The notes: generated from the letters alone by a model not told the origin. Counted from the first letter of the stretch, positions 1 to 64,000 are shown. The stretch: 64,000 nucleotides of DNA from Clostridiales bacterium (GCA_012842605.1 DUSN01000101.1:62001-126000); one strand, 5' to 3'. Numbers and translations: made by a program.

Positions 1-2
1 GT

Positions 3-590
3 ATCTGGATGTCTCTCATCTTACGTCCGTCCTTTCCTCCAAGATTTGCTCCCCGGATAACTGTTATTGCCGCACTGGCTGCAGTCAAAGCCATAAGCAG
101 CATAACCGGCCTTGATGCAGCTATTAAGTGGCCTAATGACATAATAATAAATTATAGAAAGGTATGCGGTATTCTGACTGAGATGCAGGCCGATCCGGAT
201 TTAATAGAGTATGCTGTTTTAGGCATGGGTATTAATGTGAATACAGAAAGCTTCCCGGCAGAGCTTGTTAATTCTGCCACATCCCTGTATCTGGAATCGG
301 GAGCCAGGACGGACCGCTGCAGGCTGCTGGCGGGTATTCTGGGCTTTTTTGAAGGAATATATGAAAAATATGAAGATACAGGAGATTTTACCGATATTCT
401 TAAAGAATACAAGGAAAGATGCATTACCCTGGGACAACGGGTCAGGGTAGTGAGTGCTTCCGGCGAGTTCGAAGGCATTGCTGAGGGTTTGACACAGGAC
501 TGTGAGCTGATAGTGGTTTCGGATAACGGCATGAAGCATACTGTTCTTTCAGGAGATGTATCGGTTCGCGGGATCTGTGGTTATGTATAA
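3..590 (+). CDS. birA: Biotin--[acetyl-CoA-carboxylase] ligase, C-terminal part
   Basis: The 5' end lies outside the window; the frame is open from the first bases (reads I-W-M-S-L-I-L-R-P). Family role: forms biotinyl-5'-AMP and transfers biotin to the carrier lysine of biotin-dependent carboxylases. The visible part has the catalytic-domain motifs KWPNDI and a KVCGILTEM segment with the biotin-binding lysine/glycine loop, then GMGINVN. A small C-terminal beta domain (about the last 50 residues, including GEFEGIAEGL) matches the SH3-like cap of BirA. Whether an N-terminal DNA-binding domain exists cannot be seen. Called from family motifs; the missing N terminus is the only real uncertainty. 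Confidence 0.93.
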   Translation: MWMSLILRPSFPPRFAPRITVIAALAAVKAISSITGLDAAIKWPNDIIINYRKVCGILTEMQADPDLIEYAVLGMGINVNTESFPAELVNSATSLYLESGARTDRCRLLAGILGFFEGIYEKYEDTGDFTDILKEYKERCITLGQRVRVVSASGEFEGIAEGLTQDCELIVVSDNGMKHTVLSGDVSVRGICGYV

Positions 591-666
591 AAATGCAGGT
601 TCTGTTTTGAAAAAGGACGAGGAAGCAGAGTAAATATAAGGAAATGTAAAGAATAAAGAAGATATG

Positions 667-745
667 GCAGTTGGAAAGGGAGAATCAGTCCAGTATGCAA
701 AAAAAGCTGGATTATGCCGGATTTTCTTCCTACAACTGCTTTGCT
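667..745 (+). terminator. Possible terminator after birA
   Basis: Arms GCAGTTG (667-673) and CAACTGC (733-739) close a structure containing a second pair CCAG/CTGG, followed by TTTGCTTTT. The stem is imperfect and the loop long, so this is tentative. It sits between birA and the ABC exporter genes. Confidence 0.35.
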
Positions 746-820
746 TTTGAATTATAAGTAAATTAATATTAAATAGATTATACCCGCTGGATTTTAGGAT
801 TAACAAACGGGGGTTTTATT

Positions 821-2638
821 TTGGATATTTTAGTGAGAATATTTCGCTACAGCAGCAGGCATAAAGATAAACTCATATTTGCTGTAATCATGCTGATCCT
901 GCATATTACCATCAACCTGATAGCTCCGCATATTTCACGCATTATTGTTGATGATGTTGTGCAAGGCGGCAGGCAAAACATCCTGCCTGTTGTCCTGGCA
1001 GTATTATTGCTGGCCTCTTTGACAAAGAGCATTGCCATGTACTTAAGAGGCATATCGTTTGAAAGATATTCACAGAACTGCCTCTACGACCTAAGAAATG
1101 ATATGTACACACATTTGCAGCACTTGCCCTTTTCCTTCTATGACAACAATCGCATCGGTGAGCTGATGTCCCGTATGACAGGCGATTTGGAAGGTATTAG
1201 GGTATTTTTGGCTGCCGGCATTCCAATTCTGCTGGAAAATCTGATTTACTTTTTCGGCACATCAATAATCCTTCTTGCAATGAATGTAAAGCTGGCTATT
1301 GCAACTCTTATTATTACTCCGCTGATTGCTTATTTCGCATATAAATTCAACCGGACCATCAAGCCCAGGTTCAGCGAAATACGGGAACAGCAAGCAGTAT
1401 TAAACACTGCTGCCCAGGAAAACATTTCCGGAGTAAGGGTTGTAAAAGCCTTTGCCAGAGAAGACTATGAGATAGAAAAGTTTGACAGGGAAAACCAGAA
1501 AAACCGTGATCTTAATATCGGTGCCGGTAAGGTATGGGCTGACTATTTCCCCTTAATGGACTTTTTGTCCAGTGGATGTTTGGTTATCCTTATCTGGGTT
1601 GGGGGAAGCATGGTAGGATCCGGCGCACTCAGCCTGGGAACAGTAGTTGCCTTCAATGGTTACCTGTGGATGCTGATAATGCCCATGCGCATGCTGGGCT
1701 GGATTATTAACATGATGGCCCAGGCAGTTACCTCCGGTCAGAGGGTATTCAATGTTCTTGATACCGGTTCCACCATCAAGGAAAGTGAAGATCCATATGA
1801 TCCTGAGGAATTCAGGGGAGAGGTAACCTTCAGGGATGTGTCTTTCAAATACAGGGAACAGCTCATTTTGTCGGATTTGAATTTCCATGCACCGGCAGGG
1901 AGCACTATTGCCATCATGGGGGCAACGGGTTCAGGCAAAACCTCTATAATTAACCTAATAGAACGGTTTTACGACAGGTCATCGGGAACGATCCTCATAG
2001 ACGGTGTGGATATAAAGAAGTGGAAGCTCAGAAGGCTGCATTCTGAAATCGGAATTATCATGCAGGAAACGTTTCTGTTTTCAGATACAATTGAAGGGAA
2101 TATTCTGTACGGAAAGACCGATGCAACGCGTGATGAAGTCATTCGTGCCGCTCAGATGGCAGATGCTCATGACTTTATCATGGAGATGCCCATGGGTTAT
2201 GATACCATTATCGGTGAGCGGGGTATGGGCCTGTCCGGCGGGCAGAAACAGCGTATTGCAATCGCCAGGGCATTAATTAAGAATCCCAGGATACTCATAA
2301 TGGATGACTGTACATCAGCAGTGGATATGGAAACAGAGCATAAAATTCAGCAGGCTCTGAAAGAAGTGCAAAAAGGCCGTACTACCTTTATAATTGCCCA
2401 TCGTGTTTCTTCAGTAAGAAATGCGGATGAGATTCTGATTCTTGATAACGGGCGGATTGTTGAGAGAGGCAATCACGAACAGCTTATGGCGCTGAAAGGC
2501 CGCTATTATGAGATGGTCCGGCAGCAATATAAGGATATGGATATTATTTTACAGAATGAACTGAAAGAAGATGAGACTTCTCAAGACAGTAATGAATTAA
2601 TGGAAGAAATAAGCAATCTGGCAGAGAAGGTGATTTAA
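821..2638 (+). CDS. ABC exporter half-transporter with degenerate ATPase site (BmrC/YheI-like)
   Basis: 605 residues: an N-terminal six-helix exporter membrane domain (about 1-310), then an ATP-binding domain with Walker A GATGSGKTS, signature LSGGQKQR and H-loop IIAHR. The Walker B region reads ILIMDDCTSAVD, so the usual catalytic Glu after Walker B is Asp. That substitution marks the degenerate subunit of heterodimeric exporters such as BmrCD and TM287/288. The start is TTG at 821 after a weak GGGG; no better in-frame start is visible. The stop is immediately followed by the ATG of the next half-transporter, so the two are an operon and very probably a heterodimer. Substrate unknown; drugs or lipids are typical. 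Confidence 0.9.
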   Translation: MDILVRIFRYSSRHKDKLIFAVIMLILHITINLIAPHISRIIVDDVVQGGRQNILPVVLAVLLLASLTKSIAMYLRGISFERYSQNCLYDLRNDMYTHLQHLPFSFYDNNRIGELMSRMTGDLEGIRVFLAAGIPILLENLIYFFGTSIILLAMNVKLAIATLIITPLIAYFAYKFNRTIKPRFSEIREQQAVLNTAAQENISGVRVVKAFAREDYEIEKFDRENQKNRDLNIGAGKVWADYFPLMDFLSSGCLVILIWVGGSMVGSGALSLGTVVAFNGYLWMLIMPMRMLGWIINMMAQAVTSGQRVFNVLDTGSTIKESEDPYDPEEFRGEVTFRDVSFKYREQLILSDLNFHAPAGSTIAIMGATGSGKTSIINLIERFYDRSSGTILIDGVDIKKWKLRRLHSEIGIIMQETFLFSDTIEGNILYGKTDATRDEVIRAAQMADAHDFIMEMPMGYDTIIGERGMGLSGGQKQRIAIARALIKNPRILIMDDCTSAVDMETEHKIQQALKEVQKGRTTFIIAHRVSSVRNADEILILDNGRIVERGNHEQLMALKGRYYEMVRQQYKDMDIILQNELKEDETSQDSNELMEEISNLAEKVI

Positions 2639-4423
2639 ATGCTGCGTTCAAGGCTGACCGATGACGAGGTGTTGGAAAAACCGTTTAATTTCAACCAGTT
2701 CAAACGCTTGCTTGCCTATATGAAACCATATGGCAAGGAAGTTTTTATAACAATAATACTGATGTTTATTGCGGCATTCTGCGGGCTGTTAGGTCCTTAT
2801 ATCCTGCAGATTGCCATAGATGACTATATGGTGCAGCAGGATTACAAGGGTCTGGCATTGCTGGCGCTGGCATTTACAGCAATCAACGGGATCACCTTGC
2901 TTTGCACAAGGCAGAGAATTATGACTATGTCAAATGTGGGGCAGAAGGTATTATACAAGATACGCCAGGACCTGTTTAACCATATTCAGAAGCTGTCCTT
3001 CAATTTCTATGACAGCCGCCCGGCAGGAAAGATTTTAGTCCGTATTATAAACGATGTCAATTCGCTGGGTGATTTGCTGACCAATGGAATCATTAATGTT
3101 CTGGTAGACTTTGCATCAATTATCATAGTAATTGCATTGATGCTGTCCATGGATGTAAGACTTACCCTGGTTACCTTTATCGCAATGCCTCTTATGATAG
3201 CAGTTATAATATCTTTGAAAAAAGTGATCCGGCACAGATGGCAGACAGTGCGCAGGAAATCATCCAACATGAATGCATACCTGCATGAAACACTGGCCGG
3301 TATGCGGGTAATTCAAGCCTTTGCCAGGGAACCGGAAACCAACAGGGTTTATAATCAGCTCAGCCAGGATATTCGCTCCTCCTGGATGAAAGCTATTCAG
3401 GTCAACAACCTTATGGGGCCGTCCTCTGATGTTATTTCGCACATAGCGGTTTCACTGGTTTTCTGGTTTGGTGTTGCTTTTATAAATGACGGCATTGTTA
3501 CCGTAGGAATGCTGGTTGCCTTTTCAAGTTATGTCTGGAGGTTCTGGCAGCCAGTTAACAATATATGCAATTTCTATAACTCCATCTTAATGGCAATGGC
3601 ATCTACCGAAAGAATTTTCGAACTTCTGGATACACCGGCGGACATATATGACCATGAGGATGCCATAGAGATGCCTGAAATTAAGGGGGAAGTGACCTTT
3701 GAGAACCTTTCATTCTATTATGAACCTGAAAAGCCGGTTCTAAAGGACATTAACTTTACTGTTGCTCCCGGTGAGACCATTGCACTGGTTGGAGCTACCG
3801 GTGCGGGAAAAACCACTATAGTCAATCTGCTCAGCCGGTTTTACGAACCGGTGGAAGGCAGGGTGCTTATAGACGGCATAGACATAAATACGGTATCCCT
3901 GAATTCCCTGAGGAAGCAGATGGGAGTCATGCTGCAGGATTCCTTTATTTTCTCAGGCACCATTATGGACAATATAAGGTATGGCAAATTGGATGCCACT
4001 GATGAGGAAGTTAAGGCAGCAGCCCGCCTGGTCCATGCCGATGAATTTATCCGGGAAATGGAAAAATGCTATTATACTGAGGTTAATGAACGGGGTTCCA
4101 GGCTTTCACAAGGACAGCGGCAGCTCATATCCTTTGCCAGGGCTTTGCTTGCCAACCCCCGCATACTCATATTGGATGAAGCAACCTCCAGCATTGACAC
4201 CCAGACTGAGATTCTTGTGCAAAAGGGATTAGAACAGCTTCTTAAAGGCCGGACATCTTTTGTTATTGCTCACCGGTTGTCAACAATTCGAAATGCCGAC
4301 CGGATTATGGTGATTAATAACGGCCGCATTGCAGAATGCGGCAGTCATGATGAACTGATGAAGCTCAAGGGTGAGTATTACAACCTGTACACTTCCCAGT
4401 ATCGTTTTCTTGAAGCAGTATAG
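2639..4423 (+). CDS. ABC exporter half-transporter, partner subunit (BmrD/YheH-like)
   Basis: 594 residues with an exporter-type membrane domain (about 20-330) and an ATP-binding domain: Walker A GATGAGKTT, Walker B followed by the normal catalytic Glu (ILILDEATSSID), H-loop IAHRLST. Its signature motif reads LSQGQRQL instead of LSGGQ, the complementary degeneration expected in the partner of the upstream subunit. A dimer of the two would have one consensus and one degenerate ATP site. The ATG directly abuts the upstream TAA with zero spacing, implying translational coupling. Export substrate cannot be read from the sequence. Confidence 0.9.
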   Translation: MLRSRLTDDEVLEKPFNFNQFKRLLAYMKPYGKEVFITIILMFIAAFCGLLGPYILQIAIDDYMVQQDYKGLALLALAFTAINGITLLCTRQRIMTMSNVGQKVLYKIRQDLFNHIQKLSFNFYDSRPAGKILVRIINDVNSLGDLLTNGIINVLVDFASIIIVIALMLSMDVRLTLVTFIAMPLMIAVIISLKKVIRHRWQTVRRKSSNMNAYLHETLAGMRVIQAFAREPETNRVYNQLSQDIRSSWMKAIQVNNLMGPSSDVISHIAVSLVFWFGVAFINDGIVTVGMLVAFSSYVWRFWQPVNNICNFYNSILMAMASTERIFELLDTPADIYDHEDAIEMPEIKGEVTFENLSFYYEPEKPVLKDINFTVAPGETIALVGATGAGKTTIVNLLSRFYEPVEGRVLIDGIDINTVSLNSLRKQMGVMLQDSFIFSGTIMDNIRYGKLDATDEEVKAAARLVHADEFIREMEKCYYTEVNERGSRLSQGQRQLISFARALLANPRILILDEATSSIDTQTEILVQKGLEQLLKGRTSFVIAHRLSTIRNADRIMVINNGRIAECGSHDELMKLKGEYYNLYTSQYRFLEAV

Positions 4424-4450
4424 GCAAGCGGCCGATGAAGGGGTTTATCT

Positions 4451-5956
4451 ATGGTTACGCCTGTAAATACAAATAACTGGTCTTCTCTGCAGGACAAAGC
4501 ACAAAGTCTGCTTGAGCAGTGCTTTGGTTATACTGAATTCCGCAAAGGACAGTGGATAGTTATAGAAAATATTCTAAATAAGAGGAATACCATAGCCGTA
4601 TTTCCTACCGGGGGCGGAAAATCCTTATGCTACCAGCTGCCTGCTCTGATGATGCCGGGCACTACTATTGTTATATCGCCATTGATTTCTCTCATGAAGG
4701 ATCAGGTGGACAGTTTAGTTGAAAAGGGAATAGCTGCCACATTTATCAGCAGTACTCTTTCGGACAGTGAAACGGCAAGACGAGTAAATGATATGGAAAA
4801 GGGCTTGTATAAAATTGTTTATATTGCCCCGGAACGCTTTCAATCAGATGCATTTAACGCTGCGCTTAAGAATATCCACATACCTTTTATAGCGGTGGAT
4901 GAAGCCCACTGCATTTCACAATGGGGTCATAATTTTCGGCCTTCCTATCTGAAAATCCGGGATGTGATTCAACTGGCCGGCTGTCCGGTTGTTGCTGCTT
5001 TTACTGCAACAGCCAATAAAAAAGTCCAGGAAGATATGATTGAATTGCTGGGCCTTTCGGAGTGCAGGCTGTTTATCGGCAGCTTTGACAGGCCCAACCT
5101 TGAATTTCGCATTGAAGAACCGAAATCTCCCGATTCTTTTGTATTAAACTATGTCAGAAGCCACCCTGGAAAGTCAGGAATTGTATATGCTTCTACCCGA
5201 AAAACTGTGGAAGACCTGTATTTTTATCTGAAAAACAATGGAGTCAAGGCCGGGATGTATCACGCCGGTTTGACAGCAGAACAGCGCAACCGGTACCAGG
5301 ACAGCTTCATTACCGGAGAAGCCCAGGTCATGGTGGCTACCAACGCATTCGGGATGGGGATAGACAAAAGTGATGTACGTTTCATTATCCATTATAATAT
5401 GCCAATCTCCATGGAAAACTATTATCAGGAGGCCGGCCGCGCCGGGCGGGACGGCAGGGATTCGGTATGCATCCTGCTGAAAAATCCTGAGGATTACAGG
5501 CTTAATAAATTTTTAATTGACAGCAATTACCCGCCTGTAAAGGTTGTGGAAAATTTATTCGATAAGTTGATTAAAAGGAAGAAAACCGGCATTCCGGTAG
5601 AGGCCCTGATCAACAGGCGGGCATCAGGTGCAGCAGTCAGAGAAAGTGCATTGAAGAAAATTGTTGAATACGGTTATGCTGAAATACGGGGCGGCATTGT
5701 GTACCCCCTTGAAAGAGAGCGTTTTGAGCTTACACAAAAGGATATTGATGTTCACAAGAGTATTGAAATGGACAAGCTTGATGCCATGCAGCGGTATTTT
5801 GAGGAAACCACATGCCTGAGGGCTTATATTCTGCGGTATTTTAATGAAGAACCGCCAGAGAAAAGATGCGGCAACTGCAGTTTATGTTACCGCAGTCCGG
5901 GGCAGGATAACAGCAGGAAAATGCATCGCATTTTAACCCGTATTTTTGGCGAATAG
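4451..5956 (+). CDS. recQ: RecQ-family ATP-dependent DNA helicase, short form
   Basis: 501 residues. Superfamily 2 helicase motifs: Walker A PTGGGKS (about 52-58), DEAH (150-153) followed by CISQWGHNFRPSY, the RecQ loop, and motif VI in YYQEAGRAGRDG. A Zn-binding cluster near the C terminus (Cys in TTCLRAY and RCGNCSLC) identifies RecQ rather than a generic helicase. The protein ends about 20 residues after the last cysteine, so the winged-helix and HRDC domains of E. coli RecQ (about 610 residues) are absent. ATG start with GGGG 10 bases upstream; 27 bases after the ABC gene. Role: 3'-5' unwinding in recombination and repair. Confidence 0.92.
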   Translation: MVTPVNTNNWSSLQDKAQSLLEQCFGYTEFRKGQWIVIENILNKRNTIAVFPTGGGKSLCYQLPALMMPGTTIVISPLISLMKDQVDSLVEKGIAATFISSTLSDSETARRVNDMEKGLYKIVYIAPERFQSDAFNAALKNIHIPFIAVDEAHCISQWGHNFRPSYLKIRDVIQLAGCPVVAAFTATANKKVQEDMIELLGLSECRLFIGSFDRPNLEFRIEEPKSPDSFVLNYVRSHPGKSGIVYASTRKTVEDLYFYLKNNGVKAGMYHAGLTAEQRNRYQDSFITGEAQVMVATNAFGMGIDKSDVRFIIHYNMPISMENYYQEAGRAGRDGRDSVCILLKNPEDYRLNKFLIDSNYPPVKVVENLFDKLIKRKKTGIPVEALINRRASGAAVRESALKKIVEYGYAEIRGGIVYPLERERFELTQKDIDVHKSIEMDKLDAMQRYFEETTCLRAYILRYFNEEPPEKRCGNCSLCYRSPGQDNSRKMHRILTRIFGE

Positions 5957-6064
5957 CCAATATTTTCATGCATAAAAAGAGGAAAACCCGGATGTGCATC
6001 GAATACAATAGGATGGCTTATGGCTATTCTATTTTTAGAGATAAAATGAAAGGGAGGAATACTA

Positions 6065-7165
6065 ATGCCTAAAGAAAAAGAATTAAAGGTAGCAATTATA
6101 GGCTGCGGCGGAATTGCGTTTGGAAAACACATGCCCAGTCTGGCCAAACTGGAAAATGTCAAAATGACGGCTTTCTGCGACATAATAGAGGATAGAGCTG
6201 TAAAAGCAGCTGAAAAGTATGGCGTAGAAGGCGCAAAAACTTATGTGGATTACAAGGAGCTGTTAAAGGACGATTCCATTGATGTGGTTCATGTCTGCAC
6301 ACCCAACCGTTCACATGCAGAGATTACCATAGCAGCTCTTGAGGCCGGAAAACATGTAATGTGTGAAAAGCCCATGGCTAAAACTGCAGCCGATGCAAGA
6401 AAGATGGTAGAAGCTGCAAAGAGAACAGGCAAAAAGCTCACCATCGGATATCAGGGAAGGCATAGAGTAGATTCCATTTACTTAAAGCAGGCTGTTGAAA
6501 ATGGTGAATTAGGCGAGATTTATTTTGCAAAAGCCCATGCAGTCCGCAGGCGCGGGGTTCCCACATGGGGTGTATTCCTCAACGAGTACGAGCAGGGCGG
6601 AGGGCCGTTAATTGATATCGGTACTCATGCTTTGGACCTGACCCTCTGGATGATGAACAACTACAAACCTAAATATGTTGTAGGCACTACATACCATAAG
6701 CTGTCTCAAAGGGAAAATGCGGCAAATGCCTTTGGTCCCTGGGATCCCAAGGAATTTACCGTAGAAGATTCAGCTTTTGGGTTCATTGTTATGGAGAATG
6801 GAGCAACCATTATCCTGGAATCCAGCTGGGCTCTTAATACCCTGCAGGAAGGCGAAGCCCGCACCACTCTGTGCGGAACCGAGGGCGGCGCCGACATGCA
6901 GGACGGACTGCGCATCAACGGTGAAAAATTCGGCAGGCTGTATACCACCAAACCTGAGCTGGGTGCCGGCGGCGTAGCATTCTATGCAGGACATAAGGAA
7001 AGCGAATCCGACCGTGAGGCCAGACTGTGGATAGAAAGCATCCTGTATGACAGGGAACCTGTTGTTAAACCCGAGCAGGCCTTAGTTGTTACAGAGATAC
7101 TGGAAGCAATTTATGTGTCCTCAAAGACAGGCAAACCCTTCTATTTTGACAATGAGGAAAAATAA
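6065..7165 (+). CDS. Gfo/Idh/MocA-family NAD(P)-dependent oxidoreductase
   Basis: 366 residues. N-terminal Rossmann fold with dinucleotide motif IGCGGIAFGKHMPSL, then the family motif EKPMAKT with its catalytic Lys, and a C-terminal beta-sheet domain with GPLIDIGTHALDL carrying the conserved Asp/His. Family members oxidise or reduce sugars, inositols and sugar nucleotides. Good ribosome site (AGGGAGG) before the ATG. It stands alone, followed by a strong terminator, so context does not reveal the substrate. Confidence 0.88.
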   Translation: MPKEKELKVAIIGCGGIAFGKHMPSLAKLENVKMTAFCDIIEDRAVKAAEKYGVEGAKTYVDYKELLKDDSIDVVHVCTPNRSHAEITIAALEAGKHVMCEKPMAKTAADARKMVEAAKRTGKKLTIGYQGRHRVDSIYLKQAVENGELGEIYFAKAHAVRRRGVPTWGVFLNEYEQGGGPLIDIGTHALDLTLWMMNNYKPKYVVGTTYHKLSQRENAANAFGPWDPKEFTVEDSAFGFIVMENGATIILESSWALNTLQEGEARTTLCGTEGGADMQDGLRINGEKFGRLYTTKPELGAGGVAFYAGHKESESDREARLWIESILYDREPVVKPEQALVVTEILEAIYVSSKTGKPFYFDNEEK

Positions 7166-7435
7166 TGCCTGAATGTCAGAATTCCTGTAGGAATGACACA
7201 GGCAGTCTTAGCTGAGAACTAAAAAAGAAAAAGCAAAAACAAACATGGCTGAGAACTAAAAATGCTTATAATAAAGGATACGGACGCCAATCCCGTATCC
7301 TTATTCTTTTTATGCCATTGATTTGAATATCTTACATGTTTTATTGCACATAACCATGTCATTGTCTGAATCATAATACATTATGATATTTTGCTTATCA
7401 TTTTGGAGAGTATTAACTCTGAAGGGTATATTTTC
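7166..7435. other. Non-coding spacer with 15-bp direct repeat
   Basis: This gap before the phosphomutase gene holds a 15-base direct repeat, GCTGAGAACTAAAAA, at 7211-7225 and 7248-7262, then the terminator at 7274-7311. I see no open frame resembling a gene. Confidence 0.6.
7274..7311 (+). terminator. Rho-independent terminator
   Basis: A perfect 10-bp stem AAGGATACGG / CCGTATCCTT (7274-7283 with 7293-7302) is followed by a T-rich tract (ATTCTTTTT). It ends the oxidoreductase transcript. Confidence 0.85.
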
Positions 7436-7465
7436 TTGACGTATAGTTTGCAGGGATAATATAAT
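7436..7465 (+). promoter_or_regulatory. Sigma-A-type promoter for the phosphohexomutase gene
   Basis: TTGACG (7436-7441) and TATAAT (7460-7465) are separated by 18 bases, about 45 bases before the start codon at 7510. Near-consensus -35 and perfect -10. Confidence 0.7.
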
Positions 7466-7509
7466 CATCTATAACAAAAACAAAATGACGCTAAAGGAAG
7501 GAAAAATGC

Positions 7510-9237
7510 ATGAACTACAGGGAAAAGTATGAGATGTGGCTGAAAAGTCCGCTTATTGATTTAAAAACAAAACAAGAGCTTCTGGCATTGGAAGGCAATG
7601 AAAAAGAAATAGAAGACCGGTTTTACAAGGATCTGGAATTCGGAACAGGAGGCTTAAGGGGAGTTATAGGTGCCGGTTCCAACCGGATGAACCAATATAC
7701 GGTGGCAAAGGCTACACAGGGCCTGGCTAACTATATCTGCAAGAAAGGCGAAAAAGCGAAAGAAAAGGGAGTAGTTATTGCATATGATTCCAGGAGAAAG
7801 TCCCCGGATTTTGCTTTGGTTGCCGCCCTGGTATTATGCGCCAACGGAATCAGAACCTATCTCTATAGTGAGCTGCAGCCAACTCCTATACTGTCCTTTT
7901 CTGTCAGGGATCTGGGAGCAACGGCAGGCATAGTAATCACAGCAAGCCATAACCCGCCTGAATATAATGGGTACAAGGTGTATTGGAGTGACGGAGGTCA
8001 GGTTCCGCCTCATTTAGATAATGAGATTATCAGTGAAGTCAACCAGGTTAAGAATTTTGAAGATATTAAAAACATGACCGAAGGGCAGGCCTTGGATCAA
8101 GGGCTGCTCCGGTATATAGGCGAAGAGGTTGTCGACAGGTATGTTGAAAGGGTCAAAAGCCTGTGTATTAATAAAGATCTGGTACAAAAGGAAGGCATGG
8201 AACTGAAAGTAATTTACACGCCTATACATGGTTCGGGAAACAAACCGGTTCGCAGGGTTCTGAAAGAACTGGGATTTGAGAAAGTTTCTGTAGTACCTGA
8301 ACAGGAAATGCCGGATCCGGACTTTTCTACTGTCAGCTATCCCAACCCTGAAGAAAAGGAAGTTTTCGATCTTGCCATCAAGTTAGCTAAAGAGAAGGGT
8401 GCGGATCTGATTATAGGCACCGATCCGGATTGTGACCGCGTGGGGGTAGTGGTTAAGAACAGGCAGGGAGAATATATTACCCTGACCGGAAACCAGACCG
8501 GAGCTTTACTGGTGCATTACTGCCTGAGTGCATTAAAGTCCATGGACAAGCTGCCTGAGAACGGCTGTATAGTCAAAACTATTGTAACCAGTGAAATGGG
8601 ACGGAAGATTGCCGATTCTTTTGGAATTGCCACCATTAATACCCTGACAGGCTTTAAGTTTATTGGTGAGAAAATCAAGGAATTTGAAGAAACCGGCTCA
8701 CATACCTTTATTTTAGGATATGAAGAAAGCTATGGCTACCTGGCAGGCAGTTTTGTAAGAGACAAGGATGCAGTTATCGCTTCCATGCTGATTTGTGAGA
8801 TGGCTGCCTATTACCAGTCCAGGGGGATGACCCTGTATGAGGGCTTGCTGTCACTTTGGAAAGAATACGGGTATTACAAAGAATCCCTTAAGTCTGTTCA
8901 GATGTATGGCAAGGAAGGCATGGAAAAAATCCGGGTCCTTATGGACAATCTGAGAAACAGCAGGCTAAAAGAAATTGGCGGTTTTCCGGTAGCACGAATT
9001 GAGGATTATTTAAGAAGCACAGCATATGATATGGAAAGCGGGAATAATGAGAAAATAGCTCTTCCGGTATCAAACGTACTTAAGTACATCTTTAAGGAAG
9101 GTTCCTGGTTCTGTATCAGGCCTTCCGGCACAGAGCCCAAAGTAAAGCTATATTTCTCTGCAGTAGGATCCAGTCAGCAGGAGGCTGACGAAAAGAACAA
9201 TGCATTGATGGATGCAGTTTCTGCCATGCTCTTTTGA
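7510..9237 (+). CDS. Phosphoglucomutase / phosphomannomutase (alpha-D-phosphohexomutase)
   Basis: 575 residues, the usual length of Firmicutes PgcA-type enzymes. Active-site phosphoserine is Ser146 in TASHNPPEYNG. The metal-binding loop is GTDPDCDR with Asp305, Asp307 and Asp309. Sugar-specificity loop GYEESYGYL and C-terminal phosphate-binding RPSGTEPK follow. Role: interconverts glucose-1-P and glucose-6-P (or mannose phosphates) for envelope and storage polysaccharide synthesis. ATG at 7510 follows AAAGGAAGG. It has its own promoter and appears monocistronic or shared with the next gene, which starts 57 bases downstream. Confidence 0.93.
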   Translation: MNYREKYEMWLKSPLIDLKTKQELLALEGNEKEIEDRFYKDLEFGTGGLRGVIGAGSNRMNQYTVAKATQGLANYICKKGEKAKEKGVVIAYDSRRKSPDFALVAALVLCANGIRTYLYSELQPTPILSFSVRDLGATAGIVITASHNPPEYNGYKVYWSDGGQVPPHLDNEIISEVNQVKNFEDIKNMTEGQALDQGLLRYIGEEVVDRYVERVKSLCINKDLVQKEGMELKVIYTPIHGSGNKPVRRVLKELGFEKVSVVPEQEMPDPDFSTVSYPNPEEKEVFDLAIKLAKEKGADLIIGTDPDCDRVGVVVKNRQGEYITLTGNQTGALLVHYCLSALKSMDKLPENGCIVKTIVTSEMGRKIADSFGIATINTLTGFKFIGEKIKEFEETGSHTFILGYEESYGYLAGSFVRDKDAVIASMLICEMAAYYQSRGMTLYEGLLSLWKEYGYYKESLKSVQMYGKEGMEKIRVLMDNLRNSRLKEIGGFPVARIEDYLRSTAYDMESGNNEKIALPVSNVLKYIFKEGSWFCIRPSGTEPKVKLYFSAVGSSQQEADEKNNALMDAVSAMLF

Positions 9238-9294
9238 AATAACGCCTGATATGATACAATACTGGTGTATACCTTTATATACAGGTGATAACAC

Positions 9295-10617
9295 TTGAAA
9301 AAAATACACTTATGTATATTGATGATCAGCTTGTGCATGTTGTTTGTTTTTCTGCCGGCTTATGCAAACACCGGCAGTGCTTCAGCCAATGAATCAGCAC
9401 AAGACAGCATGTTAGATGAAGAGCAGGCTGAAACCGGGCTGCAGAATGAGAATGATAAAGCTGATATTCCCGAAGACGGGTTTCATTACACTACCGATAA
9501 TGGAATCCGGATTATCAGTTATGTTGACTCATGGCAGGAGGATAAACTTAAGCTGGTTGCAGAAGAGCTTGACAGAAACAGGCATGGCCTTGAAATGGAA
9601 TATCTGGACCGGATAGAAATACATTCCGGAATCGAACCCGGGGGCTATGAACAGGTTTCAGCCAAATATGAACGTGAACGGCAGCAATTTTCCATTCCTG
9701 TTAAGCTTACCGGATTTCTGCCTGCAGGCTATGAACTGAAGGTTTCTTTGAACAAAGGTGTGATCCGCATTTATAAGGGAGAACAGAGGAAAGATGTAGC
9801 TGATCTGGCTTCTGATCTTTCACATGAATATGGGCACCATTATACCTTATTCCATTTTGGCAAGGCTTTTTCTCCGGAAAAATACAAGGAAAGTGATTAT
9901 TATCAGGTTCGCATGCTGTATCATTACCCTAAGGTTAACGGTGAATCTTCCTATGAAGAAGCAATACACCGGTGGAGTATTTTTGAAATAGCTGCAGAAG
10001 ACTATGTTCAACTGTTAGGCTCGCCAACAGGCAAGAGGGTTACCAGGTTTCTTGACATATCTCAGAAAACCGGGAATTCCACATACCAGCCTGTTAATTT
10101 GGCAAGCCGGGCGGATTTCAACGCTCTTCCCCAGGAAAATTGGGAAATACCGCTGGCTGCACAGGTTCCGGGTTTAAAGCAGTATTTTCTCTCGTTTCTG
10201 GGAGACAAGTCTGATGCAGAGGCGGCTTCTGTTTTAAAGACATATAAGACTGCTGGACTGGTAGACTTGTCCCAATTAGAACTTCCACAATTATCTTATG
10301 TTCAGGAAGAGCATTATGGATTTAAAAAACACATAATCAAATGGGATGAATTGTTGGTGGAAGGCATTAAAGAACCGGTATATACGTTAGTGGCATGTGA
10401 CTATGAAAACAATCGCATCATACCTATCAAGACGGTTTATCCCGGAGAGGAGACAGAAGCGGTTGTAGGAACTGTAACTCAGGTGATTGAACCGTATGTG
10501 TATTATTACCAGGACGGACTGGATAAGGGTGAATTGGAATTCAGGCTGTATTTCCAGTTTCCTGACGGTCAGATACTGTCAGGTGAGCCTTTGATTATAG
10601 ATTTCGATAATAATTGA
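9295..10617 (+). CDS. Secreted protein with HExxH metallopeptidase-like motif, family not recognised
   Basis: 440 residues. A Sec signal peptide (about 1-25: KK, a hydrophobic core, then cleavage near AYA-N) is followed by an acidic Ser/Glu/Asp-rich linker. His177-Glu178-Tyr-Gly-His181 fits the zinc-binding HExxH pattern. About 60 residues later an acidic segment, FEIAAEDYVQ, could supply a third ligand, as in gluzincins. The C-terminal ~130 residues look like a beta-sandwich. TTG start at 9295 with a weak GGTG site. I do not recognise the family, and protease activity is inferred from the motif only. Confidence 0.7.
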   Translation: MKKIHLCILMISLCMLFVFLPAYANTGSASANESAQDSMLDEEQAETGLQNENDKADIPEDGFHYTTDNGIRIISYVDSWQEDKLKLVAEELDRNRHGLEMEYLDRIEIHSGIEPGGYEQVSAKYERERQQFSIPVKLTGFLPAGYELKVSLNKGVIRIYKGEQRKDVADLASDLSHEYGHHYTLFHFGKAFSPEKYKESDYYQVRMLYHYPKVNGESSYEEAIHRWSIFEIAAEDYVQLLGSPTGKRVTRFLDISQKTGNSTYQPVNLASRADFNALPQENWEIPLAAQVPGLKQYFLSFLGDKSDAEAASVLKTYKTAGLVDLSQLELPQLSYVQEEHYGFKKHIIKWDELLVEGIKEPVYTLVACDYENNRIIPIKTVYPGEETEAVVGTVTQVIEPYVYYYQDGLDKGELEFRLYFQFPDGQILSGEPLIIDFDNN

Positions 10618-10623
10618 AGAAGG

Positions 10624-10665
10624 AACTGCTCCAAAATAATAAACATTTGGGGCAGTTGTCTTTTT
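10624..10665 (+). terminator. Rho-independent terminator
   Basis: Arms AACTGCTCCAAA and TTTGGGGCAGTT (one G-U pair) followed by GTCTTTTT. It begins a few bases after the stop of the HExxH protein gene. Confidence 0.82.
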
Positions 10666-10767
10666 GAGATACTAATGCTGTTATACCTTGATTTAGCCGC
10701 AAACTCATGCAATACTTAAAATAAACAGCTTTACGTGCAAATATTTGAATGAAAACAAGTCATATTA

Positions 10768-11496
10768 TTATCTGCTTCGGGACAAATAGAATACAATTGT
10801 AAACACCGTAAATAAGAAGAGGACACCAGCCAGCCATACCACTGGATTGCGGGCTTTGTCTTTTTCCAGGGTGGCATCAATCTGCAAGGACTTAAAATCA
10901 CCGGGTTTCAGGGTCCAGGTGTAGAGTGTGGCGTTTTTTCCTGTAATGGCTTTAGTTTCGCTTGCATTGGTATAATCAGGTTTGCCTGGCAGCGTAAGAT
11001 TAATCTTCAGCTCGCCTTTTTCCACAGCTTCCAGCGCTTGTTCTCTCAAATCAGAAGGCAGCTGGTCAAGAGCTTCTTCATCAACAATTTGTCTAAGATC
11101 AACTGTCATCCTCAACTGGTAATGATTTCGAAACACTCCCGGCTCATACAGCCATGAATAGTTTTTAATAATGGATGGCAGCGTAGAGAAGCCCAGCATT
11201 TCGCTTCCTGCATTTCTCAGGTCATCAATTTTTATTGTCTTGGATGCCTGGAAGCCTGAATATCCGTTCTTGTGATAGTCTGTAATGGAAAAATCATTGG
11301 CGACAGCCTGCTCCCGTGCGGTATTCATAAGGTCCCCGATATCAACCTGGCTGTCTGCTTCATTTTCTGCAGCAATCAGGTACGATGCCTGTATAGTGCC
11401 GTCATCTCCAATTATATAGCTCATTTCCAGCCTGGCACATCCGGACAGCAGCAGCACGCCCGCCAGTATCCATATAAGCCGCATGACACTTCTCAC
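10768..11496 (-). CDS. LppM-like lipoprotein with C-terminal membrane anchor
   Basis: 242 residues. The N terminus is a lipoprotein signal ending in LLLSGC, so Cys20 is the predicted lipid site. The mature start (RLEMSYIIGDDGTIQASYLI) resembles the LppM beta-rich domain found in Actinobacteria and Firmicutes. A single transmembrane helix near the C terminus (about 218-237) ends in RSR. The protein is thus tethered outside the cell. GTG start at 11496 with AGGTGG upstream. Convergent with the HExxH gene and divergent from the ABC exporter at 11713. Function unknown. Confidence 0.72.
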   Translation of the reverse strand: MRSVMRLIWILAGVLLLSGCARLEMSYIIGDDGTIQASYLIAAENEADSQVDIGDLMNTAREQAVANDFSITDYHKNGYSGFQASKTIKIDDLRNAGSEMLGFSTLPSIIKNYSWLYEPGVFRNHYQLRMTVDLRQIVDEEALDQLPSDLREQALEAVEKGELKINLTLPGKPDYTNASETKAITGKNATLYTWTLKPGDFKSLQIDATLEKDKARNPVVWLAGVLFLFTVFTIVFYLSRSR

Positions 11497-11647
11497 CGAC
11501 TACCACCTCTCTCCACCATAAAGTATTATTGCATGCCTGTACAAATGCTGTGAAATATATATTATCAATTTTATCACAGCCTTGCTTTCCCGGTAAAGGG
11601 CATAACCTGTTTGCCGCCTTCTGCGCCGTATTAGCCTGTCTCAAATC

Positions 11648-11677
11648 TTGCTTTATATAAAGGAATTGACTTATAAT
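11648..11677 (+). promoter_or_regulatory. Promoter for the ABC exporter at 11713
   Basis: TTGCTT (11648-11653) and TATAAT (11672-11677) with an 18-base spacer, about 35 bases before the chosen TTG start. It lies in the divergent gap with the lipoprotein gene. Confidence 0.55.
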
Positions 11678-11712
11678 AGACATATTGAATGTAAAAATTG
11701 GGGGAAATAATC

Positions 11713-13488
11713 TTGGAGAAAAAAAGACTGCTGCGCATTTTTGTGTCCTACTATAAACCATATTACAAGCTTTTCTTTTTGGATTTGTTCTGTGCCTTTA
11801 TTGTTGCACTTATAGATTTGTATTTTCCCATGCTGACCAGAGAAGTAGTGGGAACCATACTTCCTGCCGGTGATCTGCATACCTTCTGGATCTTTATAAT
11901 TGCTATGGTTGTACTGTACCTGATACGTACCTCGTTTCAATATATAATCCATTACTGGGGCCATGTCCTTGGAGTTCGCATGGAATACGATATGCGCAGG
12001 GATTTGTTTTCCCATCTGCAGACCCTGCCTTTTAAGTTCTATGATAAAAACCGGACAGGACATCTTATGTCCCGTATGGTTAATGATTTGAATGAAATAA
12101 CAGAGCTGGCGCACCATGGTCCGGAAGACTTGTTCTTGTCCCTGGTTATGCTGATAGGTTCGTTTTTCATGCTGATAATGGTTGAATGGCGGCTGGCTTT
12201 AATTGTATACATAATTGTTCCGGTTATGATATGGTTCTCATTAAAATACCGCAGACGTATGAATGAATCATTTAAGGATCTTAGGGTAAAGCTGGCTGAG
12301 GTTAATGCCCAGCTGGAGAGCAGCATTTCCGGGGTCAGGGTCTCCAAGGCCTTTACCAATGAGGATTATGAAAAAGATAAGTTCGGGCATGGGAATAAAC
12401 GCTTTCGCAGCTCCAAATACGTTGCATATAATAACATGGCTGTTTTCCAAACCGGTATTGAGTTTTTCTCCCATATGCTGAATGTGGTAGTGGTAGCTGC
12501 AGGCGGTTATTTTATATACAGGAAATGGATGCAGGCAGCTGATCTTTTAGCCTTTATCATGTATGTAGGTGTTTTCCTGCAGCCTATACACCGGCTGAGC
12601 AATTTCATGCAGCAATTTGAATCGGGTATGACCGGTGTGGAACGCTTTGCTGAGATAATGGAAGTAAAGCCGGATATTGTTGATGCCCCTGATGCAAAGG
12701 TGCTGGAAAATGTTAAAGGTGATATTGAATTTGAAAATGTAAGCTTTTCCTATGATGGAAATGAAAATGTGCTGAAAAACATAAATATAAGCATTCCGGC
12801 CGGAAAAACAATTGCCCTTGTAGGGCCGTCCGGAGGAGGAAAAACTACATTATGCCACCTTATACCCCGGTTTTATGAGGTTATGGAGGGAAGCATCAAA
12901 ATTGACGGCTGCGATATCAGGGAATATACAATAAAATCCCTGCGACAGAATGTGGGACTGGTTCAGCAGGATATTTTCCTGTTTGCGGGCAGCATCCGGG
13001 AGAATATCCGGTATGGAAGAGTAGATGCCGATGAAGATGAAGTAATAGAAGCAGCCAAGAGAGCCAATATACATGATTTTATAATGAGCCTGCCTGACGG
13101 GTATGATACACAGGTGGGAGAAAGAGGAATTCGTCTTTCCGGCGGACAGAAGCAGCGTATATCCATTGCCCGGGTATTTTTGAAAAATCCGCCCATTCTC
13201 CTGCTGGATGAGGCTACCTCAGCCCTGGACAATGAAACTGAAATCAAGATACAGCATGCTTTGGAGGAATTATCCAAGGGCAGAACCACATTAGTCATTG
13301 CCCACCGCCTTTCTACAATCAAGAATGCCGACAGGATACTGGTTCTTACAAAAGACGGCATTGTAGAACAGGGCACCCATGAGGAGCTGATGGAACTGGG
13401 GGGCATATACTCAAGCCTGTATAAGGCACAATTTAAGGATAATGCATCCAGTGAGCCGGTAATGGATTGGACTGATTTGGAGGAATAG
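11713..13488 (+). CDS. ABC exporter half-transporter, homodimeric type (MsbA/LmrA-like)
   Basis: 591 residues from the TTG at 11713. That start is preferred over the TTG at 11698 because GGGGGAAA lies 7-10 bases before it. Membrane domain about 1-315; ATP-binding domain with Walker A GPSGGGKTT, signature LSGGQKQR, Walker B LLLDEATSALD and H-loop IAHRLST, all canonical. Unlike the pair at 821-4423, it has two intact sites when homodimeric. Has its own promoter. Lipid or drug export is likely from the family; the substrate cannot be inferred. Confidence 0.9.
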   Translation: MEKKRLLRIFVSYYKPYYKLFFLDLFCAFIVALIDLYFPMLTREVVGTILPAGDLHTFWIFIIAMVVLYLIRTSFQYIIHYWGHVLGVRMEYDMRRDLFSHLQTLPFKFYDKNRTGHLMSRMVNDLNEITELAHHGPEDLFLSLVMLIGSFFMLIMVEWRLALIVYIIVPVMIWFSLKYRRRMNESFKDLRVKLAEVNAQLESSISGVRVSKAFTNEDYEKDKFGHGNKRFRSSKYVAYNNMAVFQTGIEFFSHMLNVVVVAAGGYFIYRKWMQAADLLAFIMYVGVFLQPIHRLSNFMQQFESGMTGVERFAEIMEVKPDIVDAPDAKVLENVKGDIEFENVSFSYDGNENVLKNINISIPAGKTIALVGPSGGGKTTLCHLIPRFYEVMEGSIKIDGCDIREYTIKSLRQNVGLVQQDIFLFAGSIRENIRYGRVDADEDEVIEAAKRANIHDFIMSLPDGYDTQVGERGIRLSGGQKQRISIARVFLKNPPILLLDEATSALDNETEIKIQHALEELSKGRTTLVIAHRLSTIKNADRILVLTKDGIVEQGTHEELMELGGIYSSLYKAQFKDNASSEPVMDWTDLEE

Positions 13489-13537
13489 ATTAAAGAGGCT
13501 GAAGCAGCAAGTAGATATTACAAGCAGGAGGTTCCTA

Positions 13538-14158
13538 ATGGAGTATCTGTCTTTGGGAAATTCCGTTGAGCATGAAATTGTTATTCAAAAATCCAGGTTT
13601 ATCGGATTAACTTACCAGGTTTCCGAGGAAGAAGAAATTTTTGTCTGCCTTGAGGATGCCAGGGAAAGATACCCCAATGCAACCCACTATTGCTATGGCG
13701 CGGTTATCGGCCTGGACGGCCTGATTCAGCGGTTTTCCGATGACGGGGAACCTGGCGGGACGGCAGGAATGCCCATACTGCAGGTATTGCTGCAAAAGGG
13801 GCTTAAGAATGTACTGCTTGTGGTGGTGCGCTATTTTGGAGGCATTAAGCTGGGAGCAGGCGGCCTTGTTCGTGCATACAGCAGGTGTGCTGCCGAAACC
13901 GTATCCAAAGCCGGCATTGTAAAGATGATACTAAGCAGCAGGGGCACAGTAACCATTAACTATAACCTGCTGGGCAGCGTAGAGCATTTTCTCCGGCAGA
14001 CTGGTATAATAATCCAAAATATTGCTTACGGGGAAAGAGTAGAGATACAATTGCTGACTAATTTTGACTGGGACGCCTTGTCAGGAAAGCTGACTGATCT
14101 GTGCAGCGGGAACCTGGAGATAAAAAGGCTGGACAGCATCTACTACCATTGGGAGTAA
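13538..14158 (+). CDS. YigZ/YvyE-type IMPACT family protein
   Basis: 206 residues. The N-terminal UPF0029/IMPACT domain shows NATHYCYGAVIG, DDGEPGGTAGMPIL and VVRYFGGIKLGAGGLVRAY, followed by a small DUF1949-like C-terminal ferredoxin-fold domain (about 140-206). The family is widespread, sometimes annotated as a dipeptidase-like or translation-linked protein, and its bacterial role is unsettled. ATG with GCAGGAGG upstream, 49 bases after the ABC exporter gene, so probably co-transcribed. Confidence 0.9.
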   Translation: MEYLSLGNSVEHEIVIQKSRFIGLTYQVSEEEEIFVCLEDARERYPNATHYCYGAVIGLDGLIQRFSDDGEPGGTAGMPILQVLLQKGLKNVLLVVVRYFGGIKLGAGGLVRAYSRCAAETVSKAGIVKMILSSRGTVTINYNLLGSVEHFLRQTGIIIQNIAYGERVEIQLLTNFDWDALSGKLTDLCSGNLEIKRLDSIYYHWE

Positions 14159-14362
14159 AGCTTAACTTAGAAAATAAAAATAAAATACTACAATGCACCA
14201 ATGTACTATAATAATTTTAGAAATCGACAGACAGCTTTTGGATTAAATAATTATAAGTTTTAGGAACAGTAGTATAAGCTCTGAAATTAACTGTTATATG
14301 TTTTGAAATCAATAACAGCAGGCATATTTTAAATCAATAATAAAAGAAGGGCAGGGATATTT

Positions 14363-15055
14363 ATGTTGGAAACTTTAAAAGAACAGGTATGGCAGGCTAA
14401 TCTGGAACTTCCCAAACGTGGACTGGTAGTTTACACCTGGGGCAACGTCAGCGGAATAGACAGGGAAAAAGGTCTGGTGGTAATCAAGCCAAGCGGTGTA
14501 GCTTATGAAGAGATGAAACCGCAGGACATGGTTGTGACGGACCTTGACGGCAATATAGTGGAAGGGCGGCTGAAGCCTTCCTCAGATTTAAAAACTCATT
14601 TGGTATTATATCGCAATTTCTCAGACATCAACGGTATAGTACATACCCATTCCACCTGGGCTACCATCTGGGCTCAGGCAGGAAGGTCCATTCCTCCATT
14701 GGGCACAACTCATGCCGATTATTTTTACGGTGATGTACCCTGCACCCGGCGTATGACAGGTGACGAAATAGCACGGGAATATGAAACAGAGACAGGTTAT
14801 GTCATATTGGAAGCATTCCGAGGTTTAAACCCGTCTGACTTGCCCGGTGTCCTGGTAAACAACCATGGCCCCTTTACCTGGGGAAAAGACCCGCTTAATG
14901 CGGTTCATAATGCGGTTGTGCTGGAGGAACTGGCCAGGATGGCATATTATACCCTTGCTCTGAATCCTGATGTTTCAGCCATAAGCCAGAACCTGCTGGA
15001 TAAGCATTATCTCCGCAAACATGGGGCAAATGCATATTATGGACAAGGCAAATAG
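14363..15055 (+). CDS. araD: L-ribulose-5-phosphate 4-epimerase / class II aldolase
   Basis: 230 residues, the normal length for AraD/UlaF/SgbE. Zn-binding His94 and His96 in VHTHS, a third His in VNNHGPF, the phosphate-binding serines in the VIKPSG and SSDLKTH segments, and GTTHADYF are all present. Family reaction: L-ribulose-5-P to D-xylulose-5-P, the last step of L-arabinose entry into the pentose phosphate pathway. That suits the arabinofuranosidases 10-40 kb away, though araA and araB are not in the window. ATG at 14363 after AGGGCAGGG. AraD is the best call; other members (fuculose aldolase) differ mainly in details I cannot test. Confidence 0.87.
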
Positions 15056-15084
15056 CTCTTGCAGCAAAAAAGGAGTTGACCTGC

Positions 15085-15789
15085 TTGGACCAGGAAAGAC
15101 TGATTCTTTTTACCGGGCATTTTGGCAGCGGCAAAACCGAAATAGCCGTTAACTATGCGATAAAGAGTGCTCAGTCAGGGCAGAAAACCATTCTGGTGGA
15201 TCTCGACATTGTTAATCCCTTTTTCCGTTCCACTGAAGTAAAAGATAAACTGGAAGAATGCGGCATTAAGGTTATTTCCCCCAATTTTGCCGTTACTACG
15301 GTTGATATACCGTCATTGCCTGCTGAGATTTATTCGGTATTTGCAGATAAATCCTCGAAGGTGATTTTTGACGTGGGCGGTGATGAAACCGGGGCCAGGG
15401 CACTTGGGCAGTATTTTCCATACTTCAGGCAGGAACACTACAGGATGTACTATGTTATAAACATAAGACGGCCGCTGTCTTCCACGGCGGAGGATATCAT
15501 TTCTATGATGCAGGAAGTGGAGCAAAAGTCAAGGCTTAAGGTAACACACCTGATTAACAATACCAACCTGTCGTATGAAACCGAAATTCATGATATAATT
15601 GAAGGACAAGCAATAATAGAGCAGGTATCAAAGTCTGTAAACATACCAATAGAGTGGACGGCCGGAGTCAGTGAATTGCTGGACCGGCTGCCGGAGAATA
15701 TCGGCTGTAAATTGTTCCCCATAGAAATCTATATGAAACCTCCATGGCAGCAGCTGCCGCAGGGAAAACCTTTCAGGGCGCAGAACTAG
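15085..15789 (+). CDS. MinD/CobQ-like P-loop nucleotide-binding protein
   Basis: 234 residues from the TTG at 15085, 9 bases after AGGAG; an in-frame TTG at 15076 abuts that site and is unlikely. The P-loop is GHFGSGKTE. A deviant SIMIBI-class switch follows (VDLDIVNPFFRS), then FDVGGDETGARALG as a Walker B-like region. Such ATPases commonly sit next to 2-oxoacid:ferredoxin oxidoreductase genes, as here (ferredoxin gene 102 bases downstream). A role in cofactor insertion or maturation is plausible but unproven. Confidence 0.7.
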   Translation: MDQERLILFTGHFGSGKTEIAVNYAIKSAQSGQKTILVDLDIVNPFFRSTEVKDKLEECGIKVISPNFAVTTVDIPSLPAEIYSVFADKSSKVIFDVGGDETGARALGQYFPYFRQEHYRMYYVINIRRPLSSTAEDIISMMQEVEQKSRLKVTHLINNTNLSYETEIHDIIEGQAIIEQVSKSVNIPIEWTAGVSELLDRLPENIGCKLFPIEIYMKPPWQQLPQGKPFRAQN

Positions 15790-15890
15790 TGAGCGCAGGG
15801 ACTTGGCAGCAGAAACATTAAGCACAGGGACATGATTTCAAGGGCAATGAATGCAGCGTATATGTCTTACGGGAGAGGGAGGTTTGGAGT

Positions 15891-16097
15891 TTGGCAAAAG
15901 TAACTTTTGACGAGGATCGTTGCAAGGGCTGTGAGCTTTGTGTTCATGTATGCCCCAAAGGCATCGTTGTGATAGCCGCAGACCGGATAAATAAAAAGGG
16001 ATACCATCCTGCAACAGTAATTGAAATGGATAAATGCATCGGCTGCGCATTCTGTGCAAGGATGTGCCCGGATGTGGTTATCGAAGTGGAAAAGTAA
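15891..16097 (+). CDS. 2x[4Fe-4S] ferredoxin subunit of 2-oxoacid oxidoreductase
   Basis: 68 residues. Two classic clusters, CKGCELCVHVCP and CIGCAFCARMCP, give two [4Fe-4S] centres. TTG start at 15891 with GGGAGG upstream. This is the delta subunit that takes electrons from the TPP subunit and passes them to free ferredoxin. First gene of a tight operon ferredoxin-alpha-beta-gamma. Confidence 0.92.
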   Translation: MAKVTFDEDRCKGCELCVHVCPKGIVVIAADRINKKGYHPATVIEMDKCIGCAFCARMCPDVVIEVEK

Positions 16098-16118
16098 CAT
16101 AATTTGAGGGGGTTGGTT

Positions 16119-17186
16119 ATGTCCAAGGTATTGATGAAGGGGAACGAAGCTATAGCAGAGGCTGCTATACAGGCAGGCTGCCGGTATTTCTTCGGATACC
16201 CGATTACACCGCAGAATGAAATCCCGGCCTACATGGCAAAACGGCTGCCCATGGTAGGCGGGTGTTTTTTACAGGCAGAAAGTGAAGTAGCTGCTATAAA
16301 CATGGTATATGGTGCAGCCGGCGCAGGAGCACGAGTCATGACATCATCCTCCAGCCCGGGTATAAGCCTGAAGCAGGAGGGTATTTCATATATAGCAGGT
16401 GCTGAGCTGCCCTGCCTTATTGTAAATATAGTAAGAGGAGGTCCAGGCCTGGGAGGCATTCAGCCCGCACAGTCCGACTATTTCCAGGCTGTCAAGGGAG
16501 GAGGCCATGGAGATTATCACCTGATAGTTCTGGCTCCTTCCACAATACAGGAAATGGTAGATCTGGTGCAGGAGGGCTTTGATATAGCCGATCAATACAG
16601 AAACCCGGTTATGATTTTGGGTGACGGTATGCTGGGGCAGATGATGGAGCCTGTGGAATTCAAAGAAAGAAAGCCCAGGCAGCTGCCGCCAAAGGACTGG
16701 GCTACCACCGGCTGGAAGGGTGACCGGCCCCGTGCGGTTATCAACTCGCTGTTCATTGATCCCCAGGTACTGGAAGAGCATGTACAGCGGATCTATAAAA
16801 AATATGAAGCTATCAAAGCCAATGAAACGAAAGTGGAATGCTATAACTGTGAAGATGCGGAAATCATAGTATCAGCATACGGAACCACTGCCCGCATAGT
16901 AAGAAGCGTTATTGAACTGGCTGCCAAAGAAGGAATCAAGGTAGGCCTGATTAGACCCATTACCCTGTGGCCTTTCCCGGCAGATACTTTCAGCAGCTGG
17001 GTTGAAAGAGATCATGTTAAGGCATTCCTGACAGTTGAAATGAGCATGGGTCAGATGGTGGAGGATGTAACCCTGTCTGTGGGCGGCAGAAAACCGTCGT
17101 ATTTTTACGGGAGAACCGGCGGCATGGTTCCCAACCCGTTTGATATACTGGATGAAATTAAAAAGATCAGAGGGGGGAACCGGTAA
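16119..17186 (+). CDS. vorB: 2-oxoacid:ferredoxin oxidoreductase, alpha subunit (VorB/KorA type)
   Basis: 355 residues from the ATG at 16119, 6 bases after AGGGGG; an upstream TTG at 16104 has no ribosome site. Domain I ([32 protein letters not shown]) and the C-terminal transketolase-like domain ([23 protein letters not shown]) are clear. The 360-residue split form is typical of 2-ketoisovalerate (Vor) or 2-oxoglutarate (Kor) enzymes rather than pyruvate. Role: oxidative decarboxylation of a 2-oxoacid to acyl-CoA with ferredoxin reduction, or the reverse. Overlaps the beta gene by one base. Confidence 0.88.
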
Positions 17187-17923
17187 TGGCTATAGTTTTT
17201 AAAAAGCCTGAATCATTGACTGACAATCCGTTTCATTACTGTCCCGGATGCACGCACGGCATTGTGCACCGCCTGATTGCCGAAGTAATGGACGAGCTTA
17301 ATATAAGGCAGGACACCATAGGGGTTGCCCCTGTTGGATGTGCGGTATTTGCCTATGACTATTTCAACTGCGACATGCAGGAAGCAGCCCACGGGAGAGC
17401 ACCTGCCGTTGCTACCGGAATTAAGAGGGTTCATCCCGACAAGGTAGTATTCACCTATCAGGGCGACGGCGACCTTGCATCCATTGGCGCGGCTGAAATT
17501 GTCCATGCAGCCAACCGTGGCGAGAAGATAACCACAATCTTCATCAACAATGCCATTTATGGTATGACCGGCGGGCAAATGGCACCTACAACGCTGCTGG
17601 GTCAGGTTACAGTTACATCCCCCTATGGAAGGCAAGCCGAGACCGAAGGCTATCCAATCCGTATGAGCGAAATGCTTGCCACATTGGCCGGTGTTGCTTA
17701 TATCGAACGTGTATCGGTTCATGATATCAAGCATATTAATCAAGCGAAAAAGGCTATTAGAAAGGCATTTGAATATCAGATAGCAGGCAAGGGATTCACT
17801 ATGGTGGAGGTATTGTCCACCTGCCCGACTAACTGGGGAATGACTCCGGTTGAAAGCCTTGAATGGGTAAAGGATAGAATGATCCCCTATTATCCTCTTG
17901 GCGTAAAAAAGGAGGCGGAGTGA
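17186..17923 (+). CDS. vorA: 2-oxoacid:ferredoxin oxidoreductase, beta (TPP-binding) subunit
   Basis: 245 residues. [12 protein letters not shown] at the N terminus is the subunit's hallmark. The TPP-binding motif [13 protein letters not shown] with [11 protein letters not shown] coordinates Mg-TPP. No cysteine-rich extra domain, so electrons leave through the separate ferredoxin subunit. Its ATG overlaps the alpha stop (TAATG) and its stop lies one base before the gamma start, so expression is translationally coupled. Confidence 0.9.
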
Positions 17924-17924
17924 T

Positions 17925-18467
17925 ATGACAGAGCAGATTATTATGGCCGGCTTCGGCGGGCAGGGCGTCATGTCCATGGGACAGCTTCTCGCATATGCCG
18001 GAATGCTGGAAGGAAAGAATGTTTCATGGCTTCCGTCCTATGGACCGGAGATGAGGGGCGGTACAGCCAATTGCTGCGTTATCATTTCGGATGATATGGT
18101 GGGCTCTCCCATTGTTACCCAGGCAACAGCGGTGATTGCTTTAAATAAGCCTTCGCTGGATAAATTTGAAGATACAGTGGTGCCAGGAGGCCTGTTGTTC
18201 ATAAACAGCTCACTGGTGGACCGGAAGTCAGTCCGGGATGATATTCAGGTTTACTATATTCCTGCCAACGAGGAGGCAGACCGGCTGGGAAACAGCAAAG
18301 TGGCCAATTCGGTTATGCTGGGAGCTTATCTTGCCAGGGCGGGCAGCAGCGTTACTCCCGAATCAGTCATAGAGGCATTGAAAAAGGTGCTGGGTTCGTC
18401 CAAGCAGGATTTAATTCCTCTCAATGAGAAAGCATTGAAACGGGGAGCAGAATTGATTAATGAGTAA
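17925..18467 (+). CDS. vorC: 2-oxoacid:ferredoxin oxidoreductase, gamma subunit
   Basis: 180 residues with the gamma-domain signature GFGGQGVMSMGQLLAYAG near the N terminus, then PSYGPEMRGGTANC and KVANSVMLGAYLA. Family role: CoA-handling gamma domain of the oxidoreductase. Last gene of the four-gene operon; AAGGAGG precedes the ATG. No obvious terminator follows. Confidence 0.9.
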   Translation: MTEQIIMAGFGGQGVMSMGQLLAYAGMLEGKNVSWLPSYGPEMRGGTANCCVIISDDMVGSPIVTQATAVIALNKPSLDKFEDTVVPGGLLFINSSLVDRKSVRDDIQVYYIPANEEADRLGNSKVANSVMLGAYLARAGSSVTPESVIEALKKVLGSSKQDLIPLNEKALKRGAELINE

Positions 18468-18474
18468 TAGTGTA

Positions 18475-18506
18475 TTGACAGTGCCGCCTAACTGAAACAA
18501 TATTAA
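18475..18506 (+). promoter_or_regulatory. Candidate promoter for the GH84/GH29 pair
   Basis: A perfect TTGACA (18475-18480) is followed after 18 bases by AATATT and slightly later TATTAA. The -10 is weak, so this is tentative. It lies about 80 bases before the GH84 start. Confidence 0.35.
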
Positions 18507-18588
18507 GTTTTAGCTCTTTTAATTAGCAATAAGTTTAACAATATCAAAGACATTTTGTAGTTCAGACATCTTTGGAGGAAATCTTATT

Positions 18589-20562
18589 ATGGTTTATGAT
18601 ATCTATCCCAGACCTCAAAGCATTGAATATGAGGCGGGCAACTTCATTCTTGATAATTTAAAACTGGTTATCACGCCTGGTGCAAATGATGTTATTCGAA
18701 ATCGCATTAAGAAGATTTTAAATGATCACGGCATCAATTACACGCAGGCAGATAATGCAGGGCCAGGCAAAAGCCTGGTCTTAGGCATTGCCGGTGATGA
18801 TGACAATATTATAAATGCATTCAATGCTGCAGCCTTCAATAACGTATCAGCATTAAGCAGGCACGATGGCTATGTGCTGGGAATTAGAGGCAATACGCTT
18901 TTTATCATGGGCAGCAATTGTGATGCCTTATACTACGGCATCATTACTCTGAACGAAATGCTGCTCCAGAGCGGGAAAACCATATTAAATGTCCTGATAA
19001 ACGACTATCCTGCTATGAAGAACAGAGGCATCGTTGAAGGCTATTATGGCAGGCCCTGGTCATTTGAAGCCAGAAAGAGCCTTATTGAGATGGCAGGACG
19101 TTTTAAAATGAATCTGTTCATCTATGCACCAAAGGATGATCCATACCACTTTGGGCCTAAATGGCGCGAACCTTACCCGGAAGCGGAAGCCGCCAAAATG
19201 AAGAAGCTTGTAGACACAGCAAGGGAGAACAACATAGAGTTTGTCTATACGCTCCATGTAGGCACCGATATGGATTTTTCGGATGAAGACGATGAAATCA
19301 ATAAAACACTGCCCGTATGGGCTGAAAGCCAGTGGGAACAGTTCAATGATCAGAACCACAGGGGAGAATATATACCGGAGGGGCAGCGCGAAATAGATAA
19401 GTACAGCGCTGAGGAAACATATCAAAGCTTTATATCAAAGTTTGAGCAAATGTACAGCCTGGGTGTGCGGCGTTTCGGCATTCTTTCTGATGATATCAAC
19501 TTCCCCCTGGCTCGCTATGGCATCATATATCTTGTGCCGTTCATCAACAGAATTGCAAAGTGGTGTGACAGCAAGGGTGATGTGAACACCTTGATATTCT
19601 GCCCTTCATACTATTACTTGGATGATATGAATTATAACGGCGAAAGGTATATGAGTTCTGTAAGATGCGGTGTCAACGGAAGTGTCATACATGAACCCCT
19701 TGATCCAAGGGTGGAGGTTTTTTTCACCGGAAAGACGGTTATGTCAAATATAGATGCTGAACATAACAGCATATTTGCAAGCAGCAAATACTTTGGACGT
19801 TTGCCTTTAATATGGTGGAACTACCCTGTCAATGATTATGCTTATAAGTATGTTTTTTTGGGACCGTCCCCAGGTCTGATGCCGGGCGTAACCAATATGA
19901 CCGGTATTATTTCCAATCCGATGCAGCAAGGCTTTGCATCAAAGATTTCGTTGTTCAGTGCAGCAAGTTATTGCTGGAATCAGAACGGATACAACCAGCA
20001 TAAGGACTGGTATGCTTCCTTTAAGTATTTATGGCCTGAGATTGCAGACAGCATGAGAGAAATAGCAGTTCATTCAGTTGTGGGTTATGAAACCAGCCAA
20101 TTAGCAGCGCAGGATGATTTTGAGTCGGCATGCTGGAAGCAGGTACGCAGCTTATTTGAACAAGCTTTAAATTACGGGTTGGATCTGCAGGCAATCGGTG
20201 ATAATCTGATTAAGGAGTTTCAAAAAATACTGGATGCTGTTGCTGATGTACGTGCAAACAGCCCAGAGCCCGGCATTGTGGAGGATTTAAAACCCTGGCT
20301 CGACAAACTGGAGAGCATCTGCAATGCAGGAATTGCCGTTGTCAGAGCATATTTGGCTGAGAGCCTGGAAGAGCTGAGCAAACAATATTCAATAGCAGCA
20401 TATGAGCAATCAAGATGGTCTTCAATTCTCTCGCCTGACAGAGACGGTGCAATGACTACAGCGGAGATAGGTACCAGCAAGTATGGATTAAAGGATTTCA
20501 TTTTAACCCATACTCCGGTTATAAAAGAACGTTTGGATTCATATTCCATGGAGGTTAAGTAA
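18589..20562 (+). CDS. GH84-family beta-N-acetylglucosaminidase
   Basis: 657 residues. An N-terminal GH20b-like domain (about 1-140) precedes the catalytic barrel, which opens with GIVEGYYGRPWSFEAR, the GH84 signature. The catalytic Asp pair is Asp301-Asp302 in ILSDDINFP, matching the adjacent aspartates of bacterial O-GlcNAcases (substrate-assisted retaining mechanism). A helical C-terminal region (about 480-640) follows. No signal peptide is visible, so it should act in the cytoplasm on imported GlcNAc-containing oligosaccharides. ATG with GGAGG upstream. Overlaps the fucosidase start by one base, so the two are coupled. Confidence 0.86.
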   Translation: MVYDIYPRPQSIEYEAGNFILDNLKLVITPGANDVIRNRIKKILNDHGINYTQADNAGPGKSLVLGIAGDDDNIINAFNAAAFNNVSALSRHDGYVLGIRGNTLFIMGSNCDALYYGIITLNEMLLQSGKTILNVLINDYPAMKNRGIVEGYYGRPWSFEARKSLIEMAGRFKMNLFIYAPKDDPYHFGPKWREPYPEAEAAKMKKLVDTARENNIEFVYTLHVGTDMDFSDEDDEINKTLPVWAESQWEQFNDQNHRGEYIPEGQREIDKYSAEETYQSFISKFEQMYSLGVRRFGILSDDINFPLARYGIIYLVPFINRIAKWCDSKGDVNTLIFCPSYYYLDDMNYNGERYMSSVRCGVNGSVIHEPLDPRVEVFFTGKTVMSNIDAEHNSIFASSKYFGRLPLIWWNYPVNDYAYKYVFLGPSPGLMPGVTNMTGIISNPMQQGFASKISLFSAASYCWNQNGYNQHKDWYASFKYLWPEIADSMREIAVHSVVGYETSQLAAQDDFESACWKQVRSLFEQALNYGLDLQAIGDNLIKEFQKILDAVADVRANSPEPGIVEDLKPWLDKLESICNAGIAVVRAYLAESLEELSKQYSIAAYEQSRWSSILSPDRDGAMTTAEIGTSKYGLKDFILTHTPVIKERLDSYSMEVK

Positions 20563-21797
20563 TGAGCAGACACGACTTGCCAAAACCGACAACTGCACAA
20601 TACAGGTGGCAGGATATGGAGATGGGTATGTTCTGCCACTTCGGTATGAATACATTTTGCGATCAGGAATGGGGTGACGGCAGCGACTCGCCGGAGAAGT
20701 TCAATCCTTCTTCACTGGATGCCGGGCAATGGGTAAGGTTGGCAAAGGAAGGAGGATTTAAATATTTTATCCTGACTGCAAAGCACCATGACGGTTTCTG
20801 CCTTTGGCCTACCAAAACCACCGATTATTCCGTGGCATCCAGTCCGTGGAAAGACGGCAAGGGAGACGTAGTATTGGAATGTGCTGAAGCCTGCCGCAGA
20901 GAAGGTATAGGTTTTGGGGTATACCTTTCTCCATGGGACCGTCATGAACCCTGTTATCCGGATAAGGAAGCATATGACAACTTTTATACGGAACAGTTGA
21001 CTGAGCTTTTAACTAATTACGGGCCTTTAGTTGAGGTATGGTTTGACGGTGCAGGTTCTGAAGGCAGGGAATATGACTGGGCCAGGATTATTGGACTGGT
21101 AAGAAAGTATCAGCCGGATGCCATGATATTTAACCAGGGCGCTCCTACCATAAGATGGGTGGGGAATGAGGATGGGGTGGCACCTTATCCATGCTGGAAT
21201 ACAGCTAAGGAAGCCCGGGTCAGCATGTTTACCAATGATATGCTTACATGGCTCCCTGATACACCTGACTGGGTACCTGCTGAATGTGATGTACCCATCA
21301 GAAAGAACAAGTGGTTCTGGCATCCTGATGATGAAGGAAGCCTGCTGTCATTAGAGGATCTTAAGGACATCTATTACCGTTCGGTTGGGCATGGAGCCAA
21401 CCTATTGCTTAATGTTGCTCCCGATGACCGGGGATTGATACCCGATGCTGATGCAGCAAGGGTCAGAGAATTTGCAAAATGGATCAGGGACACTTTCTCC
21501 AATCCTTTATATGAAACTTCAGGATCAGGAAATGAGCTGGAAATATCATTCCGGTCCCGCGAATATATAGATCATATTGTACTGATGGAGGAGATTGCAG
21601 AAGGAGAGAGGGTTCGGGAGTATATTTTGGAGGCAATGGAGAATAACCAATGGACAGAAATTGTCAGGGGCAGTGCAATCGGCCATAAAAAGATAGACAG
21701 GTTCGAACCTGTTTTATGCTCTAAGGTTAGATTGAGAATATCGAAGGCAGTTGCACCGCCTGTCATAAGGAAGTTTTCTGTCTTTGCAAGTATTTAA
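20562..21797 (+). CDS. GH29-family alpha-L-fucosidase
   Basis: 411 residues. The N terminus MGMFCHFGMNTF and the AKHHDGFCLWPTKTTDYSV block are classic GH29. The predicted nucleophile is Asp162 in VEVWFDGAG. A C-terminal beta-sandwich (about 325-411, with features of an F5/8-type module) completes the usual two-domain layout. No signal peptide, so cytoplasmic. One-base overlap with the GH84 gene implies a joint job on fucosylated, GlcNAc-containing glycans such as glycoprotein or mucin oligosaccharides. Confidence 0.88.
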   Translation: MSRHDLPKPTTAQYRWQDMEMGMFCHFGMNTFCDQEWGDGSDSPEKFNPSSLDAGQWVRLAKEGGFKYFILTAKHHDGFCLWPTKTTDYSVASSPWKDGKGDVVLECAEACRREGIGFGVYLSPWDRHEPCYPDKEAYDNFYTEQLTELLTNYGPLVEVWFDGAGSEGREYDWARIIGLVRKYQPDAMIFNQGAPTIRWVGNEDGVAPYPCWNTAKEARVSMFTNDMLTWLPDTPDWVPAECDVPIRKNKWFWHPDDEGSLLSLEDLKDIYYRSVGHGANLLLNVAPDDRGLIPDADAARVREFAKWIRDTFSNPLYETSGSGNELEISFRSREYIDHIVLMEEIAEGERVREYILEAMENNQWTEIVRGSAIGHKKIDRFEPVLCSKVRLRISKAVAPPVIRKFSVFASI

Positions 21798-21822
21798 GTC
21801 TTAGTCATAAATAAAATTAACA

Positions 21823-21942
21823 GAAAGGATCTGCAAATGGTGCCCCGTTTCCGGTATGTGCCGAAGCGTGGGCAGGTTCATGCCATTCAGATCCTTTCGA
21901 TTATATATAAAACCTGGGCTGCCTTATGCCAGCAGATCCTTT
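21823..21942. repeat. Imperfect 44-bp tandem duplication of a gene end plus an inverted copy
   Basis: GAAAGGATCTG occurs on the minus strand at 21932-21942 (the final codons of the ABC permease) and 21888-21898, 44 bases apart, with similar flanks (GGCAT and CTGCCCA / AGCCCAG tracts). It also occurs on the plus strand at 21823-21833. The last two face each other and can form a stem with AATGG/CCATT and a 42-base loop. No T tract follows. Probably a partial duplication of the gene's 3' end. Confidence 0.65.
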
Positions 21943-22733
21943 CGTTTGTATATCTCATGGGCCGCAATGGTGCTTACAATTATTGTAACTATGCCGATTA
22001 TCCATTCCTTTGTAAGTATTCCTTCGGTCATTAATTTATTCGTTTTTATCCAGTCCATAGGGGAGAGATTAGAAAGGAAACTCAAATTGTTGTTTAATAT
22101 ACCGGTAATACCTATAACAAATGTGAAGAATACAATGCCGATGGCAACGCCCGATGGTCCTTTGCTGGTTTTCATTATGGAAGAAAGCAGAGTGCCTACT
22201 GACATAAATATAATGCCGATATAAAGGATTGCACCGTAAAGAATGCTAACTTCCTTGATGCTCTCTCCCAGAGTATATTCACTGAATGAAACATATCCGA
22301 CTATTGCTATGACTGCCAGTACAAGAAGCATGGATATAAAGGAAACAAGGTTGGTTATGAGCTTTTGAACAAATATGGCAGACCGGGATATGGGTTTGCT
22401 GTACAGAAATTCAATTGTACCGTCTGTTTCTTCCTTCACCAGGCTGCTTACAGAAAGCTGTGCAGCAAAAACCATGACAGCCAGTGTCATGTATTGAAGT
22501 ACATAGCCATAGTAGTTGGTGATAATCGTAAAATCCATCATCTTAGATAATCCAAGGGCGGCTAAAAGCTCCGGGCTTACTCCCTCCAGTTTAGCGCCTG
22601 CCAGTTCTTTCATGGATTCAGTCTGCATGGAAGGAAAAAATGCAAGCATGAGAAAGGATATTATTCCAAGGATAACTGTCCATTTAAACACGCTTTTCCA
22701 TGTATTTCTCAGTTCCAACAGAAAAACATTCAT
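21924..22733 (-). CDS. ABC-2 type transporter permease
   Basis: 269 residues, about six hydrophobic helices with an N-terminal cytoplasmic stretch (NVFLLELRNTWKS) typical of ABC-2 permeases, and a large extracellular loop after the first helix. The motif EETDGTIEFLYSKPISRS between helices is the conserved coupling segment of this class. Start overlaps the ATPase gene's stop by 4 bases. Last gene of the minus-strand LytTR-DUF3021-ATPase-permease cassette. Likely exports a peptide, antibiotic or lipid; the substrate is unknown. Confidence 0.88.
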   Translation of the reverse strand: MNVFLLELRNTWKSVFKWTVILGIISFLMLAFFPSMQTESMKELAGAKLEGVSPELLAALGLSKMMDFTIITNYYGYVLQYMTLAVMVFAAQLSVSSLVKEETDGTIEFLYSKPISRSAIFVQKLITNLVSFISMLLVLAVIAIVGYVSFSEYTLGESIKEVSILYGAILYIGIIFMSVGTLLSSIMKTSKGPSGVAIGIVFFTFVIGITGILNNNLSFLSNLSPMDWIKTNKLMTEGILTKEWIIGIVTIIVSTIAAHEIYKRKDLLA

Positions 22734-23605
22734 AGCTTTTCCTCCCTTTCATAGAGTTCCAGAAACCTTTCCTGGAGGCTTTCGTTCTCGATTGTAAAAT
22801 CATTACAATCAAAGGATTGCATTATGGTAAGCAGCTGTTTGCTGTCACCCTCATACCGGAAAATACGTTTATTATCACTTTGCTCAAGCAGCTGGAACTG
22901 CTCAGGAAAGTGTTCGTCTTCTCCGCCCCATATGGTAATTATTTTGCTTTGACGCAGCTTCTCACTTAAATCAGTTACTGACAGGATTGTGCCTTTCTTA
23001 ATAAAGGCAACACGGTTGCAGTATTCCTGCACTTCTCCCAGGTTATGGCTGGACAGCAGAATGGTTGTTCCGCTGGCCGCCTGGCTTTTCAGCTCAGAAA
23101 ACAACTGCCTTTGTACCATGGGGTCCAGTCCGTTTGTTGGTTCATCCAAAATCAGCACCTTAGGCTTAATAGACAGAGCGCATATAACAGCTAATTTTTT
23201 CTTGTTGCCCATGGACAACTCACTGAATTTCTTCGTCCGGTCCAGCCCGAACAATTGGCACAGGCGTTCTGTTTCTTCATCATTGCTTTTTTTATAAAAA
23301 CGGCTGCATACTGCCAAATGCTCTCCTGCTGTCATATCACCGTAAAACCTGACATCGCTGGGAACATAGCCGGTAAAACTCTTAATGGCAGTGCTGTCCT
23401 TTACCGCATCTTTACCCAGGACGGATGCTTTTCCGGCATCCGGAAATATAAAATTGAGGAGTATCCTAATTGTAGTAGACTTGCCGGCTCCATTAGGACC
23501 TACAAAACCGAATATTTCACCTTCATTAACCGAGAAGGTTACATCCTCTATGCCCAGATGCTTCCCATAGTATTTCTTAAGATTTTGTATCCGAATTGCT
23601 TCCAC
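22730..23605 (-). CDS. ABC transporter ATP-binding protein
   Basis: 291 residues. Walker A GPNGAGKST, Q-loop region, signature LSMGNKKKL, Walker B LILDEPTNGLD and switch SSHNLGEVQ. A C-terminal extension of about 80 residues is typical of the CcmA/NatA-like export ATPases that pair with ABC-2 permeases. It overlaps both neighbours by 1-4 bases, so the cassette is translationally coupled. Confidence 0.92.
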   Translation of the reverse strand: MEAIRIQNLKKYYGKHLGIEDVTFSVNEGEIFGFVGPNGAGKSTTIRILLNFIFPDAGKASVLGKDAVKDSTAIKSFTGYVPSDVRFYGDMTAGEHLAVCSRFYKKSNDEETERLCQLFGLDRTKKFSELSMGNKKKLAVICALSIKPKVLILDEPTNGLDPMVQRQLFSELKSQAASGTTILLSSHNLGEVQEYCNRVAFIKKGTILSVTDLSEKLRQSKIITIWGGEDEHFPEQFQLLEQSDNKRIFRYEGDSKQLLTIMQSFDCNDFTIENESLQERFLELYEREEKL

Positions 23606-24063
23606 TAAATATCACCAACCTTTCTGCTTTCTTTATACTTCCTCAATGCTTCATTTAAGTTTTTTGTTTCCTTTTGCAGCTGCCAGTACAAGGTCAGCAG
23701 CATAAGCACAAAGGAAATGAGAATGATACTGTAAAAAACAATGCGATACCAAACTGGGTAGGAATCAAACCAGTTAAAAAATTCCGAAAACCCGATAGTG
23801 ACAATCATGGACATGAGTCCCCATAGAAGTATCCTGGGTATTGTAAAATACTTTCTCAGCTGAAACAAGCCCTGTCCAAAGCCAATCAGCATACAGGCTG
23901 AAAACATCTGAATGACAGTCCAAAAATCCAATGTTTGGGATATGGTGTTGTCAAATACTCCATAGAATAAATAGAAGAAAACAAAAGCCATAAAATATAT
24001 GCCTACAGTAGATTTTAGCTCATACATAAGTAAGTAAATTTCAGACCATTTTATCTTTCTCAT
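23605..24063 (-). CDS. DUF3021-type membrane protein
   Basis: 152 residues from the ATG at 24061-24063. An ATG 15 bases upstream actually contains the GGAGG ribosome site, so it was not chosen. Four hydrophobic helices are followed by a charged coiled C-terminal tail (QLQKETKNLNEALRKYKES). DUF3021 proteins are known partners of LytTR regulators with no receiver domain, as in the gene just upstream, and are thought to control them at the membrane. Same operon as the ABC exporter. Confidence 0.78.
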   Translation of the reverse strand: MRKIKWSEIYLLMYELKSTVGIYFMAFVFFYLFYGVFDNTISQTLDFWTVIQMFSACMLIGFGQGLFQLRKYFTIPRILLWGLMSMIVTIGFSEFFNWFDSYPVWYRIVFYSIILISFVLMLLTLYWQLQKETKNLNEALRKYKESRKVGDI

Positions 24064-24081
24064 ATCATATACCTCCATCCT

Positions 24082-24519
24082 TCATTTAATGTCAAGATAG
24101 TTCTTGAAGGCCTGAGCATAGTGCCTGGATACTATAAGAATGTCGCCGCTTTCCAGTGTTATTTCAATCCGGCTGTAAAGAATGCTTTTTAGCTTCTTAA
24201 CATGATGAAGATTAACCAGTTGGGACTTTCCAATCCTAACAATTCCAAAGTTTTCGTACCGGCTTTCAAGGCGGGCTAATGATTCACTTGACTCCAGCAC
24301 ATCATCCTTCGTATAAATAAAAGTCTTATTATCCACATAGTCAACAAAGTAAACTTCATCCGGGGTTAATAAAAAGATCTCCTCGCCCTTTTTTGCAGCA
24401 ATCTTTGCCGTAGATTCCTTTAAAAATGCAAGAATTTGAAGCATTTCTGAATCAAGCTTGCTGTATTTTAGAATAATTTCATTTTCCTCAACCGGAATCT
24501 GCTGGATGGTTATTTTCAT
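24082..24519 (-). CDS. LytTR-domain transcriptional regulator without receiver domain
   Basis: 145 residues from the ATG at 24517-24519, preceded by AAGGTG; a TTG 18 bases further upstream lacks a ribosome site. The first ~45 residues are a short linker, and residues about 50-145 form a LytTR DNA-binding domain (EIFLLTPDEVYFVDYVDNKTFIYT; RIGKSQLVNLHHVKKLKS). First gene of the cassette, so it probably controls the exporter genes downstream, with the DUF3021 protein as membrane partner. Confidence 0.85.
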   Translation of the reverse strand: MKITIQQIPVEENEIILKYSKLDSEMLQILAFLKESTAKIAAKKGEEIFLLTPDEVYFVDYVDNKTFIYTKDDVLESSESLARLESRYENFGIVRIGKSQLVNLHHVKKLKSILYSRIEITLESGDILIVSRHYAQAFKNYLDIK

Positions 24520-24730
24520 GAACTCACACCTTTGCAACCGGATTTACCCTATGGCTCAAGTATACATTGATACAGGAATGAATTCAACAAGGCAGCTGCT
24601 AAGCTGCTGTATAAAGCAGGTAAGCTGCAAAATGCCTCAAAAAATGTGCAAATTAACCTGTCAGCATAATTCCGTATTATATACATAGGAGTAATGTTTC
24701 TGAGAATAATTGGAATATTATACAAATTGT

Positions 24731-24749
24731 ATTAGAAATTTATTCTAAT
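24731..24749. promoter_or_regulatory. Palindromic candidate operator before the xylosidase gene
   Basis: ATTAGAA-ATTTA-TTCTAAT is a 7+5+7 dyad about 45 bases before the GH43 start. It may be a repressor or activator site. No strong promoter boxes could be assigned. Confidence 0.35.
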
Positions 24750-24793
24750 TTATGGTAAAATTATATATATATCTTAATAGGGGGTGTGACTTT

Positions 24794-26428
24794 ATGAAAA
24801 TCATCCAAAACCCCATACTTCGTGGGTTCAATCCGGATCCGTCTATTGTACGGGCTGGAGATGATTATTACATAGCTGTTTCATCCTTTGAATGGTTCCC
24901 TGGAATACCAATATATCATTCGCGGGACCTTGTACACTGGGAACTGGTTGGACATGCCTTAAGGTCAAAGGAATACTTAGACCTTACAGGCGAGGAACCT
25001 TCCAAGGGTGTATGGGCTCCGGCTCTTAGTTATAATGAAAAGGAAAAACGCTTCTATCTGATCTATTCCAATGTGCATTGTCAGAATCCCTGGTTCTTTG
25101 ATGTAGACAATTATCTGATCTGGACCGAAGATATTGAGAAGGGCGAATGGAGCAAACCTGTTTACCTGAACTCAAGCGGATTTGATCCTTCCCTCTTTCA
25201 TGATGATGACGGAAAGAAGTGGCTGATCAACAAGGATAGGGATTTCCGCCCGGACAAAATGTCAAATCGCTCAATAATAATCCAGGAAATAGACTCTGAG
25301 ACATTTACCCTTAAGGGTCAGCCCACAATTATCAGCCGCGGAGCAACCAGGCGGGGTTATGTTGAGGGTGCACATATACATAAGCACAACGGTATGTACT
25401 ACCTGATCACCGCTGAAGGCGGTACCGGGTACGGACATTGCGTTGCCGTTTCAAGATCAAAGTCAATTACAGGTCCTTATGAACCGGATCCTCAAAATCC
25501 AATAATCACCAGTGCTGCATGGGAGTTTTCTGCCAATGAAACAACGCCCTATATGATGCCTGAACTGTGCAATCCTGAAGCAGGGGTGCAGAAAGCCGGC
25601 CATGGATCTTTAGTGGAGACTCAGAACGGTGAGTTTTATATGGCTCATCTGTGCGGCAGACCCATACTCCCGCAGCGCAGATGCTATCTCGGCCGGGAAA
25701 CAGCATTGCAGAAGATGACATGGACTGAGGACGGCTGGCTGAGGATGGCAGACGGAACCAATATTGCAAAAGGAGCGTTTCCGGCACCAAATCTGCCTGA
25801 GCATGTTTTCCCTGCTGAAGATCCTGTCAGTGATTTTGACGGAGGAAAAATAAGTCCCCATTTCTGCTCGCCGCGTGACCCTATTACTCCGGACTGGGCG
25901 GATCTTAAATCACGTGACGGATACCTGCGCCTGCGTGGCAGGGAGTCATTGACCAGCCGCTATAATGTCAGCCTTGTAGCGCGAAGGGTTACTTCTTTTA
26001 AAGGAAAAGTTGTTACAAAGATGGAATTCTCACCAAGCCGCTATCATCATATGGCCGGCCTTACAGTCTACTACAACTGCTATAATCATTATGCATTGTA
26101 TAAGACCTATAATGAGGAATTAGGCGAGTGTATTGAAGCTTATCTCTATTCAGAAAACAGCCTGAGACGGCTGTGCATGCCGATTAAGGTTCCGCAGGGG
26201 GCACCTGTCTGGCTGAGGGCGGATATTGACGGTCCCTCGCTGATGCTGAGCTGCAGCCTTAACGGTGAAGATTACAAGCAGATAGGTTTGCCTTTTGATA
26301 TGACCTTGCTGGCTGATGAGTATGACAAGCAGATGTTTACAGGCAGCTTTGTCGGCATGTTTGCATCAGACCTGCATACCAGGAGTGTCTGGGCTGACTT
26401 TGACTATTTTGAATATGCCGAGCTCTGA
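24794..26428 (+). CDS. GH43-family beta-xylosidase
   Basis: 544 residues from the ATG at 24794, about 9 bases after AGGGGG; a further ATG at 24752 lacks a ribosome site. The five-bladed catalytic domain begins NPILRGFNPDPS with general-base Asp15, and the acid Glu is probably in YVEGAHIHK. A C-terminal beta-sandwich (about 345-544) is typical of GH43 subfamily 11 xylosidases (XynB type). No signal peptide, so it cleaves imported xylo-oligosaccharides in the cytoplasm. Two GH51 genes follow in the same direction. Exact specificity (xylosidase, arabinofuranosidase or both) is not settled by sequence. Confidence 0.88.
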   Translation: MKIIQNPILRGFNPDPSIVRAGDDYYIAVSSFEWFPGIPIYHSRDLVHWELVGHALRSKEYLDLTGEEPSKGVWAPALSYNEKEKRFYLIYSNVHCQNPWFFDVDNYLIWTEDIEKGEWSKPVYLNSSGFDPSLFHDDDGKKWLINKDRDFRPDKMSNRSIIIQEIDSETFTLKGQPTIISRGATRRGYVEGAHIHKHNGMYYLITAEGGTGYGHCVAVSRSKSITGPYEPDPQNPIITSAAWEFSANETTPYMMPELCNPEAGVQKAGHGSLVETQNGEFYMAHLCGRPILPQRRCYLGRETALQKMTWTEDGWLRMADGTNIAKGAFPAPNLPEHVFPAEDPVSDFDGGKISPHFCSPRDPITPDWADLKSRDGYLRLRGRESLTSRYNVSLVARRVTSFKGKVVTKMEFSPSRYHHMAGLTVYYNCYNHYALYKTYNEELGECIEAYLYSENSLRRLCMPIKVPQGAPVWLRADIDGPSLMLSCSLNGEDYKQIGLPFDMTLLADEYDKQMFTGSFVGMFASDLHTRSVWADFDYFEYAEL

Positions 26429-26552
26429 AACTCCTTTATTAAAGGTCTGTATACCTGTGATGATGTTTACCCTACAGCAGGATAAACCTGCAGAGTTTTA
26501 ACAGTGAAGGTATAATCCTGGCTATTGATCTTATAATAAGGAGATAGTTTCC

Positions 26553-28172
26553 ATGAACAAGAAGGCTAAGGTAACCCTCCATCCGGACTACAAAATCGGT
26601 AGAGTTGAAAAGCGTCTCTTTGGTGCATTTCTTGAACCTATAGGTAGTTGGGTCTATGGGGGCATTTATAACCCTAAACATCCTACGGCGGATGATATGG
26701 GATTCAGACAGGATGTAATAAGCGCAGTCAGAGAGTTCAACCTGCCAGCCTTGCGATTGCCCGGAGGAAACTGGGTATCCGGGTGGGACTGGAAGAACTC
26801 CATCGGACCGCTGGAAAACCGAAAGGTGCAGCTGGATATGGCCTGGTTCCAGATTGAACCAAATATAATAGGGCATGATGAATACCTGGAATGGACCAAA
26901 CGTGTCAATACCGAACCGATGTATACCATAAACCTTGGTACGGGAGACATCAACAGTGCTGCTCATATAGTTGAGTATTCCCGCTACCCCGGGGGCACCT
27001 ATTGGTCTGATCTGCGCAGGCAGTATGGGCATCCTGATCCTTATCCTATTAAGACATGGTATCTTGGAAATGAAATGGACGGTCACTGGCAAATAGGATC
27101 ATGGGAAAAAGATCCTGTTGGCTTTGGCATTCGCACCCATGAAATTTCCAAAATAGTGAAATGGATTGACAGTAATGCAGAGACCGTATTTGCAGGCACT
27201 TCAGATCACAACAGGCATTACCCGGAATGGGAAATGGCTGCTCTTGAACAATGCTATGAAGCAGTCGACTATGTATCAATTCATCATTATCATACTGCAC
27301 CTGAGGGGGATATTCCTAATTTCCTTAATATGTCTTCAGTAATAGAAGAGTATATCAAGGGAACCATTTCCGTCTGTGATTATTTGCAGACCAAGCTGCG
27401 TACTCCAAAGAAAATGTACATATCCTTTGATGAATACGGTGCCATGTTTGGCAAACAGGGTGAATTAATATACGGACGCAGGGGCTGGCATGATATATTC
27501 AAGCAATACAGGCAGTCCGCTCCGAAGGATAATGTATACAGAAAGATTGACCCTGAAAACTTTGTGGAGCGAAAATTCAAATCAAGCCAGATGCTGTATG
27601 CTCTTGCCATGTCATCAGTGCTTATGACTTTCATGCGGTATGCTGATCGTGTCAAGATTGCGTGCATGACCGGCGGTATCAGAAATGTCATAGCCTTTGA
27701 TGGTAATCATGTATGGAAGAATGCAGCCTATTATCCATATTATCAGATAAACAGGCTGGCACCGGGCGGCATTTCTATTCTGCCTGTCGTAGACGGTCCC
27801 ACGTTTGACACTGAGCAATATGCTCTTTCAGCTTCTTGTCAATGCCATGCTTATGAGAACGTGCAGGCAATTGAGGTTGCTGCAGTACACCATGAGGAGA
27901 CAGGCGAGGTCAGCATATTTCTTATTAACAGGGCTGTTGAAGATAATATTGAAGTTACGCTGGATGTTCGTGGGTTTGAGGGGTATGATCTTGCTGAGCA
28001 CATTGAGATGTATACGGATGACCTTGATAAGGAGAACAGCTTTGAGCATCCGGACTTAATTAAGCCCGTGCCGAACATGAATACCAGGATGGACAATGGC
28101 AAGATAACCGCAGTTGCCAAAAAGCTTTCCTGGAATGTTATCCGTATAAGAAAAGGTAATGACGACAGGTAA
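26553..28172 (+). CDS. GH51-family alpha-L-arabinofuranosidase, divergent paralogue
   Basis: 539 residues. Acid/base Glu174 in LGNEMDG and nucleophile Glu294 in ISFDEYG lie in a TIM barrel, followed by a C-terminal beta-sandwich. Where the other two GH51 proteins in this window read EHLGR in the first active-site loop, this one reads EPIGS. The segment after PGGN is also changed (WVSGWDWKNSIGP). Cytoplasmic, as no signal peptide is seen. ATG with AAGGAGA upstream. Expected to remove arabinofuranosyl units from arabinoxylo-oligosaccharides, but the loop changes suggest altered specificity. Confidence 0.85.
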   Translation: MNKKAKVTLHPDYKIGRVEKRLFGAFLEPIGSWVYGGIYNPKHPTADDMGFRQDVISAVREFNLPALRLPGGNWVSGWDWKNSIGPLENRKVQLDMAWFQIEPNIIGHDEYLEWTKRVNTEPMYTINLGTGDINSAAHIVEYSRYPGGTYWSDLRRQYGHPDPYPIKTWYLGNEMDGHWQIGSWEKDPVGFGIRTHEISKIVKWIDSNAETVFAGTSDHNRHYPEWEMAALEQCYEAVDYVSIHHYHTAPEGDIPNFLNMSSVIEEYIKGTISVCDYLQTKLRTPKKMYISFDEYGAMFGKQGELIYGRRGWHDIFKQYRQSAPKDNVYRKIDPENFVERKFKSSQMLYALAMSSVLMTFMRYADRVKIACMTGGIRNVIAFDGNHVWKNAAYYPYYQINRLAPGGISILPVVDGPTFDTEQYALSASCQCHAYENVQAIEVAAVHHEETGEVSIFLINRAVEDNIEVTLDVRGFEGYDLAEHIEMYTDDLDKENSFEHPDLIKPVPNMNTRMDNGKITAVAKKLSWNVIRIRKGNDDR

Positions 28173-28258
28173 TCATGAAGCAGAATTCGGAATATGAGGA
28201 CCTGTCAATGATGAACAAGGAGTTGTATCATATTCACTACTAGTCATGCAAGCATTAA

Positions 28259-29830
<1,572 letters not shown>

Positions 29831-29924
29831 AAACAGCATAACTGCGCCCTTGAGTTTGGAAGGCACTTTCAGCTATAAGCATTGCCTGTGGTTCTATATG
29901 TAACTTGAGCGGGAGGCGGTAAAT

Positions 29925-32249
29925 GTGCTTAATCTAAGTGCAGGAAAAAATATTTCAAAATCCAGGGTAATATTTACATACTTCATTACTTATCTGATTA
30001 TTATTACAGTCTTGTTTTTGGTGATTGGGAGCTTCTCATACTCAAAACTCATCAAAACTGAACGGGAAAAAGCCAGAATGGAGCTTGAACAAACAGTAAA
30101 CAGAGTTGTAGAGGTGATGGATACCAACCTGCGTGATGTTATCACTTTACAGTCTTCATTTTATATAGATACGGATGTATCGCGCCTGCGTAAACTGGAT
30201 GCAAACTTTAAGCCCAAGGAGTTTATGAGGTTCCTGGGGGTATCGGAGAAGTTGTCAAAATATACATCTACCAGCCAGTTTTTAGACAGAATAACATTAT
30301 ATTTTCATTATAATCAGCTTTTTATCGCTTCAGATATGCTGGACAGCCGCCCTGAAGTATTTTACAAGCTGAAGTTTCCTGAAGAGAAGGTTTCATATAA
30401 GCAATGGCGGAATGAAGTGATGAAACATAAGAGCAGCGTGTTCTATGTCAAAGGTGACTCAAACGATGGTTATGTTAATCTCTATTACCGTTTGCCTATA
30501 TTGGATCCGCTGAAAGGCGTTACCATAATAACAGGCATTAAGGTGGGCGAGCTGATAAAAAGCCTCGGTGTAAACGAATTATACAATGACTCAGCATTGG
30601 TTATTACAGACAGCGAAGGCAACATATTGTATTCAAGCAGTGATTCGGCAAAGGAACTAATAAATTTGGCAGAATCAACCGGAGAAAGTCCATATACTAC
30701 ATTAGACGGGTATGAATGGTCTTCAAAAAAGCTGTACCTGCTGAACTGGAAAGTCAGCTACTTTGTTTCCAGGGATGATATATATACGAACAGCAGAAGA
30801 ACACGGACAAGCATACTTGGTTTATATTCTCTGGTACTTGTTTCATCACTTATCCTGGCCATGCTGTTTTCCAAAAAAATGTCTGATCCGGTAGAGTCAT
30901 TGCTTAACCTGGTTAACAGGTGGGGCAAGCATAACCGATTAGCAGAGAATATATCAGAAAACAGGGGAATTTTCTCATATAACAATTACCTGTACTATGT
31001 ACTGCGTCGGGTATCTGACATGTCAAATGACTATATGCAGCTCAGGACGAGATTTGCCGAATACCAGAAAACTTCCCGGGAAGCTTTTTATAACAGGCTC
31101 CTGAAAGGTGAAGTAATATCTGAGGATGAGCTAAGAACGATAGAAGAGGATTCAATACTGAACTTTAAGTACTATACAGTTGCCATAGCACGGCTGATTT
31201 CTTATGACAGCAAATCAATTAATGTGGCTATGTTCGCTGCTTCAGAGACATTTTCCAGCATGCGTGAGGGTGGTTACTACTTTTGTAAGACTGCCTATGA
31301 CAGATTTACTGTTATCATTTGCAGGAACTCATATTCGGACCGGAAAGAAATTGAAAATGCCATAGAATTCCTTATGAGCAATATCAATTTTGATCCGCTT
31401 GTCTCAGTAAGATGGGGTATTGGGGATACAGTACTGACTTATGATCAGATTTTCGTTTCATACAGAAATGCAGAACTGGCATTGCATAATATGAATGTGC
31501 TGGACAGCGATGTTATATTATGGTACAGCAATATAGACAAAAACAAAAACCAGTTGACATACAACTTTGAAGATGCCCAGCGAATTTACTCACTAATATG
31601 CAATGGCAATTCGGAAGCGGCTGTTCAAACCATAAGAAAGCTTGTGGACAGAAACAGGGAAGTGCTGCAGGCTTCTAAAGGCCAGCGGGCCAGGTTTATA
31701 TCCATGATATCGGAAACTATACTGCTGTCGGTGTCAAAGTTTGCCAGCCTGGACAATCAGCTTGAGAATGAAATAGAGCAAGTTTTGAGAGTAATGAAAA
31801 GAGCTGAGAGTATAGACTCTATCATAAACTGCATATCGTTAGCCATAAGTAAGCTTTCTTCATTTGTAAATACCCGAAACAACAGCAATAATCAGCGCCT
31901 GGTTGCTAAAATAAAGAAATATATAGATGAAAACTACAGTGATCCAAACTTGAGTCTGACTTCAATAGCCCTGTCCATGCGTCTTTCAGAGAGCTACATT
32001 TCCGGTTTCTTTAAGCAGAATAACGGTATCAACATCCAGCATTACATTGAACAAAAGCGAATGACAAAGGCAGTTGAACTGCTTACTAAAACAGACCTTG
32101 CCATAGCAGAGGTTGTAAATCTAATAGGCTACAATAATATAAATACATTCTACAAGGCTTTTAAGCGCTGCTATAAAATGACACCGAAGGAATGCAGGGA
32201 GAGCGGGAACATAGCTTGCCGTATAGATAACATAGCAAATCAGGCATGA
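29925..32249 (+). CDS. AraC-family regulator with membrane-bound extracellular sensor (YesN-like)
   Basis: 774 residues. Helix 1 (about 18-38) and helix 2 (about 295-316) bracket an extracellular sensor of about 255 residues. The cytoplasmic part has a linker of about 340 residues and ends in an AraC double helix-turn-helix (about 662-760, with LSESYISGFFKQNNG and IGYNNINTFYKAFKR). GTG start at 29925 after GGGAGGCGG. Such one-component regulators are common beside LplABC-type sugar importers in Clostridia and Paenibacillus. The nearby convergent importer (32.8-36.5 kb) and upstream GH51/GH43 genes are the likely targets. Confidence 0.88.
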   Translation: MLNLSAGKNISKSRVIFTYFITYLIIITVLFLVIGSFSYSKLIKTEREKARMELEQTVNRVVEVMDTNLRDVITLQSSFYIDTDVSRLRKLDANFKPKEFMRFLGVSEKLSKYTSTSQFLDRITLYFHYNQLFIASDMLDSRPEVFYKLKFPEEKVSYKQWRNEVMKHKSSVFYVKGDSNDGYVNLYYRLPILDPLKGVTIITGIKVGELIKSLGVNELYNDSALVITDSEGNILYSSSDSAKELINLAESTGESPYTTLDGYEWSSKKLYLLNWKVSYFVSRDDIYTNSRRTRTSILGLYSLVLVSSLILAMLFSKKMSDPVESLLNLVNRWGKHNRLAENISENRGIFSYNNYLYYVLRRVSDMSNDYMQLRTRFAEYQKTSREAFYNRLLKGEVISEDELRTIEEDSILNFKYYTVAIARLISYDSKSINVAMFAASETFSSMREGGYYFCKTAYDRFTVIICRNSYSDRKEIENAIEFLMSNINFDPLVSVRWGIGDTVLTYDQIFVSYRNAELALHNMNVLDSDVILWYSNIDKNKNQLTYNFEDAQRIYSLICNGNSEAAVQTIRKLVDRNREVLQASKGQRARFISMISETILLSVSKFASLDNQLENEIEQVLRVMKRAESIDSIINCISLAISKLSSFVNTRNNSNNQRLVAKIKKYIDENYSDPNLSLTSIALSMRLSESYISGFFKQNNGINIQHYIEQKRMTKAVELLTKTDLAIAEVVNLIGYNNINTFYKAFKRCYKMTPKECRESGNIACRIDNIANQA

Positions 32250-32250
32250 T

Positions 32251-32625
32251 TTGAAAAAATTGGCCTTCCTATTTGAAGGCAGAATACTATACGCTATTTC
32301 GGACTATTATAACGTCTCTGCCAGAGTCTTCGCACTCAGGCTTCCCAAAGAGGAAGCATTAGAATAACAGGTTTCCGGGCAAGGGGGGATTTCTGCCGGT
32401 AAAGCCGGCCCTCTTGCTTTTTTGTACCTGTTCATAGTGGTCATCACTATCAATTCCGGTCTCATGTATCAGGCACAAGGTCCCGCCTTCGCTCATCTGG
32501 AATGGCTCGGCAGTGGTTGGACTTGCTTCATTTAATTCGGCGGAAACCTATGAAAAGCTGACCTATATAGGAGATACGATGATCCCGTTGATTTAACATA
32601 TAAGCTCACCAAGATTTCCGACTAA
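32251..32625 (+). pseudogene. Decayed gene remnant, probably a membrane protein
   Basis: Right after the AraC stop, one frame reads from a TTG at 32251 for 38 codons to a TAA (32365). It resumes in the same frame with a hydrophobic, protein-like stretch (GPLAFLYLFIVVITINSG) up to TAA at 32533. A shifted frame continues with SFNSAETYEKLTYIGDT, and another shift with DDPVDLTYKLTKISD and a stop at 32623. Three coding-like pieces joined by one stop and two frameshifts suggest a dead gene. I cannot name the family; a transporter is a guess from the hydrophobic piece. Confidence 0.45.
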
Positions 32626-32643
32626 CATGAAGTATTATATAGA

Positions 32644-32690
32644 AAGAACCAGCCATACCAAGCAAGTACGCTTGAGTATGGCTGATTCTT
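32644..32690. terminator. Bidirectional terminator between remnant and importer operon
   Basis: Arms AGCCATAC(C)AAGC and GCTTGAGTATGGCT (one bulge), flanked by AAGAACC / GATTCTT, which extend the stem. It is A-rich on the left and T-rich on the right, so it can end the minus-strand operon and any plus-strand transcript. Confidence 0.6.
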
Positions 32691-32779
32691 ATTGCCCTGC
32701 TTGAAACTGTCCACAATTTTCTTCGTAAGTCCCTTTGTGAACACTCCTAATAGAGGGCTCTTTTCTCATAGTGATTTAA

Positions 32780-34525
32780 TTAGTTATTGCCTTCAGCATC
32801 CAGCCGAGCCTGTACTATGGAGATATATTCTTCATAGTTCAACGCTTTCAGCTCATCGAGATAAGCCTGCCACTGCGCATCATCAAATGGGTCTCTTACG
32901 CCGGTTACAAACTCAGCCAGAGAGTTGCGGACATAAGACTGCAGGTCTGTGTTAATCTCAGAGAGTCTCCTTGCATCTTCAGCTGTGAAGAACATCTTAT
33001 TGTTGTAACACATTTCAATCGGAGGCTTGTAAGGAGCATAGTACTTCTCTGTAGCGTTCCACAAGTATTGCTGCAGTTCATAAGGATCGTCGCCCTTAAC
33101 ACCGTTGTTGTCGAAATCGTTGTAGGTTGGTCCAATTTCGTTCCAGTGAGAGGAGTTGATCTTGCCCCACGGCAGTACAGGGATATAGGTAGCAGGTTTG
33201 CCGTCAATACCCATTGCGCCTTCTTCGGGGATGAGGTAGTCAACACCGGGTTCACCAAGGCGGTTTCTCATGGAAACTTCACGTGAATACATATAATCAG
33301 CGAATCTGAAAGCTACTTCAGGGTTCTTGCAGGCTTTGGTGATAACAAACTCATTGGGATAGTAACTGCCGAAAGGATCATAGTATGTGTACTGAACACC
33401 CTGTGGTCCCTTCAGAGGAGCAAGAGGAGCATACTCTCTGACTCTTTCTCCGTCCATTGGTGCCCAAATGAATGTGCCGCCGCCGGTAGCAAGACCAACA
33501 AGAGCGATTTCTTCATTGTCAAATAACTGCTGCAGCTGAGAGTTTTCCTGAGTATAGGAAGCCGGATCCAGCAAACCTTCAATAGCGCAAAGCTGATGCA
33601 TGTACTTCAGGCCTTCACGGTAAGCATCCTTATCATAGCAAGCTTCGAATTTGCCTTTGTCAATGTAGTAGGGAGTACCTCTGCTGTACTTGAGGAAGGA
33701 ATTCAATATATATTCTTCAGGATATGCAGCCCAGCCGGTGGTAGAGCCCATGAAAGCAATTTCATCAGCCTTGCCGTTGCCGTTGGGGTCGTCGTTCTTG
33801 AATGCTCTTAAAACTTCAATGAGTTCATCAGTTGTAGTAGGTGTTTTAAGTCCAAGGTTATCCAGCCATTTCTGGTTGATCCATGCACGGCGGGACATAG
33901 AGTTTGGTTCGGATAATACTACCTTGGGCAGGGAGTATTCATGACCGTCAGGCAGCTTCATCATCTGTTCGATGAGGGGATCCTGTTCACGTCTCTCGGC
34001 ATACCAGTATGCGAGATGTTCAATCATGTCATCCAGGCGCAGGAATACACCCTGATCTGCCATATCAGAAATTACTTCATTTGTCAGACCGGAAGGAATC
34101 ATAAAGATGTCAGGCAGATCAACCTGGGTGGAAAGCAGCAGGTTAACGCGCTGAGAAGCATCCTGAGAGGGAACAAGCACCCATTCAATGTTAACGCCGG
34201 TCTGCTCTTCCATAAACTTGGTCATCTTGTTATTGTCATAGTCCTCAACATTTTCATGTTTTACATGTAAAATGGTGAGGGTTACGGGTTCCTTCACAAT
34301 GGGCAGTTCACCCGGTTTTGTGACAGAAACACCGCCGAAAGCAGATTTAATAAGTCCGTCTTCACCCGGGGTGTACAGAGGGGTCTCATCTCCACCGCTA
34401 CTTGGTGCAGGTGCTGCGGTTGTTGGTGTAGCTGTGGGTTTTGTGGAAGTATCGTCACTTGAACATGCAGTCATCAGTGTCAGGATCATGACAATACTCA
34501 GAATAAGCGCAAAAAGCTTCTTCAT
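32780..34525 (-). CDS. Oligosaccharide ABC transporter, solute-binding lipoprotein (LplA-like)
   Basis: 581 residues. Lipoprotein signal with lipobox LMTAC and lipid Cys21, then a Thr/Pro/Ser-rich linker. The body is a large family 1 extracellular binding protein of the LplA type (VTLTILHVKHENVEDYDNN; RRAWINQKWLDNLGLKTPTTTDEL). ATG after AAAGGAGG. Third gene of the minus-strand permease-permease-binding protein operon. LplA-type proteins bind oligosaccharides or uronate-containing sugars; the hemicellulase neighbours suggest xylan or arabinan oligomers. Energy would come from a shared ATPase encoded elsewhere. Confidence 0.88.
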   Translation of the reverse strand: MKKLFALILSIVMILTLMTACSSDDTSTKPTATPTTAAPAPSSGGDETPLYTPGEDGLIKSAFGGVSVTKPGELPIVKEPVTLTILHVKHENVEDYDNNKMTKFMEEQTGVNIEWVLVPSQDASQRVNLLLSTQVDLPDIFMIPSGLTNEVISDMADQGVFLRLDDMIEHLAYWYAERREQDPLIEQMMKLPDGHEYSLPKVVLSEPNSMSRRAWINQKWLDNLGLKTPTTTDELIEVLRAFKNDDPNGNGKADEIAFMGSTTGWAAYPEEYILNSFLKYSRGTPYYIDKGKFEACYDKDAYREGLKYMHQLCAIEGLLDPASYTQENSQLQQLFDNEEIALVGLATGGGTFIWAPMDGERVREYAPLAPLKGPQGVQYTYYDPFGSYYPNEFVITKACKNPEVAFRFADYMYSREVSMRNRLGEPGVDYLIPEEGAMGIDGKPATYIPVLPWGKINSSHWNEIGPTYNDFDNNGVKGDDPYELQQYLWNATEKYYAPYKPPIEMCYNNKMFFTAEDARRLSEINTDLQSYVRNSLAEFVTGVRDPFDDAQWQAYLDELKALNYEEYISIVQARLDAEGNN

Positions 34526-34608
34526 AATGTTTCCTCCTTTTATTTTTATTTGTCAGGCACGGTTATGTGCCTGTTTCAAATCTTAATTCCAAAGGCGGCA
34601 AACAGTGT

Positions 34609-35529
34609 TTAGCCTTTTACAGCTCCTATCATTACACCTTTTACAAAGTATTTGGCGACAAAGGGATAAGCTATCATGAATGGTACACTTGCTACGACTA
34701 TGACAGAGTACTTCAGCAGTTGTGCCATACCCTGTTTTGCCTGATACAGCAGCGGGTCTGCTATAATTTCATTTACCTGATTGAGGATGAGTATGTCACG
34801 AAGAACAATCTGAAGCGGGTACTTGGATTCATCAGATATGTACAGGAAAGCCTGAAAATAGGAGTTCCAGTGTCCAAGACCATAGTACAGCACAAGTACT
34901 GCAATTATTGCCTTTGACAAAGGCATTACTACCTGGACGATATACCTGATCTGGCTTATGCCGTCTATCTGAGATGCTTCATACAGTTCCTCAGGTATAG
35001 TGGTTTCAAAGAAAGTACGGCAGATAATTACGTTAAATACATTCAGGGCTACCGGTATGATCATAACTGCACGAGTGTTTATAAGTCCAAGCTTGGATGT
35101 TAGCAGGTATGAAGGAATCAGGCCGCCGTTAAACAGCATTGTGAAAGTAAACAGGAAGGATAAAATTCTTCGACCCGGCAGATTTCTACGGGAAAGCGGA
35201 TAAGCCGCAGCAACAGTCATTATAATATTCACCGTTGTGCCCACAACGGTATAAAAAATTGTATTGGCAAAGCCGGTAACAATGGCCTTGTGGCTGAAAA
35301 CTTCCTCAAAACCTTTCAGGGAAAAGTCTACAGGAAACAGAACTACCAGACCTTTTGACACAGCTGTAGGGGATGAGAATGCAGAACTTAATACATACAT
35401 CAGCGGGTAGAACACTATCAGAGCTGCCAGCAGCAAAAGTCCGTCATTTACGATATAAAACACTCTATCCTCAAATGATTGCTTGGGTTTGTTCTTGCTC
35501 TTTCTTTTTATTGCCTGAATGTTTGTCAT
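34609..35529 (-). CDS. Carbohydrate ABC transporter permease (LplC-like)
   Basis: 306 residues with six predicted helices and the EAA-type coupling loop EASQIDGISQIRYIVQVVMPLSKA. The C terminus (YPFVAKYFVKGVMIGAVKG) is typical of LplC permeases that pair with LplB and LplA. Sits between the LplB-like and binding-protein genes. ATG with AGGGAGAA upstream. Confidence 0.9.
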   Translation of the reverse strand: MTNIQAIKRKSKNKPKQSFEDRVFYIVNDGLLLLAALIVFYPLMYVLSSAFSSPTAVSKGLVVLFPVDFSLKGFEEVFSHKAIVTGFANTIFYTVVGTTVNIIMTVAAAYPLSRRNLPGRRILSFLFTFTMLFNGGLIPSYLLTSKLGLINTRAVMIIPVALNVFNVIICRTFFETTIPEELYEASQIDGISQIRYIVQVVMPLSKAIIAVLVLYYGLGHWNSYFQAFLYISDESKYPLQIVLRDILILNQVNEIIADPLLYQAKQGMAQLLKYSVIVVASVPFMIAYPFVAKYFVKGVMIGAVKG

Positions 35530-35560
35530 TTCTATATTCTCCCTTCAACCATTGCTCTTG

Positions 35561-36535
35561 TTACCATAAACTCGTTTCATTAATTCTTGCATTTATATAG
35601 TTAACTATTGATATAAGCACAAGATTAATTATAGAGTTAAACAATCCTATTGCGGCAGAGTATGAGTAATCGGGAGCAGCAGCGGCAAGACCGGTTCTGT
35701 ACACATAGGTTGAAATAATTTCGGAAGCGCCTCTGTTAAGATCATTTTGCATGAGGAATGCCTTTTCAAAACCGACATTCATAATGTTGCCCATTCTAAG
35801 AGTAAGCATGATTGCAATTGTAGGCAGTATACCAGGCAAGTCAATATGCCACATGCGTTTGAAACGGTTTGCGCCGTCTACCAGTGCTGCTTCATGCAGA
35901 CCCGGATCTATGGATGACAGAGCAGACAAGTATATGATGGCGGTCCATCCTGTGCCTTGCCATATGTTGGACCATACATATATGTGCCTGAAATACCCAG
36001 GCTTGCCCATAAAATCTATTTCAGTACCACCAAGAGCTCTTATGAAGTGGTTAACAACGCCTACTTTAGGGGAAAGGAACTGAATTAAAATGCCAACCAT
36101 TACTACTGTTGAGATAAAGTAGGGCATGTATGTAATAATTTGTACAAACTTTTTGAACTTCGGCTTAAGGCAGTTATTAAGAAGTATTGCAAGAATTATT
36201 GGGAAGGGAAATCCTGCTATGAGATCATACAGGCTGATGGCAAGAGTGTTTCCAACTACTCTTTCAAAATTATAGCTTTTGAAGAATTTTATAAAGTTGT
36301 CCAAACCAACCCATGGACTGCCGAAGATTCCTTTTAATGGGGTGAATTTCCTAAAGGCAATCTGTACACCATACATGGGATAATAGCAAAATATTAGTAA
36401 CCATATTAAGGGAAGAGCTATGATTAAATATAATTCCCAGTTAAGCTTAATTCTTCGGTATAAGCTTTTTCTTTTTTTTGCATTTAAGACCTTCTGCGAT
36501 ATTGCCAGAGCTTCGTTTGTAGTACTGACATTCAT
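35561..36535 (-). CDS. Carbohydrate ABC transporter permease (LplB-like)
   Basis: 324 residues from the ATG at 36533-36535, 7 bases after AAAGGAGTG; a GTG 21 bases further upstream was not chosen. The N terminus has the LplB pattern FCYYPMYGVQIAFRKF with GIFGSPWVGLDNF, and the EAA loop is EAALVDGANRFKRMWHIDLPG. First gene of the minus-strand importer operon, with 31 bases to the LplC gene. Confidence 0.9.
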   Translation of the reverse strand: MNVSTTNEALAISQKVLNAKKRKSLYRRIKLNWELYLIIALPLIWLLIFCYYPMYGVQIAFRKFTPLKGIFGSPWVGLDNFIKFFKSYNFERVVGNTLAISLYDLIAGFPFPIILAILLNNCLKPKFKKFVQIITYMPYFISTVVMVGILIQFLSPKVGVVNHFIRALGGTEIDFMGKPGYFRHIYVWSNIWQGTGWTAIIYLSALSSIDPGLHEAALVDGANRFKRMWHIDLPGILPTIAIMLTLRMGNIMNVGFEKAFLMQNDLNRGASEIISTYVYRTGLAAAAPDYSYSAAIGLFNSIINLVLISIVNYINARINETSLW

Positions 36536-36556
36536 TAACAGGCACTCCTTTATCAC

Positions 36557-36857
36557 AGTCTATTATAAGATCAGGAATAAGAAATGGATTTTATCCTTGG
36601 GATTTGAAGTATTGTCTGTCGACTTAATATTAGAATCCTGGTTGTTTTGTTGTCAATTGGATATTCTTATGATTGGTGGATAACTTTAAGTTTATTTTAT
36701 ATTTTGCTTTAGTTTATTCATTTGCCAGTGTGATTATTTTTAGATAGTAAAAAATTACAATAAATAAATATTTACCTTTGCTATATAAAGAAATAATGGC
36801 AAGAGATATTTAAAAGATAGAGAGTCCAATATGAGAACATATTGGACTCATTACTAC
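36557..36857. other. AT-rich non-coding spacer upstream of the minus-strand importer
   Basis: About 300 bases with no gene-like frame. It holds the presumed promoter of the LplB-LplC-LplA operon (not resolved) and, at its left-facing end, the esterase terminator at 36822-36849. Confidence 0.5.
36822..36849 (-). terminator. Terminator of the minus-strand esterase gene
   Basis: A perfect 12-bp stem GAGTCCAATATG / CATATTGGACTC with a 4-base loop. Read on the minus strand it is followed by TCTATCTTTT. It lies 9 bases past the esterase stop. Confidence 0.78.
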
Positions 36858-38471
36858 CTAACGGCTAAGCTTCGAAAGCCACTCAAAGATAGTTTCTCCG
36901 TTTTCGTCAGTGACTAAGTTATTGTAAACATAATTCCAGGAGTCATGTGCACCATAGTAATAATCACCGTCAAACACGGGCCCTTCTGGATAACGTGCAA
37001 GTTTGGCAATGGCACCGGCATTTATCAGGTTATTGAAAGAGCTGACTTGACCAAATGCAGCAAAGTCGGAGGCGTTACCCACAAGATATACAGGTATTCC
37101 TTTAGCAGCGATTATTGCTGCTTGGTCTTCGCTTAACCAGCCACCGGAGACCAGCATTGCTCCTGCGAAATTGATGCTGTTTTCTGTTTCAGAAGTAATC
37201 AGTGGTGTCACCATACCGGTACCCATTGAAAGGCCGCCGACTATTATTCTGTCAGGATCAATATAATTTTCAGCTACAACTTGTCTGATTAAGGCTTCCA
37301 TATCATCTAATCTATGTGAACCCCAACCAGAGGTAGTAGATTGCGGGGCAAGCACGTATGCGCCACCCATGGCTGACTGGAACTCCTGATCAGCAAAAGC
37401 AAGAACTCTGTTGCCTACAAGATTTGCTCCGGGATTATCTACTGTCACCCCATTAATTTCTTTTGATATATAGCGCTCGCCTGTTCCATGGAACCATACT
37501 ATCAATGGTCTTAAATTATCCGGGCCAGCGTTGTCAGGCCTGTATAATGGGGCTCTGCCGCCGCCTGGCACCTCTATTGAGAGGTCAAAAGCATTAAACA
37601 AGGGGTCATGCCTTATTTCCTTCAGAGCGTATTTCAGTGTTCCGATACCCTTAATAGTTTTTTCCTGATTGATTATGAGCTCAATAGATGCATATGCGTG
37701 ATATCCATCTACTTTATACCAGGAAGCACGAGTCGCAGGAACATCATAGCGGTTTGCTGAAGTCCCGTATGGTTCGGTTCTGGTTCCCCATTCAATGTCA
37801 AGCTTAATATACTGACCGCTGTCAGTTCTGTTGCCATTTGCATCTACAACATATGCGTCCAATATGTTCCATCTGGCCCAATTGTCTTCCAGGACACGAT
37901 CACTCATTTCAGGATCCCATGAATTGGCAGGTCCCTGTACATCGCCGTTTGCTTCGGTTACCCTGGCTATTGCTGAGAAGGTATCCTTATCAATGGCATC
38001 AGTCTTAACAGTGACACCCATGTCGATTATAATTCCGGAGAAATAGTATCCCGGGTTGATGGAGGTCCTAAGTACGTCAAATGTAACTACAGCTGCCGGG
38101 ACGATAACAGTGGTGTTGAGAGTTTTGCCGTTAATCTTTTTTATAGTAAATGTTACATGCTGAATCTTGTCAGTTTGCTCAATTGCAACTTTGAGCGCAC
38201 CGGTTCTCTGTTTATTGCTGTCTATTTTATAAGGAGTAACTGTTACTTCACCATCATTCCCAGTCCAGGTCAGCTGGACCTCGTTATTTGCATTGCCGTT
38301 CCAGCCAACATTGATAATGCCTGAAAACCATCCGTCCTCCGCAGCAAATTCGCCAGCCTCCAGCACATCTACATTGTTGCTGACAGGAATTGAAATGCCG
38401 GCAGCCAATGCAGGCGCTGAAAAAAGGAATACGGTTACCAGTACTGTAATTGGTAATAGCAGTTTTTTCAT
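36858..38471 (-). CDS. Secreted EstA-like esterase
   Basis: 537 residues from the ATG at 38469-38471, which has AAAGGAGG ahead and opens the signal peptide MKKLLLPITVLVTVFLF...ALA. Three parts are visible: an N-terminal beta-rich region (about 25-130), an EstA-type Ig-like domain (about 130-290, SGQYIKLDIEW), and an alpha/beta hydrolase. The hydrolase has LIVWFHGTGER as oxyanion strand, nucleophile Ser415 in GGLSMGTG, and probable His in YYGAHDSW. Related to the esterases at 47408 and 51189, and preceded by a leader resembling the one before 51189. Likely removes acetyl or feruloyl esters from hemicellulose outside the cell; substrate not proven. Confidence 0.82.
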   Translation of the reverse strand: MKKLLLPITVLVTVFLFSAPALAAGISIPVSNNVDVLEAGEFAAEDGWFSGIINVGWNGNANNEVQLTWTGNDGEVTVTPYKIDSNKQRTGALKVAIEQTDKIQHVTFTIKKINGKTLNTTVIVPAAVVTFDVLRTSINPGYYFSGIIIDMGVTVKTDAIDKDTFSAIARVTEANGDVQGPANSWDPEMSDRVLEDNWARWNILDAYVVDANGNRTDSGQYIKLDIEWGTRTEPYGTSANRYDVPATRASWYKVDGYHAYASIELIINQEKTIKGIGTLKYALKEIRHDPLFNAFDLSIEVPGGGRAPLYRPDNAGPDNLRPLIVWFHGTGERYISKEINGVTVDNPGANLVGNRVLAFADQEFQSAMGGAYVLAPQSTTSGWGSHRLDDMEALIRQVVAENYIDPDRIIVGGLSMGTGMVTPLITSETENSINFAGAMLVSGGWLSEDQAAIIAAKGIPVYLVGNASDFAAFGQVSSFNNLINAGAIAKLARYPEGPVFDGDYYYGAHDSWNYVYNNLVTDENGETIFEWLSKLSR

Positions 38472-38604
38472 ATTGATTCCTCCTTTGATTATTAACCCAT
38501 TTACTCTGAGGTTGGGTTTCCTCATTTTCAGCTTTGTTGTTTTCGCACAGCAAGGCTAAGCGACCTCCCCCTGCTTGAGAGGTGATAGTGATCCCTCCTT
38601 TCAT
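38472..38604 (-). other. Leader element / putative short leader ORF before esterase gene (copy 1)
   Basis: On the minus strand an ATG at 38604 opens a frame reading MKGGITITSQAGGGRLALL, then a segment containing NNKAENEETQPQSK. That frame overlaps the esterase start out of frame. The 33-base block at 38532-38500 matches the block at 51122-51154 at about 23 of 33 positions; two differences are synonymous. A hairpin ACCTC/GAGGT (38563-38567 with 38579-38583) lies upstream. It could be a translated leader peptide or a structured 5' UTR; a GGAGG inside the frame could be its ribosome site with a non-ATG start. Confidence 0.45.
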
Positions 38605-39185
38605 GATTGTAGTAAGTAAGCAGTTAGCCTATCTGTATAGCATACGGTGGCATATGAAGGGATTTGCAGCTTGTATTTCAAAATGTTCTGGAATCATAAT
38701 GAGTTGGTAGCCGTAGAGCGATTAGTGCAGGTATGCTGCATTTGATAGTTAAACGGAATCGATCTGCAGTTGAGTCGATTTTATACTAAAGTCCTGTAAA
38801 ATTAACTGTCAATTGGAAATTATTATTGTGGTGTTTATATTGTTGATTGGAAATAATTACTTTGGATTGATAATATTTGTATATATATACAGGATTTAAC
38901 ATAATTTTTATTAATATGTGATTTTTACTACAAATTATAACAAAATTATATTGGAACAAAGTTAGGTGCAAATTAATCAATAAATAAATAATATAAAAAA
39001 TTAAAAAAGAAGTTGAGACGAAGTAATGCCTCGGCTAAAATATAATTGTTAATAGTGCCAAACCAAATTGAATAAACCCTAAGACATATTAATCTTTATC
39101 ATAACTTTGCTCAGACGCATTAAAATCTACTATCTAATGCAGCTTTAAAAGGTTATATATATAAAGAAAGAAGGAGAGAATTGCA
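38605..39185. other. AT-rich divergent intergenic region
   Basis: No gene-like frame. Contains the upstream regions of the minus-strand esterase and the plus-strand GH43 gene. A near direct repeat, ATTGGAAATTATTA / ATTGGAAATAATTA, begins at 38812 and 38846. AAGAAGGAGAG precedes the GH43 start. Promoters could not be assigned confidently. Confidence 0.5.
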
Positions 39186-40610
39186 ATGAAGAAACAAGGA
39201 GTGAATCCCTATCTGCCCTCATGGGAATACATTCCCGACGCTGAACCCTATGTATTTGATGGACGAGTTTATATTTATGGCTCTCATGACCGATATAACG
39301 GGCAGGCATATTGTCTGAATGATTATGTATGCTGGTCAGCTCCCATAGACGATCTTGGCAACTGGCGCTATGAGGGAGTAATTTACAGAAAGACCGATGA
39401 ACCTGAATACGCTAAACGTAAGGGCTGTCTATTTGCACCTGATGTCACGCGCGGACCCGATGGCCGATATTATCTGTACTATGTATTAAGTACTATGAAG
39501 GTAGTTTCGGTAGCAGTCTGCGATACCCCGGCAGGCAAGTATGAATTTCTTGGTTACGTTCATTATCCCGATGGAACCAGGTTAGGTGAACGGGAAGGTG
39601 ACGAGCCTCAGTTTGATCCAGGTGTGTTAACAGAGGGAGATCTGACTTATCTTTATACCGGTTTCTGTGGTATTGGTGATAAGAGCCGCAGCGGAGCCAT
39701 GGCAACGGTGCTGGGGCCTGATATGCTTACAATTGTAGAGGAACCGGTATTTATTGTTCCAAGCGAACCTTACAGTAAGGGCAGCGGTTTTGAGGGGCAC
39801 GAGTTCTTTGAAGCTTCTTCGATTAGAAAGGTAGGAGATACTTACTATTTTATATATTCCTCAGTAAAAATGTATGAGTTATGCTATGCTGCCAGCAAAA
39901 GCCCAACCAAGGATTTTAAATTTGGCGGCGTTATTATAAGCAATAATGATATGGGCATTGATACATATAAGCCTGCTGACATGCCAACGTTTTATGGAGG
40001 CAATAATCATGGTAGCATAGTTCAGATTGGTGATGAGTGGTATGTTTTCTATCATCGGCACACAAATGGTACAAACTACAGCCGGCAGGCTTGTGCTGAG
40101 CGTATCAAAATACTTGATAATGGTTTTATTCCCCAGGTGGAACTCACTTCTTGCGGTTTGAATGGTGGTCCGCTGGCAGGCAAGGGAGAATACCCGACTT
40201 ATATTGCCTGCAATCTGTTTACCCGTGAACCGAATGAATATACAGGCGGAATGGGCGGTAACGGCTTCTGGCTGGATTCACAATATCCGCGTATAATGCA
40301 GGATGGCAAGGACGGAGATGAAGAAACTGGATATGTGTTCAATCTTACCGATTCTGCTACTGTTGGGTTTAAGTATTTCGATTTTAACAATACCCGAATT
40401 ACCAAAATTAAGGTTCGTGGATATGCCCATGGATATTTTGAAGTTAAAACAGCCTGGGACGGCGAAGTTCTTGGAGTGATCAAGGTAGGGCATAATGCGG
40501 AATGGGAGGTTGTAAACTGCGATATACCCTTGCCAGACGGTGTGCATTCGCTGTATTTTACATACCGGGGCAAAGGGTTTGTGGGTTTAGCGTCCTTTAC
40601 CTTTGAGTAA
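39186..40610 (+). CDS. GH43-family glycosidase with C-terminal CBM6-like domain
   Basis: 474 residues. The catalytic propeller starts with DAEPYVFDGRVYIYGSHD (general base Asp18), has CLFAPDVTRGPDGRYYLYYV, and probable acid Glu in GHEFFEASS. About the last 120 residues form a beta-sandwich like CBM6 (GYAHGYFEVKTAWDGEV; GVHSLYFTYRGKG). No signal peptide, so cytoplasmic despite the binding module. Expected activity: alpha-L-arabinofuranosidase or beta-xylosidase on arabinoxylan fragments. Monocistronic by position. Confidence 0.83.
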   Translation: MKKQGVNPYLPSWEYIPDAEPYVFDGRVYIYGSHDRYNGQAYCLNDYVCWSAPIDDLGNWRYEGVIYRKTDEPEYAKRKGCLFAPDVTRGPDGRYYLYYVLSTMKVVSVAVCDTPAGKYEFLGYVHYPDGTRLGEREGDEPQFDPGVLTEGDLTYLYTGFCGIGDKSRSGAMATVLGPDMLTIVEEPVFIVPSEPYSKGSGFEGHEFFEASSIRKVGDTYYFIYSSVKMYELCYAASKSPTKDFKFGGVIISNNDMGIDTYKPADMPTFYGGNNHGSIVQIGDEWYVFYHRHTNGTNYSRQACAERIKILDNGFIPQVELTSCGLNGGPLAGKGEYPTYIACNLFTREPNEYTGGMGGNGFWLDSQYPRIMQDGKDGDEETGYVFNLTDSATVGFKYFDFNNTRITKIKVRGYAHGYFEVKTAWDGEVLGVIKVGHNAEWEVVNCDIPLPDGVHSLYFTYRGKGFVGLASFTFE

Positions 40611-41139
40611 TCCGGTGAAAAATCCGGAATTACACATTCCTGATTCCATATAATGGCATTAAACAGATGTAAAGTTTGATTTTTGGTAATGGTGATGATA
40701 TAATTAATAAGCATTGGGTGATTTAGGAAAAGAATGCATCAAACATTGTAACAACATATTGCAAAAGAGCAAATTTAAATATTAAAAGCCGTATATTCAA
40801 GCAAATTATATCTAAAAAGATTTTTCTTATCCAATCTACTAATACTGTAAGCAAATTATCATAAATTATATTGATTTATGATATTGTGATGCTTGTTCTA
40901 GAAGAATATCATATTCTACTTTACAGGGTGGTGATTTTCCAATCAGTTAGTTCATATAATGTACCTCCTGTTAACACTATGACAGAATAATCTTTCGTGT
41001 ACTCAGATCTTTAATGAATCTAATAGCTTACAGAATCTTTAATATTTAGTAAGAACACAGCCAACTCATTGTGGTTCAGCAATAATTTCTGGCAAGTATG
41101 TCTCAGGCTCTGAGACTAAAAATAGAAAGGGTGAAAACT
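40611..41139. other. Non-coding region with two dyads before the split transketolase operon
   Basis: No gene-like frame. Two good inverted repeats occur: ATCATAAAT/ATTTATGAT (40858-40866 with 40874-40882) and AGAATAT-C-ATATTCT at about 40900-40920. They may be regulator sites for the downstream operon. A short hairpin, TCCGG/CCGGA, follows the GH43 stop but has no T tract. Confidence 0.5.
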
Positions 41140-41967
41140 ATGCAAGAGAAAGATTATCAGAAACTTGAGGAAAAGGCAAAACAGATCAGGCACGACATAG
41201 TAGACATGGTAGGTGGATCGGGTAAAGCAGGGCATTTAGGCGGCTCCTGTTCCAGTGCAGATCTTGTTGCAGCTCTGTACTTCTACAAGATGAAAGTAAA
41301 CCCTGAGAATCCGGATGATCCCAATCGAGACCGCTTTCTCTTGAGCAAGGGACATGCAGCGCTGGTGCAATATGCAGCACTTGCAGAGTTGAACTATTTT
41401 GATAAATCTGAGATATATAATGTAAAGACGCTGAAATCAATGCTGCAGGGACACCCTGACCGCACAAAAACGCCGGGAATAGAAGCAAATACAGGTTCTT
41501 TAGGGCAGGGCTTATCCATAGGAGTAGGGATAGCTTTAGGTCTGAAGATGGATAATTCAAAATCTCGTGTTTATGTAATTATGGGAGACGGAGAACTGGC
41601 AGAAGGGCAAATTTGGGAAGCAGCAACAGCTGCGTCAAACTATAAACTGGACAATTTAGTCGGTATAGTTGATGCAAATGGTGTACAGGCTACAGGACCT
41701 ATAAAGGAACGGTTCGATGTCGGAGATTTAATCAGAAAATGGGAAGCATTTGGCTGGCATGTTATAGATATTGACGGGCATAACATGAGAGAGATTTGTG
41801 ATGCGCTTGATGAAGCTGAAACAATAAAAGGCCGGCCGACATTAATACATGCAAGAACTGTAAAAGGCAAAGGTGTTCATTTCGCTGAGGGGCAGGCAGC
41901 ATTTCACAACGCTGGCTTGACACAGGAACAGTATGAACAGGCACATCGTGACATAGACAATAACTGA
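41140..41967 (+). CDS. Transketolase, N-terminal (TPP-binding) subunit
   Basis: 275 residues from the ATG at 41140 with AAAGGGTG ahead. It contains the TPP pyrophosphate domain of transketolase: GHLGGSCSSADLVAALYF, LSKGHAALVQYA, GSLGQGLSIGVGIALG, and the GDGELAEGQIWEA motif with a downstream Asn (VDANGVQATG). It stops where the first transketolase domain ends, and the second domain follows as a separate gene 16 bases later. Split transketolases occur in Archaea, Clostridia and specialised sugar pathways. Expected to transfer two-carbon ketol units between sugar phosphates. Confidence 0.92.
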   Translation: MQEKDYQKLEEKAKQIRHDIVDMVGGSGKAGHLGGSCSSADLVAALYFYKMKVNPENPDDPNRDRFLLSKGHAALVQYAALAELNYFDKSEIYNVKTLKSMLQGHPDRTKTPGIEANTGSLGQGLSIGVGIALGLKMDNSKSRVYVIMGDGELAEGQIWEAATAASNYKLDNLVGIVDANGVQATGPIKERFDVGDLIRKWEAFGWHVIDIDGHNMREICDALDEAETIKGRPTLIHARTVKGKGVHFAEGQAAFHNAGLTQEQYEQAHRDIDNN

Positions 41968-41983
41968 CAATGGAGGTAGTAAT

Positions 41984-42916
41984 ATGGTAAATACAAAAAG
42001 TCAACGGGTTGCATACGGTGAAACTCTGGTAAGGCTTGCAGCTGAGAACCCTAAAATAGTAGATTTGGAAGCGGATTTGTGCAAATCCACAATGGGCATT
42101 TTATTTGAAAAGGCATATCCGGAGCGCTTCTTTGAAATGGGCATTGCAGAGGCTAACATGGTATCTGTTGCTGCAGGGTTAAGTCTGACAGGGAAAATCC
42201 CGTTTGCTGCAAGCTTTGCGGTGTTTGTCAGCGGAAGGGCATATGATCAGATCCGTACCAGTGTCTGCATTCCGGCTTTGAATGTCAAACTTTGCGGTTC
42301 ATCTGCCGGATTATCAGATTTTGGGGATGGTTCAACGCACCAATGCCTGGAAGATATAGCGCTAATGCGCGTTTTACCGAATATGCATGTGTTCGTACCG
42401 GCAGATGCTGTACAAACTGCTCAAATTGTGGAATACATGGCGGATAATCATGGACCGATGTATATTCGTCTGGACAGGAATGAACTTCCCATTGTCACAA
42501 CAGAGCCGTTTATTCCGGGAAAAATCTATGAACTGCATGAAGGCAGCGATATTGCTGTGTTTGCCTGCGGGGTAATGGTATCCAAGGCGCTTGAAGCAGC
42601 CAGTATATTGAAAGAAAAGGGAATTTCCATGGCGGTTTACAATACTCCAAGCATTAAGCCGATTAATGAAGATGCTGTTGCAGAAGCAGGGAAAAAAGTA
42701 AAAGCGGTTATTACAGCAGAAGACCACTCTATGTACGGTGGATTAGGTTCTCTTATTTGCGAGATTTTCTGCCGTCATGGTGTAGGGAAAAAAGTAAAAA
42801 TGATTGCAGTACCTGATAAATTCGGTACTTCAGCAGAAGATTACGAAACATTGCTGACTTATTACGGGTTAACTGCAGATGCCATTGTAAATTCAGCATT
42901 AGAGCTTTTAAGATAA
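41984..42916 (+). CDS. Transketolase, C-terminal subunit
   Basis: 310 residues with the pyrimidine-binding domain (MGIAEANMVSVAAGLSLTGK, including the Glu that activates TPP; FAVFVSGRAYDQIRTSVC) and the C-terminal transketolase domain (SDIAVFACGVMVSKALEAA; VKAVITAEDHSMYGGLG). Together with the upstream subunit it makes a full enzyme. GGAGG precedes the ATG. First half of an operon continuing into an SDR and a beta-hydroxyacid dehydrogenase gene. Confidence 0.92.
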   Translation: MVNTKSQRVAYGETLVRLAAENPKIVDLEADLCKSTMGILFEKAYPERFFEMGIAEANMVSVAAGLSLTGKIPFAASFAVFVSGRAYDQIRTSVCIPALNVKLCGSSAGLSDFGDGSTHQCLEDIALMRVLPNMHVFVPADAVQTAQIVEYMADNHGPMYIRLDRNELPIVTTEPFIPGKIYELHEGSDIAVFACGVMVSKALEAASILKEKGISMAVYNTPSIKPINEDAVAEAGKKVKAVITAEDHSMYGGLGSLICEIFCRHGVGKKVKMIAVPDKFGTSAEDYETLLTYYGLTADAIVNSALELLR

Positions 42917-42974
42917 CTTAGCATTGTTTTCAGTATTTTTATGCTGCAGGTAAAGCAGCGGGAAGGTGGTCAAA

Positions 42975-43727
42975 ATGACAGTTAAAGACAAGGTTATAGT
43001 AATAACCGGCGGTGCAGGCGGATTGGGCATGGGAATGGCCAGGCTGCTCTGCAGCAAAGGCGCGATTGTCTACATAATTGATATAGATGAAAAAAAGGGA
43101 GAAGAAGCGGTGGCAGCCTTAAAGGCTGATAATGGCAGGGCATACTTTATTAAAATGGATATAACCAAAGAAGATGAATGGAAAGCAGCGATTGATCAAA
43201 TAACCTGTAAAGAGAAGCGCATCGATGTACTGGTAAATAATGCCGGCATCAATATTCGCAAGCCTATTGAAGAAATGACTATTGAAGAATGGAGCACAAT
43301 GATGCTTGTTAATACCGGCAGCGTGTTTCTTGGCTGCAAATACGTAATCCCGGTTATGCGAAGCCAGGGCGGCGGTGCTATTATTAATACTTCTTCTGTT
43401 TGCGGGCTGGTTGGGCATAAGTACACCCCGGAGGCATATACCGCAACAAAAGGCGCTGTAACACTGCTGACAAAGGCAATAGCTTCCCGCTATGCTAAGT
43501 ATGGCATCAGGTGCAATTCTATTCATCCAAGCACCGTTAATACACCGTTGGTAGAACAGATAATGAAGGATCCTGAACGACGTGCTGAACGCTTTGGTGA
43601 AGTTCCTTTGGGGCGATTGGCTTCAGTAGAAGATGTTGCATATTCAGTGCTCTATCTTGCCAGTGAAGAAGCATCCTTTATCAATGGAATTGCACTGCCT
43701 GTTGATGGCGGGGTAACCTGCTATTAA
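42975..43727 (+). CDS. Short-chain dehydrogenase/reductase
   Basis: 250 residues from the ATG at 42975, 6-8 bases after GGAAGGTGG; a GTG at 42966 is in frame but inside the ribosome site. Rossmann motif TGGAGGLGMG, NNAG (in VNNAGINIRKP), catalytic Ser in INTSSVCG, and Tyr155/Lys159 in YTATK are intact. Closest to gluconate 5-dehydrogenase / 3-oxoacyl reductase-type SDRs. In this operon it probably oxidises or reduces a sugar or polyol. The substrate cannot be named. Confidence 0.86.
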   Translation: MTVKDKVIVITGGAGGLGMGMARLLCSKGAIVYIIDIDEKKGEEAVAALKADNGRAYFIKMDITKEDEWKAAIDQITCKEKRIDVLVNNAGINIRKPIEEMTIEEWSTMMLVNTGSVFLGCKYVIPVMRSQGGGAIINTSSVCGLVGHKYTPEAYTATKGAVTLLTKAIASRYAKYGIRCNSIHPSTVNTPLVEQIMKDPERRAERFGEVPLGRLASVEDVAYSVLYLASEEASFINGIALPVDGGVTCY

Positions 43728-43766
43728 AAAGCAAAATGATTAGAATGGATAAGGAGGAGATTGATA

Positions 43767-44648
43767 ATGAAAATTGGATTTATTGGTTTAGGTATCATGG
43801 GAAAGCCGATGGCAAAAAATCTCTTGAAAGCCGGATATGATCTCACTGTAAATGATTTGGTTAAAGAGGCTGTGGACGAATTGGTGGCAGCAGGTGCAAA
43901 AGCAGCCAGCAAAGAAGAAATAGGCAGAACATGCGACCTGGTTATGACTATGGTTCCCAACAGTCCTCAGGTAAAAGAAATTATGCTGGGAGAACATGGT
44001 GTTGCTAATTATATGCGTCCGGGAACAACCTTTATTGACATGAGTTCTATTAACCCTATTGCTTCCAGGGAAATTGCTGCAGCATTAGCTGAAAAAGGCA
44101 TAGAAATGCTGGATGCGCCGGTATCCGGGGGAGAACCTAAGGCGATTGACGGGACCTTGAGTTTCATGGTCGGAGGTAAAAAGGAAGTGTTTGAGAAGTT
44201 TAAACCGGTACTGTCTGCCATGGGATCATCTGTGGTTCTGTGCGGAGATATAGGTGCCGGGAATACCACCAAACTGGCAAACCAGATTATAGTTGCATTA
44301 AACATAGCCGCATGCAGTGAAGCATTTACGCTGGCTAAAATGGCCGGAGTAGATCCGCAGTTGGTATTTCAGGCTATACGAGGCGGTTTGGCCGGCAGCA
44401 CGGTTATGGATGCCAAGGTTCCTATGATGATAGAGGGGAATTTTAAGCCAGGATTTAAAATTGATCTGCATATCAAGGATTTGAATAACGCACTGGAATG
44501 CGGGCATGCAGTAGGAGCGCCGCTTCCATTAACCTCTATCGTACAGGACTTTTTATATAATCTCCATAAAGACGGCAGGGGGCAGGATGATCACAGCAGC
44601 ATAGCCAATTATTATGCCAAGCTTTCAGGAATAAATATAGGAAAATAA
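43767..44648 (+). CDS. Beta-hydroxyacid dehydrogenase (GarR / tartronate-semialdehyde reductase-like)
   Basis: 293 residues from the ATG at 43767, 9 bases after AAGGAGG; a TTG at 43761 is less likely. NAD(P)-binding GFIGLGIMGKPMAKNL, substrate-binding DAPVSGGEPKA, catalytic Lys169 in GNTTKLANQ, and AIRGGLAGSTVMDAKVP match 2-hydroxy-3-oxopropionate reductases. The same family includes 3-sulfolactaldehyde reductase (YihU) and other short aldehyde reductases. Fourth gene after the split transketolase, so it may reduce an aldehyde released by it; this is inference. Confidence 0.87.
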   Translation: MKIGFIGLGIMGKPMAKNLLKAGYDLTVNDLVKEAVDELVAAGAKAASKEEIGRTCDLVMTMVPNSPQVKEIMLGEHGVANYMRPGTTFIDMSSINPIASREIAAALAEKGIEMLDAPVSGGEPKAIDGTLSFMVGGKKEVFEKFKPVLSAMGSSVVLCGDIGAGNTTKLANQIIVALNIAACSEAFTLAKMAGVDPQLVFQAIRGGLAGSTVMDAKVPMMIEGNFKPGFKIDLHIKDLNNALECGHAVGAPLPLTSIVQDFLYNLHKDGRGQDDHSSIANYYAKLSGINIGK

Positions 44649-44735
44649 CAATATTGGTTTATACAGGGAAGTAAACAGAATGCAGCGTTATCAATACCGC
44701 TGCATTTTGCATATTAAATTAAGGGGGAAGCAAAG

Positions 44736-46934
44736 ATGAAGATTTGTGCAGGCCCATATACTATGAAGTTTCAAAATGGAGGTATTGAAGTATACAAGGA
44801 TGAAAACATGTTGTACTTCAATAAACGCCCCATGTACGCCTTTATAAAAACTGTACTGTCGATTACCGAATTCTACGATGGGGCATACGAAGAAATTTCT
44901 GAAACAGAGGGAAAGATTATCGCAAGAGGTGTCCTGAAATCCCCTACCGGATGCGAACTGGCCTTCGCCGACACCTATGAAACAATTGATTCCGGCTTTA
45001 AGATCAGTCGTACTGTAACTGTTCTTAAAAATGTGGATGATATGGGATTTGCCTCAAAAATCGCATTTGTCCTGGCAGCCTCCGATAATGTGCGTGATTA
45101 TAACTATTTTGCACCTGCCAACTGGTATCGGCAAAATGAGTTCACAGCTCCTCATGTGATGGGTTATGATTTAGACTGTGAGTACTTCTGGCGCAACGAG
45201 GTTAATTATACTCTTCCGCTTTTTGCTGTACAAAACAAAGCGTCAGGCGAGATGGTAATGCTGTCACGCTGGGCAGCAGATGTAACCATGAGGGATCACA
45301 ATTTTGTAAGGTCCGAACACATCGTAGACCGGAAGTTTACCATAGGTGCTATCGGGATCAGCAAACCGGAAAACAAAACCTTAAATTATTTATATTACGG
45401 CTATCCCCTGCGTAAAGAAATCAGTACAGTTCGTGACGGTCTCACTATTGATTATGTATATCCGGGAACAGACGGCGAATTACCAAGGATGAAAAGATAC
45501 AATATAGATTACGATATGAACACTAAAACTTTGACCAGAACATTTCATCCGATGGAGGAGGGCTTTACGCATAATTATGCTGTTGCTGTGAATTTTGGGC
45601 AATATGATGGTTTTTATCCAATGATGCGTGATGCCTGGAGAAGGGTATATGCCAGGTTGAAGGATAAAGTTTTTGAAGTTGATCATGAGCTGCATTTCCA
45701 CAATAATATGAAGGCTCTTTCCAAGCTTACACGCCAATACGGTGATTCCTGGGGTCTGCCCTTCTCCTGTCAGCTGCCTCAGATGGATGTTTCAAGTGTT
45801 TCCTTCCAGTTCGGATTTGTGGGACAGCAGCCCGGTATCGGCTACCAGCTCATCCGTTATGGCGACAAGGAAAACGATCCCGAAGCTTATAATAAGGGAC
45901 TAAACATAGTTGATTTCTGGGTAAGAACCGCCATGACTGACATAGGAGCACCTAATGTGTGTTATAATCCGACTTTAGAGGGGTTCGAACCCATGCCTTT
46001 CTGGACCAGAATGATTGCAGACGGCCTAGAAAATATCCTGGACGCTTATGTATATATGAAGAAAAAGGGTGTAGAACGGCCCGGGTGGCTAAAGTTCTGC
46101 CGAAAAGCAGCGGACTGGCTGGTACGGATTCAAAACGAAGACGGCAGCTATTATCGTGCTTACAATACCAGCGACGGTTCCATGCGGATGGATTCTAAAG
46201 CTAATACTATCAGCGTAGTAAGGTTTCTGATTCAGTTTTATCTGGTTACCGGCGATGAGAAATACAAGCAGACAGCACTCAGGGCAGGAGAGTGGGCTTA
46301 CAACAATACTTACAAAAACATGGAGTATCGGGGTTCCACCTGCGACAATGCCGACATAATTGATAATGAGTCTGGTATTTACGCTATGTTTGGCTTCCTG
46401 TCGCTATATGACTTAACCGGAGAAGAAAAGTGGCTGGAAGCCCTGGTCGGTGCTGCAGATTACACAGAAACATGGACCTATGTATGGTCATTCCCTGTTC
46501 GGGTATTATGGCCTAACCACCCATTTAATAAGAACTCCATAAGCGGACAGAGTCCTGTAACTATCGGCGGCGGTGGAGGAGACATGTATATGGCTGCCTG
46601 TTCATATATCTACTACAGACTGTATATCATAACCGGTGATGAGCATTACCTGGACTTCGCCGAGTTTATCCATAATAATACCCGTCAGGCCAATGATGTG
46701 GATGGCAGCTTTGGATATGCACTGCCAGGGTTGTCCCATGAGGGCGGCAGGTTTAGCGATCAGGTCTTTCAAAGTCATTATCACTGGCTGCCTTGGGTTA
46801 CATATGTAGAGGTTGATCCTACCTCCCGTCTGTACGATACCTTTGGTGCATATGACATCAAAGGAGCTCAGAAGCTCAGCCCTGAAGAGAGAGCTGCAAG
46901 AAACCGTATCTATGATACCTATGCCAAATTCTGA
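44736..46934 (+). CDS. Unrecognised (alpha/alpha)6-type protein, possible glycoside hydrolase or lyase
   Basis: 732 residues, no signal peptide, AAGGGGGAAG before the ATG. The first ~300 residues look beta-rich (GFKISRTVTVLKNVDDMGF). The rest is helical with toroid-like repeats, for example CRKAADWLVRIQNEDGSYY, ALRAGEWAYNNTYKN and LVGAADYTETWTYVW, plus a Gly-rich loop IGGGGGDMYMAACSY. That layout (beta-sandwich plus six-hairpin barrel) recurs in several glycosidase and lyase families. I cannot assign one. Position after the transketolase/dehydrogenase genes suggests it acts on the same cytoplasmic saccharide. Candidate catalytic acids (NADIIDNESG) are not confirmed. Confidence 0.6.
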   Translation: MKICAGPYTMKFQNGGIEVYKDENMLYFNKRPMYAFIKTVLSITEFYDGAYEEISETEGKIIARGVLKSPTGCELAFADTYETIDSGFKISRTVTVLKNVDDMGFASKIAFVLAASDNVRDYNYFAPANWYRQNEFTAPHVMGYDLDCEYFWRNEVNYTLPLFAVQNKASGEMVMLSRWAADVTMRDHNFVRSEHIVDRKFTIGAIGISKPENKTLNYLYYGYPLRKEISTVRDGLTIDYVYPGTDGELPRMKRYNIDYDMNTKTLTRTFHPMEEGFTHNYAVAVNFGQYDGFYPMMRDAWRRVYARLKDKVFEVDHELHFHNNMKALSKLTRQYGDSWGLPFSCQLPQMDVSSVSFQFGFVGQQPGIGYQLIRYGDKENDPEAYNKGLNIVDFWVRTAMTDIGAPNVCYNPTLEGFEPMPFWTRMIADGLENILDAYVYMKKKGVERPGWLKFCRKAADWLVRIQNEDGSYYRAYNTSDGSMRMDSKANTISVVRFLIQFYLVTGDEKYKQTALRAGEWAYNNTYKNMEYRGSTCDNADIIDNESGIYAMFGFLSLYDLTGEEKWLEALVGAADYTETWTYVWSFPVRVLWPNHPFNKNSISGQSPVTIGGGGGDMYMAACSYIYYRLYIITGDEHYLDFAEFIHNNTRQANDVDGSFGYALPGLSHEGGRFSDQVFQSHYHWLPWVTYVEVDPTSRLYDTFGAYDIKGAQKLSPEERAARNRIYDTYAKF

Positions 46935-47407
46935 TCAGCAGCTTCTTATAAGATTAAGATTATATATATCATCTTGATAGCTATAGTGTCTGCCGCTGTT
47001 GATTATAGCAGCTTTCATAACCGGCAGGCAGAACTTAAAATTATGGTAAGTGAGCTCTTTTTCAGTATTTAATATAAAGCACTTACCATAATATTTTTTT
47101 TAAACATAACATTCACATGCTTGCTTATTTGACATTTTTATTCTCATTTTATCAACATCTTGTCAAAAAACATCACTAAAGTGTGTCGTTATATATGTGT
47201 ATTTGCAATATATTCAGAATTCAGAAAATAAAAAAATTCAGTGGACATCCATGGTTTTACATTTTTTTCTAAATGAGATTGTTATACTATATATACACTC
47301 GAATGTATTAATTTTATATATGAATGGAGGTGGTTTTATTGATTGTCAGCATATAATCTTCTGGTATATAACAAAGCAAAAGTAAAAAAAGAGGAGTTGA
47401 GGCGAAT
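46935..47407. other. Non-coding spacer with terminator and esterase leader
   Basis: Besides the terminator at 47041-47101, an earlier hairpin with arms CTGCCG / CGGCAG lies near 46990-47030. The remainder is AT-rich. Before the esterase start, GAGGAG and a GGAGGTGG further upstream (near 47325) are seen. A short frame after the latter shows no similarity to the leaders at 38604 and 51038. Confidence 0.5.
47041..47101 (+). terminator. Rho-independent terminator
   Basis: A perfect 12-bp stem TTATGGTAAGTG / CACTTACCATAA (47041-47052 with 47080-47091) with a 27-base loop is followed by a run of T. It ends the transketolase-to-unknown-enzyme operon. Confidence 0.8.
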
Positions 47408-49105
47408 ATGTGTATTAAGAGAATAGGAGTATTTATTCTGGTTTGCTCAATTCTGTTATTAGGCTTTTCTGCAATCCCTGCAGCAGGTGAAGAATCCGGT
47501 ACAATCCTGCCGTTTGTTCTAAGAAAAACCAGTTTTGCTTTTGAAGAACGTACTGACGCCCTCATTATTGATGCTGGCAAAGAGGTCATTGGCTCATCGC
47601 TGTCAATTTCAGACTTTGAAACACACGTACGCTCTACAAGAAAAGTTAACCCGAGTTATGTTTTCTATGACGGTCCCCGTGAGATTATAGACATTTACAC
47701 CAGCAAGGTTAATGATGTCGGTTCTCCGTCACCCACCGGACGTTATATAGTTATAGACTTCCATGATGTCGGATGGGGAGACGGCGGTACAACAAATGAC
47801 GGCGGATATACATTTGATTCACTGTATACCGTTACATTTAAGGGTACCCAGATTAACTGCACAGACGGATCTGCAATAATTCCCGATGGATTTGAACAGA
47901 TCGGCGAATTTAACCCGGTGCTTGATAAGTTTACTTATGAAAGATCACCTGAAGGTATGGACTATGCCCAGTTCCTGAACACTGATGCTGAAGGACCTCT
48001 GCCCCTGATGGTATTCTTCCATGGCGGCGGACAGGGCAATGACATCTATACTCCTATCAGATTCAGTAACGGCGGTCCTGTATGGGCTTATCCCGAGAAC
48101 CAGGCCAAGTATCCCTGCCATGTTATAGCTCCTCGTACAGGTTCAGGTTCTACAATGAACATGCAGAATGTTAAAGCCGTTATAGACAGACTGATAGCTG
48201 ATGGTTATGTTGATCCCAACCGTATTTATGTTACCGGTTTCTCAATGGGTGGAGGCAACACCTGGAGTTTACTGAATGCTTATCCCGAACTGGCTGCAGC
48301 AGCAATGCCCCTTTGCCCTGCAGGCGGACCAAACGCACAAACTGCTCCATTATTTGCTTATCTGCCCCTTTGGATGATGGTTGACCAGGAAGACTTCCTG
48401 CTGGGTATGGTAAGAAATACCCACAATACTTATGGTGGATACTGGAATGATTACAGATACACCGAAATTCCTGCTACCATCCTGTATGATCCTCCGTATA
48501 ACGGCTGGAAGTTCGACGGACACTCTGTATGGCTGGCTGCCTATAATGAGATAGATAAGTATGTAGAAGATGGTATGACAGCTATTGACTGGTTCTTCTC
48601 AAAGAGCAAGATCAGAGGCGTTGAAGAGGTTCAGGTTGTAACATATTCAAGGGAAGCTCCTGTTCTGCCTGGAACAGTAAAAGTAGATGTTAATTATAAC
48701 GCTTCCGGTATTGCAACAGAAGACCGTGCTGTAATATGGGAAGAAATTGATCCGCAGCTCTATGGCAATGATGGTCCTGGAGTATTTACAGTTAAGGGAT
48801 CAATAGAAGGATGTGTTGAAAAAGCTATAGCAACTGTGACTGTTGTATACAGAAATCGAATCAATGATCTTGAGGAAACTGTTACAACACTGGATATTAA
48901 TAATGGCAATAAGAATGCTCTGACTGAAAAGCTGGGCAATGCAGAAAAGTTTATTTCACAATCTAAGTCCAAGCAAGCTGTTAATATGTTAAATGCCTTT
49001 ATTAATCAGGTCAATGCCTTTAGAAATGCAGGCAAATTGACTGATGCACAGGCTGTAGAGCTGGTTGAAGCAGCAAGAGAAACAATAAGGAACATTACAG
49101 ACTAA
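47408..49105 (+). CDS. Secreted EstA-like esterase with helical C-terminal tail
   Basis: 565 residues. Signal peptide about 1-27. An EstA-type Ig-like domain (about 35-175, TGRYIVIDFHDVGWG) is followed by an alpha/beta hydrolase: oxyanion strand LMVFFHGGGQGND, nucleophile Ser279 in TGFSMGGGN, probable His372 in FDGHSVW. The C-terminal ~85 residues, after an Ig-like strand region, form a helical FIVAR-like tail (KQAVNMLNAFINQVNAFRN). No dockerin. Family activity is carboxylic ester hydrolysis, probably acetyl or feruloyl groups on xylan. Monocistronic between two terminators. Confidence 0.83.
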   Translation: MCIKRIGVFILVCSILLLGFSAIPAAGEESGTILPFVLRKTSFAFEERTDALIIDAGKEVIGSSLSISDFETHVRSTRKVNPSYVFYDGPREIIDIYTSKVNDVGSPSPTGRYIVIDFHDVGWGDGGTTNDGGYTFDSLYTVTFKGTQINCTDGSAIIPDGFEQIGEFNPVLDKFTYERSPEGMDYAQFLNTDAEGPLPLMVFFHGGGQGNDIYTPIRFSNGGPVWAYPENQAKYPCHVIAPRTGSGSTMNMQNVKAVIDRLIADGYVDPNRIYVTGFSMGGGNTWSLLNAYPELAAAAMPLCPAGGPNAQTAPLFAYLPLWMMVDQEDFLLGMVRNTHNTYGGYWNDYRYTEIPATILYDPPYNGWKFDGHSVWLAAYNEIDKYVEDGMTAIDWFFSKSKIRGVEEVQVVTYSREAPVLPGTVKVDVNYNASGIATEDRAVIWEEIDPQLYGNDGPGVFTVKGSIEGCVEKAIATVTVVYRNRINDLEETVTTLDINNGNKNALTEKLGNAEKFISQSKSKQAVNMLNAFINQVNAFRNAGKLTDAQAVELVEAARETIRNITD

Positions 49106-49247
49106 AAGATTCAGTTATGGTTTTATTCAAGCATAAAACTGAGATGATTAAGTAACGGATGCAGGATTATGAATTTATATGCAGCAAAACAGCTGTACAG
49201 GCATAATAAATATTAGAAGCAGTCAAATATATACCTTAATAATAATT

Positions 49248-49286
49248 ATGAGGCCGACTGTACATTATTTGTTTAATCGGCCTCAT
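49248..49286. terminator. Bidirectional terminator between convergent genes
   Basis: A perfect 10-bp stem ATGAGGCCGA / TCGGCCTCAT with a 19-base loop, placed between the esterase stop (49105) and the cohesin-like gene stop (49314). Confidence 0.8.
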
Positions 49287-49313
49287 ATATTTTAAGTCTC
49301 TTTTTATGATGTT

Positions 49314-49946
49314 TTATCCGACTTTTTTTCTCTTTACATAGAAAAAAATTACTACTGCTGCTGCAACAGTTGCGCCACACAGTATCATCCAAAGGGCATA
49401 CTGCATTTGTTTTAGATTAGACTCTGGATCCGGTTTTGGATTCGTCGTTGGATCTGACACCGGCGAAACGTCTATTTTTTCATTGAGGGTAAGCAGGCTG
49501 CTGTTTGTATTGTCCTTATCTATAACCTGGACATACTTGGCTTCCTTTACCAAAATAAACTGATCAGGCTCTCCTGAATGCTCAAATACCAAAAAGCCAA
49601 TATCCAGTACTCCGTCCTTTGGTGCATAATCATTGCTACCGTGATAAAACCCAAAGTATGTTCTGCCGTTTTTTTCTACCATCGGTGTTGTGTACGCTGT
49701 ACCGATGGTTTCTGACTTTTCAAAGCTAAGAAGCTTTAGTCCCGGTGTGTACTCTATTTCAAACTCCGCCCCGGCAATGGCATACGGAACCTTCAATGTG
49801 ATAGGAACGCGCACCTCATTTGCTTCATTGGGGCTCGCAGTTGACGCATTGATATTTTGTGAAAAGCAGAAAACAGTAAAAAATATTAATAATAGTATGT
49901 TTAACATCTTTTCTTTGAAATGCATAACTCTACTTCTGATATGCAT
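49314..49946 (-). CDS. Membrane-anchored protein with a single cohesin-like domain
   Basis: 210 residues from an ATG with AGGAGGT 7 bases upstream. Signal peptide about 1-35. Residues about 40-150 read like a cohesin: VPITLKVPYAIAGAEFEIEY, LKLLSFEKS, then GVLDIGFLVFEHS. A Pro/Asp/Asn linker (DPTTNPKPDPESN) leads to a transmembrane helix (about 183-204) and a KRKK tail, so it is anchored with the domain outside. Its neighbour on the other side of a 1.2-kb gap is the only dockerin protein in the window. It may anchor that esterase to the cell; the cohesin call rests on pattern resemblance and could be a related beta-sandwich. Confidence 0.68.
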   Translation of the reverse strand: MHIRSRVMHFKEKMLNILLLIFFTVFCFSQNINASTASPNEANEVRVPITLKVPYAIAGAEFEIEYTPGLKLLSFEKSETIGTAYTTPMVEKNGRTYFGFYHGSNDYAPKDGVLDIGFLVFEHSGEPDQFILVKEAKYVQVIDKDNTNSSLLTLNEKIDVSPVSDPTTNPKPDPESNLKQMQYALWMILCGATVAAAVVIFFYVKRKKVG

Positions 49947-51037
49947 TGCTAATACCTCCTAGCTTTAGATAATATTATTGGTGATCAGCGGCTCTTTGAT
50001 GTCTGTATGGACATTCTCCTGCAAGCTTATTCCCATTAATATTGAATTCTGAAGAATTGTTTCTGCTGATTTTTTTGCGATTTCGCCCAGGTATACGGCG
50101 TACCAGCTATTGTATGCAGTTCTTAGATTCTTTAGACAGTTCGATATTTATTGCTGTTTATAGTATGAGCAGATAATTCTTTGAACCAGTATTGCACCTT
50201 TAGTAAAAGTGGTTTGCAGCATGTGTTAATATGTTATAAAAACGTAGGGAATCTTATACTCGCCAGTACTTTTTATTGTTAAAAATATTGGTGATGTCGA
50301 TAATATTGCTTGACAATTCCCATTATATGGATTAATATTAATATTGTCAATAATATATATAAATATTTAGTAGATTATATATATAATAATACCATTCATG
50401 TTTTCGAAAACACACAAATGAACCAGAATACTCGGCATTCTCATACAAATCGTATAACTATTCAAATCATTTATCGTATCGTTAGTCGTACTTGCGTTTC
50501 TTGATGTTGCAGAAATAAACAACTTTGACTGGAGTCAATGCAAAAAAACGTCATTCATTTAGCACCAGGGCTGTTTCAGAGAGATACCAGCATGCTTGCA
50601 AACTCATTCCGGCATCATTAATAGGTACTGGAGTGTGACTTTCGTGCAGGCAAAAATATTACATAACTTATCATAAGTTATAACCGGCATGATATAACTC
50701 AACCGGCTCATATTTCTATTATATTTTGGATAACCAAACTGCTCTGGCAGTAAAAGATCTATTTACTGTGTACATTAGACACGAATTTTGCACTGAACTT
50801 ACTTGATGATGACTGACTAAAAGAGATAATTACCGGTAGGGACTCTACGGTGTTCTGTTCATTCATAGCAGTATTCTGCCATTACCACTGAAATACTTGT
50901 TATAGATCATATAGTATGCCATATCAATCAAACATTCAAACAACAGTTGGACTACACAAGTTTCACAGGATCGTCTTTCATATCGTCGCTATATTCTATG
51001 CACATTGATTAAACTACTGGGTTTCTGCCGGTGGTAT
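49947..51037. other. Long non-coding divergent region between cohesin-like and dockerin genes
   Basis: About 1.1 kb with no gene-like frame, unusually long for this window. Structures seen: TAACTTA-TCA-TAAGTTA (50664-50680), paired ACCGGC/ACCGGC tracts just after it, CTGC-TCTG-GCAG near 50740, and a bulged stem ACCGGTAG/CTACGGT near 50833-50852. It should hold both divergent promoters and perhaps regulator sites. I could not assign a known RNA family. Confidence 0.5.
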
Positions 51038-51188
51038 ATGAATGAAAAGAAGGAGGTGATAACAAAGATCCGCCTTTTGTATAAAGCGGGTCCGCTTATC
51101 ACGTTGCGCGTAAGCAACGAGGCTGAAAACAGAGAACCACAGCTCCAGAATAAAAGGAGGCAAAATTACATTTTTGGAGGGATCATGT
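51038..51188 (+). other. Leader element / putative short leader ORF before dockerin esterase (copy 2)
   Basis: An ATG at 51038 opens a frame reading MNEKKEVITKIRLLYKAGP, then a segment with NEAENREPQLQNK. It overlaps the esterase start out of frame, in the same relative frame as copy 1. AAGGAGGTGAT lies at 51050-51060. RNA structure is also strong: GTGATAA/TTATCAC (51056-51062 with 51096-51102) encloses GATCCGC/GCGGGTC (51067-51073 with 51086-51092), followed by CGTTGC/GCAACG (51102-51107 with 51114-51119). Two further ribosome sites (AAAAGGAGG, TTGGAGGG) precede the esterase ATG. Confidence 0.45.
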
Positions 51189-54020
51189 ATGTTGAAAAAA
51201 ATAGCATCGATATTGTTGACGCTAATTATGCTGACATCCGTGTTTTCAGGAAAAATTTCATATTCAGCCCAGGAAGAAAGCATCACATGGCGGCAGGTTC
51301 ATCCTTCTGATATTGTAATAGGCAAGTACTATCTGGTCGTATCCGAACATGGTGCGCTTACCAACGCGCAGGCTACAATCAGCACACCCGGGGATGTCAC
51401 AGGCGACACCCAGATAGGATTGGCTGTTAAGCCTGTGACATACGATGAAAACGGATTAATTGTATCAGAAGTAACAGGTGACATGATCTGGCAGTTTGGT
51501 GTTGGTGCAAACACTGCAGCAGCATCCGGCGATATTGGTGAAGGATCCGGCTACTATCTGCTGAATGCAGCACCCGGCCCGGGCGGTGGCACACTGCCCC
51601 TGAGAAGGGAATCCAGCTTCAACGCACAGCATGCACCCATCAATACCACAGGAGCAGCTATCAATGGCAATCAGCAGAGTCTGATGATGCATGTTCTGGA
51701 TGAAGAAGAAGGCACGGTAGGATTCTACTACTGGGGCGGAAACAACCAGTGGAACTTTGCTCTGCACAGCACAGAAGACGGCTTCACTGCAAAGAGTTAT
51801 GCTGCAAGCGCAACTTCTGCAGCACAAGTGTTTGCGCAGCTGCAGGAATCACCGGCTTTGAAGCTGTATGAACCCAATGTGGATGTTGGTGAGGAGCACT
51901 ATGTATTAGCTACTGCCGGCGAGAATGGTACAATAAGCCCCACTTCACTGACAGGTCATGTTTGGGTAAAAAAGGGTGAAGATGTAACCTTCACATTCTA
52001 CCCTGCATTAGGATTTGAAGTAGATAAAGTTATTGTTAATGACGAAGAAGTTACTGTTGAAGACAACACCTACACAATAGAGGACGTCAACGAAGACGGA
52101 ATAAGAATCCATGTAACATTCAGACCTGCTTCTAATACTGTGGATGTACCGTTCATAGTTTACAATGACATATTTGCTGTAGGTAACGTAACAACAGCAG
52201 TCATCATCGACCTTGGCGAAGGCAAAGCAGCTAACCTTGCCGACCTGAGTGCCGACATGTTCTCAGTGGCTGCCAGGAACACAAGGCTTGACGGCACAAC
52301 CGTAATTTTTGACGGAACACGCAAGATATCCAGGGTATATGTAAACGATGAGCCCGAGCCTCTCGGATATATACTGCCTGCACCGGGATCCGACGATCTT
52401 GTAACCGATACACCCGAGAGCGGACGTTATATCATAATTGAACTTGAGTTCTGGGATGCCAATGGCTACTTGTCCGGTGCAATGGTATCCGGCAACCTGC
52501 AGAACTCATTCTCTGCAATACTCAATTACCGCATCAATGCAAACCGTGAGATTAAACTGACAGATGGAACCTCCATAGTTCCGATGTTTATACAGGAAGA
52601 AGTAGTTAACCATGCACTTGACAAGTTTGTTCCGGACCAGACAAATCCGGGCGGAAGCGGCAACATGAACATACTGATTTCAATTGATGAAGCTTGGGAA
52701 GAACTCGGACCTCTGCCGTTATTCATCTACAACCATGGCGGCGGCCGCGGCGGCCCTAATGATGATCCGTTTGCTCCTGTTCAAACTGCTAACGGTGCAG
52801 CTTATCTTTCCAAGCTCCAGCTGAAGTACCCCGGCAAATACCATGCACACATCATAGCTACACAAAACCATTCTGACAACGCAGCCAACAACCAGGCCCT
52901 TATAGCATATGTTACAAAGTTGGCTGAAGAAGGTAAGGTAGACCTGAAACGTGTATACATGTCCGGTTTCTCAATGGGTAGTATGTACACAGTAGGCTTC
53001 TATACCCGTTATCCCGAGTTCCTTGCTGCAATTGTTCCGCTTGCAGGAGGTAATTTGCCATCAGAAGATAGGCTCAATGAGAACCCAGAGTACACAAATA
53101 CTGCTATTTGGGCATTCACTCATAAAGATGACTTCATGGGCACTACCTGGACCAACTACTTCTCAACCGGCGCAGGCGCCAGCGGATTATACCATAATGC
53201 CAATGTATCCGTAATGGATACCAACCAGGCCTTTAACTTCCCGTTCTACGGCTACGACTGGACACCCCATGAGACCGAAGCTCAGGCGTTCAGCAACCTA
53301 ATAGGTCAAGGCAAGACTCTCTTCAAATATGGCCCGGGCCATGAAGAGTTCGCAGGTCAGACCATTTTTGACTGGATGTTTGCACAGGTAAGGGCTCCGG
53401 AGGGCACTGTTAAAGTCAAGCTGAACGGCGATCCCGTCATTGATGAAAAAGAAAAGGCCGAGTATTTGCTTTCCGCTGCAAATATGGATAAAGTAGCAAC
53501 AGTAACAGCATGGATTGAAGTAGACGGTGAATACTTCTCCGGCAACTCAGTAGAAGGCCTGAACGGCTTCCAGGTTCTTGGCGATATCGTTTGGGAAAGC
53601 AAAGGCGGTTCATTGTGGAGCGGAAGGATAACCCTTATTAACTTAGACGGCGGTGTTTCATCTGCTCCCTACACTAATATACTGAAGCTGACATTGAGTC
53701 CCAAGGAAAAGCTGGGAACAACTGATGTGAAGCTTGCACGTATTGTTATCAGCGGTTATAATGCAGAAAACAAGGCAGTATACTTTAATTCCATGATTCT
53801 CAATGATACTGTCACAACTGAAATTACACCGTACTACTCCAGGTATGATATCAACCGCGACGGAATAGTAGACCAGCTCGACTTGACTGCTGCACAGCTT
53901 TATTATGCAGCACGTGAAGGCGATGACAACTGGGATGCTGCCAAGATTGCCGACGTGAACGAGGATGGCCGTGTCGATATAGAAGACTTCATCCTGATTC
54001 TCAACCATATCGTCTGGTAA
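51189..54020 (+). CDS. Secreted multidomain esterase with cohesin-like module and C-terminal dockerin
   Basis: 943 residues from the ATG at 51189, 8 bases after GGAGGG; a TTG at 51174 overlaps that ribosome site. Signal peptide (about 1-27), an unassigned N-terminal beta domain (about 30-230), an InlB B-repeat-like segment (about 236-310), and an EstA Ig-like domain (about 315-470) lead to an alpha/beta hydrolase with Ser595 in SGFSMGS and likely His718 in GPGHEEF. A cohesin-like sandwich (about 738-880) precedes a type I dockerin (about 884-943) with two Ca-binding repeats, DINRDGIVDQLD (from Asp887) and DVNEDGRVDIED (from Asp922). Likely a hemicellulose esterase held at the surface by a cohesin. 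Confidence 0.87.
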   Translation: MLKKIASILLTLIMLTSVFSGKISYSAQEESITWRQVHPSDIVIGKYYLVVSEHGALTNAQATISTPGDVTGDTQIGLAVKPVTYDENGLIVSEVTGDMIWQFGVGANTAAASGDIGEGSGYYLLNAAPGPGGGTLPLRRESSFNAQHAPINTTGAAINGNQQSLMMHVLDEEEGTVGFYYWGGNNQWNFALHSTEDGFTAKSYAASATSAAQVFAQLQESPALKLYEPNVDVGEEHYVLATAGENGTISPTSLTGHVWVKKGEDVTFTFYPALGFEVDKVIVNDEEVTVEDNTYTIEDVNEDGIRIHVTFRPASNTVDVPFIVYNDIFAVGNVTTAVIIDLGEGKAANLADLSADMFSVAARNTRLDGTTVIFDGTRKISRVYVNDEPEPLGYILPAPGSDDLVTDTPESGRYIIIELEFWDANGYLSGAMVSGNLQNSFSAILNYRINANREIKLTDGTSIVPMFIQEEVVNHALDKFVPDQTNPGGSGNMNILISIDEAWEELGPLPLFIYNHGGGRGGPNDDPFAPVQTANGAAYLSKLQLKYPGKYHAHIIATQNHSDNAANNQALIAYVTKLAEEGKVDLKRVYMSGFSMGSMYTVGFYTRYPEFLAAIVPLAGGNLPSEDRLNENPEYTNTAIWAFTHKDDFMGTTWTNYFSTGAGASGLYHNANVSVMDTNQAFNFPFYGYDWTPHETEAQAFSNLIGQGKTLFKYGPGHEEFAGQTIFDWMFAQVRAPEGTVKVKLNGDPVIDEKEKAEYLLSAANMDKVATVTAWIEVDGEYFSGNSVEGLNGFQVLGDIVWESKGGSLWSGRITLINLDGGVSSAPYTNILKLTLSPKEKLGTTDVKLARIVISGYNAENKAVYFNSMILNDTVTTEITPYYSRYDINRDGIVDQLDLTAAQLYYAAREGDDNWDAAKIADVNEDGRVDIEDFILILNHIVW

Positions 54021-54053
54021 AAATAGTGTTTTTGATATCCCCTGATAGAATGT

Positions 54054-54140
54054 AACCGCCGTTGGTAATACATAGTCTCCCCGGGAATATGTATTTTCCC
54101 GGGAAGACTATAGCGGCGGTTATCAAATTGCCTTTTTTTT
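54054..54140 (+). terminator. Long terminator hairpin after dockerin esterase
   Basis: Nested arms AACCGCCG / CGGCGGTT (54054-54061 with 54114-54121) and TAGTCT(C)CCCGGGAA / TTTCCCGGGAAGACTA form a long stem. CC plus a run of T comes 10 bases later. Confidence 0.72.
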
Positions 54141-54356
54141 ACATCACAGAACAGTTATAGGAATTTCCCAATATAAAGTTGATATCCTGGTTGATAAAAT
54201 TGCATATTTTATGATATATTGACAATATAGTTAATAAATGCTATATTTTATATATGAGTAAAGTTCCCTTTTGAAGGGTGAGATAAATACTATTCTTAAT
54301 TTAATAATGTTAATAATGTAAGTTTTCTTGCTTTTGAGATAATTATGGGAAAACTT

Positions 54357-54400
54357 CATACATGCCGCATACATACCACATACATACCATACATATCACA
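54357..54400. repeat. Short CATAC(ATACCA) tandem repeat
   Basis: Four to five imperfect CATAC / CATACATACCA units in the spacer upstream of the third GH51 gene. Simple-sequence repeat with no evident function. Confidence 0.6.
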
Positions 54401-54814
54401 CAAAACAGCAAATATATATCCGGATATTCCCATAAGAGTCTCTGTTAACTCAGTCGGGATATTCTATATCATGTAAAAAATTAAATCTTTAGCCTTACTT
54501 TATCAAGCATCTAAGGTATAGTACACGTGGTTGTTTTTCGAATCATGCCCCTCAGGGCTGAGCAGTGTTAGTTTTTATACATTAGTTGCTTTCTTGAAAA
54601 AATTCTAAAGACCATCTATCATTTGGTCAACTTATAAATTAAAAAATCTTCAAAGGATACTATAAATCTATAGACTTATCAGCAGCATTAATATGTACGG
54701 CTTTTACAGCAGCACAGGGAGGAGTTTTTCTGTTATCTAAAACTGGCTAATTCTTTAGCCCGTCGGGTAATAAAAATATACCCGATTGATATATAGATAT
54801 AAGGAGAACTAACC

Positions 54815-56308
54815 ATGAAGCATTTAATAATAAACGCATCAAGAAAATATTCTCACATAAACAGGAATATATATGGCCATTTTTCTGAACATCTGGGAAG
54901 AGGAATTTACGGTGGAATATATGTAGGAGAGGATAGTGAAATACCCAATATTCACGGGATACGCCAGGATGTTGTTGAAGCTTTAAGATATATCAAGGTC
55001 CCTGTGATACGCTGGCCCGGAGGGTGCTTTGCAGAATACTACAACTGGAAAGATGGCATAGGTCCAAAGGAAGAACGCAGACGAATTGTTAACAAAAGCT
55101 GGGGAGGAGTAGTTGAGGATAATTCCTTCGGCACACATGAATTCCTTGATTTCTGTGAACTGGTTGGTTGTTCGCCTTATATAGTAGGTAATGTTGCTTC
55201 AGGGACAGCACGTGAGTTGAGCGAGTGGATTGAATACATCAACTCTGACGATGAATCTTTAATGGCTGATTTACGTCGCAAAAACGGCCGTGATAAACCA
55301 TGGAACGTTCAATATATTGGCATTGGCAATGAAAATTGGGGCTGCGGCGGGCAGATGCGGCCTGAATATTATGCAGATGTTTACAGACAGTTTGCAACCT
55401 GTATACGTACTTGTGGCGGAACAAAGCCGTATAAAATAGCTTGCGGGGCGGACGGACCTGATTACAAATGGACAGAGGTACTGATGCGTCTTGCCGGTAA
55501 TTATATGGACAGTCTTTCGCTGCATTACTATACCATGCCTGGATATTATACAACAGATGAGTATAAATGGGAGAAGAAAGGCCCTGCTACAGGGTTTGAT
55601 GAAAGCAATTATTATCGCACACTTCGCCGGGCACTCTTTATTGATGAGCTGATTTGCAGACATAAGTATATCATGGACCAATACGATCCTGATAAGCGCG
55701 TGAGTATTACTGTAGATGAATGGGGTACCTGGCATGCGCCGGAACCTGGAACTAATCCCGCATTCCTATATCAGCAAAATACAATGCGCGATGCAATAGT
55801 TGCAGCGGTGTCATTAAATATATTCAATTCACACAGTGATCGTGTGAAAATGGCCAATTTAGCGCAGATGATTAATGTTCTTCAGGCAGTAATTTTAACT
55901 GAAGGTAATAAAATGGTTCTTACTCCGACATACCATGTATATGATTTATATAAGGGACATCAGGATTCAACTCTTATAGAAAGCTATGTGCAGCAGGATA
56001 TGATAGGAACGGAAGAAGCACAAGTTCCGGCTGTTCATGTAAGCGCATCAGAAGCAAGGGATGGAAGTATAAGAGTGACCTTGGTAAACTTGTCGGCAAG
56101 CGAGTCTCAAAGGATACGATGCCTGCTGTGCAGCGGAGAATATCATTTTGCTTCTGTAAGGTATATCAGCGGAGAAATGAATGATTGCAATGAATTTGAT
56201 AAGCCACCCCGAGTTAGTGTCAAAACCATGCCTGACATTCAAATTGAGGACAATAGCTTTATTATAGATATACCGGCATGCAGTGTAAATGAAATTGTCC
56301 TCAGGTAA
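54815..56308 (+). CDS. abfA: GH51-family alpha-L-arabinofuranosidase (third paralogue)
   Basis: 497 residues. Family loop [26 protein letters not shown], acid/base Glu173 in GIGNENWG, and nucleophile Glu302 in TVDEWGTW are canonical. It belongs to the branch with NENWGCGG rather than the NEMDG branch of the two genes at 26-30 kb, so it is not a recent copy. No signal peptide; cytoplasmic. It is 76 bases upstream of a binding-protein gene and probably shares its operon, linking uptake to arabinose release. Confidence 0.9.
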
Positions 56309-56384
56309 TCATAATTTGCTTGTTTTGTATATGGTTTCTGGCCTAACGGCTTGAAAATAAAAATAAAATGGAGGTTGATACCGA

Positions 56385-58043
56385 ATGAAAAGTGTAAAAC
56401 GTGTCATCTGTCTGCTTCTTGCTGTTTTGCTCGTAGCAGTATTTACAGCATGCAATAAAGAAGTAGACACAAAACCGACAGCGACGCCTGAACCTACACA
56501 AAGCACAAGTGTAGAAGAGACACCTACACCAGGACCTACAGAAGAAAACAAGTATGCAGAAAGAGTAACCATTACCTATGCATGCCCGCAGGTAAGAGCA
56601 GGTTTTGACTACACCAATGGTGATGACTACGCAAAAATGCTGAGTGAAAAGTTCAATTATGAATTCAAAACCACCAACCTGCCATGGAATGAATGGCACA
56701 GCTTGCTCAGCACCTGGATCATGGCACAGAACATGCCTGATGTTATTATCTACAACTACGGTGAAGGAACCCATGCTGACGCTGTTAACTTCGTACAGCA
56801 GGGATTGATCAGACGCCTGCCTGATGACTGGAAAGAAAAATGGCCCGGCGTTGCAGATGTTTATGCCAAGACAACCCTCGGACCTAAGCTTGAAGAAATG
56901 TTTGGCGGAACATACTTTATTCCTCGTGCAAGATTCTATTACAACCTGCTCGGTGAACCTCTTGCCAACCACTGGTCTGCTTGGGTAAGATGGGACTGGA
57001 TACAGGCAGTAGGCAAGGAAAAGAAGAACAACTATTCAATTCCTGAATTGATGGAAATTGCCAGGCTCATCAAGGAAAAAGATCCCGATGGCCTGGGAGA
57101 CAGGCTGGCACCGATGAGCTTTACAACAAATAACGCTGCCAGATTCTTCCTTGAAGCCAACAGCACATATTGGAACACATTCTATAAGGGCGCAGACGGC
57201 AAATATGCATGGGGTGCCGCTCATGAGAGAACCCTGGAAGGTCTGAAACTCTGGTACCAGGCATTCACTGAAGGAATCCTTGATCCTGAGTTCTATCTGT
57301 TAGAGTATGAGCAGGATATGGAGAAATTCCAGACCCTCGGTGAAGCCGGTATTTCCTATCTCGGCGGACAAACTGCTGACATTGAGAGATACAGAATTGA
57401 CTTTAGTACACGTACCGGTCTCCCGCAAGAAGCATTCGGTATGGCTACCTTGTTAGGTACCGACGGATACTATCACCAGAGAGACCTTATCAACTACTGG
57501 GGAGCTATTGCATTCAGTCCCAAGGCTGATGAAAAGGTAGTTGAGCGCTGGCTGGATGTTATGGAATGGGCATGCAGCGAAGACGGATATCCTTCCACCT
57601 CTATGGGTATCAAGGGCGTTGACTGGGACAGAGATGCTAACGGTAACCTCGTATCCCTCGTACCCGAAGGCGTTCTGTTGTCCGGCGATGTTGGCGAAGG
57701 TAAATACCCCAGCCTGGGCCATGTGCTTGGTTCAGTAATCCTGTGGGATGACCTCCAGTTCGACAACCCGAACATAACCCCGTCATACCGTGATGAGTCC
57801 AAAGCACTCTATCAGAACCGCTATGATCTGTCCACTCCCGAAACCTTCACCAAGGTTGACTGGAAGGTTTGGATGAATGGTACCGAGAACATGCGCAGGG
57901 CCAGAGGTATTGCCTATGATACCGAGTTCGCCAACATGGTAACCACAGCCAAGAGTGAAGAAGACCTGGTACAAATCTACGAAAAATGGTTACAGGACCA
58001 GATGGCTATTATTCAGCCTGTTCTTGATGAACTTAATCAATAA
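56385..58043 (+). CDS. Oligosaccharide ABC transporter, solute-binding lipoprotein
   Basis: 552 residues. Lipobox VFTAC gives lipid Cys23, followed by a Thr/Pro-rich linker (KPTATPEPTQSTS). The rest is a large extracellular solute-binding protein of the LplA-related class, for example AQNMPDVIIYNYGEG and NYWGAIAFSPKADEKV. ATG with ATGGAGG upstream. Followed by a stable hairpin and two permease genes. Probably captures arabino- or xylo-oligosaccharides; ligand unknown. Confidence 0.87.
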   Translation: MKSVKRVICLLLAVLLVAVFTACNKEVDTKPTATPEPTQSTSVEETPTPGPTEENKYAERVTITYACPQVRAGFDYTNGDDYAKMLSEKFNYEFKTTNLPWNEWHSLLSTWIMAQNMPDVIIYNYGEGTHADAVNFVQQGLIRRLPDDWKEKWPGVADVYAKTTLGPKLEEMFGGTYFIPRARFYYNLLGEPLANHWSAWVRWDWIQAVGKEKKNNYSIPELMEIARLIKEKDPDGLGDRLAPMSFTTNNAARFFLEANSTYWNTFYKGADGKYAWGAAHERTLEGLKLWYQAFTEGILDPEFYLLEYEQDMEKFQTLGEAGISYLGGQTADIERYRIDFSTRTGLPQEAFGMATLLGTDGYYHQRDLINYWGAIAFSPKADEKVVERWLDVMEWACSEDGYPSTSMGIKGVDWDRDANGNLVSLVPEGVLLSGDVGEGKYPSLGHVLGSVILWDDLQFDNPNITPSYRDESKALYQNRYDLSTPETFTKVDWKVWMNGTENMRRARGIAYDTEFANMVTTAKSEEDLVQIYEKWLQDQMAIIQPVLDELNQ

Positions 58044-58077
58044 AATCTGTTAAGATATTAGATTCTTAAGGATTAGC

Positions 58078-58122
58078 ATTATTATTGCCAGGGACGGGAA
58101 TGCTGTCCCTGGCAATAATAAT
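58078..58122 (+). promoter_or_regulatory. Perfect 18-bp intergenic hairpin between binding-protein and permease genes
   Basis: ATTATTATTGCCAGGGAC (58078-58095) is perfectly complementary to 58105-58122 with a 9-base loop. No T tract follows (AATTAAGGTG), so it is more likely an mRNA-stabilising or processing stem than a full terminator. Such stems let a binding protein be made in excess over its permeases. Confidence 0.65.
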
Positions 58123-58144
58123 TAAGGTGTGAAAGGATGATAAC

Positions 58145-59104
58145 ATGGCCGCTTTAGTTAAAAATGAAAAAAAGCTCCACCTTAAGAAACGTATTGCACA
58201 CACAGGCAGAAATATTCTACTGAATAAGGAAAAGTATTTTCTAATACTTCCAGGCGTTGTATGGTATGCAATATTTGCATATATTCCACTATTTGGACTT
58301 TCTTTGGCATTTAAAAAGTTCATAGCTAAGGATGGAATATTTGGAAGCCCGTGGGTAGGCATGGTCAACTTTGAAAATGTTTTTGCTGATCCTGCATTTG
58401 CTCAGTCTATACTAACTACGCTGCGAATTAATGCAGGCAGATTGGTATTCGTTTTTCCGTTTCCAATTTTCTTTGCTCTTTTATTTAATGAAGTACGTAT
58501 TGGTCGCTTTAAGAAAGTTCTGCAATCTGTTTTCACATTTCCCCATTTTCTTTCATGGGTTATTGTTGCCAGTATTATGATAAACATACTCGGACAACAG
58601 GGACTGGTTAACTCGTTCTTGAAACTGGTATTTGGAATACAACCAATTAAATTCCTTGGTACTCCTTCATATTTCCAGCCACTTGTATACATTACTGATA
58701 TATGGAAGAGCGCCGGCTGGAGTGCAATTATATATATGGCCGCCATTGCGGGAATTGATATTGAGCAATATGAGGCTGCTGAGATAGACGGAGCATCACG
58801 TCTGCAACGCATGTGGTATATAACTCTGCCTGGTATCAAATCCACAATAGTAGTTCTTTTTATTCTGGCAGTTGGTTATCTTATGTCCGGCGGCTTTGAG
58901 CAGATATTTAACTTAAGTAATGCGGCTACATGGAAAGTAGCTGAGACTCTTGATATGTATATCTACCGAATAACCTTCCGTGGCTCTGTAGACTTTTCCT
59001 TCTCTGCAGCAGTTTCACTTTTCAGATCTGTAATCAACCTGGTGCTGCTGCTTGCTGCTGACCGTATTTCCAAGCGTATAGGCGGATCAGGGCTATTGGC
59101 TTGA
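58145..59104 (+). CDS. Carbohydrate ABC transporter permease (LplB-like)
   Basis: 319 residues. N-terminal FAYIPLFGLSLAFKKF and GIFGSPWVGMVNF match the LplB class, and the EAA loop reads EAAEIDGASRLQRMWYITLPG. Six helices expected. AAAGGATG precedes the ATG. Works with the next permease and the upstream binding protein; the ATPase is not encoded nearby. Confidence 0.9.
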   Translation: MAALVKNEKKLHLKKRIAHTGRNILLNKEKYFLILPGVVWYAIFAYIPLFGLSLAFKKFIAKDGIFGSPWVGMVNFENVFADPAFAQSILTTLRINAGRLVFVFPFPIFFALLFNEVRIGRFKKVLQSVFTFPHFLSWVIVASIMINILGQQGLVNSFLKLVFGIQPIKFLGTPSYFQPLVYITDIWKSAGWSAIIYMAAIAGIDIEQYEAAEIDGASRLQRMWYITLPGIKSTIVVLFILAVGYLMSGGFEQIFNLSNAATWKVAETLDMYIYRITFRGSVDFSFSAAVSLFRSVINLVLLLAADRISKRIGGSGLLA

Positions 59105-59127
59105 TATAAAATAAGGAGTTGAGTGTT

Positions 59128-60021
59128 ATGCCGGCAAAAAAGGGACGTAGATATGTACGTAACAGATTTGAATTACTGGATGGTGTTATACTGACCTTAT
59201 TGATCATCCATGCAATAATTATCATTGTTCCTTTCATAAGCGTTATAGGAACATCCTTTGCTACGCAAAGGGAAGCGGCGGCAAGTAAACTAATGCTGTT
59301 CCCTACAAAAGAACCTACTATTGACAATTATTACAGGCTGTTTCAGGACCCGCGCATTGTTATTGGCTACAAGACAACCTTTTTAATTCTTTTGATAGGT
59401 GTACCGGTTAATATGTTCCTGACAACCAGCCTGGCTTATGGAATGACTCGAACTAACTATCCCGGGGCCAAGATGATTTTCTATCTGATATTGCTGACCA
59501 TGCTGTTCAATGGCGGTATTGTTCCTGTGTACCTGCTGATGATGCAGTTGGGCTTAATTGATACTATATGGTCTATAATATTTGCATATGGTGTCAACAC
59601 CTTCTACTTTATTGTAATGCGCACATATATGATTTCACTTCCGGAGTCTTTGGTTGAATCCGCAAAAATTGACGGTGCCGGTGAATGGCGTATTCTTTTC
59701 CAGATAATTCTGCCCTTGTCAAAGCCGATTCTTGCTACAGTTCTGCTGTTCTTCGCAGTGGACAGATGGAATGAGTGGTTTAATGCTATGATTTTCCTGA
59801 GAAGAAAGGACTTAATTCCGTTGCAGCTGGTACTTCGCAATATTGTTATGGATGCCACTATCGTTGGTTCGCTGTCTATAGCGGGGCCGCGTGTTCCCAG
59901 GTTCACGGAAGGTATTCAGTGCGCAACCATTATGGTAACAATGCTTCCGGTCATGTGCTTCTTCCCGTTCCTGCAGAAATATTTTGTAAAGGGAATTATG
60001 ATAGGTGCCATTAAGGCATAG
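59128..60021 (+). CDS. Carbohydrate ABC transporter permease (LplC-like)
   Basis: 297 residues from the ATG at 59128, 9 bases after AAGGAG; a TTG at 59119 overlaps the ribosome site. EAA loop ESAKIDGAGEWRILFQIILP and the C-terminal FLQKYFVKGIMIGAIKA are typical. Last gene of the GH51-binding protein-permease-permease operon, 23 bases after the first permease gene. Confidence 0.9.
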   Translation: MPAKKGRRYVRNRFELLDGVILTLLIIHAIIIIVPFISVIGTSFATQREAAASKLMLFPTKEPTIDNYYRLFQDPRIVIGYKTTFLILLIGVPVNMFLTTSLAYGMTRTNYPGAKMIFYLILLTMLFNGGIVPVYLLMMQLGLIDTIWSIIFAYGVNTFYFIVMRTYMISLPESLVESAKIDGAGEWRILFQIILPLSKPILATVLLFFAVDRWNEWFNAMIFLRRKDLIPLQLVLRNIVMDATIVGSLSIAGPRVPRFTEGIQCATIMVTMLPVMCFFPFLQKYFVKGIMIGAIKA

Positions 60022-60066
60022 AATATGCTTTGTATAGATCACAAGCATGATTATAATGTAATAAGA

Positions 60067-60107
60067 GAAGGCCTGACCGACAGATGATTTGCCGATTCAG
60101 GCCTTTT
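60067..60107. terminator. Bidirectional terminator between importer operon and adhE
   Basis: Arms GAAGGCCTGA and TCAGGCCTTTTC, with an inner CCGACA/GCCGAT partial stem. It separates the converging permease and adhE genes. Confidence 0.78.
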
Positions 60108-60114
60108 CATTGGC

Positions 60115-62727
60115 TTACTCGCCGTAATATGCTTTGCGATAAATTTCCTCCAGTTCGCTTACCAGGGGATAGCGTGGGTTGGAGGTAGTGCATTGATCTT
60201 CAAAGGCACGCTCAGCCAGCCTTGGAACAGCGGCAAGGAATTCTGCTTCATTCACACCGCAGTCTTTTATTGTCATGGGCAGGTTCAGCCTTGCCATCAA
60301 GCCGCGTACAGCCTTGATCAGGTTTTCGATCTGTTCCTCCTGAGTATTGCCGCCAAAGCCCAGTTGACGGGATATCTGCGCATATCGGTAATCTGCAGCG
60401 AACTCGCCGTACTTCGGGAAAATTGTGAACTTGGTGGGCTTTTGTGCATTGTATGCTATAACATGGGGCAGAAGCACAGCATTTGCACGGCCATGGGGAA
60501 TATGGAATTCACCGCCCAGCTTGTGTGCCAGGGAGTGGTTGATTCCAAGGAAGGAGTTGGAGAAGGCCATACCTGCTATGCAGGAGGCATTATGCACTTT
60601 CTCCCGGGCTACTGTGTCATTGGGGTTGTCATAGCTTCGCGGCAGATACTTGAAAATAAGCTCTATCGCTTTCATAGCCAATCCATTTGTATAATCCGAG
60701 GCCAGTACTGATACATAAGCCTCTATAGCATGGGTAAGCACGTCCATGCCGGTGTCGGCAGTAATAGATTTAGGCATGGTGGTCACAAATTGCGGGTCAA
60801 TAATTGCCACATCAGGAGTCAGTTCATAATCGGCCAGAGGATACTTGATATTTCCGTTTCTTTTATCGGTGATGACCGAGAAGGATGTGACCTCGGAACC
60901 GGTACCTGAAGTAGTGGGTATGGCAACCAACTGCGCTTTTTTGCCTAAGTTGGGGAAATTGAAGGCACGCTTTCTTATATCCATGAATTTAAGGCGCAGC
61001 CCGTCAAAGCTGGTATCCGGATTTTCATAGAACAGCCACATTCCCTTGGCTGCATCTATGGCAGAGCCGCCGCCTAAAGCTATGATGACATCCGGCTGGA
61101 AGGCATTCATGGCAGCTACGCCTTTATGAATGGTTTCCACTGAAGGATCCGGCTCAACTTCGTAAAAGATTTCGCTGTGGCAGTATTGCTCCCGTTTTCT
61201 CAGATAATACAATACCTTATCCACGTAGCCTAACTTCATCATTGTGGGATCAGTTACGATAAATGCACGGGAAATATTAGGCATGACCTCCAGGTACTGG
61301 ACAGAGCCCTTTTCAAAGTATATTTTGGGTGGAATCTTGAACCACTGCATATTGACTCTCCTCTTGGCAATGCGTTTCTTGTTGATGAGGTTGACGGATG
61401 ATATATTGGAGGTTGTTGAGTTTCTCCCGAAGGAACCGCACCCCAGGGTAAGTGAAGGGGTATTTGTGTTATAAATATCACCGATGGCTCCCTGAGAAGA
61501 CGGGGAATTGACAATGATCCGCCCTACCTTCATTTCTTCGCCAAAACGTACGCAAAGTTCCTCATCATCGGAATGAATTACGGCTGAATGGCCTAAACCG
61601 CCCAGTTCCAGCATGGCCTTTGCGTATTCAAAGCCCTGTTTTTCGTCCTTGCATACAAAGTAAGCCAATACGGGGGAAAGCTTTTCAAGTGACAGCGGGT
61701 ATTCACGGGAAGGCTTAGGCAGCCTTGCCAGCAGTATTTTAGTTCCTGCCGGCACATTGATGCCTGCATTCTTAGCAATGGTTTCAGCAGATTGTCCTAC
61801 CACTGCGGGATTGACTGCCATTTTTTCGATGTTCATGACATGCTTGGTGAGCAGTTCGGTTTCTTCCTCGTTTGTGAAGTAGCAGTTGTATTTCTTCATA
61901 TAAGCTTCAAATTCAGCCTGAATTTCTTCATCCACTATAACTGCCTGTTCCGATGCGCATATCATGCCATTGTCAAAGGTTTTGGATATCATAAGATCGG
62001 TGCATGCCCTGCCAATATTTACGTTCTTGTTGATGTAGCAGGGTACATTGCCCGGCCCTACGCCCAGGGCAGGCTTGCCGCAGCTGTAAGCTGCCTTAAC
62101 CATTCCCGCACCGCCTGTTGCCAGAATAAGTGAAACTCCCGGGTGGTTAAGCAATGCATTGGTGGCTTCCATTGAAGGAGCCTCAATCCATTGGATGCAA
62201 AACTCAGGTGCACCTTGCTTAACGGCAGCATCTCTTAAGATTCGCGCTGCTTCGGAAGAGCATTTCTGGGCTGACGGATGGAATGCAAAAATGATGGGAT
62301 TTCGGGTTTTAGCACAAATCAAAGCTTTGAACATGGTGGTGGATGTGGGGTTGGTTACAGGTGTCACACCTGCAACTATGCCTACAGGCTCTGCAACCTC
62401 AACATAGCCTTCCAGATCATTTTCTTCTACAACCCCAACAGTTTTCTGGTGTTTAATGCTGTGATAGATGTATTCGGTCGCGAAAATATTCTTTATTACC
62501 TTGTCTTCAAACAATCCTCTCCTGGTTTCTTCTACTGCAAGTTTAGCCAGATACATGTGCTTATCCAGGCCGGCCAGGGTCATGGCATGGACAATTTTGT
62601 CCACTTGTGCCTGATCCATCTTCATGTATTCATCCAGAGCCCTATGTGCGTTTGACACAAGTTTGTCAATCTCAACCTTAATATCAGCCGTTGCAGCGGT
62701 TTTTAAACCGCTATTTTCATTTTTCAT
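60115..62727 (-). CDS. adhE: Bifunctional aldehyde-alcohol dehydrogenase
   Basis: 870 residues from the ATG at 62725-62727, about 8 bases after GGGAGG; an ATG 15 bases upstream lies before that site. N-terminal CoA-acylating aldehyde dehydrogenase (about 1-440; nucleophile Cys257 in NGMICASEQ; GVGPGNVP). A linker leads to an iron-dependent alcohol dehydrogenase (about 460-870; ALGGGSAIDAAKGM, ligand region THAIEAY and HSLAHKLGGEFHIPHG). Converts acetyl-CoA to acetaldehyde to ethanol with NADH, the main ethanol route in Clostridia. Likely under Rex control (62834-62851). Confidence 0.96.
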   Translation of the reverse strand: MKNENSGLKTAATADIKVEIDKLVSNAHRALDEYMKMDQAQVDKIVHAMTLAGLDKHMYLAKLAVEETRRGLFEDKVIKNIFATEYIYHSIKHQKTVGVVEENDLEGYVEVAEPVGIVAGVTPVTNPTSTTMFKALICAKTRNPIIFAFHPSAQKCSSEAARILRDAAVKQGAPEFCIQWIEAPSMEATNALLNHPGVSLILATGGAGMVKAAYSCGKPALGVGPGNVPCYINKNVNIGRACTDLMISKTFDNGMICASEQAVIVDEEIQAEFEAYMKKYNCYFTNEEETELLTKHVMNIEKMAVNPAVVGQSAETIAKNAGINVPAGTKILLARLPKPSREYPLSLEKLSPVLAYFVCKDEKQGFEYAKAMLELGGLGHSAVIHSDDEELCVRFGEEMKVGRIIVNSPSSQGAIGDIYNTNTPSLTLGCGSFGRNSTTSNISSVNLINKKRIAKRRVNMQWFKIPPKIYFEKGSVQYLEVMPNISRAFIVTDPTMMKLGYVDKVLYYLRKREQYCHSEIFYEVEPDPSVETIHKGVAAMNAFQPDVIIALGGGSAIDAAKGMWLFYENPDTSFDGLRLKFMDIRKRAFNFPNLGKKAQLVAIPTTSGTGSEVTSFSVITDKRNGNIKYPLADYELTPDVAIIDPQFVTTMPKSITADTGMDVLTHAIEAYVSVLASDYTNGLAMKAIELIFKYLPRSYDNPNDTVAREKVHNASCIAGMAFSNSFLGINHSLAHKLGGEFHIPHGRANAVLLPHVIAYNAQKPTKFTIFPKYGEFAADYRYAQISRQLGFGGNTQEEQIENLIKAVRGLMARLNLPMTIKDCGVNEAEFLAAVPRLAERAFEDQCTTSNPRYPLVSELEEIYRKAYYGE

Positions 62728-62811
62728 ACTTATTCCTCCCATATATATAAAGAAAATTTTTAGAAATCTAAGATAACTTGGCGAGTAATTATATATTTTC
62801 TGCTTGTATAT

Positions 62812-62840
62812 ATAATATCAGAGCGCATACACATTGTCAA
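62812..62840 (-). promoter_or_regulatory. adhE promoter
   Basis: On the minus strand TTGACA (62840-62835) and TATTAT (62817-62812) are separated by 17 bases, about 85 bases before the adhE start. Confidence 0.7.
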
Positions 62841-62851
62841 TAATTTAACAA
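62834..62851 (-). promoter_or_regulatory. Rex operator overlapping the adhE -35 box
   Basis: Minus strand TTGTTAAATTATTGACAA against the clostridial Rex consensus TTGTTAANNNNTTAACAA: one mismatch in 14 defined positions. It overlaps the -35 hexamer, so binding of Rex at low NADH would block the promoter. Derepression at high NADH would favour ethanol formation. Confidence 0.72.
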
Positions 62852-63046
62852 AGTATTTATAAAATTGCAATATAAACATAAGAACTAAGTATAAACTTGT
62901 AAAATATTAGCAAGGGTAGTATACTGAATACTATAATATGGTAAATTCAGCCGCCAATAAAAACAATGCATTGCATATGCAAACCATGGATATTCGAGAA
63001 TCAGATAAACAACAATAACTTCAGGCAAAGGAGTTGAAGTGAGTTA

Positions 63047-63700
63047 ATGAATTGGGGAATTATTATAAAGTTGTTACTGGCAATGGTATTTGGCGGCATC
63101 ATCGGCTTGGAACGGGAAATCGGCAACCGTCCTGCCGGGTTCAGGACTCATACATTGGTATGTATGGGTTCGGTTCTGGTCATGATGACATCAGAATACC
63201 TTATTAAAACTTATACTTCACTGGAGCCTGACCCCTCGCGTCTGGGCGCACAGGTAATAAGCGGTATAGGTTTCTTAGGTGTCGGAACCATTTTAAAGGA
63301 TGGTTCACGAGTGCGGGGGCTGACTACAGCTGCCAGCCTGTGGGTAGTAGCTTGCATCGGTCTGGCAATTGGTGTTGGATTCTATTGGGGTGCATTGACT
63401 GCAACTTTATTTTCCTATATCACTCTGGTATTGTTGAAAAAATTTGAAGACTATATGCCGAGGATGCGAGACCATGAGATTCGTATGGAAATTAAAAATG
63501 CCCCCGGTCAGATTGCTGAAATTACAAATATACTGGCCGTCCTAAATGTCCGGGTACGGGATATAAAAGTGGACCCGGGCCAGGGAGAGGTAACCAATGC
63601 TTATTTCAATCTGGTATTTCCCCCGGGTTTGGATAAAAAAACTGTCTACGGAGAGCTGTCCAGACTGGAAGGCATACGGTTGCTGCATGGTGACGACTAG
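63047..63700 (+). CDS. MgtC/SapB-family membrane protein
   Basis: 217 residues. Helices in the first ~135 residues include the family blocks GGIIGLEREIGNRPAGFRTH, VISGIGFLGVGTIL and VRGLTTAASLWVVACIGLA. The C-terminal ~75 residues form an ACT-like cytoplasmic domain (NAPGQIAEITNILAVLNV). Family members relate to Mg2+ homeostasis or are of unknown function. ATG after AAAGGAG. 44 bases upstream of the M42 gene. Confidence 0.9.
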   Translation: MNWGIIIKLLLAMVFGGIIGLEREIGNRPAGFRTHTLVCMGSVLVMMTSEYLIKTYTSLEPDPSRLGAQVISGIGFLGVGTILKDGSRVRGLTTAASLWVVACIGLAIGVGFYWGALTATLFSYITLVLLKKFEDYMPRMRDHEIRMEIKNAPGQIAEITNILAVLNVRVRDIKVDPGQGEVTNAYFNLVFPPGLDKKTVYGELSRLEGIRLLHGDD

Positions 63701-63744
63701 TTAATATATGATTTACAGTAAGAATATAAAAGGAGGTTGAAAGG

Positions 63745-64000
63745 TTGAAGGATTTTTTAGCTGAATTAATTGAAATACCGGGTGTTTCAGGATATGAAGA
63801 GGAGACTGCAAAACGTATTGCAGGCGAGTTTGCCAAATACTGTGATGAAGTGCAAGTAGACTCATTTTTCAATGTATACGGCATCAAACGGGGTAAAGTC
63901 AATACATCTGACAGGCCTAAGGTGATGCTGGCTGCTCATATGGATGAAATTGCATTAATGGTACGTGAAATTGATGAAAACGGATTTTTGCGCTTCACCA
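63745..64000 (+). CDS. M42-family metallopeptidase, N-terminal part
   Basis: Runs off the window; 85 codons visible. TTG start at 63745, 8 bases after AGGAGG. It begins KDFLAELIEIPGVSGYEEE, and AAHMDEIALMVREIDENGF holds the first zinc-binding His and its Asp, typical of M42 aminopeptidases (FrvX/CelM group). Acts in the cytoplasm on peptides; some members were first described as endoglucanases. Confidence 0.9.
   Translation, partial: MKDFLAELIEIPGVSGYEEETAKRIAGEFAKYCDEVQVDSFFNVYGIKRGKVNTSDRPKVMLAAHMDEIALMVREIDENGFLRFT

Follow-up and report, generated by a model that had tools for sequence, protein, structure and literature searches.

A membrane-anchored single cohesin beside a cohesin-dockerin esterase, a probable surface-tethering pair from a Clostridiales genome with several such islands

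A 64,000-nucleotide stretch of DNA from a Clostridiales bacterium, called the window below, encodes a membrane-anchored protein with a single cohesin and, divergent from it, a secreted esterase that ends in a cohesin and a dockerin. The esterase's dockerin probably binds the cognate anchored cohesin and so tethers the enzyme to the cell. The anchored protein would act as a monovalent receptor at the surface: after export, its C-terminal helix would keep it in the membrane, with the one cohesin pointing outward. Binding of the dockerin would be calcium-dependent and would keep the esterase at the cell surface, close to genes for the uptake of arabinoxylan-type sugars. At least three islands of this kind occur in the genome, with one anchored single cohesin adjoining one or more cohesin-dockerin (Coh-Doc) enzymes in each. 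Anchored cohesin and dockerin type are particular to each island, so the pairs are likely to be insulated from one another.

The anchored protein (49314-49946, minus strand) is an ORF of 210 aa. It consists of a signal peptide, a β-sandwich of ~125 residues, a short proline-rich linker, a membrane helix and a basic KRKKVG tail, in this order. The signal peptide takes up about residues 1-35 (49841-49946, minus strand) and is hydrophobic from residue 14, its cleavage site being placed by eye. The cohesin domain covers residues ~36-165 (49452-49841, minus strand), and the C-terminal membrane helix residues ~184-204 (49335-49397, minus strand), with a hydropathy of 2.43 over 19 residues. A motif check of the 210-aa sequence found no LPXTG.

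Pfam Cohesin (PF00963) gives the anchored domain 15.7 bits, below the curated cut-off of 24.1; the esterase's own (cis) cohesin domain is unlisted by Pfam, and relatives in another island, C73, pass in the genome search. A phmmer search of PDB sequences with the anchored protein returned chance matches only, none of them close, and a fold search was therefore needed. The AlphaFold model of the domain, with 16 related domains as input, has a mean pLDDT of 86.9. Cohesins make up 20 of its 21 PDB fold matches at E ≤ 0.001, those of C. thermocellum, Pseudobacteroides, Archaeoglobus (non-cellulosomal) and C. perfringens among them, with modest TM-scores (TMq 0.45-0.64). Judged by this model, with the Pfam score under the cut-off, the domain is a divergent member of the cohesin fold; the β-sandwich of the cis domain likewise matches mostly cohesins. 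The initial annotation had described a signal peptide, a cohesin-like sandwich, a short linker and a transmembrane anchor, and had proposed comparing a predicted structure with cohesins; hydropathy, AlphaFold and the fold search agree with that description. A nonSLH-anchoring scaffoldin is defined as at least one cohesin with a wall or membrane anchor, for instance a C-terminal TM helix (PMC11557425), and the protein combines a predicted cohesin fold with a TM helix at residue 184.

The partner is an EstA-type esterase of 943 aa (51189-54020, plus strand), an ORF assigned from Pfam and from its relationship to the PDB esterase 3doh (E 1.2e-6). An EstA Ig-like domain lies at residues 327-462 (52167-52574; PF18435, EstA_Ig_like, 36.9 bits). 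It is followed by an alpha/beta-hydrolase esterase domain with a GFSMGS nucleophile motif, recognized by similarity to other esterases (52656-53393), the cis cohesin at residues ~740-876 (53406-53816) and, immediately after it, a type I dockerin at residues 886-941 (53844-54011), all on the plus strand. Residues ~28-320 (51270-52160) have no Pfam match and are possibly carbohydrate-binding domains. The dockerin scores 27.5 bits against a cut-off of 22.9 (PF00404), has an E of 1.3e-7 in the Pfam search of its own genome, and both calcium loops, DINRDGIVDQLD and DVNEDGRVDIED, are complete.

In the AlphaFold model of the esterase tail (residues 736-943; pLDDT 92.6, pTM 0.75) we count 11 strands and three helices. 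Cohesins head the PDB fold matches of the cis domain (4ums, E 5.4e-9; 2vo8, target TM-score 0.78). As modelled, the enzyme is a Coh-Doc enzyme with a true cohesin fold before its dockerin. A protein that has a single dockerin and a single cohesin counts as a monovalent adaptor scaffoldin (PMC11557425); the esterase has this pair at residues ~740-876 and 886-941, though it is also an enzyme. The secreted esterase with a two-repeat dockerin and the divergent gene arrangement thus stand as initially annotated. The count of one cohesin does not: the window holds two, the cis cohesin having been overlooked. The annotation had also excluded a scaffoldin or other dockerin from the window, and for dockerins this holds, Pfam finding none in the 64 kb besides the esterase's.

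The window has three EstA-type esterases (36858-38525, 47408-49105 and 51189-54020), only one of them with a dockerin. The neighbour at 47408-49105, without dockerin, is a paralogue of the dockerin-bearing enzyme (27% identity over 489 columns, E 1e-32). A scan of genome contigs with the esterase gave one relative, a 2055-aa protein of Flavonifractor intestinipullorum (L038:2298-8465), whose Coh-Doc tail is 36% identical to the esterase tail. No anchored cohesin was recognized in its fetched flanks.

The two genes are separated by a 1242-base intergenic region. A TTGACA-17-TATAAT promoter-like site points toward the anchored cohesin (50322-50350, minus strand, 12/12 match), and an overlapping divergent site toward the esterase (50310-50338, plus strand, 10/12 match). 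A 12/12 site occurs in 0.5% of shuffled intergenic sequences, and one with an opposite-strand site of at least 10/12 within 60 bp in 0 of 1000. The promoter scan as a whole is at chance level (9 sites, 9.6 expected), the single 12/12 site alone standing out. As a sequence match, the overlap hints at coordinated divergent expression. The esterase leader from this site would span about 850 bases and has no Rfam match. On the other side, a GAGGCCGA...TCGGCCTC stem (49250-49284), possibly a two-way terminator by its position, sits in the gap where the 47408 esterase gene and the anchored cohesin gene converge. The window also carries sugar ABC transporters along with GH43, arabinofuranosidase and GH127-type genes, so the substrate is probably an arabinoxylan-type hemicellulose.

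We sought relatives in 391 genomes of the class Clostridia. With the anchored cohesin as query, the best two non-self matches fall in G201 (E 2.8e-7; 32% identity over 147 columns) and G075 (E 4.8e-5), both from other families. Matches to the esterase tail end 199 bp (G201) and 131 bp (G075) upstream of these relatives; a pair that recurs in other families is not there by chance in the window. The relatives keep both genes on one strand, unlike the divergent pair studied here, which counts against the proposed tethering. The G201 and G075 partner proteins have a signal peptide and the same cohesin type, with three SLH repeats replacing the TM helix. In G075 one anchor shares its neighbourhood with three Coh-Doc proteins, and a third SLH case, G049, comes with a GH3 Coh-Doc enzyme. 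Since the anchor is swapped while the cohesin is kept beside a Coh-Doc neighbour, surface attachment of that neighbour is the simplest shared function.

Of the 391 sampled genomes, 163 have cohesins and 189 have dockerins. A closer census took 80 genomes picked for having 1-2 cohesins (68 also have a dockerin), so its counts are not class-wide frequencies. Of the cohesins in these genomes, 113 in all, 37 have a dockerin in a separate ORF no more than 2 kb away, always on the same strand (37/37), and most of them lie downstream of it (34/37). The others share an ORF with a dockerin (18), lie at 2-6 kb from one (10) or have none within 6 kb on their contig (48). Anchors could be assessed on 33 complete partner ORFs: 18 end in a C-terminal TM helix, 7 have SLH and 2 LPXTG (27/33 together), 3 have an internal TM helix and in 3 no anchor was seen. 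In few-cohesin genomes, then, a cohesin often adjoins a dockerin gene and comes with a surface anchor. The dockerin partners reach beyond sugar breakdown, to SpoIID, LRR, transglutaminase and amidase proteins, and in some of them no cis cohesin was seen.

Two further layouts were observed. At L100:2377-5691 and L020:8678-12774, the gene of a SpoIID-SH3-dockerin protein precedes one or two genes for cohesin-like proteins, mostly membrane-anchored; this layout occurs in more than one Clostridia family and looks like a separate Coh-Doc system linked to a cell-wall enzyme. In a sister family, a conserved protein that is not an enzyme, with a cohesin at its N-terminus and a dockerin at its C-terminus, is encoded beside the glutamyl-tRNA synthetase gene (L032:1732-3948, L033:1620-3827, L034:299-2534 and L035:321-2015). 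It is paired in L032-L034 with a protein of 175-181 aa that has one membrane helix and one cohesin; the L035 locus is truncated, and this partner was not seen there.

The genome itself is 84% complete, and its modules were counted from Pfam searches and fetched stretches. Pfam gives three dockerins and three cohesins. In island C21, a 170-aa protein that combines a single cohesin with a membrane helix at its N-terminus precedes a GH30 and then a GH10 enzyme; both enzymes carry cohesin-like and dockerin modules. The GH30 enzyme (in L007) has a Pfam dockerin, so at least one glycoside hydrolase of this genome bears one, as is asked of a cellulosome. In the GH10 protein (L007:16544-19552) the dockerin is degenerate, with its first calcium loop lost, and falls below Pfam detection. 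In island C73 the enzyme is a large glycosidase-esterase fusion bearing a cohesin as well as a dockerin, followed by a 330-aa anchored-cohesin protein made of a signal peptide, a cohesin, a long linker and a C-terminal membrane helix. The C73 type also occurs in G003, from a different genus of this family, and in G017, from a different family of the order; G017 has the C21 type as well.

Beyond the window, C21 and C73 thus add three dockerin-type modules and two anchored cohesins, and the single pair of the initial annotation does not hold genome-wide. Its broader proposal of a stripped-down system for surface pinning, without a large scaffoldin, gains from the fold, the recurrence, the alternative anchors (TM, SLH, LPXTG) and the co-variation described below; the part that pinned a single esterase gives way to at least three islands. 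The annotation had alternatively supposed a family of dockerin enzymes elsewhere served by this anchor. Pairs specific to an island are the likelier arrangement, since every island comes with a separate anchored cohesin and a separate dockerin type.

Similarity among anchored cohesins tracks similarity among the neighbouring dockerins (13 pairs; Mantel r = 0.905, p 0.0002), and genomes that have more than one pair follow the same trend. The correlation fits separate recognition types, although linked genes are inherited together and would give the same signal without contact. The cis cohesin and the dockerin diverge together as well (r 0.915). We considered the anchored cohesin as a recent copy of the cis cohesin and rejected this: the two have no recognizable similarity in 12 of the 13 pairs. 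They are therefore old, separate domains.

The role of the cis cohesin is the point of greatest interest in this pair. It could be a second docking site, holding a further dockerin protein, or a structural support of the dockerin. The latter role would resemble that of the X module in X-dockerins, with a non-binding cis cohesin and the anchored cohesin as sole receptor; it would refine the proposed attachment to the cell, not exclude it. We regard it as a reasonable but somewhat doubtful possibility. The confident modelling of cohesin and dockerin as one tail agrees with it, as does their joint divergence. It accords less well with the listed fold matches of the cis domain, nearly all of them cohesins, and with the dockerin partners elsewhere in which no cis cohesin was seen.

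As a docking site, the cis cohesin could permit enzyme-to-enzyme chains. The dockerin might bind its own or another enzyme's cis cohesin instead of the anchored one, and would then mainly link Coh-Doc enzymes head-to-tail, the anchored cohesin capping the chain at the membrane. In every dockerin enzyme examined across the three islands, the enzyme's own cohesin adjoins the dockerin, and the cis domain has a true cohesin fold by its model. There are precedents: the R. bromii Amy16 dockerin binds the Amy4 cohesin (PMC5814915), and C. perfringens enzymes pair through enzyme-borne cohesins and dockerins (PMC12997984). We nevertheless think chains of this kind unlikely. Given how unlike the anchored and cis cohesins are, one dockerin may not read both, and the short linker between cis cohesin and dockerin may limit chains. 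An extended form, in which each enzyme brings its own cohesin and dockerin, each island builds a chain from its dedicated anchored cohesin, and several chains with separate codes coexist per cell as a scaffoldin-free assembly, is unlikely too.

Direct binding of the esterase dockerin to the anchored cohesin, the reading we prefer, also has to face a scaffoldin that was missed, the window pair then being an accessory of an ordinary small cellulosome. The incomplete genome and the blindness of Pfam to divergent cohesins, such as that of the window, leave room for one. Within the 84% of the genome at hand, all Pfam cohesins are single and no multi-cohesin protein was found, with that same blindness of Pfam; for this reason we do not class the system as a cellulosome. 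Four dockerin modules at most were seen in the genome, and relatives of the same order, mostly more complete, also show few and mostly single cohesins, so that a missed scaffoldin is improbable. It is more improbable still that the anchored protein is a general adhesion or sugar-binding sandwich with a coincidental neighbourhood, for although its sub-threshold Pfam score and modest TM-scores weigh against a dockerin receptor and linkage by itself proves no contact, its relatives adjoin Coh-Doc tails in two other families, its best fold matches are cohesins in all cases but one, and the other islands repeat the layout.

If the pairs bind, they amount to a simple means of tethering, possibly far more widespread than cellulosomes. 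They would be a plausible starting point for the evolution of scaffoldins, and a source of natural pairs whose partner can be read from gene order. A literature search for gene pairs of a membrane-anchored cohesin and an adjacent dockerin found nothing. A recent survey of cellulosome genomes required a multi-cohesin scaffoldin (PMC11557425), and genomes like this one would thus be skipped.

Both parts fit known classes, the anchored protein a TM-anchored monovalent scaffoldin, the esterase an enzyme with cohesin and dockerin as in the R. bromii amylosome. With its single cohesin and C-terminal TM helix the former resembles the nonSLH-anchoring scaffoldins of PMC11557425. Those, however, come from genomes with multi-cohesin scaffoldins and their partners are called unclear, whereas here the partner gene is adjacent. 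OlpA and ScaJ (PMC3413522, PMC4045903) similarly have one type I cohesin and a surface anchor and are able to receive enzymes directly, but within full cellulosome systems; OlpA has an SLH anchor, as have the G075 and G201 relatives of the window's anchored protein. ScaO-type Coh1-Doc1 bi-domain proteins (PMC11557425, PMC5590126) likewise combine catalytic-type domains with a C-terminal cohesin and, after it, a dockerin; unlike the esterase, they are peptidase-type and belong to large cellulosomes. The Archaeoglobus fulgidus cohesin (PDB 2xdh), third-best fold match of the anchored domain, is also found outside a cellulosome, though it is archaeal and not tied here to an enzyme partner.

In Clostridium perfringens, enzyme-borne complexes likewise make enzyme-to-enzyme Coh-Doc contacts without a scaffoldin (PMC12997984), and the fold matches include its solved cohesins 2vo8, 2jh2 and 2w1n. 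Its enzymes act on host glycans, and no dedicated anchored single-cohesin partner gene is described. The R. bromii amylosome, the closest worked-out parallel to the proposed binding, brings Amy4/Sca1 together with the anchored Sca2 and Sca5; binding was seen there with a GFP-tagged Amy4 dockerin, and the dockerin attaches to cells with calcium (PMC5814915). As here, an enzyme has both cohesin and dockerin, and cohesin proteins are anchored at the surface. The present system is not of the same type: the amylosome has sortase anchors and starch enzymes, whereas here a membrane helix without LPXTG is combined with an esterase and hemicellulose enzymes (GH30, GH10), and every island brings an adjacent anchor of its own.
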